From contig CAIYYW010000313.1 of NCBI GenBank assembly GCA_903930515.1, positions 1 through 47,767 of the forward strand: DNA of 47,767 nt, in the 5' to 3' direction. Source of the stretch: an uncultured delta proteobacterium. Lineage in GTDB: Bacteria; RBG-13-61-14; DRUE01. Positions within the stretch are counted from its first letter, which is position 1. Every line of letters starts with the position of its first letter. The notes under the pieces are model-generated. The model had not been told where the DNA came from, made no database searches, and saw nothing but the letters and a program-made list of their open reading frames with translations. Made by a program: the position numbers and the translations under genes. Below are positions 1-47,767 of the stretch, one piece after another.

Positions 1-1
1 C

Positions 2-604
2 AACAACGCCACCATCAATGACGGCCTGTCCGCGGTTTCCGCCCTGACCGCCTCGCGGCGATCAAGCTCTAAATTCTTCGGCACCCTTTATACCGTCAAT
101 CTGCGGCGGTTCCTAAAAAACCCCGGGCCGATTATCGCCAACTTCAGCGGGATCAATACCATTACTCTTTCCCGGAAATTCACCGGCCGGCTGGACCGGT
201 TGATCGCCGCGGTCGCCGACCGGACCGGCGAGCACAAGCGTCGTTTGCCCGGGATCGCTTTTTCCCTGCTGCCCGTGTTGTTTTTCTGGTGGCTCCCTTC
301 CGGCCCCATGCACTTCTTCGGGGTCCGGATCTTTGGACGGGCCGCGGTGGCCCAGGGCAGAAAGTTCGCGGTCTTCACCAATGTGGGGGCGATGGACCCC
401 TTTCTAGAGCCCTTTGGGGAGGACGCCCTTGAGGCTTATATGATCGGGCCATTCCAGCGAGGATTTGAGGTGCCGATCGTGATCGCTTCCGGCTTCCGCG
501 ACCGCCTGTCCATTTGCGTTTGCGCCGCGGATGACCTCACCAGGGAAAGCGTGCAAGGACTGGTTTCAGACTGGCGAGAAATCCTGGCAAGTTTTAACCG
601 CTGA
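2..604 (+). CDS. Condensation-type acyltransferase, C-terminal part (partial)
   Basis: The frame is open from base 2 to the TGA at 602-604, giving the last 200 residues of a gene that begins upstream of the window. The fragment carries NDGLSAVSALTASRRSSS followed by TLYTVNLRRFL and, nearer the end, TNVGAMDPF. This resembles the C-terminal half of condensation-domain / alcohol-acetyltransferase-like proteins (CoA-dependent acyltransferase fold), where a conserved 'VNLRR' strand precedes the floor loop. The N-terminal half with the expected HHxxxD catalytic motif lies outside the window, so activity cannot be judged. Family assignment is by pattern only; substrate is unknown. It is convergent with rhlE and separated from it by a hairpin. 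Confidence 0.6.
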   Translation, partial: NNATINDGLSAVSALTASRRSSSKFFGTLYTVNLRRFLKNPGPIIANFSGINTITLSRKFTGRLDRLIAAVADRTGEHKRRLPGIAFSLLPVLFFWWLPSGPMHFFGVRIFGRAAVAQGRKFAVFTNVGAMDPFLEPFGEDALEAYMIGPFQRGFEVPIVIASGFRDRLSICVCAADDLTRESVQGLVSDWREILASFNR

Positions 605-629
605 CCGACGGGCCTGCCCGGCCGTCGGT
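604..629. terminator. Hairpin between convergent genes
   Basis: ACCGACGG (604-611) pairs exactly with CCGTCGGT (622-629), with further pairing possible inside the loop. It begins on the stop codon of the upstream acyltransferase and lies before the end of rhlE on the other strand. No T-tract follows on the plus strand, so it is a plausible bidirectional terminator or mRNA end-protecting hairpin rather than a textbook intrinsic terminator. Confidence 0.45.
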
Positions 630-665
630 TATGCCCTGGTTTCAGGTCTCGGGATACTCTTCCGG

Positions 666-1907
666 TCAGGCCACTCTCTGGCGGCAGCTTTTCCGACCGA
701 ACCTTCTTCCGCTGTTGGTGCGGAATTGCGCTCCGGCCCGGGCTTCATGCTGACGCGGGACATTGATCTTGAATTCCGCGGGAAAATTCGGGTGTTCCTT
801 CCGCTCCAATTCCCGCCCGATGAACCGCTCAACCCGGTTCAGGTTAGATTCCTCGTCAAAGGCCACCAGGGTGACCGCGTCTCCGGCGTTATCCATCCTG
901 CCGGTCCTTCCCACCCGGTGGATGTAGTCCTCCGGGCTGTCCGGGACATCAAAGTTGACCACGCAGGAAATACCCTGGACATCAATCCCGCGGGCCGCGA
1001 TGTCGGTCGCGACCAGGACCTGGCAATGGCCGCGCTTAAACCCTTCCAGGGCGCGGATCCGTTGCGCCTGGCTGCGGTCGGAGTGGATCGCGGTCGCTTT
1101 CACGCCCGAGTGCTCCAGCCGGCGGGTGATCCGGTCCGCGCCGTGCCTGGTCCGCGAGAACACCAGCACGCTTTTCATTTCCGGATTCTTGAGCAGCTCA
1201 ATCAGCAGATCAATTTTATTCTCCCGGCCGATCCGGTAAACCTGCTGGTTGATGGCCTCTGCGGGATTCCGCGCAATCCCCGCTTCAACCGTGACCGGGT
1301 CCTTCATATAGCGGAGCGCGAGGCTCTTAATCTCCGAGGGCATGGTCGCGCTGAAGAGCATGGTCTGCCGATCTCTCGGCAGGACCTGGATGATGCGCCG
1401 GACCTGGTCTATGAAACCCATATCCAGCATCCGGTCCGCCTCGTCCAAAACCACGATCTCAACCTGGGACAGGTTCACGGTCCCGCGGTTCAGGTGATCC
1501 AACAGACGGCCCGGGGTCGCAATCACCATATCCATTCCCCGCCGGAGCGCGTCAATCTGGTTCCCGATGCTGACTCCTCCGAAAGTGGCCACGGTCTTGA
1601 TCTGCATAAACTTGCCGTATTTGATGGCGAACTGCTCGTTCTGGAGCGCGAGTTCGCGGGTGGGGGTGACCACCAACGCCCGCACTTTTTTCTTGCCCCC
1701 ATTCTGCGGACCCGCGGAGAGCCGGTCCAAAATCGGCAACATAAACGCCGCGGTCTTGCCGGTCCCGGTCTGGGCGCGGCCGATCACATCCTTGCCGCTT
1801 AGCGCGAGCGGGATCGCCTTGATCTGGATTTCGGTGGGATTTTCGTAGCCTGCCGCGAGAACACCTCTCAGCAGATGGTCGGATAGACCAAACGATTCAA
1901 ATGACAT
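666..1907 (-). CDS. rhlE: DEAD-box ATP-dependent RNA helicase, RhlE type
   Basis: This 413-residue DEAD-box helicase unwinds RNA duplexes, typically in ribosome assembly and RNA decay. All motifs are visible in order: the F..FGLS / ENPTEIQ Q-motif at the N-terminus, AQTGTGKT (motif I), PTRELA (Ia), TPGR (Ib), DEAD (II), SAT (III), and in the second RecA domain VATDIAARGIDV and HRVGRTGR (VI). A short Arg/Lys-rich tail after the helicase core (about 40 residues) is usual in RhlE proteins and helps bind RNA. The ATG at 1907 follows AAGGAAGG at good spacing. The gene stands alone, with 272 bp upstream to the next gene. RhlE versus DbpA/CsdA-type naming rests on core similarity only. Confidence 0.9.
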   Translation of the reverse strand: MSFESFGLSDHLLRGVLAAGYENPTEIQIKAIPLALSGKDVIGRAQTGTGKTAAFMLPILDRLSAGPQNGGKKKVRALVVTPTRELALQNEQFAIKYGKFMQIKTVATFGGVSIGNQIDALRRGMDMVIATPGRLLDHLNRGTVNLSQVEIVVLDEADRMLDMGFIDQVRRIIQVLPRDRQTMLFSATMPSEIKSLALRYMKDPVTVEAGIARNPAEAINQQVYRIGRENKIDLLIELLKNPEMKSVLVFSRTRHGADRITRRLEHSGVKATAIHSDRSQAQRIRALEGFKRGHCQVLVATDIAARGIDVQGISCVVNFDVPDSPEDYIHRVGRTGRMDNAGDAVTLVAFDEESNLNRVERFIGRELERKEHPNFPAEFKINVPRQHEARAGAQFRTNSGRRFGRKSCRQRVA

Positions 1908-2179
1908 AATAACCTTCCTTTTTTAGGGTTTAAAGTCCGTGTGAGGCGATTTTCCGTGAGGAAATACGAAGGTAAAAAAACATGCGCTTATGCATTATTA
2001 TTTCAACCAGTTCGCGGAAGCAGCTGCCTCACCCAGCAGAATCAATTATTAACGGTCCGATACCGAGAACCTTCTGCTGTTTCTACTTCTCAGATCAGGA
2101 GTATACACATTTTCCGCCTGATTGCAAGCACGGGCCGTAACCGGTCCTTAAAATCAAGCCTGCCCGGTATTCCTTCCGG
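1908..2179. other. Intergenic leader region of rhlE
   Basis: About 270 bp separate rhlE and the esterase, which both run on the minus strand. The stretch is more A+T-rich than its neighbours. A frame on the plus strand (1941-2255) has no ribosome-binding site and an unstructured composition, so I do not call it. The region must hold the rhlE promoter and possibly a long 5' leader, but I see no clear -35/-10 pair. Confidence 0.4.
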
Positions 2180-3814
2180 TCATTTTTTCTCCGCGATTGA
2201 ATTGCTGGGCTTGCCGATGAAGACCTCCTGCATAGAGCGCTCCGCGAACCAATGATACCGCTGGATCTCTTTTTCCGTGAACGGACGGGAGGAGATCTCG
2301 GTATTGAAGTAGAGCCGCTGGGGGTCGCGGTTGGTGAAAGCCGGCCAGGAAGGAATTCCTTTTCCGTTGGGGTTTCCGCTCCGGGCGAAATTTCCCAGGT
2401 AGTCCATCATAATGAAACTCAGGTATTCGCTTTTCTGATAGGTCTTCTTGCTGGCGAGCAGCTTGGCGATCTCGGCGTCCGGGTGCATGGCGCCGAACAC
2501 GAACGGGACATCAATGGCGTGGAACGCGCCCATCTTGTGCGGGAACCGGGTCTGGTCCCAATCAAAGCGGTAGAGATACACCGGGTTCTTCCCGGACATC
2601 GCCGAGGCCATCATAAAAGCCGGGGTTTCAAAAACCATCTGGTTGCCAAAGGCAAAAGCCACATCAATCGGACGGCGGTAGTCCTGATAGTCATACATTG
2701 ACAGGATCTGACCGCTGTTCGGGCCGGTGAGCAGTTTGATCAGGGAGTTGACCGCGCCGCGCGACCACAGCCCCAGGCCGGAAAGGGTCATCGTATATAT
2801 CCTAAGCTCGTCCCGGGTGGTCCCGAAGATCACCGGCACCTGTTGGTAATTACCGGCCTGGATCATCTTGACCGGGGTGTCCGGCAAAAAAGCCCCGTCA
2901 ATGGTCGGGCTCCAGGCAACCCCGCCGGAAAAAAGGTCGTTCCCGGTTTTTTTCAAAAACGATCCCATCGGCTTGGACCGGAGACAGCCGAGCAGGTCTG
3001 CGCCTTGGCAGCCAATATCGCTCGCGAGCTTTTGGCTCTTCTTATATCCGTCTTCCAGGCTGGTCATCAGCCGGCAGGGACCGCTCATAACCATCGCACG
3101 CTGGAAAAGGCCCCGGGCCTCCGGAGAAACCAGCAGGGCGCATACGCTCATCCCGCCCGCGGACTGTCCGAACACCGTCACATCCTCCGGGTCGCCTCCA
3201 AAAGCGGAGATATTATCGCGAACCCATTCCAAGGCCCGCGCCTGGTCCTGGATCCCGTAATTGCCCGTGGCCCCCTTCGGGTCTTCGCTCTTCAGCTCCG
3301 GCAAAGCCATAAATCCCAGCGCGGCCAGGCGGTAATTTATGGTCACCACCACCAGCCCCTCCCGCCCTGCCAGGTTGCTCCCGTCGTAAATATCAAAACT
3401 TCCGGACCCGCCCACAAACCCGCCCCCATAAATCCAGACCATCACCGGAAACTTGCCCGTCGCAGCCGGCCTGAAAACATTCAAATAAAGGCAGTCCTCA
3501 CCATATGATTCCGCCTTGCCCCCATTCAAAAAGTCTTCCTCCTGCAAACAGGCCGGGCCGAATTTGGTCGCTTCAAATACCCCAGGATGCGGCGCGGGCG
3601 GCTCCGGTCTTTTCAGCCTGAGCGCTCCCACCGGCGCCTTGGCAAAAGGCATCCCCCGGTAAACGCACGCGCCAAATTCAGCGTCTTTAAAACCTTTGAA
3701 CAAACCCTGACCGGTCTTAACCGGCTCCGAGCAAAAATCTTCCGCCCGGGCCGCGGCGCAGGTGATGACCAGGACCATTAACGCCAACCCGCAGTTCCAA
3801 CCCAATCTTCTCAT
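2180..3814 (-). CDS. Secreted type-B carboxylesterase
   Basis: This 544-residue alpha/beta hydrolase of the carboxylesterase type B / cholinesterase family would cleave carboxylic esters outside the cytoplasm. A signal peptide MRRLGWNCGLALMVLVIT...ARA opens the protein. The oxyanion-hole strand reads WIYGGGFVGGSG, the nucleophile elbow is FGQSAGG, and the late catalytic His lies in HAIDVPFVFG. The ATG at 3814 is preferred to an upstream in-frame ATG at 3865: it is preceded by GAAGGGG at good spacing and puts the signal peptide first. It is monocistronic, between rhlE and the divergent rplU. The substrate is unknown; family members act on xenobiotic esters, p-nitrobenzyl esters or carbohydrate esters. 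Confidence 0.88.
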   Translation of the reverse strand: MRRLGWNCGLALMVLVITCAAARAEDFCSEPVKTGQGLFKGFKDAEFGACVYRGMPFAKAPVGALRLKRPEPPAPHPGVFEATKFGPACLQEEDFLNGGKAESYGEDCLYLNVFRPAATGKFPVMVWIYGGGFVGGSGSFDIYDGSNLAGREGLVVVTINYRLAALGFMALPELKSEDPKGATGNYGIQDQARALEWVRDNISAFGGDPEDVTVFGQSAGGMSVCALLVSPEARGLFQRAMVMSGPCRLMTSLEDGYKKSQKLASDIGCQGADLLGCLRSKPMGSFLKKTGNDLFSGGVAWSPTIDGAFLPDTPVKMIQAGNYQQVPVIFGTTRDELRIYTMTLSGLGLWSRGAVNSLIKLLTGPNSGQILSMYDYQDYRRPIDVAFAFGNQMVFETPAFMMASAMSGKNPVYLYRFDWDQTRFPHKMGAFHAIDVPFVFGAMHPDAEIAKLLASKKTYQKSEYLSFIMMDYLGNFARSGNPNGKGIPSWPAFTNRDPQRLYFNTEISSRPFTEKEIQRYHWFAERSMQEVFIGKPSNSIAEKK

Positions 3815-3919
3815 CTCAAACCCCTTCTTTTCAAGATATTTTCCGCTGCTATATTCCCCAGCCAAATGGTATCATATCTTTCGCACCTTTCCCACCTTTC
3901 CGCCTTTTCCCGCCTCTGG

Positions 3920-3947
3920 TTGATTTTGCTGGAAATTTGGTTATGAT
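3920..3947 (+). promoter_or_regulatory. Probable sigma70-type promoter of rplU-rpmA
   Basis: TTGATT (3920-3925) and TATGAT (3942-3947) are separated by 16 bp. Transcription would start near 3954, leaving a leader of about 55 nt before the rplU ATG at 4009 with its strong AAAGGAGAAGGA ribosome-binding site. The leader could host an r-protein autoregulatory structure, but I do not recognise one. Confidence 0.5.
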
Positions 3948-4008
3948 AAGTGGTCTTGAATTTACCATCCTGAGCGATGGACTTTTTAGAGCGGAAAGGA
4001 GAAGGAAG

Positions 4009-4368
4009 ATGTATGCAGTAATCGCGACCGGTGGCAAGCAATACCGGGTATCTCCCGGGGAAGTGGTAAAGGTGGAGTTGTTGGAGGGCGAGCCTGGGAA
4101 AGAGGTTGTGTTTGACCGGATTCTGATGGTTGCCGGGGAGCAGGTTTTGGTGGGCGCTCCCAATGTGGAAGGCGCAAAGGTGGTTGGGGAAGTGGTGAAG
4201 CATGGCCGGTCCGCCAAGGTGATTGTGTTCAAGTACAAGCGCCGCAAGCATTACTCTAAGAAGCAGGGCCATCGCCAGCATTACACCGCGGTGAGGATCA
4301 AGGAGATTATGGTCGGAGACCAGCCTTTGAAAGAGGCGGAAAAAGCAGAAGCGAAAGTCGGGGTTTGA
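4009..4368 (+). CDS. rplU: 50S ribosomal protein L21 (bL21)
   Basis: This 119-residue large-subunit protein binds 23S rRNA near L20. The sequence opens MYAVIATGGKQYRVSPGEVV and carries the L21 signature KHGRSAKVIVFKYKRRKHY followed by KKQGHRQHYTAVRI. The ATG at 4009 is preferred over an earlier in-frame ATG (3937): it matches the family N-terminus and is preceded by AAAGGAGAAGGA. It is followed by rpmA, the almost universal partner, after a 71-nt gap that contains a palindromic element. Confidence 0.98.
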   Translation: MYAVIATGGKQYRVSPGEVVKVELLEGEPGKEVVFDRILMVAGEQVLVGAPNVEGAKVVGEVVKHGRSAKVIVFKYKRRKHYSKKQGHRQHYTAVRIKEIMVGDQPLKEAEKAEAKVGV

Positions 4369-4372
4369 TTTG

Positions 4373-4403
4373 TGTGCGGACAGGAGTGTCCGCACCACGA
4401 AGA
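4373..4403 (+). repeat. REP-like palindromic element, copy 1 (after rplU stop)
   Basis: GTGCGGACA (4374-4382) and TGTCCGCAC (4387-4395) form a perfect 9-bp stem around a GGAG loop, followed by CACGAAGA. The element begins 4 nt after the rplU stop codon. A second copy in the transcript sense lies after ispF (32474-32506). A degenerate direct repeat CACGAAGACTAA / CACAAAGACTAA follows, ending just before the rpmA ribosome-binding site. Confidence 0.75.
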
Positions 4404-4439
4404 CTAACGCACCACAAAGACTAATATCGGAGGAGTAAG

Positions 4440-5793
<1,354 letters not shown>

Positions 5794-5794
<1 letters not shown>

Positions 5795-6936
5795 TGGAAA
5801 AATGTCGGGCGCGGATAAGGCAGGCGCGGAGGGTGGCGCTCAAGGTTGGAAGCCAGGTCTTGCTGGATAAAAACGGCAGGGTTGACCCCGCAGTTTTCAG
5901 CCGAATCGCCTTGGCCGCGGCCGGATTGATCGGGCAGGGGAAGGAACTGGTAATCGTTTCCAGCGGCGCGATCGCGAGCGGGAGGGCGGCTCTGTCCAGG
6001 GAAAAAGGTTTGCTGACCCTTCCGGAAAAGCAGGCGGTGGCCTCGCTGGGACAGCCGATCCTGATGCGGAACTGGGGCCGGGCTTTTTCCGAGCATCAAA
6101 TCCTGGTCGGACAAGCCCTGCTCACCCACGATGATTTTTCGCAACGGCAAAGATACCTCCATTCCCGCAACACTTTAGAGCAGATGCTCAAGCTGAAAAT
6201 ACTGCCCATCATCAACGAGAATGACGCGGTGGCGGTGGAGGAGATCAAGTTCGGGGACAATGATTTGCTCGCGGCTTTGGTCGCGGTGATGCTGAAAGCG
6301 GATTTGCTGGTGATCCTGTCGGTCGCGCCCGGCCTGTGCGACCTGGACCCGCTGATCCATCCGGAAGCGAAAGTGATCCCGATCGTGCGCGAGTTGAGCA
6401 GGAATCTCTACGAGTGCGCCGGCAGCGGCAAGAGCGAGACCGGCTCCGGCGGGATGGAGAGCAAGCTTAGGGCCGCGGAGATCGCGGGGGCCGCGGGGAT
6501 TCTCACTTTCATCGGCTCGGGCAAGGAGCCCGGGGTTTTGGAAAAATTGATGGATGGAAAAATTCTCGGGACCTTGATTTTGCCGGATAAGCAAAAGCTT
6601 TCCGGACTCAAGCATTGGCTCTTGTTCGCGGGCAAGGCCAAAGGGGAACTCCGGATTGACCAGGGAGCGGTTAAGGCTCTGAAGGAGCAAAAGAAGAGTC
6701 TGCTCCCGAGCGGGGTTCTGGAGGTTAAGGGTAAATTTTTAGCCGGGGAATTAGTGCGGGTTGTGGACGAGCAGGGGAAGGAATTGGCCAAGGGCCTGGT
6801 CAATTACGGCGCCTCGGATTTGAAGCGGATCAAGGGGATGCGCACGGACCGGATCCAGGAAATCCTTGGGAGCAAGGATTATGACGAGGTGATTCATCGG
6901 GACAATCTGGCGGTCTCGGGCCGGGATAAGGTTTGA
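5794..6936 (+). CDS. proB: Glutamate 5-kinase
   Basis: ProB phosphorylates L-glutamate as the first step of proline synthesis. The amino-acid-kinase domain has [39 protein letters not shown] and the [15 protein letters not shown] loop. A C-terminal PUA domain follows (about the last 85 residues, from [19 protein letters not shown]). The length of 380 residues fits the kinase+PUA form. Two adjacent ATGs (5791 and 5794) overlap the obgE TGA; GGAGG at 5785-5789 gives better spacing for the second. It is translationally coupled to obgE, and proA follows. Confidence 0.96.
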
Positions 6937-6994
6937 TCCCGGGTTTGCAACCGGAGACAAATCCATTATTTTAATGGGGAAGCAACAGGGAGAA

Positions 6995-8248
6995 ATGGGG
7001 AAGGAAATACTGCAATCGGCGCAACGGGCCAGGGAGGCCCGGCTTAAGCTCCGGACCGCGTCCGGCCCGGTCAAGAACCGGGTTCTGGAACTGATCGCCG
7101 AGGGCCTGGTCAAAGGGCAAAAGCAATTGCTCTCGGCCAATGCCCTGGACCTGAAATCGGGCGGGAAAAAGGGGTTGAGCGAGGCGATGCTGGACCGGCT
7201 CCGGCTCTCCAAAGAACGGATCCAAGAGATGGCCGAGGGAGTGACAGAGGTGATCAAGCTGCCGGACCCGGTCGGGCAGATCACCGGGATCCAGACCCGG
7301 CCCAACGGATTGCTGGTCGGCCGGATGCGGATCCCGCTCGGGGTGATCCTGATCATTTACGAGGCCCGTCCCAATGTGACGGTTGAGGCCGCGGCCCTTT
7401 GCCTGAAAAGCGGGAACGCCGTGATCCTGCGCGGAGGCTCCGAGGCCATCCATTCCAATCTGGCGCTGGGGAAAATTTTGGGCGCGGCCTTGACCAAGGC
7501 CGGTCTGGACCCGAACACGGCCCAGGTGGTCGCGACCATTGAGCGCGAGGCGGTGAACGAGCTGTTGAAGCTGGACCGGTATATTGACCTGGTGATTCCG
7601 CGCGGGGGAGAGCAGTTGATCCGCAAGGTGGTGGAGCTTTCCCGGATCCCGGTGCTAAAGCATTACAAGGGGGTCTGCCATATTTTTGTGGACCGGGGGG
7701 CTGATTTGGAAAAAGCCCAAGCCATCTGTTTGAACGCCAAGGTCCAGCGGCCCGGGGTCTGCAACGCGATGGAAACGCTTCTGGTGGACGAGCCGATCGC
7801 GAAGAAGTTTTTGCCGGAAATGGCCCGGCTTTTCCGTAAGGCCGGGGTGGAACTCCGCGGGGATCAGCGGACGCGCGCGATGGTCCCGACCGCGAAGCCC
7901 GCGACCGAGGATGACTGGAAAGCGGAATATCTGGACCTGATTTTGGCGGTCCGGGTGGTGGACGGGATGGAAGCGGCGATCCGGCACATTCAGCAATACG
8001 GCTCCGACCATACCGATGCGATCATCACGGAAAATCATACTCGGGCGATGGAATTCATCCAGCGCGTGGATTCCAGCTCGGTGATGATCAACGCCTCCAC
8101 CCGGTTCAGCGACGGGTTCCAGTACGGGCTGGGCGCGGAGATCGGGATCAGCACCACCAGGCTGCACGCTTATGGGCCGATGGGTTTGGAGGAGTTGACG
8201 GTTGCCAAGTTTGTGGTTTTCGGGAACGGACAGACCCGGGAAAAATGA
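6995..8248 (+). CDS. proA: Gamma-glutamyl phosphate reductase
   Basis: ProA reduces glutamyl-5-phosphate with NADPH to the semialdehyde, the second step of proline synthesis. This aldehyde-dehydrogenase-fold protein shows [30 protein letters not shown] and the catalytic cysteine segment [18 protein letters not shown] chose the ATG at 6995, which follows AGGGAG and gives 417 residues, the usual length. An ATG at 6974 would add seven residues but has no ribosome-binding site. It sits 58 bp after proB. Confidence 0.95.
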
Positions 8249-8267
8249 AAAACAGGGGAGAACGATT

Positions 8268-8909
8268 TTGAATATCGGGGTTTATGGAGGCACTTTTAAT
8301 CCGATCCATTTCGGTCATTTGCGGACCGCGGAGGAGATCTGGCATCAATTCAAGCTCAGGCAGGTGATCTTTGTGCCCAGCTCCAACCCTCCCCACAAGG
8401 ACGAACAGGTGATTGATCCCCTCCACCGACTCAAGATGGTCACCCTGGCCATCACCGGCAACGACCATTTCACATGCTCCGACCTGGAACTGGTGCGTCC
8501 GGGGAAAAGCTACACCATTGAGACGCTCAAGGAACTGAAAATGCAGAACCCGGAGGCGAACTTTTATTTCATTATCGGAGTGGACGCTTTTTTGGAAATT
8601 GACACCTGGTATCACTGGCAGGAGCTGTTCCGCGAAACCAATTTCATCGTCACCACCAGGCCGGGAAGCAAAAAGGTCGCGCCCTCCAAAATGATCCCGG
8701 AGCCGGTGGCCGACCAGTTCAAGTGGCGCCGCAAGGAGCGCGAATTCATTCACAACTCCGGCCAACGGGTAATTTTTGTGCCGGTGACCGAGATCAACCT
8801 TTCTGCGAGTATGATCCGCGGGATGGTTTGGGAGGGAAAATCCATCCGCTATTTGACGCCGAGGCGGGTTCGGGAATATATTATAGAAAATGCTTTATAT
8901 CAGAAGTGA
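8268..8909 (+). CDS. nadD: Nicotinate-nucleotide adenylyltransferase
   Basis: NadD converts nicotinate mononucleotide to deamido-NAD+ in NAD synthesis. The nucleotidyl-transferase motif GGTFNPIHFGHL lies at the N-terminus and the ISxxxxR-type motif appears as NLSASMIR. The start is a TTG at 8268, preceded by AGGGGAG seven bases upstream. It places NIGVYGGTFNPIH directly after the initiator and gives 213 residues, normal for the family. An upstream ATG (8202) would lie deep inside proA. It is followed 16 bp on by rsfS, its common neighbour. Confidence 0.94.
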   Translation: MNIGVYGGTFNPIHFGHLRTAEEIWHQFKLRQVIFVPSSNPPHKDEQVIDPLHRLKMVTLAITGNDHFTCSDLELVRPGKSYTIETLKELKMQNPEANFYFIIGVDAFLEIDTWYHWQELFRETNFIVTTRPGSKKVAPSKMIPEPVADQFKWRRKEREFIHNSGQRVIFVPVTEINLSASMIRGMVWEGKSIRYLTPRRVREYIIENALYQK

Positions 8910-8925
8910 TGGATTGACCTGAAAG

Positions 8926-9333
8926 ATGAAATCCAAAAAAGAACCCAAGAATTCCGGGATCGGCCCCACGAAACTCAGCAGCAGGAAAAAAGCCCTTTGG
9001 GCGGTGGAAGCGGCGGGAGCGGCCAAGGCGGTTAACCCGGTGGCGCTCCAGGTCGGGAAGCTGGTTAATTACACCGATTATTTCGTGATCCTGAGCGGGG
9101 AGAGCACGGTGCAGGTGAAAGCGATCTTTGACCAGATCTGGATGATGATCCATCAGGCCGGCAGCCGTCCGATCGGCTCGGAAGGGGAGCAGGAGGGCAG
9201 ATGGGTGGTGGTGGACTGGGGGGATGTGGTGATCCATATTTTTTATAAAGGGCTGAGAGAATTTTATGACCTGGAAGAATTGTGGGCGGACGCGCCCCGG
9301 CTGAAAATTCCGGAGCCGGGCAAAGCCAAATAA
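8926..9333 (+). CDS. rsfS: Ribosome silencing factor RsfS
   Basis: This 135-residue protein binds L14 on the 50S subunit and blocks joining with 30S during nutrient limitation. Typical residues are YTDYFVILSGEST, EGEQEGRWVVVDWGDVVIHIF and REFYDLEELW. A basic N-terminal tail of about 20 residues precedes the conserved core. It lies between nadD and rlmH, the classic arrangement. Confidence 0.95.
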   Translation: MKSKKEPKNSGIGPTKLSSRKKALWAVEAAGAAKAVNPVALQVGKLVNYTDYFVILSGESTVQVKAIFDQIWMMIHQAGSRPIGSEGEQEGRWVVVDWGDVVIHIFYKGLREFYDLEELWADAPRLKIPEPGKAK

Positions 9334-9347
9334 ATCCGGACCCGCGA

Positions 9348-9803
9348 ATGAAAATCCGGATCATCGCGGTCGGCAAAATCAAGGATCCCATGCTGCAACA
9401 AAAGATCGCCGACTATTTAAATAAGCTGGGCAAGGGGATTGAGGTTTCCCTCCTGGAAGTCCCGGATGGAAAAGGACCGGCGCCGGAATTAAGAAAACAG
9501 GAATCGGAGAAAATCCTGGACCGCCTTCCGGAAAGAAGTTTGATCGTGGCTCTGGACGAGCGGGGAAAGGAATTAGACAGCTTGCAGTTCGCGGAACTGA
9601 TAAAAAAATTGATCAACCAGGGCCGGGACCTGGCGTTGATTATCGGAGGAGCGTATGGCCTGGATGAAAAAGTCCGGACCCGGGCGGATTTGACCTTGGC
9701 CCTGAGCCAACTGACTTTTTCGCGCGAACTGGCCCGGCTGGTTTTGGCCGAGCAAATCTTCCGGGCCTGGAGTATTATCAAGGGGAATCCGTATCATCAT
9801 TAA
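9348..9803 (+). CDS. rlmH: 23S rRNA (pseudouridine-1915 N3)-methyltransferase
   Basis: RlmH is a small SPOUT methyltransferase acting on helix 69 of assembled ribosomes. The protein starts MKIRIIAVGKIKDP and has the SAM-binding LIIGGAYGLDEKV. The C-terminal ALSQLTFSRELARLVLAEQ and IIKGNPYHH end are diagnostic. The ATG at 9348 gives 151 residues. A longer frame to 9282 would overlap rsfS and lacks family similarity. It is followed 12 bp later by a tiny basic gene. Confidence 0.96.
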   Translation: MKIRIIAVGKIKDPMLQQKIADYLNKLGKGIEVSLLEVPDGKGPAPELRKQESEKILDRLPERSLIVALDERGKELDSLQFAELIKKLINQGRDLALIIGGAYGLDEKVRTRADLTLALSQLTFSRELARLVLAEQIFRAWSIIKGNPYHH

Positions 9804-9815
9804 TAGGAGGAAATA

Positions 9816-9935
9816 ATGGTTAGTCTGACGATTCAAGTGGAACGCCGGAGAAAAATCCGGAGAAATAATGCCGGCAAGGCCAACAAGAGACAGCGGCGCA
9901 AGGGCACGCCCAAATTCCCGATCCAGCCGGAATAA
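9816..9935 (+). CDS. 39-residue very basic small protein
   Basis: The ATG at 9816 follows an excellent AGGAGG ribosome-binding site (9805-9810) and the frame runs to TAA at 9933-9935. The product has 13 Lys/Arg in 39 residues, starts MVSLTIQVERRRKIRRNNAG and ends KGTPKFPIQPE. It has no cysteines and no hydrophobic stretch. It lies 12 bp after rlmH, at the end of a ribosome-biogenesis run, and stops 4 bp before a convergent gene. I do not recognise a family. By composition and context it could be a small RNA- or ribosome-binding protein, comparable in style to bTHX or bL36 but not matching them. Function is inference only. Confidence 0.72.
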   Translation: MVSLTIQVERRRKIRRNNAGKANKRQRRKGTPKFPIQPE

Positions 9936-9939
9936 AATA

Positions 9940-10536
9940 TCAGGCTCGGAGGGAATGCGCGGTCTTTTCGGCCAATTCCCTTACCGCGTCTTCCAGGCCG
10001 GAGATCAGGCGGACCGCGCCTTTTTCGTCAACCGCCTTCACGCCGAGCCACTCCTGAATTGCGAAGCCGGACACCTGGAAGAACGCGCCGATGGTTCTTT
10101 TTGCGCATTCAAAAACATTTTCCCAATCCCCTCCCGCGGTCATCAGGACCAGGGCCGGACGATTTTCGCGCTTGGGGGGGTTGCCTAAAATTTCTTTGCG
10201 CGACCAATAGACCTGAAAGCGGTCAATCATCGCCTTGGAATGGCCGGGGAGATTCAGGAAAAAAATCGGGGTGGAGACGATCAAGCCGTCCGCCCTCTCC
10301 AGTTCCCGGGCAAATTTCTGGAAATCATCTTTTTGAATGCACTCTCCCGCACTCTTGCAATGACGGCAACCCCGGCAATAATTGATCTTAAAATCCCGGA
10401 CAAAAATTTTCTTGACTTTTGCGCCGGCTTCCTTTGCCCCGAAAAGCGCCCATTCCAGCATAATATCCGAATTCCCGCCCTTCCTCGGACTCAGCCCGAG
10501 CCCGATCACCAGCGGGGATTGTTTCCTCTTAGCCAT
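9940..10536 (-). CDS. Iron-sulfur flavoprotein / NADPH-dependent FMN reductase-like
   Basis: This flavodoxin-fold protein of about 198 residues has a phosphate loop LSPRKGGNSD for FMN and a cysteine cluster YCRGCRHCKSAGEC, as in iron-sulfur flavoproteins that carry electrons from ferredoxin or CODH systems. VSTPIFFLNLPGHSKAMIDR is typical of the family. Start choice is uncertain: ATGs occur at 10560, 10539 and 10536. I chose 10536 because it fits a family-like N-terminus and a TTGACA-N17-TAGGGT promoter that would initiate at about this codon. It lies downstream of cooS on the same strand, which makes a redox partnership plausible but unproven. Confidence 0.8.
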   Translation of the reverse strand: MAKRKQSPLVIGLGLSPRKGGNSDIMLEWALFGAKEAGAKVKKIFVRDFKINYCRGCRHCKSAGECIQKDDFQKFARELERADGLIVSTPIFFLNLPGHSKAMIDRFQVYWSRKEILGNPPKRENRPALVLMTAGGDWENVFECAKRTIGAFFQVSGFAIQEWLGVKAVDEKGAVRLISGLEDAVRELAEKTAHSLRA

Positions 10537-10543
10537 CATAACC

Positions 10544-10572
10544 ACCCTAGCCGCCTCCATCTCTTATGTCAA
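10544..10572 (-). promoter_or_regulatory. Possible promoter at the flavoprotein start
   Basis: On the minus strand, TTGACA (10567-10572) and TAGGGT (10544-10549) are 17 bp apart. The -35 is consensus; the -10 is weak. Transcription would start about at the ATG at 10536, giving a leaderless message, while the ATG at 10560 would lie inside the promoter. Confidence 0.4.
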
Positions 10573-10674
10573 TTTTTTTTGGCTCCGCACTTCGCGAAAA
10601 ATATTGATGAGACTGAGACGAAGCGCCTTGCAACCTGCTCGGACAAGCAAATTCCTGCAAGAGCTTGCCCCGAC

Positions 10675-10716
10675 CGTTTCTCTTTTCTCGTTCCTCGCTT
10701 CATCGTTTGCCGTTCC
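10675..10716. repeat. Heptad-period intergenic array (CGTTTCT-like x6)
   Basis: Six successive 7-mers read CGTTTCT, CTTTTCT, CGTTCCT, CGCTTCA, TCGTTTG, CCGTTCC on the plus strand. A related array in the opposite orientation is at 38745-38772. It lies between cooS and the flavoprotein gene. Confidence 0.5.
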
Positions 10717-10730
10717 CCGCGCACCGCAAT

Positions 10731-12635
10731 TTATATGCCTAATTTCTTCCGCTTCGCCTGGATATGCGCCCAAATTCCATCCACGGCCATACTCGCGTTG
10801 GTTTCCAGATGGAGGATTCCGCCGGTGACCTCTTTGCAATCCTCGGTCAGCAGTTTCACCAGGTTGGTTCCGCCGGTGATGGTCGGGACCGGGTTGACAT
10901 AAGTGTAAAGGCCGAGCGCGAGCGCGAAGATGGCGTCAATGGTGGCCTTCTGTTCCATATATTCGGGCGCGACCGCGGCGACCGGGAGGTCCGGGAGCGG
11001 GACATTACCGAGCGCGCCGGAGATGGAGCAGAGCAGGTCCGCGAGTCTTCCGGTATCGGTGCAGGTGCCGAAACTGAGCACGGGCGGGACCTTCAGGCTG
11101 GAGCAGATTTTTTTCAAGCCCGGCCCGGCCAGCTCCATCGCCTCGGGCTTGCACAACCCGGCCGCCTGGAGCGCGCCGTTCCCGCATCCCATTGCCAGCA
11201 CCAAAATGTCGCGCCGGATCAGCTCCCTCGCAACCGCCACGGTATGCACATCCTGGCCGGTGTCGCGGAGCGCGGTGCAGGACACCAAACCCGCGACCCC
11301 CACGATGGTCCCGTCCTTGATCGCGTTGAGCAGCGGGTCCAAACTTCCGCCCAATGCCGAAACAATGCTTTCCGGCGAAAAGCCGACCATCGCGTCCTGG
11401 ATCGGCTGGCCTATGATCGGCTCAATGGATTTCCTCCGCTCCGGGAAATTGGCAATCGCCATCTGCAACAATTTTCCGGCCTGGGCCTCGGCCTGGTCCG
11501 GCAGGTAATCAATCCGGTCCGTGATCCCTTCAAACGCCACCAGGTCGCTCACCGGGATCAGCTTGAACTTGTATTTCCGCGCGTAAACCGGATCAACCGG
11601 CATTGAGCAGTTCATATCGCAGGCGAACAAATCCACGCACCCGCTCGCCAGAACCGCTTCCTGCATAATCCAGTTGCCGGTGAAACCGAAAAAGACCTCA
11701 TCCATCTCCCAGCGCTGGGTCATCTCCTGGCCGGTTTCTATATTGGCGATCACCCGCAGACCCTTTGCCCCGACCGATTTCGCCCGGTCCTGCCATTCCT
11801 TTTTCCGCGCCAACTGCACCATCGCGAACCCCAGGAACGGCTCGTGGCCGTTGGGAAGGATGTTGACAAAATCCGGATCCAAAACGCCCAGGTCAACCCG
11901 TATCAAATGCGGCTTCGGAATTCCGAAAATAATGTCCTGGCAATACTCGTTCACGATCTGGCTCTGATACCCCGTCGCCACCGAAAGCCGCATCGCCTTG
12001 AGCGCCAGACTCTGATAGTATCCGTCAACATTGGTCAGGCAGGACGAGGTCGCCCGCATAATTTCGCCGTGGATGCCGCCGGGAAAAATCCCCAGCTTCC
12101 GCCAAAGCCCCTTCCGCTCCGGGGGCGCGAGCGATTCCACGATTCGGCTCTCCTGGTCGTGCTTGCGGTTGAAGTCAGCCTCAACCAATTCGCACAACGC
12201 GAGCGCAATCGCTTTCGCGTCTCCTTTCGCCTCTATCCCGAGTCGTTCGGCAAAAGTTTTGAGCTTCTCCGGCTCCTTGATTTGGAACGGGGTTTTGCCT
12301 CGCGCAGTCGCGGCCAAAGTCTTGATCGTCTGTTCCGTGTGATATTGATAGGTGGACGCGCCTAAAACATTTCTCAGCAGCATCATCCGCATCGCCATCC
12401 CGTCCGCGCTGATCCCGCACACGCCCCGCTTGTCCTTGGCCAAATCCGACCGGCAAGGGCCGTTGCTGCAAAGATCGCAGCGAGCGCCCGACATACAGAA
12501 CGGGCAGCGCTGGTCCGGGCTTTGGCCCAGGCCTTGAGCCTCATACCGGTCCCAGATATTGCTCAGCCCGTCCCGCTTGATCCGCTCATAAGCCTTTTGA
12601 ACCGAAACATGATAACTAATCCTGTCCTTTTCCAT
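10731..12635 (-). CDS. cooS: Atypical Ni-type carbon-monoxide dehydrogenase catalytic subunit
   Basis: This 634-residue protein is of the CooS/hybrid-cluster superfamily. N-terminal cysteines are C44 and C47 (a CPFC pair, candidate D-cluster) and C53, C56, C61, C73 (B-cluster pattern). Candidate C-cluster ligands, by comparison with remembered CooS proteins, are H264 (NGHEP), C343 (MNCSMP), C453 (VSCTAL), C484 (MGCGNG) and C525 (GTCTDTG). The position normally held by the cysteine of the CTGNE-like motif is E300 (IETGQE). The histidine relay motif (AHSDHGR type) reads YQYHTEQ, with one His left. This is the divergent CooS type, so CO oxidation should not be assumed. The ATG follows GGAGGAG. 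No acsB, cooF or cooC is nearby; it lies downstream of iorB. Confidence 0.85.
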   Translation of the reverse strand: MEKDRISYHVSVQKAYERIKRDGLSNIWDRYEAQGLGQSPDQRCPFCMSGARCDLCSNGPCRSDLAKDKRGVCGISADGMAMRMMLLRNVLGASTYQYHTEQTIKTLAATARGKTPFQIKEPEKLKTFAERLGIEAKGDAKAIALALCELVEADFNRKHDQESRIVESLAPPERKGLWRKLGIFPGGIHGEIMRATSSCLTNVDGYYQSLALKAMRLSVATGYQSQIVNEYCQDIIFGIPKPHLIRVDLGVLDPDFVNILPNGHEPFLGFAMVQLARKKEWQDRAKSVGAKGLRVIANIETGQEMTQRWEMDEVFFGFTGNWIMQEAVLASGCVDLFACDMNCSMPVDPVYARKYKFKLIPVSDLVAFEGITDRIDYLPDQAEAQAGKLLQMAIANFPERRKSIEPIIGQPIQDAMVGFSPESIVSALGGSLDPLLNAIKDGTIVGVAGLVSCTALRDTGQDVHTVAVARELIRRDILVLAMGCGNGALQAAGLCKPEAMELAGPGLKKICSSLKVPPVLSFGTCTDTGRLADLLCSISGALGNVPLPDLPVAAVAPEYMEQKATIDAIFALALGLYTYVNPVPTITGGTNLVKLLTEDCKEVTGGILHLETNASMAVDGIWAHIQAKRKKLGI

Positions 12636-12674
12636 ACCGCTCCTCCGAAATTATTTTCTCCCGTAAAACCGCGT

Positions 12675-12687
12675 TTATCCGCGATAA
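12675..12687. promoter_or_regulatory. Operator-like palindrome upstream of cooS
   Basis: TTATC-CGC-GATAA is a perfect 13-bp odd palindrome about 40 bp upstream of the cooS ATG, within the 169-bp gap that separates cooS from iorB. It could bind a dimeric regulator. No specific regulator is recognised. Confidence 0.3.
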
Positions 12688-12804
12688 GAATCAACCGGGC
12701 GCTTGATCCTAACCCCCGGCCATTTCCTTCCCTCCTTATAACTATTCTTTTCCCCTGCAGAACCAGAAATCAGAAAACCTTTCCGCCTGCTTTCCGCTCG
12801 CGCA

Positions 12805-13425
12805 CTATTTATTTGCTGCTTGCTGGAATCCCTTGATGCCTGCATTGAAAGCCCTAAGATTCAGGTCTCTTTTTTCCGGGTCGGAGAAGAGTTCGGAGAT
12901 GGCTTGGTGGAATAGCTCAAGAGAAAAGTCCAGCCAGTTTGATGCGGCCAGGGCGCCGACCATTACCAGGTTCTGGGCCAGGTGATTTCCGGCCTGTTTG
13001 GCGAGTTCAGTGGCTTCCACCACGACCGACACCGCGGCGAGGTTTTTGATCTGGGTGAAGATCAGTTCCAGGTCGGGATATTTGGAATCTCCGGAGAGGA
13101 CGGAGATGGGATAGTTTGGCCGGGGATTGAAGACCACCTTGGTAGTATCGTTTCCATACTCAAGCAGGACTCGGAGGGTCTCAAGCGGTTCAAAGCCCAC
13201 GATCAGGTCAGCCTCTCCTTTGGGGATAAGCGGCCCGACCGGGAATGCGGTTGAGAAACGGATGTGGCTCATCACGGACCCGCCGCGCTGGGAGGCTCCG
13301 TAGGTCTCGCCGATGGCGACTCGGAGTCCCTTTTTGATCCCGGCTCCGGCCACGATCTGGCTGGCCAGGATGTTGCCCTGTCCGCCGACTCCGCAGACGA
13401 TCAGGTTAATAAGGTCGGGGGTCAT
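12805..13425 (-). CDS. iorB: Indolepyruvate:ferredoxin oxidoreductase, beta subunit
   Basis: This 206-residue gamma-type 2-oxoacid oxidoreductase subunit pairs with IorA to decarboxylate indolepyruvate and other aryl-pyruvates to aryl-acetyl-CoA while reducing ferredoxin. Diagnostic segments are CGVGGQGNILAS near the N-terminus, GETYGASQRGGSVMSHIRF and EADLIVGFEPLET. Its ATG overlaps the stop of the upstream HEPN gene by 4 nt (ATGA), and GGAG lies just upstream, so translation is coupled to HEPN rather than directly to iorA. Confidence 0.93.
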   Translation of the reverse strand: MTPDLINLIVCGVGGQGNILASQIVAGAGIKKGLRVAIGETYGASQRGGSVMSHIRFSTAFPVGPLIPKGEADLIVGFEPLETLRVLLEYGNDTTKVVFNPRPNYPISVLSGDSKYPDLELIFTQIKNLAAVSVVVEATELAKQAGNHLAQNLVMVGALAASNWLDFSLELFHQAISELFSDPEKRDLNLRAFNAGIKGFQQAANK

Positions 13426-13841
13426 GGTTTCTCCTGCTTAAAAGCGATCTGGGTCAAGATTTTGAGCAATTGCTCGGCGGTATCCAGGTATTGCCGGAAT
13501 TGCTTCTGGTCAGGCATTTGCATTTCCTCCATGGGATACCGCGCCTCAATATAGAACGGTTCAAACTTCCTGACAAAATCGCGGTATGGTTCGAGGCTGG
13601 GCGCGAAATCGGGATAAAAATGAAGGAGTTTTTTCAAGAGATATCCCAAGCCATGTTCTTTGATTAACTCCCCTTCGGGATGGGAGATGATGCACCCCTT
13701 GATCGCCAACTCGAGCGATTGCTGAATCCAGAACCCCGCGGCCTCCAGATCGTTTTGGCCGAGCTGGTTTTTGGCTCTCTCCATATGCTTCCTGCTCTTC
13801 TCAAACCACAGGGTCGGCTTTCGAGAATCTCTCCTAGCCAT
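13422..13841 (-). CDS. HEPN-domain protein
   Basis: This 139-residue HEPN (PF05168-type) protein is recognisable from the first helix FWIQQSLELAIKGCI, the KEHGLGYLL segment and the late FYIEARYP motif. HEPN proteins paired with minimal nucleotidyltransferases form toxin-antitoxin modules, in which HEPN is an RNase with an Rx4-6H motif that the partner modifies. Here no clear Rx4-6H exists; the nearest is KKLLHFY (residues 70-76) with Lys in place of Arg, so RNase activity is doubtful. It overlaps the nucleotidyltransferase by 8 nt upstream and iorB by 4 nt downstream. Confidence 0.85.
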   Translation of the reverse strand: MARRDSRKPTLWFEKSRKHMERAKNQLGQNDLEAAGFWIQQSLELAIKGCIISHPEGELIKEHGLGYLLKKLLHFYPDFAPSLEPYRDFVRKFEPFYIEARYPMEEMQMPDQKQFRQYLDTAEQLLKILTQIAFKQEKP

Positions 13842-14157
13842 GCAATCTCTTCCCGTCTTCCAAAATCTTTTCGATGAAGTAGTTGCCTTTTTTGAGATTC
13901 CGGCTGATTTCGCGGGGGGTCATCACCAGGATGTCCATCGGCTGCTCCATGATCAGTTCGTCCAGCAGCCGCGAAACCTCGACATACCGGTCAACAAAAT
14001 TCTTTTGAGTCCGCTTGATAATCAACAAATCTATATCGCTTTCCTTTCCCGGCTTGCCCCAGGCGTGCGAGCCGAACAGGATGATGCGCTCGGGATGATA
14101 ATTTTTAACCAGCCGGGCGGTGATCTGTTTGATCAGTTTTTCGGAATGCGGGCTCAT
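13834..14157 (-). CDS. Minimal nucleotidyltransferase (MntA-like)
   Basis: This 107-residue Pol-beta-type nucleotidyltransferase carries the GSx10DxD signature: G29-S30 followed by D41 and D43 in LFGSHAWGKPGKESDIDLLI. The third acidic residue is likely in MDILVM. Such proteins act as antitoxins for HEPN partners by AMPylation. Its ATG overlaps the iorA stop (ATGA) and its stop lies inside the start of the HEPN gene, so all three are translationally coupled. The start is fixed by the overlap. Confidence 0.88.
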   Translation of the reverse strand: MSPHSEKLIKQITARLVKNYHPERIILFGSHAWGKPGKESDIDLLIIKRTQKNFVDRYVEVSRLLDELIMEQPMDILVMTPREISRNLKKGNYFIEKILEDGKRLHG

Positions 14158-16094
14158 TTTTTTGCCGCCTTCTTCTTCAAGGGTTGCTCGAGCTTAATCG
14201 CTCCCTTCGGGCAGATTTTGAGACACACTCCGCAGCGGGTGCAGACCACTTCGTCAATGGCGGCCTTCTGTTTTATATTGTCCCAGATCAATGCCGGGCA
14301 GGCGAAGACTCGGGAGCAGAAGCGGTTGCAGCCGCACGCGTCTCCGAGGCATATTTCCTGGTCAATGATCACGCGCGGCTGATCTTCCTTGCGCTCGCGT
14401 CCCTCAATCAGGGCGCATTTATGCCGGAAGACCAGGACCCGCAATTGATCGGTTTCCAGGGCGTCTTCCAGGATTTTGAGAGCCTGCTCAAATTCAAACG
14501 GGTCCACGGCCTGGACCGTGAGTCCGATCCCGGCGCAAACTTTTTCAATTGAGACCGGCTCAACCTGCTGACCGAGGGCGTTCTTTCCGGTTCCGGGATG
14601 GGGCTGGAATCCGGTCATGGCGGTGCCGGAATTGTCCAGGACGATGAAGACCATTTTGGCGCCATTATATTTGGCGTTGACCAGCCCGGGCAAACAGGAA
14701 TGGAAAAAGGTGGAATCCCCGGCAATGGCGATCACGGGCTGATGGAAGCCGGCGAGGTTTCCGAGACCGTTGGCGAATCCGATCCCGGATCCCATACATT
14801 GGAGGGTCCGGGAGAGGTTGTATCCGGTCTTGCTCACGCCCATGGAGTAGCAGCCGATGTCTCCGATCAAAACTCCCTCGCGGTCGTCTTCCTTGAGCGC
14901 GGTCTTGATCACCCAGAAGGACGCGCGGTGCGGACAGCCGGCGCAAAAGGCCCATTCCCTTCCGGGCAGTTTCCATTCCGCGGCCTGTTTTCCGGCGGCG
15001 AGGAATTTTTCGCTCCGCTCCGGCCGCCTGGCGCCGAGGATGCCGGCGAGGGAATCATAAACAATGTCCGGGCTCATCTCTCCGATCCCGGCTCCCCTCG
15101 GGCCTTTGATCTGACCGCCGCGCTTGCCGAAAATTTTCGGGACCGCTATTCCCTGGAACACGGCCCCGGCCATTACCACCTTGAGATTATCTTCCAGGAA
15201 CGGGTCCACTTCTTCAAAGACCAAGACCTGCTTGGCCCGGGCCAGATGCTTGATCACGAGTTGTTCCGGAAGCGGCCATCCGGTTCCGATCTTGAGCACG
15301 CCGGCCTGATCGTCCAGGCCGAGGTTGTGAACGGCTTCAATGGCGTATGCCGCGGAAGGCCCGGAGGCAACGATCACGGTCTCGGCGTTTTCCGGTCCCA
15401 AGTATGCGTTGAAGGGTGATTTTTCAAATTCAGCTTTGGCCTGGTTGAAGCGGAGGTGGAGGATGGGATGCACGAGCGGATGTCCGATAAACCGGTCCAG
15501 GAACCCCATTGCCGGCTTCCGGGAGCGGGTCTGAATTTCTCCGAGCTTGACATCGCCGCGCGCGTGTGAAACCCGGGTGACGCTCCGGACCAGGACCGGG
15601 AGCTTGACCCGCTCGGAAAGCTCAAAGGCATATTTGATCATCTCCTTGGCCTCTGCGGGAGTGCTCGGCTCCAACAGAGGCAGCTCGGCGAGCTTGGCAT
15701 GAAGGCGCGAGTCCATTTCATTGGTGCTGGAATGACCGCCCGGATCGTCCGCAACCACCAGCACGATCCCTCCCTTGGTCCCGGAGAGGTTCACGGTATT
15801 GAGCACATCCGAGACCACATTCAGGCCATTCTGCTTCATTGAGGTGAGCGATCTCATCCCGGCGAAGCTGGCCCCGCAACAGGCCTCAAACGCCACCTTC
15901 TCGTTCACCGACCATTCCGCGTGATGTCCGAAAACCTTCGCGGCCTGCGCCAAAGTTTCCTGGATCTCGCTGGAGGGCGAGCCGGGATAGCTGGCGGTGA
16001 AATCCACTCCCGCCTCAATCGCCCCTCGCGCAATCGCCTCGTTTCCCATCATCAGGACGGTTTTGCCGGACTCTTTCAAAAACACCGGGTTCAT
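14154..16094 (-). CDS. iorA: Indolepyruvate:ferredoxin oxidoreductase, alpha subunit
   Basis: The 646-residue IorA binds thiamine diphosphate and two [4Fe-4S] clusters. The pyrimidine-binding part includes MMGNEAIARGAIEAGVDF and TASYPGSPSSEI. The ThDP motif is GDSTFFHSCLPGLVNAKYN followed by LDNSGTAMTGFQPHPG. The C-terminal ferredoxin has CLGDACGCNRFC and CTRCGVCLKICP. I chose the ATG at 16094, which overlaps the stop of the FrhB-like gene (ATGA) and matches the family start (LMMGNEAIARG 14 residues in). Its partner iorB is displaced downstream by a nucleotidyltransferase-HEPN pair. It would supply reduced ferredoxin during aromatic amino-acid breakdown. Confidence 0.95.
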   Translation of the reverse strand: MNPVFLKESGKTVLMMGNEAIARGAIEAGVDFTASYPGSPSSEIQETLAQAAKVFGHHAEWSVNEKVAFEACCGASFAGMRSLTSMKQNGLNVVSDVLNTVNLSGTKGGIVLVVADDPGGHSSTNEMDSRLHAKLAELPLLEPSTPAEAKEMIKYAFELSERVKLPVLVRSVTRVSHARGDVKLGEIQTRSRKPAMGFLDRFIGHPLVHPILHLRFNQAKAEFEKSPFNAYLGPENAETVIVASGPSAAYAIEAVHNLGLDDQAGVLKIGTGWPLPEQLVIKHLARAKQVLVFEEVDPFLEDNLKVVMAGAVFQGIAVPKIFGKRGGQIKGPRGAGIGEMSPDIVYDSLAGILGARRPERSEKFLAAGKQAAEWKLPGREWAFCAGCPHRASFWVIKTALKEDDREGVLIGDIGCYSMGVSKTGYNLSRTLQCMGSGIGFANGLGNLAGFHQPVIAIAGDSTFFHSCLPGLVNAKYNGAKMVFIVLDNSGTAMTGFQPHPGTGKNALGQQVEPVSIEKVCAGIGLTVQAVDPFEFEQALKILEDALETDQLRVLVFRHKCALIEGRERKEDQPRVIIDQEICLGDACGCNRFCSRVFACPALIWDNIKQKAAIDEVVCTRCGVCLKICPKGAIKLEQPLKKKAAKK

Positions 16095-17215
16095 TTTTTG
16101 ACTCCACCGATCGGGTTCGCGTTTTTGATCCAATCTTTCTCGCGGTCGCTGATCGCCAAATATTCCCGCGCCTTCTTCTCCACGAACAGCGCGTCCACCA
16201 CCCGTTTCTTTTTACCCAGGGCCGCGTTGCGCAACAGCCGCTCGCGCTCTGCCGGAAATTCATTGAGCTTGAGCGCCTTGTCCTTTTTCGCTTTTGCCGC
16301 GAATTCCTGGCCGCGTTCGGTCCGCACAATCAAAGTGTTCCAGTCATCCTTCCACTCGGTGCCGCCGACGCTCAGGTCGGCCAACTCGGAGGTGAAGTCA
16401 TAGCAAAGGTCGCAGGTGGCTTTGTGGAGTTCCTTGATCGGCTCAAAGTCCAATTCCTTTTTGCCCTTCGCGGTGTAAACCACAAACCGGTTGAAAGGGA
16501 TGTCAATTTTCTTCGCGGAATTGATCTCCATCCGGCCCGCGAGGTGTTGATAGAGCTTGCGGTAATCCAACGCCCACATACAAAACAGCCCGATGATCAG
16601 GGGGACCCGCTCGGAAAGCTCCGGCTCCAAAACCATCCGCTTCCGGAGCGCCTCCACCTGGCAGGCCCGTCCCACGAACGCCAGCTTCTTGCATTGCTTG
16701 AGCGAGTCGTCCAGGATTTTCAGGCTCGGCGCCGAGGTGTATTTGCTCCCGGCGCACGCCAGGATTTCTTTTTCGGTCCGGGCCAGCATCGGCTCGGGCA
16801 GGAGCTGGTAGCTCTTGGAATAATTGACCAGGATCGCGCCGTCAATAATTTTTTTGCCCAGCGCGTAAGTCAGCGCCCCGGTCACGGCTCCGCCGTATTG
16901 GGCCTTGGCTTGGACGCTCTTTTTCCAGGATTGCGCCAGAAAAATCCCCCGATGCGTTCCCAGCACAAAATCCTCGCGCGGCTTGCCGAACACCTTCCGG
17001 TTCAAATCCTCCAGGTCCAGCCTGGTCCTCGGGCAGATTTCATAGCATCTCCCCTCGGTCTTCCCGCACGGCTCCAGCAGGACCACTTTTTCCTTCCGGA
17101 CCTTGAAATACGGGCAGAGGCCGAGGCAGGCCCCGCAACCGGTGCACAGCCCGAACTTGAGGATTTCAAATTCCAGCTCCGCCGGACCTTTGTGCAAACT
17201 TAATTGATCGGCCAC
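16091..17215 (-). CDS. FrhB/FdhB-family iron-sulfur protein
   Basis: This 374-residue protein of the coenzyme F420 hydrogenase/dehydrogenase beta-subunit family starts with a ferredoxin motif LCTGCGACLGLCPYF and a second cysteine set CGKTEGRCYEICP. The FrhB core includes AQYGGAVTGALTYAL, ACAGSKYTSAPS, VGRACQVEALRK and TCDLCYDFTSELADLSVGG. Members transfer electrons between flavin/F420 and ferredoxin. Here it heads the ior operon and overlaps iorA by 4 nt, so a role as electron acceptor for, or donor to, IorAB is plausible. Start: GTG at 17215, nine bases after GGGAGG. An upstream TTG at 17242 lies at the predicted transcription start. Confidence 0.85.
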   Translation of the reverse strand: MADQLSLHKGPAELEFEILKFGLCTGCGACLGLCPYFKVRKEKVVLLEPCGKTEGRCYEICPRTRLDLEDLNRKVFGKPREDFVLGTHRGIFLAQSWKKSVQAKAQYGGAVTGALTYALGKKIIDGAILVNYSKSYQLLPEPMLARTEKEILACAGSKYTSAPSLKILDDSLKQCKKLAFVGRACQVEALRKRMVLEPELSERVPLIIGLFCMWALDYRKLYQHLAGRMEINSAKKIDIPFNRFVVYTAKGKKELDFEPIKELHKATCDLCYDFTSELADLSVGGTEWKDDWNTLIVRTERGQEFAAKAKKDKALKLNEFPAERERLLRNAALGKKKRVVDALFVEKKAREYLAISDREKDWIKNANPIGGVKK

Positions 17216-17247
17216 TTTCCCAATCCTCCCTGAACTACTCAAGCTAG

Positions 17248-17276
17248 ATTTTAGTTAATCCGGGCGCCAAGGTCAA
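17248..17276 (-). promoter_or_regulatory. Promoter of the FrhB-ior operon
   Basis: On the minus strand, TTGACC (17271-17276) and TAAAAT (17248-17253) have 17-bp spacing. Transcription would start near 17241, leaving a short leader with GGGAGG before the GTG at 17215. This supports the GTG start and a single promoter for all five overlapping genes. Confidence 0.6.
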
Positions 17277-17317
17277 ACTTTCAAACCAATGGTTTCTCGG
17301 TTTCCCGGTTCCTTCCA

Positions 17318-18292
17318 TTACTCATATCCCAGTTGCCTGAGTTTTTGATCAAGCAGTCGGGCAAAGATGCGCTGGGCTTGAGGGTTGGGATGCGGATCCC
17401 GCTTGCTGACCGCCAGCTTCTGCCAGGGATATGCGTCCAGTTCCGGCTTGGGATCAATATATGCAATGCCCAGCTCGGACAATTCCCGATGCAGTTGTTT
17501 GCGTTCTTTGGCAAAGGTGTTTCCGTTTTCCAGGAGCGGGAAGGTGATCACCAGGAGCCAGACGCCCTGGTCCCGGCATTGCCTCTGAATATCTGTAAGC
17601 GAGCTCACAAACCTCTTCCAGGCTTCCCCCCTCGGGTCGTAAAGGCCGGCGATAAATTCCCGGCCGGCCTTGATATATTCCTGCTGCGCCCGCAAAGCTA
17701 AATACGCGCGCGCCGGAGCAAGCTTCCACCAGAAACTTTTTTGGGCCGGCTGGAGCCAGGCCGGCTGGAACCGGAACGGCTCAATCACCAGGTCGTCCGC
17801 TTCCGTGATCGCCAGGATCACCCCATCCGGTTTCAGCGGCATCACCCGGGCCCGTAGATAAACCGATTCCTCATAGCTGCCATAGCCACGGACGCCCGCG
17901 TTGATCACCTGATACTTGTGCTTGCCGCCCCGGTTCAGAAGATTTTCCAGAACCGCGGGCAGGGTCTCATCCCCGTTCACTCCCTGGCCGAAGATAAAAG
18001 AATCCCCCAGCACCGCGATCCGGGTTACGCCTGCCGGCTTCTCCGGAGCAATCTCCGGTCCGCGGAACCCGAGCGAGTTGATCCGGACCGGGATCCCGGC
18101 CACCGCTCCGGTTGAGCCGGGGATGTGCTCATACTGAACCCCGGGCAAATCGCTTTTTTTATAAAGCGGCAGGTCTTTGCGGACTTTTGGACCGGTCAGC
18201 CATCCCAGCAGAATCCAGGCCAGGCTGGTGAGAACAACCGCCAAAATGGCGGCTCCCAGCACCGCCCCCAGCCGAAACATCCATTTCCGCAT
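17318..18292 (-). CDS. Membrane-anchored SGNH/GDSL-like hydrolase
   Basis: This 324-residue protein has one N-terminal membrane segment (about residues 7-32) and an extracytoplasmic SGNH-type domain. Motifs seen are VLGDSFIFGQGV (block I Ser), VINAGVRGYGSYEE (block II Gly), a TEADDLVI segment at the Asn position, and DPHPNPQAQ near the end (Asp-His of block V). The family includes acylhydrolases and O-acetyltransferase-associated esterases acting on polysaccharides or lipids; the substrate is unknown. TATAAT lies 6 nt before the ATG, with no ribosome-binding site. It follows mazG on the same strand. Confidence 0.78.
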   Translation of the reverse strand: MRKWMFRLGAVLGAAILAVVLTSLAWILLGWLTGPKVRKDLPLYKKSDLPGVQYEHIPGSTGAVAGIPVRINSLGFRGPEIAPEKPAGVTRIAVLGDSFIFGQGVNGDETLPAVLENLLNRGGKHKYQVINAGVRGYGSYEESVYLRARVMPLKPDGVILAITEADDLVIEPFRFQPAWLQPAQKSFWWKLAPARAYLALRAQQEYIKAGREFIAGLYDPRGEAWKRFVSSLTDIQRQCRDQGVWLLVITFPLLENGNTFAKERKQLHRELSELGIAYIDPKPELDAYPWQKLAVSKRDPHPNPQAQRIFARLLDQKLRQLGYE

Positions 18293-18298
18293 TTTTCT

Positions 18299-18304
18299 AT
18301 TATA
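18299..18304 (-). promoter_or_regulatory. -10 box abutting the SGNH gene start
   Basis: A perfect TATAAT on the minus strand is followed by AGAAAA and the ATG at 18292, so the transcript would begin at the start codon. No convincing -35 is visible and there is no Shine-Dalgarno sequence. Confidence 0.5.
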
Positions 18305-18373
18305 AGCGGATTTTTGAAAGGAAAAACTGCAAAAGGAAATCCAAGGCCGCGAACCGTTTCCCGTTGCTTGAGA

Positions 18374-19156
18374 TTACTTCCCGGATTTTTTGGCCTCGTC
18401 CCACAGCGTATCCATTTCGGCCAGGGTCATATCTTTCAGGTCTTTGCCCTGCTTCTCGGCCTGGGCTTCAATGTAATGGAACCGGGTTTGGAATTTGCGG
18501 GTGGTTTGGTTCAGGGCGTGTTCGGGGTTGATCTTAAGGAATCTGCTAAGATTGACCAGCACAAAAAGCACATCCCCCAATTCGTCCTCAATCCGGCTTT
18601 GCTTCTTGCCCTTGATCGCCTTGCTCAACTCTTCCCATTCTTCCTTGAATTTTTCCAGCACCGGTTCAATTTTTTCCCAGTCAAACCCGACCTGGGCCGC
18701 GTTGTCCGTGATCCGGCGGGCGCGCATCAGGGCCGGCATCGTTTCCGGGACATCCCCGAGCACGGAACTTTTCGGCCGGGTTTGCTTCTTGATCTCCGAC
18801 CACTGCTTCTTGACTTGATCCGGCGTGGCGCATTTTTTATTTCCGAAGACATGCGGGTGACGGATGGTCATCTTTTTATGGATCCGGCCTATGACTTGGG
18901 CGAGGTCAAACTGTTTGCGCTCGGAAAAAATCTGGGCCTGGAAAATGATTTGGAACAGCAAGTCCCCAAGCTCGTCGCAGATTTTTTCCGGGTCTCCCTG
19001 CTCAATCTCTTCCACCAACTCGTAGGCCTCTTCAATAATATATGTGGTCAGGCTCTTGGGGGTTTGCTTTTTGTCCCAGGGGCATCCCTTTTCCCCGCGC
19101 AATTTTTTCATCAGCTTGACCAGGTCCCGGATGTTTGCTTTTTTGTTCCCGCCCAA
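18374..19156 (-). CDS. mazG: Nucleoside triphosphate pyrophosphohydrolase MazG
   Basis: MazG hydrolyses (d)NTPs to monophosphates and PPi, sanitising nucleotide pools and lowering ppGpp during stress. The N-terminal copy shows GCPWDKKQT, EEAYELVEEI and CDELGDLLFQ. A second helical half repeats the EEWEEL / DELGDVLFVLVNL pattern, giving the two-domain form. I chose the TTG at 19156, six bases after GGAGG, giving 260 residues. An upstream GTG at 19186 lacks a ribosome-binding site and adds a non-conserved tail. Confidence 0.93.
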   Translation of the reverse strand: MGGNKKANIRDLVKLMKKLRGEKGCPWDKKQTPKSLTTYIIEEAYELVEEIEQGDPEKICDELGDLLFQIIFQAQIFSERKQFDLAQVIGRIHKKMTIRHPHVFGNKKCATPDQVKKQWSEIKKQTRPKSSVLGDVPETMPALMRARRITDNAAQVGFDWEKIEPVLEKFKEEWEELSKAIKGKKQSRIEDELGDVLFVLVNLSRFLKINPEHALNQTTRKFQTRFHYIEAQAEKQGKDLKDMTLAEMDTLWDEAKKSGK

Positions 19157-19301
19157 ATTCAATCCTCCAAGAAATTTATTTGGCACAGAGACCCTGAGCT
19201 CACGGAGAAGATCTTGTCGCAGAGGCAGAGTTGGTCGGTTTTTTGCTTAAGCTCCCGGAGCTAGAACTCTTCCAGACCGCCTTCTCCCGGTCTCATTATT
19301 T

Positions 19302-20996
19302 TTAGCGGGCTGATCCGGCCGCGGCCTTTTTCAACTCCAGCAGTTTCTTCATCGCGCCTCCCAGGTCCGCGGATTTTTCCACTCCGCCCAAAGAATTATG
19401 CAGGGCAAGGTAAACCTGGAAGAGCTGATCGTAAACCGCCCGGGCATCGGCCCGGGGCCGGAACACCTTGTCCTTGAGCCGGCAGGCTTTGGCCTGGCCC
19501 TCTTCCACCCGGTCAAACCCGCCGTTCTTTTGGCCCGCGGCTTTCCCGCCCAGGATCGCGGCGCCCAATGCGCAGGCCTGGGAGCTGGCCGCGATCTTCA
19601 TCGGTTTTCCCAGGACCTCCGCGTAAACCTGAAGCAGGAGATCATTTTTTTCCGTGATGCCCCCGCAACAAACCACCTCTTCAACCTTCCGGCCGTAAGA
19701 TTCCAGCCGCTCAACGATCACGCGCGCCCCGAACGCGGTGGCCTCAATCAAGGATCGGTAAATTTCCGCGGGGTTGGTGCGCAGGCTCTGTCCCAGGAGC
19801 AATCCGCTCAGTCGCGCGTCCATCAACACCGAACGGTTGCCGTTGTTCCAGTCCAATGCGATCAGGCCGGAGGCTCCGGGCTTGAGCAGTTTCGCCTGTC
19901 GGGTCAGCTCTTCGTGTCCCAGTTTCGCCGGAGCGATGGCGGCCACAAACCAGTTGAACAAATCCCCGACCGCGCTCTGCCCGGCTTCTATTCCCAAGGA
20001 CCCGGGAAGGATCGAGTCTTCCACCACCCCGGGAATGCCGGGGATGCCCTTGAGGTTCGCGCTCTTGGGCGCAACCATCATATCGCAGGTGGAGGTGCCG
20101 ATGATCTTGACCAACCGTCCGGGTTTGATCCCGGAGCCGAGCGCGCCGCAATGCGCGTCCATCCCGCTGATCGCGATGGGAACGCCAGGCTCCAGCCCCA
20201 GGGTTTTCGCCCACTGATCCGTGAGGGTTCCGGCCAGGTCATTGGAATTATAGGCGAGGTTGGGGAGGCGGTCGCGCAATTCCGCCAGTTCCAAATCCAG
20301 CCGTGCCAGGAATTCAAATTCCGGGTAGCCGTCCCAGTCGCGGTTGAAGATCGCCTTATGGCCGGCCGCGCAGATGTTGCGTTTGAGGTCTTCGGCCTTG
20401 GTCACCCCGGTCAGGGCCGCGGGAATCCAGTCCGAGGCCTCGGCCCAGGTGTATGCCGCGCGAAAAACCCGGGGCGCGACCTTGCGGCAATGAAGGATTT
20501 TCGCCCAGAACCATTCCGAATAATACCTCCCGCCATACATCTCCAGGTATTGCGGCTTATGCTCCTTGGCAACGGCGATGATCTGTTCCGCTTCCTCGTA
20601 ACTGGAATGGTCCTTCCAGAGCCAAGCGTAGGCATTGAGGTCCCGTCTGAATTCCTTGTGAAAGGCCAGCGGTATTCCAAATTGGTCCAGCGGGAGCGGG
20701 CTTGAGCCGGTGGTGTCTATGCCGATCCCGACGATCTGGTCCGCGGAGAATTTCTTGCGATTCCTTTTCGCGGCCCGGAGCGCGGCCTTGACCGCTTTGG
20801 TCATTGAATTAAGCCAGTCCCTCGGATGCTGCCGCGCCACCAGATCGTTCTTCCGGTCCAAAACCACCCCGGCTTTTCCGCTCGGATAGTTCGCCGCGGC
20901 GTCCGCCAACTCCTGTCCGGTCCGGGTGTCCAGGATCAACGCCCTCACCGAATTGGTCCCGAAATCCAATCCCAAACTATATTTTGCTCCAGTCAT
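19302..20996 (-). CDS. araB: Ribulokinase (FGGY family)
   Basis: This 564-residue FGGY carbohydrate kinase matches the ribulokinase type: LGLDFGTNSVRALI at the N-terminus, GIDTTGSSPLPLD, WLWKDHSS, SGMDAHCGALGSGI, IIGTSTCDMM and the C-terminal CCGGITEKNDLLLQVYAEVLGKP. It would phosphorylate L- or D-ribulose with ATP. No araA, araD or sugar transporter is adjacent, so the pathway cannot be confirmed locally. The ATG follows AGGGGAT, and a promoter TTGACC-N18-TAGAGT lies upstream. The final ~35 residues are Lys/Ala-rich. Confidence 0.88.
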   Translation of the reverse strand: MTGAKYSLGLDFGTNSVRALILDTRTGQELADAAANYPSGKAGVVLDRKNDLVARQHPRDWLNSMTKAVKAALRAAKRNRKKFSADQIVGIGIDTTGSSPLPLDQFGIPLAFHKEFRRDLNAYAWLWKDHSSYEEAEQIIAVAKEHKPQYLEMYGGRYYSEWFWAKILHCRKVAPRVFRAAYTWAEASDWIPAALTGVTKAEDLKRNICAAGHKAIFNRDWDGYPEFEFLARLDLELAELRDRLPNLAYNSNDLAGTLTDQWAKTLGLEPGVPIAISGMDAHCGALGSGIKPGRLVKIIGTSTCDMMVAPKSANLKGIPGIPGVVEDSILPGSLGIEAGQSAVGDLFNWFVAAIAPAKLGHEELTRQAKLLKPGASGLIALDWNNGNRSVLMDARLSGLLLGQSLRTNPAEIYRSLIEATAFGARVIVERLESYGRKVEEVVCCGGITEKNDLLLQVYAEVLGKPMKIAASSQACALGAAILGGKAAGQKNGGFDRVEEGQAKACRLKDKVFRPRADARAVYDQLFQVYLALHNSLGGVEKSADLGGAMKKLLELKKAAAGSAR

Positions 20997-21024
20997 TGTC
21001 TATCCCCTATTATTTTTGGCAGAT

Positions 21025-21054
21025 ACTCTACCATTGAAGACAGGGGTTGGTCAA
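21025..21054 (-). promoter_or_regulatory. Candidate araB promoter
   Basis: On the minus strand, TTGACC (21049-21054) and TAGAGT (21025-21030) are 18 bp apart, giving a leader of about 22 nt before the araB ATG. No operator is recognised. Confidence 0.4.
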
Positions 21055-21224
21055 GGAGGAAACTCCCTGACCGTCTAACCCTTTTTCCCTTTCACTTTTG
21101 CTCCCCCCATCCGCTCAAAATTGCTCGGTTCCGGTCCGGTTGGAAGCGCCGGGCGCTTGATCGGAATGGATCGCCGGGATCAAGGGATCGGTTTTAGCCT
21201 CATCTTTTTTCTCGCGTCCATCTG

Positions 21225-24200
21225 TTAATAAACCGGGATCAGGATCGGCTCCGCGCAGACCGTTTGATCCTGCTTGTTGGCGAAATGATAAGGGCAATCA
21301 AAAGTGCAATTGGCCGGAACCAGATCCGCGCCGGCGCCGCAATCCCCCCAGGTGGCTGGGTTGTTGCAATCGCATCCTTCCGGGAGCAGTCCGGATTGAC
21401 AATAACAGATAAACCAGGTGGCGGGATCGGCGCAGCTACAGTATTCCATCCGTTCCCTGTCCGCGGGCACGCAGGCTTCAATCATCACCTGCGTCTCGGA
21501 GGGACAACTCGGATTAAGCTGGACCTGAATTTCGGACAGGCCGAATTCATCGCTGATTCCAAAGACCGATTTCCCCTCCTCGGTCACGCTGAGATACTGG
21601 TCGCGCGTTTTTAACCAATCGGGATGCGGGTTCCGGCCGGTCAGGGTGACGCAGTTGAGCGGATTGGACACCAGTTTGTATTCCACCCCGAAGCCGGCCC
21701 GGGGCCTTCCATAGGACGATTCAACCAGGGCGCTGATTTTTCCGGGCTGGGGGTTGTTGAGGTCCAGTTGCGGAACGGCCTGGATTTCCAGGTAGCTGGC
21801 ATTGCCCGAATTCTGATTGTAATCCGGATCCGCGAAATGATCGTATAACGTAAACAGGTCCGGGGTGTCAATAATTCCGTTGCCATCCAAATCCATCACC
21901 AGGGTTCCGCGATCCTTGGGCAGGATACATTGGAAATCGGTGTCCTGGGGGCGGTTTTTCAGGAGTTGCACCAGGTATTCCCATTCCGGAACGATCCTGG
22001 AATCCCCGTCTCCATCGGCGTCGCTGAAATAAAAACCTCCCGGAAGCGGGGGCAGGTCGGAGCACACGGTGGCGGGATCGTACTGGAATGCCGGCTCCAC
22101 CACATATTGCAGAGAGTTCCCGGCCGGGATATTTTCGGGAGATCCTTCCAGGTCCCAGGCCGCGATTTTGAGGGAGATTTCAACCGGCTGCTCATATTTC
22201 CGGTCAAACAAAAACACCCCGGGCCAGCTCTGTTCCAATTCCCGCCAGTTTTCTCCGGAGTTGAAAACCCGGTAATAAAGCTTCAGGATCGGCTCCGGCA
22301 TTTCGTCTTCTCCGGGCAGGAAATCCGAGACCTTGACGGTAATCAGGTTGGTGGTATTGGCATAGAAGGTATCGGTGATCAGCTCATTCGCGGTGAGGGT
22401 GAAATTATCAATATAGGGCGGGCTTAAGTCATCGTCATGGGGATCAAAGGTCAGATCCAGTTGGCTTAATCCGGGCTGGCCGCGGAAATAATATTCCGGG
22501 TAGGAGACGCTCAATTGCGCAGGTCCGACCGGAATCCCCTGCGGCCAGGTGACATTGTTATACTGGATTAGATTATCCAGCGAAAGCTCCTGGGAGGCTC
22601 CATTGGAATCGGTCAGCCGGGCGGAGAGTTTAAGGGATTCCCCCTCGCCGGTTTGATTCGCGAACAACGACGATACAATGGAATACATTTTCCTTTCTTT
22701 TTCCAGTTGAAAATTTTTGTGGGTAAGTATCAGATACATTTTATCCTGGATGAGGTAGGCCCTGGCGACTCCGTACCAGATCACCGGAGGCTGGAACAGC
22801 TTGAGCTCGTTTCTGCCACAGGACAGGGAAGGCTCCAGGCCGTCCATCTCGTTGCTGCGCGCGCCCTCGGCGACGGTCCGGTAAATATTCAGGCGCGACC
22901 TGACCTCGCTGGCCCGGATCCCGGGCATATAAAAGGAATTGTTGACCCCCGCGGGGTTGACAAAAGACACCGCAGGGATCCGGATGTTTTCGTTGCTGGA
23001 ACTTTTGGGGACGGTGAAATAGAACAAATCCGAAGTGGTGGTGTTGGAGGGGACGATGACCGCGCCTTTATATCCATAAGCCAGCGAGTAAGATTGGCCG
23101 TCGGGCAGGGCCGGGAAACTGATCCGGGGGTTGCGGAGTTGGGGGATGTTGTTCTGGAAGGTGAGGTTGGATGAGATCCCGTTTCCCAGATAGTCGCTGA
23201 ACTGGTAATAGCGGTTGGACTTTTGCGCGTATATATCCCAACTGAACTCATAGCGGTCGCTGATCCGGTTGAAGTAAATGGTCAGGAATCGGGATGGAAG
23301 CGCCGCGTAAGAATAGACATTGAACACCAGCCCGGGATTATAGTCATAGGCGGGAGGGATGATTCTTTGCTTCAAGCCGAAGCGGCCGTACATTGCCATA
23401 GATACGGTGTTCCAGGCGAAGTTGGCTGCGCTTTTATCGCGCGGGTTGATCAGGTATTTATATTGCGCGCCCGCCTTGGAAAAGAGGATGCTGGCGTTGG
23501 GATGCGCGGAATTATTGTCCTGGACGAAGAAGTAGGTGTTTTCGGTGGAGTTCGGGGGCCAGTTGGTGACGAAGACATTAAAGGGCTGGTCGCATTTGAA
23601 GGGGATCTTGATTGAATTTTTGGACAGGAACCGGGTGAAGAGATGGGTGTCGTCATAGAGATCAATTTGCAGGTTGGACTGGCAGTCCGAGCAGCCGGCG
23701 GTCACCATGCAGGTTTTGATCAGGAAGGCGTCAAGCGATGCGGCCGGGGAAGCGTTATTTTGATCCACGATCACATTCAGGTGGTCTTGCAAATAGCCGG
23801 GATAGTCCGCGCTGCCCGTGGTGCTGTTGTTCACGGTGAGGGAAACCTGGAAATCGGCAAAAGCGCCCGGGGCCAGGGGAAGCTGTCCGGCCGGCTCTAT
23901 CCGGTAGATCGCCCCGGCGCCGAATTGCCCGGCCGGGAGCAACTGGTAGGAATGATCGGAGCCGGAAAGATTGGATACCGTGACCGTAACCGTGGGCGAT
24001 TGCCAGGAGTCTTGGCTTTGGTCATCCTCTCCGAATTCAATTTTCTGGGGAGAGACCAGGAACTCGGCCGCGGAGGCCTTTTTCAGGTCCACCCTTCCGG
24101 CCCCCTGGTAATGAGCGGGCAGGTTCAGGTCCAGCGCGGTCTGCATCAACAGGGACTTGATTTGCTCCGGACTGAATTGCGGATACTTCTGCCGGAGCAA

Positions 24201-25982
24201 AAGAACCGCGCCCGCGATATGGGGGGTGGACATGGAAGTGCCGGAAAGGGAAATGTGGGTCTGGTCCCCGCACAACAGAAGGTCCGGACGGGAGGTGTCA
24301 TAGCGCGCCGCGCAGATACCGACCCCGGGAGCGCTCAGGTCCGGCTTGATCTTGAATTCAGGATAAACCGGACCCTTGGAACTGAAGCCCGCGATGCCGT
24401 CCGAATAGTTGGGGTCGGCGGCCAGCGAGGCCCCCACCGTGATCGCCTTACGCGAAGTGCCCGGATCGCCGATGGTGAAGGACGATCCGCCGGCGTTCCC
24501 CGCGGCCACCGCGACCACCACCCCCGCGTCCACCGCCCGGTCCACGGCCTGGGAGATATCGCTGTTGGACGATCCGGCGCCGATGGATCCCAGGCTCATA
24601 CTGATCACCTGGGCCAGGGGAGCATAAGGGGCGTTGATCACATAATCAATCCCGGCGATGATGTTGGTCCAGGACCCGGAGCCACTCTGGTTGAGAACCT
24701 TTACCGCCAGGATGGAGGCCTCCGGAGCCACTCCCTTATGCTCCCCGTTCCCCGCGGCGATCCCGGCGCAATGCGTCCCGTGGTAATGATCGTCCCCGGG
24801 ATTGGTATGGACCCCGTAAAAATTCCAGCCCAGAAGATCGTCCACACGATGGTTGCCGTCCTCGTCCAAACAATCAATCAGGGGGTTCACTGAGCTGGGG
24901 GTTCCCGCGGCGCCGTCGCAGACCGAGGTATTTTCGCGATAGATCAGGTCCTTGCCGGTGATCTGTCCGTCAAAATCAAAATCGTTCACGCAGCTATTGA
25001 ACTTGGCCGGATCGGATTTCTGCGCCTGATAAATATGGTTCAGGTCGGAGATGGTGATCACTCCGTCCTGGTCAAAATCCAGGGGGGCTCCCAGGCAGGC
25101 GGGCAGGTCAATCTCGGACTGGTTGAGCCGGATATTGTCTTTCAGGTCCGGATGATCCAAATCCACCCCGGTGTCCAGGATCGCCACCGTCTGATATTTA
25201 CCGGTAAAGCCCTGGCCCCAGAACTCGGGCGCGCCGATCAGGTCCACCTGCGGCGCCGCGTCTAAATCTCCCGCGATCTGAACGGTCTGGTCCCGTTCCA
25301 CGCTCTTGACATAGGGCAATTCCCGGATCTGCTCCACCAACGGAGACGGAACCGATACCGCGATCCCGTTGAAGGCGAGGAAAAATTCCGCTTTGATTTT
25401 TGGCCCCTGCCGGTCTTGGCCATACCCGGCTTGCCAGTAAAGGTTTTTCAGATCCTCCCCCAGCTTGGAATGGCTGTCGCTTAAGGTCTTCCGCACTTGC
25501 AAAACCGCGGTCTCAACCTCAAATTCGTATAACGCCCGTTTCGCCTTCTGGACCAGGAAATCAGCGTCCGCCCGGTCCATCAGCCGGAGCCGGGACCAGA
25601 GGATGATAAAAAACCGGTACAAATCCAGACTGCGCCGGAAACCGGTCCCGCGGAACAGATTGTCCGGGTCTTTTTTCCAGTTGCCATCGGCCATATCCAG
25701 GAACCGGAACAACTGCGCCTGAAAGTTCTTTTGCACCCGGCTCCGGTGCAGACGATGCCGCATCGCCGCCACCGAGACCTGAAACCCTTCAATCCGCGGG
25801 AATTTAAATTCCACCATCGGAGGGTCTTCCAGTTCTATGATCAGATCCTCCAGGGTGGTGTCCCCGTATTGAGGGACCGGAGAGAATTGCGGTTGGCTGT
25901 CTTCTTCCCAGGCGGGACGGGCGGGAAAGGGTATCAGGGAAAAAATCAGGATGATACCGAGCATTAGCAGGCGAGTCCTCAT
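21225..25982 (-). CDS. Large secreted subtilisin-like serine protease (S8) with dockerin-like modules
   Basis: A 1585-residue exported protease. A signal peptide (MRTRLLMLGIILIFSLIPFP) is followed by a long N-terminal region and an I9-like propeptide (residues ~200-235). The triad is Asp270 (VAILDTGVDLDHPDL), His402 (HYHGTHCAG) and Ser583 (GTSMSTPH), with the oxyanion Asn in AAGNAGG. About 130 residues separate Asp and His, because an insertion (~290-385) carries EF-hand/dockerin loops DFDQDGVITISD and DFDFDGQITGKD and a third partial one. A second such pair lies at ~1321-1375 (DADGDG..., DLDGNGIIDTPD). The C-terminus holds two CxCxxPATWxxC motifs. Start: the ATG at 25982 is nine bases after GGAGG; an ATG at 25997 precedes it. 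No sorting signal is seen. Confidence 0.92.
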   Translation of the reverse strand: MRTRLLMLGIILIFSLIPFPARPAWEEDSQPQFSPVPQYGDTTLEDLIIELEDPPMVEFKFPRIEGFQVSVAAMRHRLHRSRVQKNFQAQLFRFLDMADGNWKKDPDNLFRGTGFRRSLDLYRFFIILWSRLRLMDRADADFLVQKAKRALYEFEVETAVLQVRKTLSDSHSKLGEDLKNLYWQAGYGQDRQGPKIKAEFFLAFNGIAVSVPSPLVEQIRELPYVKSVERDQTVQIAGDLDAAPQVDLIGAPEFWGQGFTGKYQTVAILDTGVDLDHPDLKDNIRLNQSEIDLPACLGAPLDFDQDGVITISDLNHIYQAQKSDPAKFNSCVNDFDFDGQITGKDLIYRENTSVCDGAAGTPSSVNPLIDCLDEDGNHRVDDLLGWNFYGVHTNPGDDHYHGTHCAGIAAGNGEHKGVAPEASILAVKVLNQSGSGSWTNIIAGIDYVINAPYAPLAQVISMSLGSIGAGSSNSDISQAVDRAVDAGVVVAVAAGNAGGSSFTIGDPGTSRKAITVGASLAADPNYSDGIAGFSSKGPVYPEFKIKPDLSAPGVGICAARYDTSRPDLLLCGDQTHISLSGTSMSTPHIAGAVLLLRQKYPQFSPEQIKSLLMQTALDLNLPAHYQGAGRVDLKKASAAEFLVSPQKIEFGEDDQSQDSWQSPTVTVTVSNLSGSDHSYQLLPAGQFGAGAIYRIEPAGQLPLAPGAFADFQVSLTVNNSTTGSADYPGYLQDHLNVIVDQNNASPAASLDAFLIKTCMVTAGCSDCQSNLQIDLYDDTHLFTRFLSKNSIKIPFKCDQPFNVFVTNWPPNSTENTYFFVQDNNSAHPNASILFSKAGAQYKYLINPRDKSAANFAWNTVSMAMYGRFGLKQRIIPPAYDYNPGLVFNVYSYAALPSRFLTIYFNRISDRYEFSWDIYAQKSNRYYQFSDYLGNGISSNLTFQNNIPQLRNPRISFPALPDGQSYSLAYGYKGAVIVPSNTTTSDLFYFTVPKSSSNENIRIPAVSFVNPAGVNNSFYMPGIRASEVRSRLNIYRTVAEGARSNEMDGLEPSLSCGRNELKLFQPPVIWYGVARAYLIQDKMYLILTHKNFQLEKERKMYSIVSSLFANQTGEGESLKLSARLTDSNGASQELSLDNLIQYNNVTWPQGIPVGPAQLSVSYPEYYFRGQPGLSQLDLTFDPHDDDLSPPYIDNFTLTANELITDTFYANTTNLITVKVSDFLPGEDEMPEPILKLYYRVFNSGENWRELEQSWPGVFLFDRKYEQPVEISLKIAAWDLEGSPENIPAGNSLQYVVEPAFQYDPATVCSDLPPLPGGFYFSDADGDGDSRIVPEWEYLVQLLKNRPQDTDFQCILPKDRGTLVMDLDGNGIIDTPDLFTLYDHFADPDYNQNSGNASYLEIQAVPQLDLNNPQPGKISALVESSYGRPRAGFGVEYKLVSNPLNCVTLTGRNPHPDWLKTRDQYLSVTEEGKSVFGISDEFGLSEIQVQLNPSCPSETQVMIEACVPADRERMEYCSCADPATWFICYCQSGLLPEGCDCNNPATWGDCGAGADLVPANCTFDCPYHFANKQDQTVCAEPILIPVY

Positions 25983-26005
25983 TAAATTTGCCTCCATTAT
26001 TTTTT

Positions 26006-26035
26006 ACCCTAAGCCATAGGCATGCCTCCCTTCAA
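26006..26035 (-). promoter_or_regulatory. Possible protease promoter with palindromic spacer
   Basis: On the minus strand, TTGAAG (26030-26035) and TAGGGT (26006-26011) are 18 bp apart. The spacer contains a perfect 10-bp palindrome AGGCATGCCT (26018-26027), a possible operator. The -10 is weak. Confidence 0.3.
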
Positions 26036-26179
26036 TCATATCTTTTACATTCCTTATGTAAGTTAGATGCCGAGCGCGGGTATTTTTGGGCAGTAAATGA
26101 TCAAGCCTGATTTCAGCAAGGAAACCCCTGCTGATAAAAGATAATTGCGGATTTTGATCGCGGGGCGAAAGGCGCAGGA

Positions 26180-26209
26180 TTGAAAGCAGGGCGGAAAGCG
26201 GGTTATGAT
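26180..26209 (+). promoter_or_regulatory. Promoter of the sulfatase-fold gene
   Basis: TTGAAA (26180-26185) and TATGAT (26204-26209) have 18-bp spacing, giving a leader of about 30 nt ahead of AGGGGGG and the start codons. Confidence 0.5.
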
Positions 26210-26248
26210 AAGGGCGGGAACTGAAGGAACGGTTTAGGGGGGATGAGG

Positions 26249-27517
26249 ATGAGGATGAGGGTATGGTTGGCGGGGATGGCGCTGCTGGTTTATGCCGGGT
26301 ATTTGCCGGCGAAGGATTTGCCCAATGTGATCATCCTGTCGGTGGACTCGCTGAGGCCGGATCATATTGCCGCTTCCGGATACCCCCATCCGATCACACC
26401 CAACATAGACCGGGTGGCGGATTCCGGGGTGACTTTCCAGGAGGCTCATTCATCCATCCCGCTCACCAATCCCTCCCTGTCCATCCTTTTTACTTCCCAC
26501 TACCTTTCCCAGACCGGCGTGAACCGGAACGGGATCACCCTCCTGCCCGGGAACCGGACCCTGGCCGAGGTCCTTCAAGGAAAGGGATACCATACGGCCG
26601 CGGTGATGGGCTGCTGGGCGCTTTATCATTCGCGTTCTGGCTTGGACCGCGGTTTTGAATTTTATCAGGATTCCGGCGCCGGCTGGAATTTGGAATTGGA
26701 CGCGAAGGTTCTTACCGGTCGCGCGCAAGCGCTCCTGACTTCCGATCTTAAGGAGCCGTTCTTCCTATTCCTTCATTACGCGGAGCCGCATCAGCCGCAC
26801 CGATCATATTCGGCGCCGGGAAATCAAGCGGTCAACCGCGTTGACGACGACCGTCCTGCGGTGGAGAAAAACTATGACAGCGAAGTGGCTTATGTGGACC
26901 ATTGGATCGGGGTGCTGCTCACAGACCTGGAGTCGCGCGGGTTCCTGGATAATGCGATTGTGATCGTGATGTCCGACCACGGCGAGAGCCTGGGAGAAAA
27001 CGGTTATGTCGGGCACGGCCGCAAGCTGTATGAAAATATTTTGCGCATCGCCCTGATCGTTTCCGGGCCGAAGATTCCCGCGGGCAAGAAAATCCGGTCC
27101 CCGGCGCAGACGCTGGACCTGATGCCCACCATCCTTTCCTACCTGGGGGTTGAGCCGGATAGCAAGATGGAAGGCCGGGATTTGATCCCGAACATCATCA
27201 AGGACCAGCCCCTGGAGCCGGTGCAGATGTTTTTCGAGACTTATGGGACTGCGGTGCTGGACCTTCCCGGAATAAAAAAAGCCGCAAGGGAATCCCCGCC
27301 CTCGGCCATCGGACTACGCGTGGGCGATCTCAAGATCGTGCACTATCTGAAGGGAAACGGATGGGAGGTTTACGATTTGGCGCGGGACCCTGAGGAAAAA
27401 GACAATTTATTCAATCCGGAAAACCCCGAGCATCGGAAACTGGCCGAGCTATTGCTGGAAAATTTCCGGGTCAAGAGCGCCGCGGGAAAGAGATTGAAAC
27501 TGGAATTCCGTCCCTGA
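26249..27517 (+). CDS. Secreted sulfatase-family protein lacking the canonical formylglycine motif
   Basis: This alkaline-phosphatase-superfamily protein of 422 residues has a signal peptide (VWLAGMALLVYAGYLPA). The first metal-binding motif is VIILSVDSLRPDHI, and the second metal site is VMSDHGESLGENG with HGRKLYENILRIALIV. At the nucleophile position the usual C/S-x-P-x-R reads TNPSL, so the formylglycine residue is absent. Sulfatase activity is therefore doubtful; a phosphodiesterase or phosphonate-type hydrolase is an alternative. ATGAGG is repeated three times (ATGs at 26243, 26249, 26255). AGGGGGG at 26236-26242 gives best spacing for 26249. It is monocistronic and divergent from the protease. 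Confidence 0.8.
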   Translation: MRMRVWLAGMALLVYAGYLPAKDLPNVIILSVDSLRPDHIAASGYPHPITPNIDRVADSGVTFQEAHSSIPLTNPSLSILFTSHYLSQTGVNRNGITLLPGNRTLAEVLQGKGYHTAAVMGCWALYHSRSGLDRGFEFYQDSGAGWNLELDAKVLTGRAQALLTSDLKEPFFLFLHYAEPHQPHRSYSAPGNQAVNRVDDDRPAVEKNYDSEVAYVDHWIGVLLTDLESRGFLDNAIVIVMSDHGESLGENGYVGHGRKLYENILRIALIVSGPKIPAGKKIRSPAQTLDLMPTILSYLGVEPDSKMEGRDLIPNIIKDQPLEPVQMFFETYGTAVLDLPGIKKAARESPPSAIGLRVGDLKIVHYLKGNGWEVYDLARDPEEKDNLFNPENPEHRKLAELLLENFRVKSAAGKRLKLEFRP

Positions 27518-27576
27518 GGGATTGAACCGCAGGCAGTATCCCGCAAACCAGAAACAATACCTCGCGGGCTTTGCCC

Positions 27577-27598
27577 TCGGCCCTAAGCTCGGGGCCGA
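27577..27598. terminator. Hairpin between convergent genes
   Basis: TCGGCCC (27577-27583) pairs with GGGCCGA (27592-27598) around an 8-nt loop. It lies between the convergent sulfatase-fold and proline-rich genes and may terminate either transcript. There is no clear T-tract. Confidence 0.4.
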
Positions 27599-27623
27599 AT
27601 GCCGACTTTGCAAGTAAAAAATT

Positions 27624-29093
27624 TTAATTCGGCGCCCAGCTGTTGGACATCTGGTCCATCAATGCCAGCGCCAGGTTCTTGCTGGTGGTGTCCAAGTCCA
27701 GGACTTCCACCTTTCGCTTTTGGTTTTTAGGATTGCCCTTGGCGTCCAGGGTCAGATCGCCTTTGAGGATGATCTTGGTGTTGCCGGAAGAAAACGACTG
27801 TCCCAAGATTCCCCCGGTTTTTAAATCCTTGGCCGAGGCCTTGAAAATATAGCTAGTGGGGGACGACTCATCCGGGGAGATCATCACTTCCACGAAGATG
27901 TCCGCGTATTTGTTCAAGGCATCCATCTCAATCGACATCCGGTCCAGGTCGGTGGCCGATTTCGCCTTCAAGGATTCCTGGCCGGCCTGACGGACGATGG
28001 TGTTCCGGTCAACCATCTTGGCCCGGGCGCTGATGAACGGGCTTAGAAAACCGTTCTGGAATTTCCAGGTCTCCGCTTCCGCGAATAAGCACCGCTCTTC
28101 CGGCATCTCGGACCGGAGTTCCACCGATTCGAATTTCAGTCCCATCCCGATGCTGCTCTGCTGAGTATTGCTTTTCGAGGGCTGGGAGGATTGTGATTCC
28201 GCGGGAGTTGCCGGAGACGCGGGGGGGGCCGCTTCAGCCGGCGCCGAGCCGGTGGCCCCTGATGCCGGTTGAACTTCCAAAGGCTTGGTCGGTTCGGTTC
28301 CGGTCGGTTTTGCGTTTTCCGCGGGAGTTGCCGGAGGCGCGGGGGGGGGCGCTTCAGCCGGCGCCGAGCCGGTGGACCCTGATGCCGGTTGAACTTCCAA
28401 AGGCTTGACCGGGTCGGTTCCGGTCGGTTTTGCGTTTTCCGCGGGAGTTGCCGGAGGCGCGGGGGGGGACGCTTCAGCCGGAGCCGAGCCGGTGGATCCT
28501 GATGCCGGTTGAGCCTTCGCGGGATTGATAGGCTCCGGCGGTTTTTCCTCCGGCTTTGGCGATACCGTGGCGCCGGCTTCAGGCTTTGCTTCGGCCGGAG
28601 CGACGGTGGGCTTGGCCTCCGGGCTTGGGCTGGTTTCCGGCTTGGGTTCTGCCGTTGCCGGGGCAGGCTTTTCCGCGCTGCTTCCTTCGGCAGGCTTGGG
28701 TTCGGTTATTTTTCCCGGCTCGGTCGCTGCTGACTGAGGGGCCGGCTCCGCAACCGGCTGGCTCACCTCCGGCTTAACATCCTCTTTGACCGCGAAGCTT
28801 GATTGCTCTTGGCTTTTGGAACTGATCTCAATGTTGCCGGTGATCTCGGCCTGGACCTTCTCCTTCACCTTCCATTCCGTGGACTCCTCGCTCAATTCCC
28901 GGTTGATGAAGACCACGATCCGGGGCTGTTTCCTGGCTTGATATGACTTGCCGAAGGCCTTCAGGATTTTCTTCTCCTGCGCCGCGGAAAAAGTCAGCGC
29001 GGTTTCTTTCGGCTTGCCGCTCCCGCGGATCCCGATCGCGCAAAGGCAGAGCAGAAAAGAAACCACCAATAATTTTACCCGGCTTCGCTTCAT
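27624..29093 (-). CDS. Secreted Pro/Ala/Glu-rich repeat protein, CsgG-cluster associated
   Basis: A 489-residue protein of unknown function. A signal peptide (MKRSRVKLLVVSFLLCLCAIG) leads to a folded segment (~35-95), then a long Pro-Ala-Glu-Lys linker (~110-310), then a second folded domain (~315-489). The linker contains a 40-residue unit, starting QPASGSTGSAPAEA and ending TKPLEV-like, repeated about 2.7 times, encoded by a near-perfect 120-bp tandem repeat. The C-terminal domain (ERCLFAEAETWKFQNGF..., ending in MDQMSNSW) may be an alpha/beta fold like the neighbouring CsgG and GNA1162 proteins; this is inference. It has its own strong promoter and no ribosome-binding site. It is likely periplasmic, with the linker spanning distance. 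Confidence 0.75.
   Translation of the reverse strand: MKRSRVKLLVVSFLLCLCAIGIRGSGKPKETALTFSAAQEKKILKAFGKSYQARKQPRIVVFINRELSEESTEWKVKEKVQAEITGNIEISSKSQEQSSFAVKEDVKPEVSQPVAEPAPQSAATEPGKITEPKPAEGSSAEKPAPATAEPKPETSPSPEAKPTVAPAEAKPEAGATVSPKPEEKPPEPINPAKAQPASGSTGSAPAEASPPAPPATPAENAKPTGTDPVKPLEVQPASGSTGSAPAEAPPPAPPATPAENAKPTGTEPTKPLEVQPASGATGSAPAEAAPPASPATPAESQSSQPSKSNTQQSSIGMGLKFESVELRSEMPEERCLFAEAETWKFQNGFLSPFISARAKMVDRNTIVRQAGQESLKAKSATDLDRMSIEMDALNKYADIFVEVMISPDESSPTSYIFKASAKDLKTGGILGQSFSSGNTKIILKGDLTLDAKGNPKNQKRKVEVLDLDTTSKNLALALMDQMSNSWAPN
28201..28520. repeat. 120-bp in-frame tandem repeat with G8-G9 tracts
   Basis: Units start at 28201, 28321 and 28441; the third is complete for only ~80 bp. 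Each begins GCGGGAGTTGCCGGAG and contains a run of 8, 9 and 8 G respectively near base 20. Neighbouring bases compensate (GGCC, GGGC, GGAC) so that all units keep the frame. Units differ at only a few positions. Confidence 0.9.
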
Positions 29094-29101
29094 TTTACTT
29101 T

Positions 29102-29130
29102 ATAATATTAGAATTCGTGTTCGCTGTCAA
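29102..29130 (-). promoter_or_regulatory. Near-consensus promoter at the start of the repeat-protein gene
   Basis: On the minus strand, TTGACA (29125-29130), a 17-bp spacer and TATTAT (29102-29107) form the best promoter in the window. Only 8 nt (AAAGTAAA) separate the -10 box from the ATG at 29093, so the message would start at or next to the ATG without a Shine-Dalgarno sequence. Confidence 0.75.
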
Positions 29131-29172
29131 GGATTCCGGTCTTTGCCGGGGGTGGGATCGGGCGGCTCGTTT

Positions 29173-29955
29173 TTAATGGTTGAAAGGGGGATGGGGATGC
29201 CCGGAAGGGATCACGGGATTGAACATCATCCAGTAATTGACATAGTCGCCTTCCCAAACCGTTTGATCCGCGTCCCAGGGATAGAACCTTGCGCCGTAGG
29301 GACCGTCGGGGAGGGTTGAAAGGACTTGCCGCACCGCGTCTTCCGCGTAAGGCCGATACTGGGATAAGACGGAAAAAGCCGCATTATAGGCCGCCACCGC
29401 AACCAGGGATTCTTCCGGACGGCGGAAGCTGAGCGCGAGCAACAGGCTCGGTAAAAGGGTGTTTTCGCTTGAAGTCTGCTCGCTCTTCCAGAGGGTCTCT
29501 CCGGTTTTGGCGTCCTTCATCTCCAGCGAAAGCCCGACGGTGATGTCCGAATACAGGAACGCGTAATGCTTGTTGAATTCGGTCACGGTCCCGTAAAGCA
29601 GGGCGTCCGCTCCGAGCAGGTTCCCCAGTTCCCGGGGCGTGAACATATAAACATCGTGCGAGATCATTACGCCGTTGTCCTTGAGCTTCCGGTCAACCTG
29701 GTCCAGGGGAAGGCTATGGTAGCCCTGGTATTCCAGGCGCTGATGAATAATCGGCCGAACCAGGGGAGTGGCGTCCAAATCCACGCTCATATTGTCCATC
29801 GGCAGCACCGCGATCAAGGCCGGCCTTTGCTGATTAAAATTCGGGTGCAGGACCACGGTCGGGTTTTGAACGGCGCATCCCAAAAGCCAGGCGCAGATCG
29901 CGGCCGGGATCAACCAAGCGGCCGCGGTTTTATTTATTTTTTCCGGTCGGATCAG
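29173..29955 (-). CDS. GNA1162/DUF799-like lipoprotein
   Basis: This lipoprotein resembles the GNA1162 (DUF799) family, with IAVLPMDNMSVDLDATPLVRP and LGADALLYGTVTEF. Such proteins accompany CsgG-family proteins in a conserved operon of unknown function at the outer membrane. Start: no ATG fits. A CTG at 29955, six to eight bases after GAGGAAA, gives 260 residues with a proper lipoprotein signal (MIRPEKINKTAAAWLIPAAI then CAWLLGC). A TTG at 29913 would leave a 12-residue signal and has no ribosome-binding site. It lies 19 bp after the csgG-like gene. Confidence 0.78.
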   Translation of the reverse strand: MIRPEKINKTAAAWLIPAAICAWLLGCAVQNPTVVLHPNFNQQRPALIAVLPMDNMSVDLDATPLVRPIIHQRLEYQGYHSLPLDQVDRKLKDNGVMISHDVYMFTPRELGNLLGADALLYGTVTEFNKHYAFLYSDITVGLSLEMKDAKTGETLWKSEQTSSENTLLPSLLLALSFRRPEESLVAVAAYNAAFSVLSQYRPYAEDAVRQVLSTLPDGPYGARFYPWDADQTVWEGDYVNYWMMFNPVIPSGHPHPPFNH

Positions 29956-29974
29956 TCGTTTCCTCGGGTTGAGT

Positions 29975-30922
29975 TTAAAATTTGCCGGCGTCCTGCTCCA
30001 GGACCACGATGTCGCCTTTGGACGATCCTCCGCCGGAGGAGACCCTGGCTTTGGAAAGGTCTTCTCCGGTCAGCTCGTACACTTCCGCGCTTCCGATCTT
30101 CCGGGTTTTGTATCCGAGGAACGCCCCGGTCTCCGGGTCGGTGATTTTTCCGGTCACCTTTAAAATCGCCAGGCGGGAACCGATGGGCATGGCGCTTTTG
30201 CGTCCGGCATTGACATAGACGGTTTCCTGTCCGTTGATCAGGTCCACATCCGCGACCCGCCCCTCCCAGGGTGTCTCCTGCAGGCGCTGGATCAGGCTGA
30301 CGATGAACTGGTCAATGGAGGCCCGGAGCGCCTTGTCCGCCATAGTCTCGTCATAACTTGCGGAGCTTCCGAAGCCGAGGGTTTGCTCGGTTTCCTGCTC
30401 GGTCCTGCCGGTGCCGGAATCAGCGGTGATGATTTTTCCCGTGGTCACATCCACCACCCGGACATCCACGGTGGCCTCGGCGATCTGGACCTTTTTCTTG
30501 TAAACGCCATAGTCCTTGGCTTCTTCCCATTGTCCGAACTGGGTGATGCTGCCGATGATCACGGCTTGGATCCCGACCAGCTTGCCCGGCTCGGCCGCGC
30601 TGATGGGATTGATCTTTCCTGATTCAATCAGGTTAAATTCCTTTTCCAGCTCCTTTAAATCAGCGCGCTCGTAAAGCTCGAACAGCCCGCTTTTTTCCAG
30701 CTCGGAATAAAGGATGTCCAGAGCGGCCTGGGTCAGCTGGTCCTGGCCGTAGCGCGATTTGTTCTTGAAGGCGAAAATGCCCACCCGCTTCTTGGGGCCG
30801 CTGAGCTTGTAGACCGGCCGAGTCGGCGTGGTCATCTCCGGCTCCTTTTTGCTGTTGGCGCAGGAAAAGATCAATGCCGCCAACCCGAGAATCAAAACGG
30901 ATTGAAAAATATTTTTGTTCAT
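29975..30922 (-). CDS. CsgG-family outer-membrane lipoprotein
   Basis: This 315-residue CsgG-family protein has a lipoprotein signal ending LAALIFSCA and the CsgG core: KKRVGIFAFKNKSRYGQ, ALDILYSELEKSGLFELYER, IIGSITQFGQWEE, EATVDVRVVDVTTGKI. A C-terminal all-beta region follows (VNAGRKSAMPIGSRLAILKV). No curli genes are present. In many diderms a CsgG-GNA1162 pair works in envelope assembly by an unknown mechanism. Its ATG overlaps the cysS stop by 4 nt, with GGGAGG upstream inside cysS, so expression is coupled to a housekeeping operon. Confidence 0.88.
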   Translation of the reverse strand: MNKNIFQSVLILGLAALIFSCANSKKEPEMTTPTRPVYKLSGPKKRVGIFAFKNKSRYGQDQLTQAALDILYSELEKSGLFELYERADLKELEKEFNLIESGKINPISAAEPGKLVGIQAVIIGSITQFGQWEEAKDYGVYKKKVQIAEATVDVRVVDVTTGKIITADSGTGRTEQETEQTLGFGSSASYDETMADKALRASIDQFIVSLIQRLQETPWEGRVADVDLINGQETVYVNAGRKSAMPIGSRLAILKVTGKITDPETGAFLGYKTRKIGSAEVYELTGEDLSKARVSSGGGSSKGDIVVLEQDAGKF

Positions 30923-32418
30923 TTCCCGCCTCCCGAGGCTTGCTGTTTTTGATGCACCTTTTTTAGTTCAAGATTCCAGGTCGTGCCTTCTTTGGTGTCC
31001 TCCAATAAAATACCCCGGTCCGCGAGTTCGGCCCGGATGGAATCCGCCACGGAAAATTTCTTCTCCAACCTGGCCTGGGCCCGCTCCCGGATCTTCGCCT
31101 CAATTTCCTCCGGCTGAAGGCCGATGATGACGATCGCCTTCGTTTTTGCCAGCTCGGTATATCGCGCGGGCTTTTCCTGGAAAAGGCCGATGATCTCCCC
31201 CAGCCGGACCAGTTCCTGAAAGCTTTTCCGGAGCAGGCTCGCCCCGGCCGGGTCTTTGCCGAATTTGGGGAGGTCCAGATGCTGGTTGAGCAGTCTGAGG
31301 AAATCGTTGAAAAGAGCGATCACCCTGGCGGTGTTGAAATCGTCGTCCATCGCTTCCATGAACTCGGATTCCAGCTTGGCCAGCTTTTCCGAAAGCGGGT
31401 TTTGTTCGGCCGGATTGGCCTCCGCGGATCCCAGTTTTTCAATCCGTAAAAAAGCCTGGTAAAAACGCCAGAGGGTCTCCTCGGCCTGGAGCAGGTTATC
31501 TTCCGCGAAATCTATCGGACTCCTCCAGTGCGCGGAGGAGTAAAAATATCTCACCACTTCCGGATGGTATCGCTTGAGCAGGTCGCGGATCAGGAGGATG
31601 TTTCCTAAAGACTTGCTCATCTTTTCCTGGTTGACCTGGACAAATCCGTTATGGAGCCAGTAGTTGACCATCTTCTTGCCGGAGGCGGCCTCGCTCTGGG
31701 CGATTTCGTTCTCGTGATGGGGGAAGATCAAATCCTTTCCCCCGCCGTGGATGTCAAAGGGGTTGCCCAAATATTTAGTGCTCATCGCCGAGCATTCAAT
31801 ATGCCAGCCCGGCCTTCCCGGCCCCCAGGGGCTTTCCCATTTCGGCTCATTAGGCTTGGCCGCTTTCCAGAGCGCGAAATCCAGCGGGTCTTCCTTTGCC
31901 TCGTTGATCCCCACCCGGGCCCCGGATTCCAAATCGTCCAGCGCGCGCTTGGACAGACGGCCGTAGGCGTGGAATTTCCGGACCGAGAAGAAGACATCGC
32001 CGGCCGAAGGATACGCGAACCCTTTGTCAATCAAGGCCTGGATGGTGGAGATGATCTCCGGGATATGATCGCTCACCCTGGGGGTATGGCTGGGCTTCCG
32101 GATCCGGAGAGATTCCATATCCTGCTCGTAACTATTGATGTAGCGCTCCGCGATCTCGGAGGCGGGAATGCCGTCTTTATTCGCCCGGTTAATGATCTTG
32201 TCGTCAACATCGGTGTAGTTCCGGACATAAGTGACCCGGTACCCGCGGAACTGGAAATAGCGGTAGATCACATCAAACATCACCGCGGCTCTTCCGTGCC
32301 CGATATGGCTGTCGTCATAAACGGTCGGCCCGCACACATACATCCGGACCTCGCCCGGATGAATCTCCTTGAATTCCTCTTTCCGCGCGTTCAAGGTGTT
32401 GTAAACTGAAATACCCAT
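30919..32418 (-). CDS. cysS: Cysteinyl-tRNA synthetase
   Basis: This 499-residue class I synthetase charges tRNA-Cys. The HIGH motif is VYDDSHIGHGRAAVMF and the KMSKS motif EKMSKSLGN. Zinc ligands are the Cys in YVCGPTVYD, the Cys in HIECSAMS, and His/Glu in FPHHENE. The C-terminal anticodon-binding part is present. The ATG at 32418 follows AGGAGA; an in-frame ATG at 32448 lacks support. It is preceded by ispD-ispF and runs by overlap into the csgG-like gene. Confidence 0.97.
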   Translation of the reverse strand: MGISVYNTLNARKEEFKEIHPGEVRMYVCGPTVYDDSHIGHGRAAVMFDVIYRYFQFRGYRVTYVRNYTDVDDKIINRANKDGIPASEIAERYINSYEQDMESLRIRKPSHTPRVSDHIPEIISTIQALIDKGFAYPSAGDVFFSVRKFHAYGRLSKRALDDLESGARVGINEAKEDPLDFALWKAAKPNEPKWESPWGPGRPGWHIECSAMSTKYLGNPFDIHGGGKDLIFPHHENEIAQSEAASGKKMVNYWLHNGFVQVNQEKMSKSLGNILLIRDLLKRYHPEVVRYFYSSAHWRSPIDFAEDNLLQAEETLWRFYQAFLRIEKLGSAEANPAEQNPLSEKLAKLESEFMEAMDDDFNTARVIALFNDFLRLLNQHLDLPKFGKDPAGASLLRKSFQELVRLGEIIGLFQEKPARYTELAKTKAIVIIGLQPEEIEAKIRERAQARLEKKFSVADSIRAELADRGILLEDTKEGTTWNLELKKVHQKQQASGGGK

Positions 32419-32457
32419 TGCTATTTGTCTCCTGTAATTTCTTTCCACACTGTGCGA

Positions 32458-32471
32458 GCGCCTTCAGGCGC
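32458..32471. repeat. Short hairpin next to palindromic element copy 2
   Basis: GCGCC (32458-32462), TTCA and GGCGC (32467-32471) form a perfect 5-bp hairpin just downstream (minus sense) of the REP-like element, between ispF and cysS. Confidence 0.45.
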
Positions 32472-32473
32472 GA

Positions 32474-32506
32474 TCTTCGTGGCGCAGACACTCTGGTCTG
32501 CGCACA
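32474..32506 (-). repeat. REP-like palindromic element, copy 2 (after ispF stop)
   Basis: On the minus strand GCGCAGAC (32496-32503) and GTCTGCGC (32482-32489) form a stem around CAGAGT, followed by CACGAAGA as in copy 1. It begins 1 nt after the ispF stop codon and lies upstream of cysS in the transcript sense. Relative to copy 1 the stem bases change on both sides so that pairing is kept. Confidence 0.75.
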
Positions 32507-32507
32507 T

Positions 32508-32987
32508 TTATGCTTTTTTCACCAAACACACCGCAAACGCCGCAATCCCTTCCTTCCTCCCCAGCGCCCCCATCAGCTCCGGCGTGGTGGCTTTCACGCT
32601 CACATCTTCGTCTTTTATCCCCAGCGCTTTCGCCAGGTTCTTCTCCATCTGCTCAAGTTTTCCGGCCAGCTTCGGCTCTTCCAGAATCACCATCAGGTCC
32701 AAATTCACCGGCTCATACCCCTTGGCCCGGATCAGCTCGCCGCAATTCTTCAACAGCTTCAAACTGTCCGCGTCCTTAAAAGCCGGGTCGGTGTTCGGGA
32801 AATGTTTGCCGATGTCCCCGAGCCGGCACGCCCCGAGAAGGGCGTCAGCCGCGGCGTGCGCGACCACATCCGCGTCCGAATGACCGGCCAGCCCGAGCGG
32901 GTATTTGAAAAGGACCCCGCCCAGGATCAGCTTCCGTTTTTTTTCAAACCGATGAAAATCTATTCCCAGTCCCACCCGTAAATTCAT
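32508..32987 (-). CDS. ispF: 2-C-methyl-D-erythritol 2,4-cyclodiphosphate synthase
   Basis: IspF closes the cyclodiphosphate ring in the non-mevalonate isoprenoid pathway. Zinc and substrate motifs are VGLGIDFHRF and GHSDADVVAHAAADALLGA. DIGKHFPNTDPAFK and the C-terminal KATTPELMGALGRKEG are typical. The ATG at 32987 overlaps the ispD stop by one base (TGATG) and gives 159 residues, the family length. Confidence 0.97.
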   Translation of the reverse strand: MNLRVGLGIDFHRFEKKRKLILGGVLFKYPLGLAGHSDADVVAHAAADALLGACRLGDIGKHFPNTDPAFKDADSLKLLKNCGELIRAKGYEPVNLDLMVILEEPKLAGKLEQMEKNLAKALGIKDEDVSVKATTPELMGALGRKEGIAAFAVCLVKKA

Positions 32988-33661
32988 CAGCCCAACTCCT
33001 GCGCGATCAATTCCGCCAGCTTTAAATCCAGCGGGGTGGTGATCTTCAAATTGGTGTCCTCGCCCGGGACCATAAACACCTCCCCGCCCGCCCATTCCAT
33101 CAGGCCGGCGTCGTCCGTGGTATAAAAGCCGAGGTTCTGCGCCCGCTGATGCGCGTCCAGGATCAGCTCGCGCCGGAAAACCTGCGGGGTCTGGATAGAG
33201 AACAGACGGCTCCGGTCCACCGTGCCGATGATCCGTCTCTGCTTCGGGTCTATCTCCTTGATCGTCTCCCTGATCGGAAGGCCCGGGATCGCGGCTCCGG
33301 TCTTCTCCGCCTCGGCAATCACCCGCTCAATCAACCCCCGGGTCGGGAACGGACGCACCCCGTCGTGGATCAGGACCAGTTCCGCGGAGGGAGAGCAGGC
33401 CAAAAGACCGGCGTAAACCGAATCCTGCCGCTCCGCTCCCCCGACCACGATCCGGGCTTCCCTGCCCGAGAGAATTTCCGAGGCCCTTGCCTGATGCTCG
33501 GCCGGGACCACTACAATCATCTCGCTGATCCGGTTGCAGGCCCAAATCCGCTCCACGCTCCAGAGCAAAATCGGCTTGCCCCTGATTTCCAGGAACTGCT
33601 TGGGCAAAGAGGCGTTGATCCGCTCCCCTCTCCCCCCCGCAACCACCATCCCGCTGATCAT
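32987..33661 (-). CDS. ispD: 2-C-methyl-D-erythritol 4-phosphate cytidylyltransferase
   Basis: IspD makes CDP-methylerythritol with CTP. Motifs include VVAGGRGERINASLPKQFLEIRG-like CTP loop residues (AGGRGER, LPKQF), IHDGVRPFP, and TVDRSRLFSIQTPQVFR with TDDAGLME. The length of 224 residues is normal. TAGAAT lies 6 nt before the ATG with no ribosome-binding site, so it may be leaderless. It heads the ispD-ispF-cysS-csgG-GNA1162 run. Confidence 0.97.
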   Translation of the reverse strand: MISGMVVAGGRGERINASLPKQFLEIRGKPILLWSVERIWACNRISEMIVVVPAEHQARASEILSGREARIVVGGAERQDSVYAGLLACSPSAELVLIHDGVRPFPTRGLIERVIAEAEKTGAAIPGLPIRETIKEIDPKQRRIIGTVDRSRLFSIQTPQVFRRELILDAHQRAQNLGFYTTDDAGLMEWAGGEVFMVPGEDTNLKITTPLDLKLAELIAQELG

Positions 33662-33667
33662 TTCAAG

Positions 33668-33673
33668 ATTCTA
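33668..33673 (-). promoter_or_regulatory. -10 box abutting the ispD start
   Basis: TAGAAT on the minus strand is followed by CTTGAA and the ATG at 33661, so the transcript would begin at the start codon. The best upstream hexamer (TAGAAA, 17-bp spacer) is a poor -35. Confidence 0.4.
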
Positions 33674-33869
33674 TCATTTCCCGCCCGGAATTTCTAGCCT
33701 TTCAAAATCAGGTTGATTCCGGAGTTGCCGGTTTATGCCAAAACCCCAAGGGCCGCCGATCTTTCGGATGAATGGAGGGATATCGCGGAAGTCCGGCCGG
33801 TTTGAATTAATCGTCAGCAGGGCGTTCAAATTTTAAACGCGGCCGAATTCCCGCAAAAAAGTCTCAAAT

Positions 33870-33887
33870 AATCACCCTGGAGTGATT
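33870..33887 (-). terminator. Probable terminator of the symporter gene
   Basis: AATCAC (33870-33875) pairs with GTGATT (33882-33887) around a 6-nt loop, about 22 bp past the symporter stop. In the minus sense it is followed by ATTTGAGACTTTTTT, a moderate T-rich tail. The other ~190 bp of this 248-bp gap hold nothing recognisable apart from the ispD -10 box. Confidence 0.45.
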
Positions 33888-33909
33888 TATTTTTGCCGCT
33901 GTTCCGGTT

Positions 33910-35343
33910 TTATTTTCTATTTTTCAATTGTAGATCAAACCCCGGGATCAGGGGCTGGTATGATTTCATTTCAAAAAAAACCACTGAGGACAGGAGCCAG
34001 AGGGAGACCAGGTTGGGCAGGGCCATCATTCCGTTGAGGATATCGCAGAGGTTCCAGACCAGGTCAATTTTAATGCTGGCGCCGACGACCAGGAACAGGC
34101 AGAAGGCGTAACGGTAAGGGACCACCGACTTTAGCCCGAACAGATAGGAGAAGGATCGGTCGCCGTAATAAGACCAGGAGATGGCGGTGGAATAGGCGAA
34201 CAGGATCACGCCGATGGTCACGACCAGTTTGCCGAGGAAGGCGGTATTGAGGACATTGCTCAGGGGGGCCAACCCTTGCGAAAAGGCGGCGGCGGTTAGT
34301 TCGGCTCCTCCGATGTGGGAGGGGCCGTGCCAGGCGCCGGTAAGCACCACCACCAGCCCGGTCATTGAACAGATCACCAGGGTGTCTATGAACGGCTCAA
34401 GCAAGGCGACATATCCCTCCCGGACCGGGTAGTTGGTCTTGGCGGTGGCGTGCGCGATCGGGGCGGAGCCCATTCCGCTTTCGTTGGAAAAAATTCCGCG
34501 CGCCACCCCCATCCGCATCGTGAAGATAAAGGCCGAGCCGAGGAATCCTCCCTTGGCCGCGGTGCCGGTAAAGGCGTCGTGGAAAATCTGGTAAAAGACC
34601 GAAGGAATTTTTCCCAGGTTGAGCAGGATGATCGCCATCGCCGCGATGATGTAGAAGACGCACATAAAGGGCACCAGTCTTCCGGTGACCTCCCCGATCC
34701 TTCTGATGCCTCCGATGATCACCAGACCGGTCATCAAGGCGATGATGACCCCCGCGCCTACCTTGACCAGGTCAAACCCTCCGACCGGGACGGCCTTGCC
34801 GACCAGGCAGGAAAAAGACCTTGCCATCTCCCCGGCCTGGGCCATACAGCCGACCCCGAACGCGGCCACGGAAGCGAAACCGGCGAAGGTCACTGCGAGC
34901 CATTTCCAATTTTTACCCAGGCCGTTCTCAATGTAATACATCGGCCCGCCGGAAACGGTCCCGTCCGGGTTGGTCTTGCGGAACTTGACCGCGAGCGTGC
35001 AACAGGTGAACTTGGTGGCCATCCCGAGCGCGGCCGTGACCCACATCCAGAACAGCGCGCCCGGACCGCCCTTCTGGATGGCGATCGCCACGCCCGCGAT
35101 ATTGCCGATCCCGACCGTGGCCGAGAGCGCGGTGGAAAGCGCCTGGAAATGCTTGAGGTCTCCGGGATCGTCGGGGTTGTCATATTTGCCCGCGGTGAGC
35201 TTGACCCCGTGCCCGAAGCCGAAGATCTGGACCAGCCGCATCCGGATGGTGAGATAGACCCCGGTCCCGAGCAAAAGCGTGACCAGGACATAGCTCCAGA
35301 GGAAATCGTCAACTTGAGAAAGCAACTGATTGAAAATTTCCAT
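33910..35343 (-). CDS. alsT: Sodium:alanine/glycine symporter (AGCS family)
   Basis: This 477-residue integral membrane protein takes up alanine or glycine with Na+. The family hallmark is LSATVGIGNIAGVAIAIQKGGPGALFWMWVTA near the N-terminus (conserved GIGNIAG and GGPGALFW). About 10-11 hydrophobic helices follow, with NESGMGSAPIAHATAKT and the later TGAW segment typical of AGCS carriers. It is monocistronic. The leader upstream of the ATG has TATGAT and TACTGT boxes about 15-25 bp away but no ribosome-binding site. It fits an organism living on amino acids. The paralogue name (alsT/dagA/agcS) is not settled by sequence. Confidence 0.93.
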   Translation of the reverse strand: MEIFNQLLSQVDDFLWSYVLVTLLLGTGVYLTIRMRLVQIFGFGHGVKLTAGKYDNPDDPGDLKHFQALSTALSATVGIGNIAGVAIAIQKGGPGALFWMWVTAALGMATKFTCCTLAVKFRKTNPDGTVSGGPMYYIENGLGKNWKWLAVTFAGFASVAAFGVGCMAQAGEMARSFSCLVGKAVPVGGFDLVKVGAGVIIALMTGLVIIGGIRRIGEVTGRLVPFMCVFYIIAAMAIILLNLGKIPSVFYQIFHDAFTGTAAKGGFLGSAFIFTMRMGVARGIFSNESGMGSAPIAHATAKTNYPVREGYVALLEPFIDTLVICSMTGLVVVLTGAWHGPSHIGGAELTAAAFSQGLAPLSNVLNTAFLGKLVVTIGVILFAYSTAISWSYYGDRSFSYLFGLKSVVPYRYAFCLFLVVGASIKIDLVWNLCDILNGMMALPNLVSLWLLSSVVFFEMKSYQPLIPGFDLQLKNRK

Positions 35344-35419
35344 TTTGGCGGCAATACAGTATCATAATCAAGCCTCAGGCTCAAGCGTCAATTTTTTCCG
35401 TTTCCGCCTCCCCCTTGAC

Positions 35420-35448
35420 TTGAAATTTCCCTCCAAAAATTTTAAACT
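35420..35448 (+). promoter_or_regulatory. Upstream dnaB promoter candidate with palindrome at +1
   Basis: TTGAAA (35420-35425), 17-bp spacer, TAAACT (35443-35448). A perfect odd palindrome CCGGGG-T-CCCCGG (35449-35461) starts right after the -10, at the expected transcription start, where a bound repressor would block initiation. Confidence 0.4.
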
Positions 35449-35503
35449 CCGGGGTCCCCGGATGCCAATGGATTTCGCTTGCGGGCTAAAAAATAATTTT
35501 TAC

Positions 35504-35532
35504 TTGACGGGGTTTAGGGATCCGGCTAATCT
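35504..35532 (+). promoter_or_regulatory. Proximal dnaB promoter candidate
   Basis: TTGACG (35504-35509), 17-bp spacer, TAATCT (35527-35532), giving a short leader with AGGGGGA before the dnaB ATG at 35554. Confidence 0.5.
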
Positions 35533-35553
35533 CGGGGGTTGCCAGGGGGAAAA

Positions 35554-36990
35554 ATGGATCGGACTTTGCCACATAATCTGGAAGCCGAACGGGCAGTGCT
35601 GGGGGCGCTGCTGTTGGACCCGCGCGCCTTTGATCTGGTGCTGGAGATCATCGGCCCGGACGATTTTTATTCGGAGGCGCACCGTCATATCTATCAGTCA
35701 ATGGTTGATCTGGAATCCAAGGGCGTGGTGATAGATTTGATCAGCCTGGTGGATAATTTGAAGGGCCGGGGGTCGCTGGAGAAGGTGGGCGGGGAAGTGG
35801 TGGTGGGGAGCCTGGCGGACGGGGTGGCCAGCGCGGTCGGGATTGAGCATTGGGCCAAGCTGGTGCGGGAGAAGGCCCTGCTCCGGAGGGTGATCAACGA
35901 GGCGGCGCAGGTGATGGAAGAGGCCTACGGAGAGCCGGAGGATGTGGATCTGTTTATGGATTACGCCGAGAACCGGTTCCTGGAAATATCCTCCAAGCAC
36001 ACCGAGCAGAAATTTGTGGCGCTCCGGGAGCTGATGAAAAAAGGGATTGAGATGCTCCAGGAGATCGCGCAACGGAAGCAGCTTCTGACCGGGGTGTCCA
36101 GCGGATACAGCGAGTTGGACAAATATACCTCCGGGTTCCAGAAGCAGGAGCTGATCATCATCGCCGGCCGGCCCTCAATGGGCAAGAGCGCGCTGGCTTT
36201 GAATATGGCCAGGAACGCCGCGGTGGATTACGGGAAGACCGTGGTTTTTTTCAGTCTGGAGATGGGTTGGGAACAACTCCTGATCCGGTTGATGTCCGCG
36301 GAAACCAAGATTGACCAGAACAGTCTCCGGACCGGATTCTTCAAGCCCTTTTGGGAAAAGGTGATCAAGGCCGCGGGTAAACTTAGTCCGGCCAAGCTCT
36401 TGATTGACGATTCCAGCGCGCTCTCGGTGATTGAGATGAAGAGCCGGGCACGGAGGATCAAGGCGGAGTTCGGGAGCCTGGACCTGGTGGTGGTTGACTA
36501 TCTGCAATTGATCAGCCCGGCCCTATTCGGCGGCAAGCGCAGGTCTTCCAGCCGGGAGCAGGAAGTGAGCGAGATCAGCCGGTCGCTCAAGGCGATGGCC
36601 AAGGAGCTGAAGGTGCCGGTGATCGCCCTGAGCCAGTTGAACCGACAGGTGGAACACCGGGACGATAAAAGGCCGAGGCTCGCGGACTTGCGCGAGAGCG
36701 GCGCGATTGAGCAGGACTCGGATGTGATTATCTTCGTGCACCGGCCCGGGATGTTCTCGGCGCAGCCGGAGCGGAAGGAGAGCCGTCCCGGCGAGCAGTT
36801 CAACCCCTATGCCACTCCCGAGGAGGGAATGGACCGGAACATCACCGACGACCGCCTGACCGAGATCATCATCGGCAAGCAGCGGAACGGCCCGACCGGG
36901 ATTATCATGATGCAGTTCTTAAAGGAGTACGCGATCTTTGAGAGCCAGGACACCAGATACGACCGGGAGAAGATGCCGGAGACGACTTGA
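35554..36990 (+). CDS. dnaB: Replicative DNA helicase
   Basis: The hexameric DnaB helicase unwinds DNA at the fork. The N-terminal domain opens MDRTLPHNLEAERAVLGALL. The RecA-like domain has Walker A GRPSMGKSAL, Walker B LVVVDYLQLI, the FFSLEMGWEQLLIR segment and the LSQLNRQVEHR motif with ADLRESGAIEQDSDVI. The ATG at 35554 follows AGGGGGA and gives 478 residues. There is no intein. The common partner rplI is absent, and the gene appears alone with its own promoters. Confidence 0.97.
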   Translation: MDRTLPHNLEAERAVLGALLLDPRAFDLVLEIIGPDDFYSEAHRHIYQSMVDLESKGVVIDLISLVDNLKGRGSLEKVGGEVVVGSLADGVASAVGIEHWAKLVREKALLRRVINEAAQVMEEAYGEPEDVDLFMDYAENRFLEISSKHTEQKFVALRELMKKGIEMLQEIAQRKQLLTGVSSGYSELDKYTSGFQKQELIIIAGRPSMGKSALALNMARNAAVDYGKTVVFFSLEMGWEQLLIRLMSAETKIDQNSLRTGFFKPFWEKVIKAAGKLSPAKLLIDDSSALSVIEMKSRARRIKAEFGSLDLVVVDYLQLISPALFGGKRRSSSREQEVSEISRSLKAMAKELKVPVIALSQLNRQVEHRDDKRPRLADLRESGAIEQDSDVIIFVHRPGMFSAQPERKESRPGEQFNPYATPEEGMDRNITDDRLTEIIIGKQRNGPTGIIMMQFLKEYAIFESQDTRYDREKMPETT

Positions 36991-37031
36991 GCGTTTGATT
37001 GAGGAGCGGGACCGGGCCGCGGATCATAAAT

Positions 37032-37060
37032 TTGATCATTCCCGGGAAAGATGATATAAG
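37032..37060 (+). promoter_or_regulatory. Promoter of the metallophosphoesterase operon
   Basis: TTGATC (37032-37037), 17-bp spacer, TATAAG (37055-37060). The leader of about 27 nt ends in AAGGAGGAGG before the ATG at 37094. Confidence 0.55.
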
Positions 37061-37093
37061 AATAGTTTTGAGCCTTCAGACAAGGAGGAGGAA

Positions 37094-37951
37094 ATGAAAA
37101 GGATTAAAATAGCATCTCTGGCCGGGACGGTTTTTCTCTGGGTTTTCGTCTCCTGCGGCACGGACCTGAATCTCAGCCCGAGCGCGGTCCCCGACCGGTT
37201 CAATGAGAGCATAGATGGTAAAACCAAACCGATCATCCTGCCCAGGGACAAGGACCCGCAACATTTCAATTTCGTCTGGCTGACCGATATGCACATCCGG
37301 ACGGACCGGAAGGATTATATGCCCGAGTTGGGCAATATCACCGAGCATAATCGCTCCCGGTTCATTATTACCTCCGGAGACCTGACCGACGGCGGCGAGC
37401 GGGCCCAATACAATCATATCCTGGTTGAGGAAAGCCAGGACCTGAAAGTGCCGCTTTACTCCGCGCTGGGAAACCACGACCTTTTTGGAGACGGCTGGGA
37501 GGAGTTCAAGGACAAGATCGGCCCGAGCACGGCCTCTGTCAAATACGGCAACAGCCAGTTGATCATTCTGGATACCGCCACCTGCGAGGTGGGAAGGGAT
37601 CAGATGGACTGGCTCAGTGACACCCTCCATCATTCCACCGCCAAGCATAAGTTCATCTTCACCCATTTCTGCCTCTACAATAAAGTGGCGGAACTCCCGA
37701 TCATCCTCTGCGACCCCGACGAGCGCTTTGAGTTGATCGGCCTGCTCAAGAAATACCAGGTGGACTTCTACCTCTGCGGACACGGTCATTACGCGGAGGA
37801 GGTCAAAATCGGAGACACCATCCAGATCCAGGGAGCCACCGCCAGCGCCTGGAACAACCCGGTGAACTCAAAACCGGAGTATTATGTTTTCACCATTGAC
37901 GGCAACCAGGTGGACTACGACAAGGAATATTTTGAAGATATAGATTTTTAA
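37094..37951 (+). CDS. Metallophosphoesterase lipoprotein
   Basis: This 285-residue calcineurin-like phosphoesterase is exported as a lipoprotein (signal ending FLWVFVSCG). The dimetal motifs appear in order: WLTDMHI (DxH), TSGDLTDGG (GDxxD), ALGNHDLFGDG (GNHD), FTHFCLYNK and CGHGHYAEE (GHxH). The substrate may be a phosphodiester, nucleotide or lipid. It has a strong ribosome-binding site, and a barrel-like protein follows after 19 bp. Surface or periplasmic phosphate scavenging is a reasonable inference. Confidence 0.88.
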   Translation: MKRIKIASLAGTVFLWVFVSCGTDLNLSPSAVPDRFNESIDGKTKPIILPRDKDPQHFNFVWLTDMHIRTDRKDYMPELGNITEHNRSRFIITSGDLTDGGERAQYNHILVEESQDLKVPLYSALGNHDLFGDGWEEFKDKIGPSTASVKYGNSQLIILDTATCEVGRDQMDWLSDTLHHSTAKHKFIFTHFCLYNKVAELPIILCDPDERFELIGLLKKYQVDFYLCGHGHYAEEVKIGDTIQIQGATASAWNNPVNSKPEYYVFTIDGNQVDYDKEYFEDIDF

Positions 37952-37970
37952 ATAAACAAGGAGCGGCGAG

Positions 37971-38741
37971 ATGAAAAAAAATCTTATCGGTTTGGTGATT
38001 TTGATCCTGGTCGCGGTTTCCGCAAAGGCGCAAGAGCAGACGGGCGCAGGGGCGCCTGCGAAAAATCCCGAGTGGGGCTATCAGTTCAAAGGGATTGATT
38101 ACAATTATGTTATCCGAACCTCCGCCAGCCTGAGCGATACCGACATCCAGCTCTCCAGCGACTACAGCTTTCATCCCACCTGGGTCAACCTCACCCCCGG
38201 GATTGAAATGGATTTTTCCAACCCCGGTCTCACCCGCTATTTCCTCCAGGAGCGGATCAACCTCTCCAAATACAACTCGGTGGTGGCAAGGATGAATCAC
38301 CTGCAATACGAGAGATGGGAAGTGGGAGCCAATTTCGTCAACCTGTATTTCCAGCAAATCCGCCCCAACCTGAGCTGGGCCTTGGGCGCCGTTTATATCG
38401 CGCAGTTATTGGATGATTGGAGGAATCCTCTCAATTTTAACGACGACCTCTATCAGCTCCGCATGCTTTATCAGGTCGGATACACCTGGAGGTTTCGCCA
38501 AAATAAGATTGACTTCAGCATCGGCGCGGAAAATTTCACCCCCTATGAAAATTACGGATACGACCAGCTCGGCCCATACTTCCAACTCGGCTATCAGATC
38601 TCCCAACGAACCCATCTCGCCGCGATGGCCGATATGAGAATGGTCGGCTTGGGAACCGCCCTCCCTCACCTGGAACGCGAAACCTATTCGCTGATGATTG
38701 ACTGGAGAAATTTGCCCAAAAAACCCAAAACCGCCCAATAG
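37971..38741 (+). CDS. Predicted outer-membrane beta-barrel protein
   Basis: This 256-residue protein has a signal peptide (MKKNLIGLVILILVAVSAKA) and then alternating hydrophobic/aromatic strands typical of a small barrel: WVNLTPGIEMDFS, VGANFVNLYFQQI, LSWALGAVYIAQLL, MLYQVGYTWRF, IDFSIGAENFTPY and LGPYFQLGYQIS, ending with SLMIDWRNL. I recognise no named family. It is co-transcribed with the metallophosphoesterase lipoprotein (19-bp gap, AAGGAG ribosome-binding site), which suggests a paired envelope function. Confidence 0.75.
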   Translation: MKKNLIGLVILILVAVSAKAQEQTGAGAPAKNPEWGYQFKGIDYNYVIRTSASLSDTDIQLSSDYSFHPTWVNLTPGIEMDFSNPGLTRYFLQERINLSKYNSVVARMNHLQYERWEVGANFVNLYFQQIRPNLSWALGAVYIAQLLDDWRNPLNFNDDLYQLRMLYQVGYTWRFRQNKIDFSIGAENFTPYENYGYDQLGPYFQLGYQISQRTHLAAMADMRMVGLGTALPHLERETYSLMIDWRNLPKKPKTAQ

Positions 38742-38744
38742 AGA

Positions 38745-38772
38745 GAAACCAGGAACGGGAAACCAGGAACGA
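38745..38772. repeat. Heptad array GAAACCA/GGAACGG x4
   Basis: Four successive 7-mers GAAACCA, GGAACGG, GAAACCA, GGAACGA begin 4 nt after the stop codon of the barrel gene; the 14-bp unit is duplicated with one change. The array is related in inverse orientation to 10675-10716. Confidence 0.6.
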
Positions 38773-38852
38773 CGGACAAACCGCGGCCTCGCCCGGATGT
38801 TTGTTTGGGGACAAGCCCGGGGCATAAAACATCAGCGCTGAAAATTTCAGCC

Positions 38853-38873
38853 GGGCGGCACAAATTTCCGCCC
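38853..38873. terminator. Hairpin between convergent barrel gene and argS
   Basis: GGGCGG (38853-38858) pairs with CCGCCC (38868-38873) around a 9-nt A/T-rich loop. A perfect odd palindrome GCTGAAA-A-TTTCAGC (38837-38851) lies next to it. There is no T-tract; it is probably bidirectional. Confidence 0.35.
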
Positions 38874-38943
38874 AATCCGATCACCCGATCAACTTATCCC
38901 GAATCCCGGTTCCCCTGGTTGCTCGTTTGCCGTCGCTCTCATT

Positions 38944-40656
38944 CTACATTCGTTCCAGCGGCTTCACTCCCAGCAGGGTCAATCCCCGGGCCAATACTTC
39001 TCGGGTGGAATCCACCAGGAGTAACCTTGGGGCCTCGCTATCTCCGGACCCGAGCACGCGGTGGTGGTTGTAAAATTGATTGAAGGCGCCGGTCAATTCA
39101 AAGAGATAGTTGCAGATGATAAAGGGCTCGTATTCGCGCCTGGCGAGTTGGACGATTTCCGGGAATAATGACAGCTTCTTGAGCAACTCCCTGGTCTCGG
39201 GCTCGGAAAGAAAATTGAAATCAACCTCAGGACCGGGCGGTTTCCCGGCTTTTCTCAGGATGCCAAAAATACGCGCGTGGGTATATTGGAGATAGGGCCC
39301 GGTCTCGCCGTCGAAATTCAAGACCTGGTCCCAGTCAAAGCTCAGGTCCCGCTCGCGGCGGTTCTTGAAGTCATTGACCAGCAGGGCGCTGATCCCGATC
39401 TGCTCGGCCAGTTGGTCCTGGTCAACCCCCGGACTGAGCTTTCCGGCCTGGATATTCTCGGCGATTTTTTCCCGCGCCCTATCCTTGGCCTCGTCCAGCA
39501 CCTGTTCCAGGAACACCACTGCTCCTTTCCTGGTGCTCAATCCCTGGATATGCCCGAACTTGATATGATGGAGACGGTCGGTCCAGGGATACCCCATCTT
39601 CTTGAGCAAGAGGAATAACTGCCGGAAATGCAGCTCCTGCGGACGGCCCACCACATATAAGATTTCCTCCGGCTCAAATTTCTCAAACCGGTAAATCGCC
39701 GCGGCCAAATCCCGGGTGGCGTAAAGGGTTGCCCCGTCCGATTTCCTCAGTAAAACCGGGGGCAAGTCCTCCGCCACCCTCACCATTTCCACATTGTCCT
39801 CGCCGGTCTCCAGCAGACGCGCGTCCCGGAGTTGATCCAGCGCCGGCCCCATCTTGTCGTTATAGAAACTTTCTCCCCAGTAATAATCAAACTCTATCCC
39901 GAGCCGGCCGTAAACCTTCTTGAACTCCTCCAAACTCAAGTTCCGGAACCGCTCCCAGAGCTGATAGGTCTCCGGGTCCCCGGCCTCCAGCTTCTTGAAC
40001 CATCCCCGCGCTTCTTCCTGATACGCCGGATTTTCAGAGGCCTGCTTATTATAATTTATGTAGAGCTGGAGCAAATACCCGATCGGCTGTCGCTTAAGCT
40101 CATCCTCGTTCCGGTCCTTGCTCCAGGCCGAAAGCACCATCCCGAACTGGGTGCCCCAGTCGCCCAGATGGTTGATCCGGATCGGAAGGTATCCCAGGAA
40201 CTGATAGATCCGGGCCAAAGATTCTCCGATGATGGTTGAGCGGAGATGCCCGATATGGAAGGGCTTGGCGATATTGGGGGAAGAGTAATCAATCACCACT
40301 GTTTTTCCCTTGCCGGAATCAGCGGCGCCGTATTGATTTTTTTCCAGGAAAATTTTCCGCAGCAGCTTGCCGGAAAAAACCGGCAGGTCCAGGAAAAAAT
40401 TCAGATATGGGCCGTTGGGCTCGGCCCGGGAAAAAAGGGTTCCGGACAAATCCAAATCTCGCGCCAGGTCGCCGGCGATTTTGGCGGGGCTGGACTTTTG
40501 GGCTTTGCCCAGATCAAAACAGGGGAAGGCCAGGTCGCCCATTTCCGGGCGGCGCGGGGTTTCAAACAATTGCAGCGCCCGTTCCTTTTCCAGGCCGGTC
40601 CGATCCGCGAGCAATTTGGCGAGTCCGGCCTTGGCTTCCCGTAGCATCGCTTGCAT
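38944..40656 (-). CDS. argS: Arginyl-tRNA synthetase
   Basis: This 570-residue class I synthetase has an N-terminal Add1-like domain, the HIGH motif YSSPNIAKPFHIGHLRSTII, QFGMVLSAW, and the KMSK-equivalent GLSTRKGAVVFLEQVLDEA. The C-terminal DALR anticodon-binding domain is clear (LQYTHARIFGILRKAG and the late RLLLVDSTREVLARGLTLLGV). Start is uncertain: ATG at 40656 or, nine bases later, at 40647. A TACTAT box ends 7 nt before the second, which suggests a leaderless start there. It is divergent from the PilZ gene. Confidence 0.95.
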   Translation of the reverse strand: MQAMLREAKAGLAKLLADRTGLEKERALQLFETPRRPEMGDLAFPCFDLGKAQKSSPAKIAGDLARDLDLSGTLFSRAEPNGPYLNFFLDLPVFSGKLLRKIFLEKNQYGAADSGKGKTVVIDYSSPNIAKPFHIGHLRSTIIGESLARIYQFLGYLPIRINHLGDWGTQFGMVLSAWSKDRNEDELKRQPIGYLLQLYINYNKQASENPAYQEEARGWFKKLEAGDPETYQLWERFRNLSLEEFKKVYGRLGIEFDYYWGESFYNDKMGPALDQLRDARLLETGEDNVEMVRVAEDLPPVLLRKSDGATLYATRDLAAAIYRFEKFEPEEILYVVGRPQELHFRQLFLLLKKMGYPWTDRLHHIKFGHIQGLSTRKGAVVFLEQVLDEAKDRAREKIAENIQAGKLSPGVDQDQLAEQIGISALLVNDFKNRRERDLSFDWDQVLNFDGETGPYLQYTHARIFGILRKAGKPPGPEVDFNFLSEPETRELLKKLSLFPEIVQLARREYEPFIICNYLFELTGAFNQFYNHHRVLGSGDSEAPRLLLVDSTREVLARGLTLLGVKPLERM

Positions 40657-40707
40657 AGTATCTGATTTGGTTGGTTTTGCAAAAGCAAGAAAGCAAGATA
40701 ATATAAT
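40655..40707. promoter_or_regulatory. Divergent promoter region argS / PilZ
   Basis: On the minus strand TTGCAA (40677-40682) and TACTAT (40655-40660) are 16 bp apart, ending 7 nt before the argS ATG at 40647. On the plus strand GATAAT (40697-40702) lies 8 nt, and TATAAT (40702-40707) 3 nt, before the PilZ ATG at 40711. Neither gene has a Shine-Dalgarno sequence, and both promoters share about 54 bp. Confidence 0.45.
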
Positions 40708-40710
40708 AAG

Positions 40711-41091
40711 ATGGATCGGAAACCGGCCGACTGGCAGGGCAGGGAAAAGAGAAGGCATCCGCGCAAGGGGGTGTGGCTGGAGATTTATTACGAGCAGATG
40801 GGGGATTTCTTCAATGATTACGCGGTCAACCTGAGCCGGGGCGGATTGTTCATCAACACCCTCCGGCCGATCCCGATCGGGACCGAGATCAAACTCCGGT
40901 TCGCGGTTCCGGACAAGAGGGACGCGGTGGAAACTTCGGGAAGAGTGGTCCGGATCGTTGACCGGAACGATTCCAGCGGACATCCGCCCGGAATCGGGAT
41001 TGAATTCAACGCGCTTTCCGAACGCGATATCGTCCTGATCAACAGTTTGTGGGAAGATAGTTTGAAAGAAGCGGGAGGGAGAAGGAACTGA
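40711..41091 (+). CDS. PilZ-domain protein
   Basis: This 126-residue single-domain PilZ protein has both c-di-GMP-binding motifs: RxxxR in EKRRHPRKG (about residues 14-18) and NxSxxG in VNLSRGGLFI. It would sense cyclic-di-GMP and change motility, adhesion or secretion through a partner. It is followed after one base by a zinc-ribbon membrane protein, suggesting a two-gene unit. It has no Shine-Dalgarno sequence. Confidence 0.88.
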   Translation: MDRKPADWQGREKRRHPRKGVWLEIYYEQMGDFFNDYAVNLSRGGLFINTLRPIPIGTEIKLRFAVPDKRDAVETSGRVVRIVDRNDSSGHPPGIGIEFNALSERDIVLINSLWEDSLKEAGGRRN

Positions 41092-41092
41092 A

Positions 41093-41644
41093 TTGAAGCG
41101 TTGCCCCAAATGCAAGATGGTGCACTCGGACGCGGACTATTTCTGCCGGAGATGCAATGTAGACCTGGCCACCGGAGAGCCGGCGCCGCTCCGGGCTATC
41201 CGCAAAAAATCTGGGGAGGAAGTCCTGCGGGAAAGAATCCGGAATTCCGGAAACCTGGTGAAGAGGCCTTTGGCCTTTCTCAATAAAACCGCGGCCAAAA
41301 TCCTGGCCAAGTTCCCGGCTCCCAAGCTGGAGCCCAAGGAGTCCGAGCAGGTGAATGCCCTGATCTATTGTATGAGCTGCGGGGGAGAGATGAAGCCGGC
41401 CGCGGTGCCGTATTACGCCGGCTGGATGATCTATCCCTTCCTGGCCCTGGCCGCGATCCTGTTCGGACTGAGCTTTATCTTCCGGGCTTTGATCATCCCC
41501 GGGATTTTGAGCGTGGCCGCTTTTGTGGTTTACCTGCGCCTGCGCGAGGAACTCTGGCTCTGCGGCGAATGCGGGAGCTATCACAAGCGGAGGAAGAAGA
41601 AGCCGAAGCCTGCTGGTCAGGGGACTGAAATCCGCCCGGCCTGA
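41093..41644 (+). CDS. Double zinc-ribbon membrane protein
   Basis: This 183-residue protein of unknown function has an N-terminal zinc ribbon CPKCKMVHSDADYFCRRC, a Lys-rich linker, a half ribbon YCMSCGGEM, two membrane segments (about residues 115-150) and a closing LCGECGSY that could complete the second zinc site across the membrane hairpin, followed by a Lys-rich tail. The TTG start at 41093 is one base after the PilZ stop, so translation is probably coupled. The 3' end overlaps the convergent Fn3 lipoprotein gene by 28 bp. Confidence 0.75.
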   Translation: MKRCPKCKMVHSDADYFCRRCNVDLATGEPAPLRAIRKKSGEEVLRERIRNSGNLVKRPLAFLNKTAAKILAKFPAPKLEPKESEQVNALIYCMSCGGEMKPAAVPYYAGWMIYPFLALAAILFGLSFIFRALIIPGILSVAAFVVYLRLREELWLCGECGSYHKRRKKKPKPAGQGTEIRPA

Positions 41645-42603
41645 GACCGTGGTCCCTGGTTTTTGCTCGGAGCGTTGTCCAGCGCGGAGACCGCGTATTC
41701 AAAACCGCCCTTAAGCTTTTTGGCCTGCCGGTCAAAATATTGATTGTCTTTGATCGGTTCCGGCGTGAGCTGGTTCCAGGCATCGGCGCCCGGCCGTTTC
41801 CGATAGACCAGATACCCGAGCAGGTCCGGCTCCGGGGAATTGAACCACCTGAGCAATACCCCCTGGTCCGTAAGCGTCACCGCCAGCCCGCGCGTCCGTG
41901 CCGGGGGGATTAAGTCAACCGGAGTCGCCGACAACGCGGCGCAGGCGCTCTCCAGCTGCGGATAGTTCTTCTGGAGCAGGTCCGAGCGCAGGCAATAAAA
42001 ATATTCCTTCCCATTGTCCAGGCCCGCATCCGGGTATTTGTCCTCCGAGACCGGGCCGGGATTGATCGGCCGCCCCAAAAATTGGTCCGCCTGCGTGGAG
42101 CGATAAATATTGTAAGCGAGTCCCGGAGCCGCGCTCCAGGACAGGTCCACGAATTTATCCCCGGGCCGGGCCTGGAAATTTTCAGGCGCGGATGGGATCA
42201 GAGGCACATTGATCCAGGCGGTTTTGCCCGGCTCTCCCGCGAACCCGGATTGGGACACCCCGATCACGGCGTAGCCATATTCAAACCCGGCCTGGAGAGT
42301 GCAGTCCTGCAAACCAACCTCTTTGCCCGAAGTCTCAAAAACCTTTTCCATCCCTTGCCCGGCCGCATCCCCGCCCGCCTGTTCGGTCCGCTCGATCCGG
42401 TATTTGTCCGGCAATTCCAGCCCCGGATACTTCCAGCTTAATTCCGCGCACCGGTCCCGCGCCATAACCTTAAAGTCTTTCACCGCCGGCGGGAATATTT
42501 TTTCCGGAGGCGCCGGCGGCTTCTTGATCCCGCAGGAAAAGAAAAAAAACAGGGCGGCCGCCGGGAGCAATATTTTTCCGAAATCAGCCGGGGCAATTTT
42601 CAT
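41617..42603 (-). CDS. Fibronectin type III lipoprotein
   Basis: This 328-residue lipoprotein has a signal ending AALFFFFSCG and then KKPPAPPEKIFPP. About three Fn3-like domains follow, recognisable by repeated W...Y core patterns: AELSWKYPGLELPDKYRIERTEQ, VDLSWSAAPGLAYNIYRST and VLLRWFNSPEPDLLGYLVYRK (domain cores only). It is likely periplasmic-facing and structural, or binds other envelope proteins. Its ATG overlaps the argH stop by 4 nt; lipoprotein genes next to argH or lysA are common. Confidence 0.82.
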   Translation of the reverse strand: MKIAPADFGKILLPAAALFFFFSCGIKKPPAPPEKIFPPAVKDFKVMARDRCAELSWKYPGLELPDKYRIERTEQAGGDAAGQGMEKVFETSGKEVGLQDCTLQAGFEYGYAVIGVSQSGFAGEPGKTAWINVPLIPSAPENFQARPGDKFVDLSWSAAPGLAYNIYRSTQADQFLGRPINPGPVSEDKYPDAGLDNGKEYFYCLRSDLLQKNYPQLESACAALSATPVDLIPPARTRGLAVTLTDQGVLLRWFNSPEPDLLGYLVYRKRPGADAWNQLTPEPIKDNQYFDRQAKKLKGGFEYAVSALDNAPSKNQGPRSQAGRISVP

Positions 42604-43976
42604 TTTTTAACCAGGGCCTTGACCCGCTTAATCTGCTTCCTGACTTCTCCCGCCGCGGTCCCGCCCGGACCCGATTTCGCTTTTATGCTCGCTTCCAGCG
42701 AGAGCAGTTTTAAAACATCCTTCCCGAAATTCCCGCTCGCGGCTTGGAATTCCTTCAAGCTCAGGTCCTCAAACCGCTTTCCCGTTTCCTCGCAGGAGCG
42801 GACCAGCCGGCCCACGGCCTGATGCGCCTGCCGGAACCCCATTCCCTTTTTCACCAGGTAGTCGGCCAGGTCGGTGGCCAAAATAAACCCGCTCCGGCAG
42901 GAACGCAGCATCGCCTCCCGGTCCGGCCTCAATCCCGCGATCAGGAGCCTTGCGATCTCCAGGGATGATTTCAGCGTGTCCGCGCAATCAAACACCGCTT
43001 CCTTGTCCTCCTGAAAATCCCGGTTGTAAGCGAGGGGAGTGCCTTTCATCATCGCCAGCAAAGAAACCAAATCACCGAACACCCTCCCGCTTTTTCCCCG
43101 AACCAGTTCCGCGGAATCGGGATTTTTCTTGTTCGGCATCATGCTGCTTCCGGTGCAGAGCGATTCCGACAGCTCAAAGAACCCGAACTCGTCCCTGCTC
43201 AGCCAGACCAGCTCCTCGCAGAGCCGGCTCAAATGCAGCATCAAGATGGAACCGGCCGAGACAAACTCTATCAAGAAATCCCGGTCCGAAACCGCGTCCA
43301 GGCTGTTTTGGGTGATGCCTTTGAAACCGAGCGATTTGGCCAGGAAAGTCCGGTCAAGACCATAATTGCTCCCGGCCAGCGCCCCCGACCCGAGCGGGCA
43401 GAGATCGGTCCTTTGATATACCTCGCCGAATCGCTCCCGGTCGCGGAGCAACATCTCCGCGTAAGCCAAAAGCCAGTGCGAGAACAGGATCGGCTGGGCC
43501 GCGCGGGTGTGGGTGAACCCGGGCATAATCAATCCCAGATGCTTCTCCGCCTGTTTCGCCAGTTCTCCGATCAACTCCCGGAGCAACCCGTCCATCCCCC
43601 GGAGCTGGTCCTTGAGCCAGAGCCGCTCGTCGTTCACGACCAGATCGTTCCGGCTCCGGCCCGTATGCAGCTTGCCCGCGGCCTCCCCGATCAGCTCAAA
43701 CAGCCGCGCCTCTATATTCATATGCACATCCTCGCGCTCCGGACGGAACCGGAATTTGCCCTCCCGGATTTCACCCTCAATCCGGTTCAGGCCCTTTTTA
43801 ATTTTGGCCGCGTCCGCCCTGCCGATGATCCGGTTGCGACAAAGGGTCTCAATATGCGCAAGCCCGGACCGGAGATCGTAAAGAGCCAGCCGTTGATCGT
43901 AGCTCACGCTCTCGCTGAATTGCTCCAGCTTCCGATCCGTCCCCTGCTTGAACCTCCCCGACCAGGCCTTCTTCAT
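42600..43976 (-). CDS. argH: Argininosuccinate lyase
   Basis: ArgH cleaves argininosuccinate to arginine and fumarate, the last step of arginine synthesis. The fumarase-superfamily signature GSSMMPNKKNP is intact, with HTGRSRNDLV (substrate His), MPGFTHTRAAQPI and the N-terminal KKAWSGRF. The length of 458 residues is normal. The ATG follows GGAG. No other arg genes are present locally. Confidence 0.97.
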   Translation of the reverse strand: MKKAWSGRFKQGTDRKLEQFSESVSYDQRLALYDLRSGLAHIETLCRNRIIGRADAAKIKKGLNRIEGEIREGKFRFRPEREDVHMNIEARLFELIGEAAGKLHTGRSRNDLVVNDERLWLKDQLRGMDGLLRELIGELAKQAEKHLGLIMPGFTHTRAAQPILFSHWLLAYAEMLLRDRERFGEVYQRTDLCPLGSGALAGSNYGLDRTFLAKSLGFKGITQNSLDAVSDRDFLIEFVSAGSILMLHLSRLCEELVWLSRDEFGFFELSESLCTGSSMMPNKKNPDSAELVRGKSGRVFGDLVSLLAMMKGTPLAYNRDFQEDKEAVFDCADTLKSSLEIARLLIAGLRPDREAMLRSCRSGFILATDLADYLVKKGMGFRQAHQAVGRLVRSCEETGKRFEDLSLKEFQAASGNFGKDVLKLLSLEASIKAKSGPGGTAAGEVRKQIKRVKALVKK

Positions 43977-44003
43977 CTTCTTCTCCTTTAATTCCTTCCC
44001 CCG

Positions 44004-44033
44004 ATTTTAAACTGGAAACCCGGTCCAGGTCAA
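44004..44033 (-). promoter_or_regulatory. argH promoter candidate
   Basis: On the minus strand TTGACC (44028-44033) and TAAAAT (44004-44009) are 18 bp apart, with a leader of about 20 nt carrying GGAG before the argH ATG. The rest of the 223-bp gap to the next gene shows no feature I can support. Confidence 0.5.
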
Positions 44034-44199
44034 TTCCCGGACGGATCTTTTGTATTGCCAAAACGAAAATGTCATCCCCTGACTACAAAGAGATTTGGCA
44101 CGACAACCAAAATTGCGGGGCGCAAGAAACGAGGAAAAAATGGCGAGGGTGAGCCGTGACTTGGTAATTCGGCAAACCGCTTACTGCCTACGGGAGCGG

Positions 44200-44544
44200 C
44201 TAAGCCTTGGCCCTTGGAACCTTGTCCGCCATTACATAGGCGTCCACTGTCGCGTAAACCCAGACCACCATAACCACCGCGAGCAGCCACCAGTTCTGCG
44301 CCCAGGCCTGGTTGTGGAGATGGGCGATCAGTTTCGGATCAAGGTTGAGCGCAGCGACATCCTCCGCCCCCTCCGGCAGGATGGTGTGATAGGTCAGCAA
44401 AAAGATCCTGACCATCAGCCAGCTCAAGAGCGCCGCAATCGCCACGATCAGGCCCGCTCCTTTGGCGCGCTCTTTGTTGTATAATTGCCCCATCCCCGGG
44501 CAGGCCAGCCCGCTTAATAATGCGGCTTTGACTGGGGGGTTCAT
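44200..44544 (-). CDS. Small membrane protein
   Basis: This 114-residue protein has a conserved-looking LLSGLACPGMGQLYNKERAKG start, as in TM2/DUF-type small membrane proteins, and three hydrophobic stretches (about residues 6-18, 29-50, 83-105). Its function is not recognised. Its ATG overlaps the gctB stop by 4 nt (ATGA), which couples it to the CoA-transferase genes. Confidence 0.72.
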   Translation of the reverse strand: MNPPVKAALLSGLACPGMGQLYNKERAKGAGLIVAIAALLSWLMVRIFLLTYHTILPEGAEDVAALNLDPKLIAHLHNQAWAQNWWLLAVVMVVWVYATVDAYVMADKVPRAKA

Positions 44545-45398
44545 AATTCGGCTTTGCCCGCCTCGGCCGGCTTTTGTTTCGCAGCCTGCTTCTTGGCCGC
44601 GGCCTGGATCGTGAGCGAGAGCGACAATTTTCTTCCCGCGGTCAGGGTCGGGTCAAAGACGCGGACAAAATCAATCGCTTCCTGCGGAGGGACCGGCGTG
44701 GTGTTCAGGTTGTCCGCGATTTTCAGTTTCCAGGGAACATCCTTCCGCACATCTTCCGCGTTCACCCCCGGATGCAGCGATACCAAAGTCAGCTCGCGCT
44801 CCGGGGCCGGGAAATGGAAAACGGCCTTGGTGCTGATCAAAACCTCCGGACCGGTTTCCGGAAGACCGGCGCGTTTCCTGCTGTCGCCCCCCGCGAGCCA
44901 GCCGGGGGTGGTGAAATAATCCAGCTTGTTGACAAATTTTCCGCCCCGCATGGTGAGCACCACCCGCTTGGCGTATAGCGCAAAGTCCGGCGCGCCCCCC
45001 GCTCCCATCATCCTCATTTTGGGATGACGGTAGTCGCCGATCGCGGTGGAGTTCATATTGCCGAACTTGTCAATCTGTCCCACCCCCAGGAAGCAGAGGT
45101 CCACAAAACCGCGGTTGAGGATGGTGGTGAAAATATCCATCAGGTCGCACGAGTAACTGTAGCCGCGGGTGCAGGTCGGGTCCGCGATGTGGAGGGGAGA
45201 GCGGAAGGGCGCCACATCCACCAGACCGGCCTCGGTCATAAGCACGGCGTTCGGGGCGTGGAAAGTTTTGGCCAGCGAGCAGGCCACGATCGGGATGCCC
45301 TGTCCCATCACCACCTTGTCCCCGTCCTGGATTTCCAGGGCCGCGTTATAGATCATCAGCTCCGAGAGCGTGAACCTTATTTTTCTTCTATTTCCCAT
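44541..45398 (-). CDS. gctB: Glutaconate CoA-transferase-type subunit B
   Basis: This 285-residue beta subunit of a family I CoA-transferase resembles glutaconate CoA-transferase. Features are VVMGQGIPIVACSLAK, the likely catalytic glutamate in LMTEAGLVD, GFVDLCFLGVGQIDKFGNMNST and GAGGAPDFALYAKRVV. The ATG at 45398 lies inside gctA (22-nt overlap), seven bases after GGGGGAGG, so the subunits are coupled. The last ~20 residues are an Ala/Lys-rich tail not usual in the family. The substrate could be a dicarboxylic or aromatic acid. Confidence 0.85.
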   Translation of the reverse strand: MGNRRKIRFTLSELMIYNAALEIQDGDKVVMGQGIPIVACSLAKTFHAPNAVLMTEAGLVDVAPFRSPLHIADPTCTRGYSYSCDLMDIFTTILNRGFVDLCFLGVGQIDKFGNMNSTAIGDYRHPKMRMMGAGGAPDFALYAKRVVLTMRGGKFVNKLDYFTTPGWLAGGDSRKRAGLPETGPEVLISTKAVFHFPAPERELTLVSLHPGVNAEDVRKDVPWKLKIADNLNTTPVPPQEAIDFVRVFDPTLTAGRKLSLSLTIQAAAKKQAAKQKPAEAGKAEL

Positions 45399-46444
45399 TC
45401 CATGACCTCCCCCTGTTTTTCCAAAACCTGGTCAAATTCCGAACGGGTCATACCCAAAGCTTCCGAATATCCGCGCTCGTCCCAGACCGAGAAATTGGCC
45501 GAGCCCAGATCAGCCGGGTAGCTCGGATGCGTGCGCGCGCGCAGCCTGCTTAACGGGGCCTGACCAAACCGCTCCACATAATGAGCGAGGTATTCGGCGC
45601 GGCCCGCGCAATCGTAAACCCATTCCTTGAGAAAAGACTGCATGCTCACCGCCGTGATGTTGTGCATGAAAAACATCGCCCGGAAGCCGTAGTCGGTGTT
45701 GTATGCCCCGAGCGCCTCAGCCGGATGCGCCCCCCACGGCTCCTCCACCACCGCGTCCACCCGGAAGCCCGGGATCAAGGTCAAATGCGGGCTGAACCGG
45801 ACCACATCGTGGTCAACGATCTGCTCCGTGCTCACGATGATCTTCTTGCACGCGAGCGACGCCCACTTGCTGTTGCCGATGCTTCCCCAATACTGCGCGT
45901 TCCCCTCCCGGTCGCAGCGCTGAACATGGATCAACGCCACATCCGGGTTAGCCCCCTTCACCACCACCGTGTCCTCTCCCGAGAACGGGTCCTTCACCAC
46001 CTTGAACTTCTCGCCGCCCAAAATGGTGGAAATCTTGAAAATATCGGTCTCGCGGATGCCTTTCAAAACCGGAATGAAATTGTAGCCCATGGCCCCGGCC
46101 CAGAGCATGGCCAGAACCGCGAAGTTGGAAAGGTCTTCAACCTCCAGACGGCCCTCATTGAGCGCCCGATCAAATTCCCCGTTCGCCCACTCGCCCCCCG
46201 CCCGGAAGTTGTAAGCCGTGATGATCTTTTTGGTGCAGCCCGCGCCGATCAACAGGTCCAGCTCTTCAATCCCGCTCTGGCTCCAGACCAGCAGGTCCTT
46301 CTTTTTCTGCCGGATCAGCTCGTGGATCAGAGCGAACGGAGTGGAGTGGAGAAAGTTGGCGATGGAAATGGAACACCCGTCCGGAACAAATTTCCCGATC
46401 GCATCGGCCGCAGTCATAACCTTGGATACCTTTACATCTCCCAT
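45377..46444 (-). CDS. gctA: Glutaconate CoA-transferase-type subunit A
   Basis: This 355-residue alpha subunit has GCSISIANFLHSTPFALIHELI, LIGAGCTKKIITAYN, PDVALIHVQRCDREGNAQYWG and CKKIIVSTEQIVDHDVV, all typical of GctA-like proteins. I chose the ATG at 46444; a longer frame to 46564 adds a basic, non-family N-terminus. With IorAB in the same window it may transfer CoA between products of amino-acid fermentation. Upstream, TTGGGA-N16-TAAAGT on the minus strand is a weak promoter candidate. Confidence 0.85.
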   Translation of the reverse strand: MGDVKVSKVMTAADAIGKFVPDGCSISIANFLHSTPFALIHELIRQKKKDLLVWSQSGIEELDLLIGAGCTKKIITAYNFRAGGEWANGEFDRALNEGRLEVEDLSNFAVLAMLWAGAMGYNFIPVLKGIRETDIFKISTILGGEKFKVVKDPFSGEDTVVVKGANPDVALIHVQRCDREGNAQYWGSIGNSKWASLACKKIIVSTEQIVDHDVVRFSPHLTLIPGFRVDAVVEEPWGAHPAEALGAYNTDYGFRAMFFMHNITAVSMQSFLKEWVYDCAGRAEYLAHYVERFGQAPLSRLRARTHPSYPADLGSANFSVWDERGYSEALGMTRSEFDQVLEKQGEVMEWEIEEK

Positions 46445-47106
46445 TTTTATACCCCAAAGGAACTTCAGGACTGACTTTATTCTGATTCCAAAATTTCCCA
46501 AAAGCAAGCTACGCCGAAACCGGCCGTCCTTCACTTTTGCGTAACGAGGCCGTTTCGGGTTCACTTGCGTTACGGCTCGCGGGTTCGCTCGGCAGGGCTT
46601 CGGCTGGAAGGATTACTCCCCCAACCGCCTGCTTCGCTAACTGGCGAATAAGCAATTCCAGTATGACCTCCTTTCAGATCATCAGATCAGCCAAAATTCC
46701 TGGCGAACCCGAGGACACCGAGGGCACAGAGAAATTCGGCTTTCATAGATGGCCCTAAGGCTCCTTAAATTTGCAAAACCTCAATAAAATCAGGCGGTTA
46801 ATTAAATTCAAGACAAATTGATTAAATCGATTCTTAAAAACCCGCGCAGTTAGTAATAGAAGATGGCTTCCGTACCCCTATCACCTTAATGGCCCAAGGA
46901 GTTACTTTATTAACAAGTTCTAATGATTGCTTTTGTATAATGTTGTCAGGAGGATAAATTTAAATGGACCAAAATGGGACATATCGAATATATTGGAATA
47001 TTTTCTTAACTATCAGAGGCTTTTCTTAGAAGCAGGGCAAATCATTTTCAATGAGTCCATAACTGACCCACAATATACAAACATTAATAAATTTAGGAGG
47101 ATTATA
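46445..47106. other. Long gene-poor, increasingly A+T-rich stretch
   Basis: About 660 bp without a gene I can defend. The left half is GC-rich, with CGTAAC (46521-46526) and GTTACG inverted copies and a degenerate CACCGAGGGCACAGAG-like stretch near 46718. From about 46,760 the composition changes sharply to A+T-rich. A TATAAT (46936-46941) and AGGAGG (46950-46955) precede an ATG at 46964 that opens only a 21-codon frame ending at 47029. This may be the remnant of a broken gene. Confidence 0.5.
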
Positions 47107-47331
47107 ATGAAAGTTCATGTTTATTATCGAATTCATGGTAGAGATAATACCGAACACCTTTCTATTAGTCGAGACGGATTAAAGATATATGAGAACTCGA
47201 AGGGAGGACCAGTCAAAGAATCTGTCGAATTAGACATCCTTTGCAATGATAATTGTAGCGATAAGGAAATATTAAAGCTGATCTCCCGTTTCTTTGAAAA
47301 ATTGAATTCCATTTACAAGGATAAGAGCTAG
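47107..47331 (+). CDS. A+T-rich small orphan protein
   Basis: This 74-residue protein (MKVHVYYRIHGRDNTEHLSI...) is acidic/basic mixed with two cysteines in LCNDNC. GGAGG lies seven bases before the ATG at 47107. Codon use and composition are far more A+T-rich than the rest of the window, suggesting a different origin. I do not recognise a family. It may be the C-terminal remnant of a longer gene, since the same frame is open upstream to 46927. Confidence 0.5.
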   Translation: MKVHVYYRIHGRDNTEHLSISRDGLKIYENSKGGPVKESVELDILCNDNCSDKEILKLISRFFEKLNSIYKDKS

Positions 47332-47466
47332 CGAGCAGGAATTTGCAGGCTTAATTATTATCAATTGCCCACCTTGAACCCGGAGGGCTTCGGAGACATT
47401 CTTGAGATATTGCGCGAGTGCCAGAAACTCATTTTGGACCGAATCATTTTTTTCGGCTTGGGTCAT
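47272..47466 (-). CDS. Small or truncated protein with good ribosome-binding site
   Basis: The ATG at 47466 follows TAGGAG at five bases; the product is 64 residues (MTQAEKNDSVQNEFLALAQY...). The 3' third overlaps the plus-strand 74-residue gene antiparallel by 60 bp, which is unusual and suggests that one of the two is spurious or that this is a truncated gene start. The start lies in the left arm of an inverted repeat. No family is recognised. Confidence 0.35.
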   Translation of the reverse strand: MTQAEKNDSVQNEFLALAQYLKNVSEALRVQGGQLIIIKPANSCSLALILVNGIQFFKETGDQL

Positions 47467-47514
47467 GTTTCTCCTACTAAACTTAGTTTGGGGTATCAAG
47501 GAGATACATGACCC
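47460..47514. repeat. 16-bp inverted repeat (one mismatch)
   Basis: GGGTCATGTTTCTCCT (47460-47475) and AGGAGATACATGACCC (47499-47514) are inverse copies with one mismatch, separated by 23 bp that contain AAACT-T-AGTTT. Each arm, read outward, contains AGGAG and an ATG followed by ACCC. It may be the end of a mobile element or a duplicated translation-start region. Confidence 0.65.
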
Positions 47515-47595
47515 ATTTGGGGGACAGGTGTCAACTCAAGTCGTAACTACGGCATAGGAGGTTATGAAACAAGTTCTATAAAAGCCCTCCCTCAT

Positions 47596-47767
47596 TTATT
47601 TAGCAGAATTACAAATATCTTTCCCGGTTCTATCTATATAAATCTGCTTTCCGCCAATCGCCACCTTCGCCAGACCCTCGTAAAAATCCTCAGCACTATC
47701 AAACTGCTGCGGATTGATTACATATTTGCCACTTTTATCAATATATCCAGCCTTTCCGCCGATGTTC
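47596..47767 (-). CDS. WG-repeat protein, C-terminal end (partial)
   Basis: The minus-strand frame is open from the window edge to TAA at 47596-47598, giving the last 56 residues. It shows the WG/KWG repeat pattern: GGKAGYIDKSGKYVINPQQF, then EGLAKVAIGGKQIYIDRTGKDI. Such repeats form beta-propeller-like or surface-exposed arrays of unclear function. The gene starts outside the window. Confidence 0.7.
   Translation of the reverse strand, partial: NIGGKAGYIDKSGKYVINPQQFDSAEDFYEGLAKVAIGGKQIYIDRTGKDICNSAK

Follow-up and report, generated by a model that had tools for sequence, protein, structure and literature searches.

A probable mobile MNT–HEPN module at the iorA/iorB junction of an uncultured delta proteobacterium

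In a 47,767-nucleotide stretch of DNA from an uncultured delta proteobacterium (contig CAIYYW010000313.1; hereafter the window), a minimal nucleotidyltransferase (MNT) and a HEPN protein are encoded between iorA and iorB, the genes for the two subunits of an indolepyruvate:ferredoxin oxidoreductase. We consider it likely that this pair is a mobile HEPN-T/MNT module of the toxin-antitoxin type, horizontally exchanged and now located at the iorA/iorB junction with both of these genes unbroken. For this reading speak the lack of such a pair at iorAB loci outside the phylum, an identical arrangement in a congener, a discordance in synonymous divergence (dS) with a sharp left edge, and a lowered G+C content. 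In agreement with it are also a pair of another subfamily beside a duplicated iorB head in a second family, the many HEPN genes per genome, similar pairs between hdrB and hdrA, and an excess of flanking repeats.

Open reading frames and sequence gave the following order on the minus strand, and Pfam and NCBIfam agreed in classifying each of the five genes.
16091..17242, minus strand: frhB/fdhB-like gene, first of the overlapping run (open reading frame; PF04432/PF04422)
14154..16094, minus strand: iorA, indolepyruvate:ferredoxin oxidoreductase alpha subunit, 646 aa (TIGR03336, 588 bits, under the curated cut-off of 650.9)
13834..14157, minus strand: MNT, 107 aa, GSx10DxD intact (PF18765, PF01909; motif)
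13422..13841, minus strand: HEPN-T protein, 139 aa (PF05168; alignment; model and fold search)
13431..13435, minus strand: AGGAG in the last HEPN codons, likely ribosome-binding site of iorB (read from the sequence)
12805..13425, minus strand: iorB, indolepyruvate:ferredoxin oxidoreductase beta subunit, 206 aa (PF01558, TIGR03334; IOR beta 168 bits)
The frhB-like/iorA, iorA/MNT and HEPN/iorB overlaps each comprise 4 nt (ATGA), and MNT and HEPN overlap by 8 nt. The original prediction had been right about the order from iorA to iorB with overlaps of 4, 8 and 4 nt, about GSx10DxD in the nucleotidyltransferase (one occurrence, residue 29) and about the absence of a clear Rx4-6H from the HEPN protein (zero occurrences); the pair is also toxin-antitoxin-like in nature, as proposed. 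Translational coupling across the pair is plausible. That loss of the pair would disturb iorB, as had been argued, does not follow, because an AGGAG of its own stands five nt ahead of the iorB ATG. A gene for a CooS-type carbon-monoxide dehydrogenase catalytic subunit (10731-12635, minus strand) starts 169 nt downstream of iorB.

Three genomes represent the phylum in our collection, namely that of the window (G000), its only congener (G001) and a member of another family of the same order (G002), their iorA being 86% (G001) and 64% (G002) identical to that of the window. On contig C631 of G001, gene order and joints around MNT and HEPN are the same as in the window. The pair is hence neither a single-strain event nor an assembly error at 13.4-14.2 kb, two concerns raised with the original prediction, since the junctions are identical in G001 while its flanks have diverged. 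In G001, a frameshift near codon 533 breaks iorA in two (L010, ~3100) and the frhB-like gene has one or more apparent frameshifts (L010, 1340-1434), for which sequencing fault or decay may account. Outside the phylum, 107 iorA loci of bacteria and archaea were compared. At 91 of them iorB comes next on the same strand, the gap measured by alignment being -21 to 232 nt, and at the remaining 16 it lies elsewhere or outside the available stretch. None of these 107 loci holds a relative of the window MNT or HEPN. The four-gene order thus recurs in the congener and is missing from the loci of other phyla, where contiguous iorA-iorB, named beforehand as an observation that would count against the prediction, is indeed found. 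Judged by gene order, and with other lineages as the reference, the pair has been inserted. G000, G001 and G002 each have a second iorAB copy, which is likewise uninterrupted and carries no pair. Near iorA, mostly just upstream, a frhB-like gene is present in about one third of the 107 loci (L012, L013 and many of L041-L078), which suggests a widespread FrhB-IorAB complex.

The DNA of the pair shows 95-96% identity between G000 and G001, as compared with 75-81% for iorA, 74% for frhB and 72-76% for other blocks of the window. Synonymous divergence is 0.21 for MNT and 0.10 for HEPN, and 0.85-1.8 for eleven other genes, iorA and frhB included; iorB gives 0.48 over the 53 codons available. The G+C content of the pair (50%) lies below that of iorA (59%) and iorB (57%). 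Low dS together with lower G+C indicates that the pair moved recently, and we infer that, since the two species diverged, it has been transferred horizontally or has recombined. A constraint at the nucleotide level, from overlapping frames or RNA structure, could in principle also keep dS low, and the overlapping frames do constrain a few codons at the joints. We regard this as very improbable, as the drop in dS spans both genes end to end and not just the joints, and the base composition of the pair differs from that of its flanks.

A more serious competitor, although we rate it below an even chance, is a single insertion that predates the radiation of the genus or of the order, with the low G000/G001 divergence caused by later homologous recombination or gene conversion there and the G002 pair by later replacement. 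The identical junctions of G000 and G001 would fit such an old event, as would the right side of the pair, where divergence fades gradually over the first iorB codons (55/60, then 48/60 positions identical). The left edge, by contrast, is abrupt, at the MNT start codon with only ~75% identity beyond, which is unusual for a homologous tract. Even this scenario would leave the pair horizontally exchanged. Against a mobile module it may be said that low dS could partly stem from gene conversion at one old site instead of new insertion, and that a host function would also explain why place and exact joints are kept in both congeners.

The corresponding junction of G002 holds a different pair. Its MNT is 38% identical to that of the window, and its HEPN went undetected in a search with the window HEPN. 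In MNT, HEPN and combined trees, the two pairs never group; the combined tree places that of the window among pairs from other phyla and joins that of G002 to one at G000:C329, in a sampling biased by choosing outgroups for similarity to the window HEPN. The trees do not favour descent of both from one pair already present in the order's ancestor, and the G002 pair was probably acquired separately, from another subfamily. Upstream of its MNT, G002 retains the old iorB start with ribosome-binding site and ~20 codons, and a complete iorB follows the pair; the duplicated heads share 48 nt with 46 matches. This remnant resembles a fresh insertion scar and argues against one old insertion.

Both proteins of the window pair are intact and under purifying selection, with dN/dS between G000 and G001 of 0.06 for MNT and 0.27 for HEPN. 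The HEPN protein belongs to PF05168 (66.6 bits, cut-off 22), and its predicted model (mean pLDDT 88.6) has as nearest folds 1ufb, 1wol, the sacsin HEPN domain and 2hsb, all of them HEPN-T structures (probability 1.0, with weak E-values). An MNT with GSx10DxD lies upstream of and adjacent to it, as in HEPN-T/MNT modules, and the same order occurs in most of the pairs collected. Among 25 aligned HEPN members, H63 is invariant and Q40, Q41, E44, Y102 and P103 are nearly so, all present in the window protein, in which the nearly invariant K45 is Leu. A motif scan of this sequence found no Rx4-6H; the protein retains R101-Y102, so that a His and a basic residue are available as an alternative. In HEPN-T proteins resembling 2hsb, the His of Rx4-6H is typically missing, and another conserved His could substitute for it (PMC3710099). 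By its position, Y102 is a candidate counterpart of the toxin Tyr that is poly-AMPylated in type VII MntA-HepT.

The original prediction had taken the missing Rx4-6H as a sign that the pair may have been domesticated to regulate or modify the oxidoreductase. This argument fails because the absence is common in the HEPN-T family (PMC3710099). The idea itself, in which MNT would nucleotidylate IorA, IorB or HEPN and so tune the enzyme, the genes being kept between the subunits for this reason, can draw on the exact stop/start joints in both congeners, on purifying selection on both proteins, on the presence of an MNT-HEPN pair at the iorA/iorB junction in both families of the order, and on MtlR as a HEPN-superfamily repressor of a metabolic operon (PMC3710099). 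We nevertheless judge it unlikely and find the earlier claim unsupported. A domesticated operon regulator should share the history of its operon, and this pair does not, as the dS discordance with iorA and the different subfamilies in the two families show. Related pairs moreover lie by hdrA, aldehyde oxidoreductase and restriction genes, and the second iorAB copies do without one. MtlR itself has no MNT partner and is conserved with its operon, unlike the window pair.

Per genome, 7-15 PF05168 HEPN genes are found, most with an adjacent MNT gene. Some MNT-HEPN pairs again lie in redox operons. In G148, from another clade, two MNT-HEPN pairs stand in tandem between hdrB and hdrA (L240, 1-6000, G148:C83); the second shares a 4-nt overlap with hdrA, and a truncated duplicate of the hdrA head stands before it. 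Upstream of hdrB, this contig carries additional MNT and HEPN genes. One of the G148 pairs recurs between hdrB and hdrA of G399 (85-86% identical), a different pair occupies this place in G401, and in G393 a pair precedes hdrB. On G399:C216 (L264, ~1380-1215), a long inverted repeat between hdrB and MNT resembles a small non-coding mobile element. G002:C81 (L200, 1160-3338) carries a pair of yet another subfamily with a 4-nt overlap with an aldehyde:ferredoxin oxidoreductase gene. We considered a family specific to this enzyme; its nearest homologues, in G278, have no such gene in their vicinity, and the pair was hence treated as one more insertion. Plasmid or viral carriage was also considered and rejected, as PLSDB contained no HEPN relative and IMG/VR no close one, the latter search having covered close relatives only. 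From these loci and the scar in G002, it appears that pairs keep landing in such operons and sometimes copy part of the target gene on insertion.

We therefore aligned the flanks of 82 MNT-HEPN pairs, scoring as positive a direct repeat with a score of at least 30 close to both sides, and used as control 4000 random 720-nt segments from genomes with such pairs, MNT and HEPN being masked. Long direct repeats of 36-120 alignment columns were seen at 12 of the 82 pairs and in 21 of the 4000 controls, the latter corresponding to 8 or fewer distinct places (Fisher P ~5e-13). Two of the twelve had prompted the test; without them, the count is 10 of 80. In L177, L181, L227 and L259, the repeated stretch is the end of a gene that stays intact upstream, and in L151 and L182 it is the beginning of one that stays intact downstream. 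Long direct repeats around pairs are visible in L192, L180, L227, L147, L177, L259, L215 and L181, and often the tail of the upstream gene recurs downstream of the pair. Loci of VapC, compared with approximate boundaries, had strong repeats in 2 of 24 cases, a sample too small to show whether the pattern is peculiar to MNT-HEPN. The window pair itself has no long flanking repeat, its best flank alignment reaching 15 columns and a score of 10, whereas the G002 pair at the same junction has one of 48 nt. Insertion with long target duplication is thus shown for relatives and, for the window pair, only possible. At somewhat less than an even chance, we may speculate that MNT-HEPN pairs are mobile units in themselves that insert with a target duplication of ~40-120 nt. 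They would often enter at the end of a gene and thereby leave it intact, and time and again they would come to rest between the genes for subunits of an anaerobic redox enzyme (iorAB, hdrBA), a place where their loss is costly.

Such behaviour has a parallel in restriction-modification systems, which are known to insert with duplication of long target stretches, variable in length and of the order of 100 bp (PMC3874152, reviewing Nobusato 2000 and Furuta 2010). The selfish unit and the long, variable direct repeats are shared by the loci at G002 iorB and G148 hdrA; the units here are MNT-HEPN modules, and the window's own pair lacks the repeat. With known HEPN-T/MNT modules (PMC2701414, PMC3710099), the window pair shares an MNT that comes first and overlaps HEPN, typical protein sizes, the missing canonical Rx4-6H with a conserved His further upstream, and a patchy, mobile distribution with clustering near restriction-modification operons, related pairs being found near restriction genes in our set as well. 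It differs in being flanked by the genes for two subunits of one metabolic enzyme. Type VII MntA-HepT (PMC7641770; a Legionella relative, PMC11586414) likewise combines a GSx10DxD nucleotidyltransferase with a HEPN protein. The window HEPN, however, is of PF05168 and not DUF86/PF01934 and lacks the toxin motif RX4HXY, and its MNT reaches 32.2 bits on NF047752, where the MntA equivalog cut-off is 60.

On the reading as a mobile module, which we prefer, the pair would be expressed from the transcript of the operon. MNT, made first, would nucleotidylate and silence HEPN, in analogy to MntA and HepT, and translation of iorB would continue both from the ribosome-binding site in front of it and through coupling. 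The module would serve to maintain itself by addiction or to defend the host, and not to control the oxidoreductase. Its place between two subunits of one enzyme would make a clean loss costly and thus favour persistence.

Among the toxin-antitoxin systems of prokaryotes, MNT-HEPN has been described as the most abundant (PMC7641770), and in a search of the literature outside subscription journals we found neither an explanation of how it moves nor a report that it inserts with long duplications of the target. The long repeats seen more widely around such pairs could thus be the new part of this work. If it is true, repeats around roughly one in seven pairs and repeated landing between enzyme subunits would constitute a direct footprint of insertion; the movement of MNT-HEPN would be tied to that of restriction-modification systems, and its mechanism would become testable. 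It would also warn against taking the embedding of a toxin-antitoxin pair in an operon as evidence of a regulatory role.
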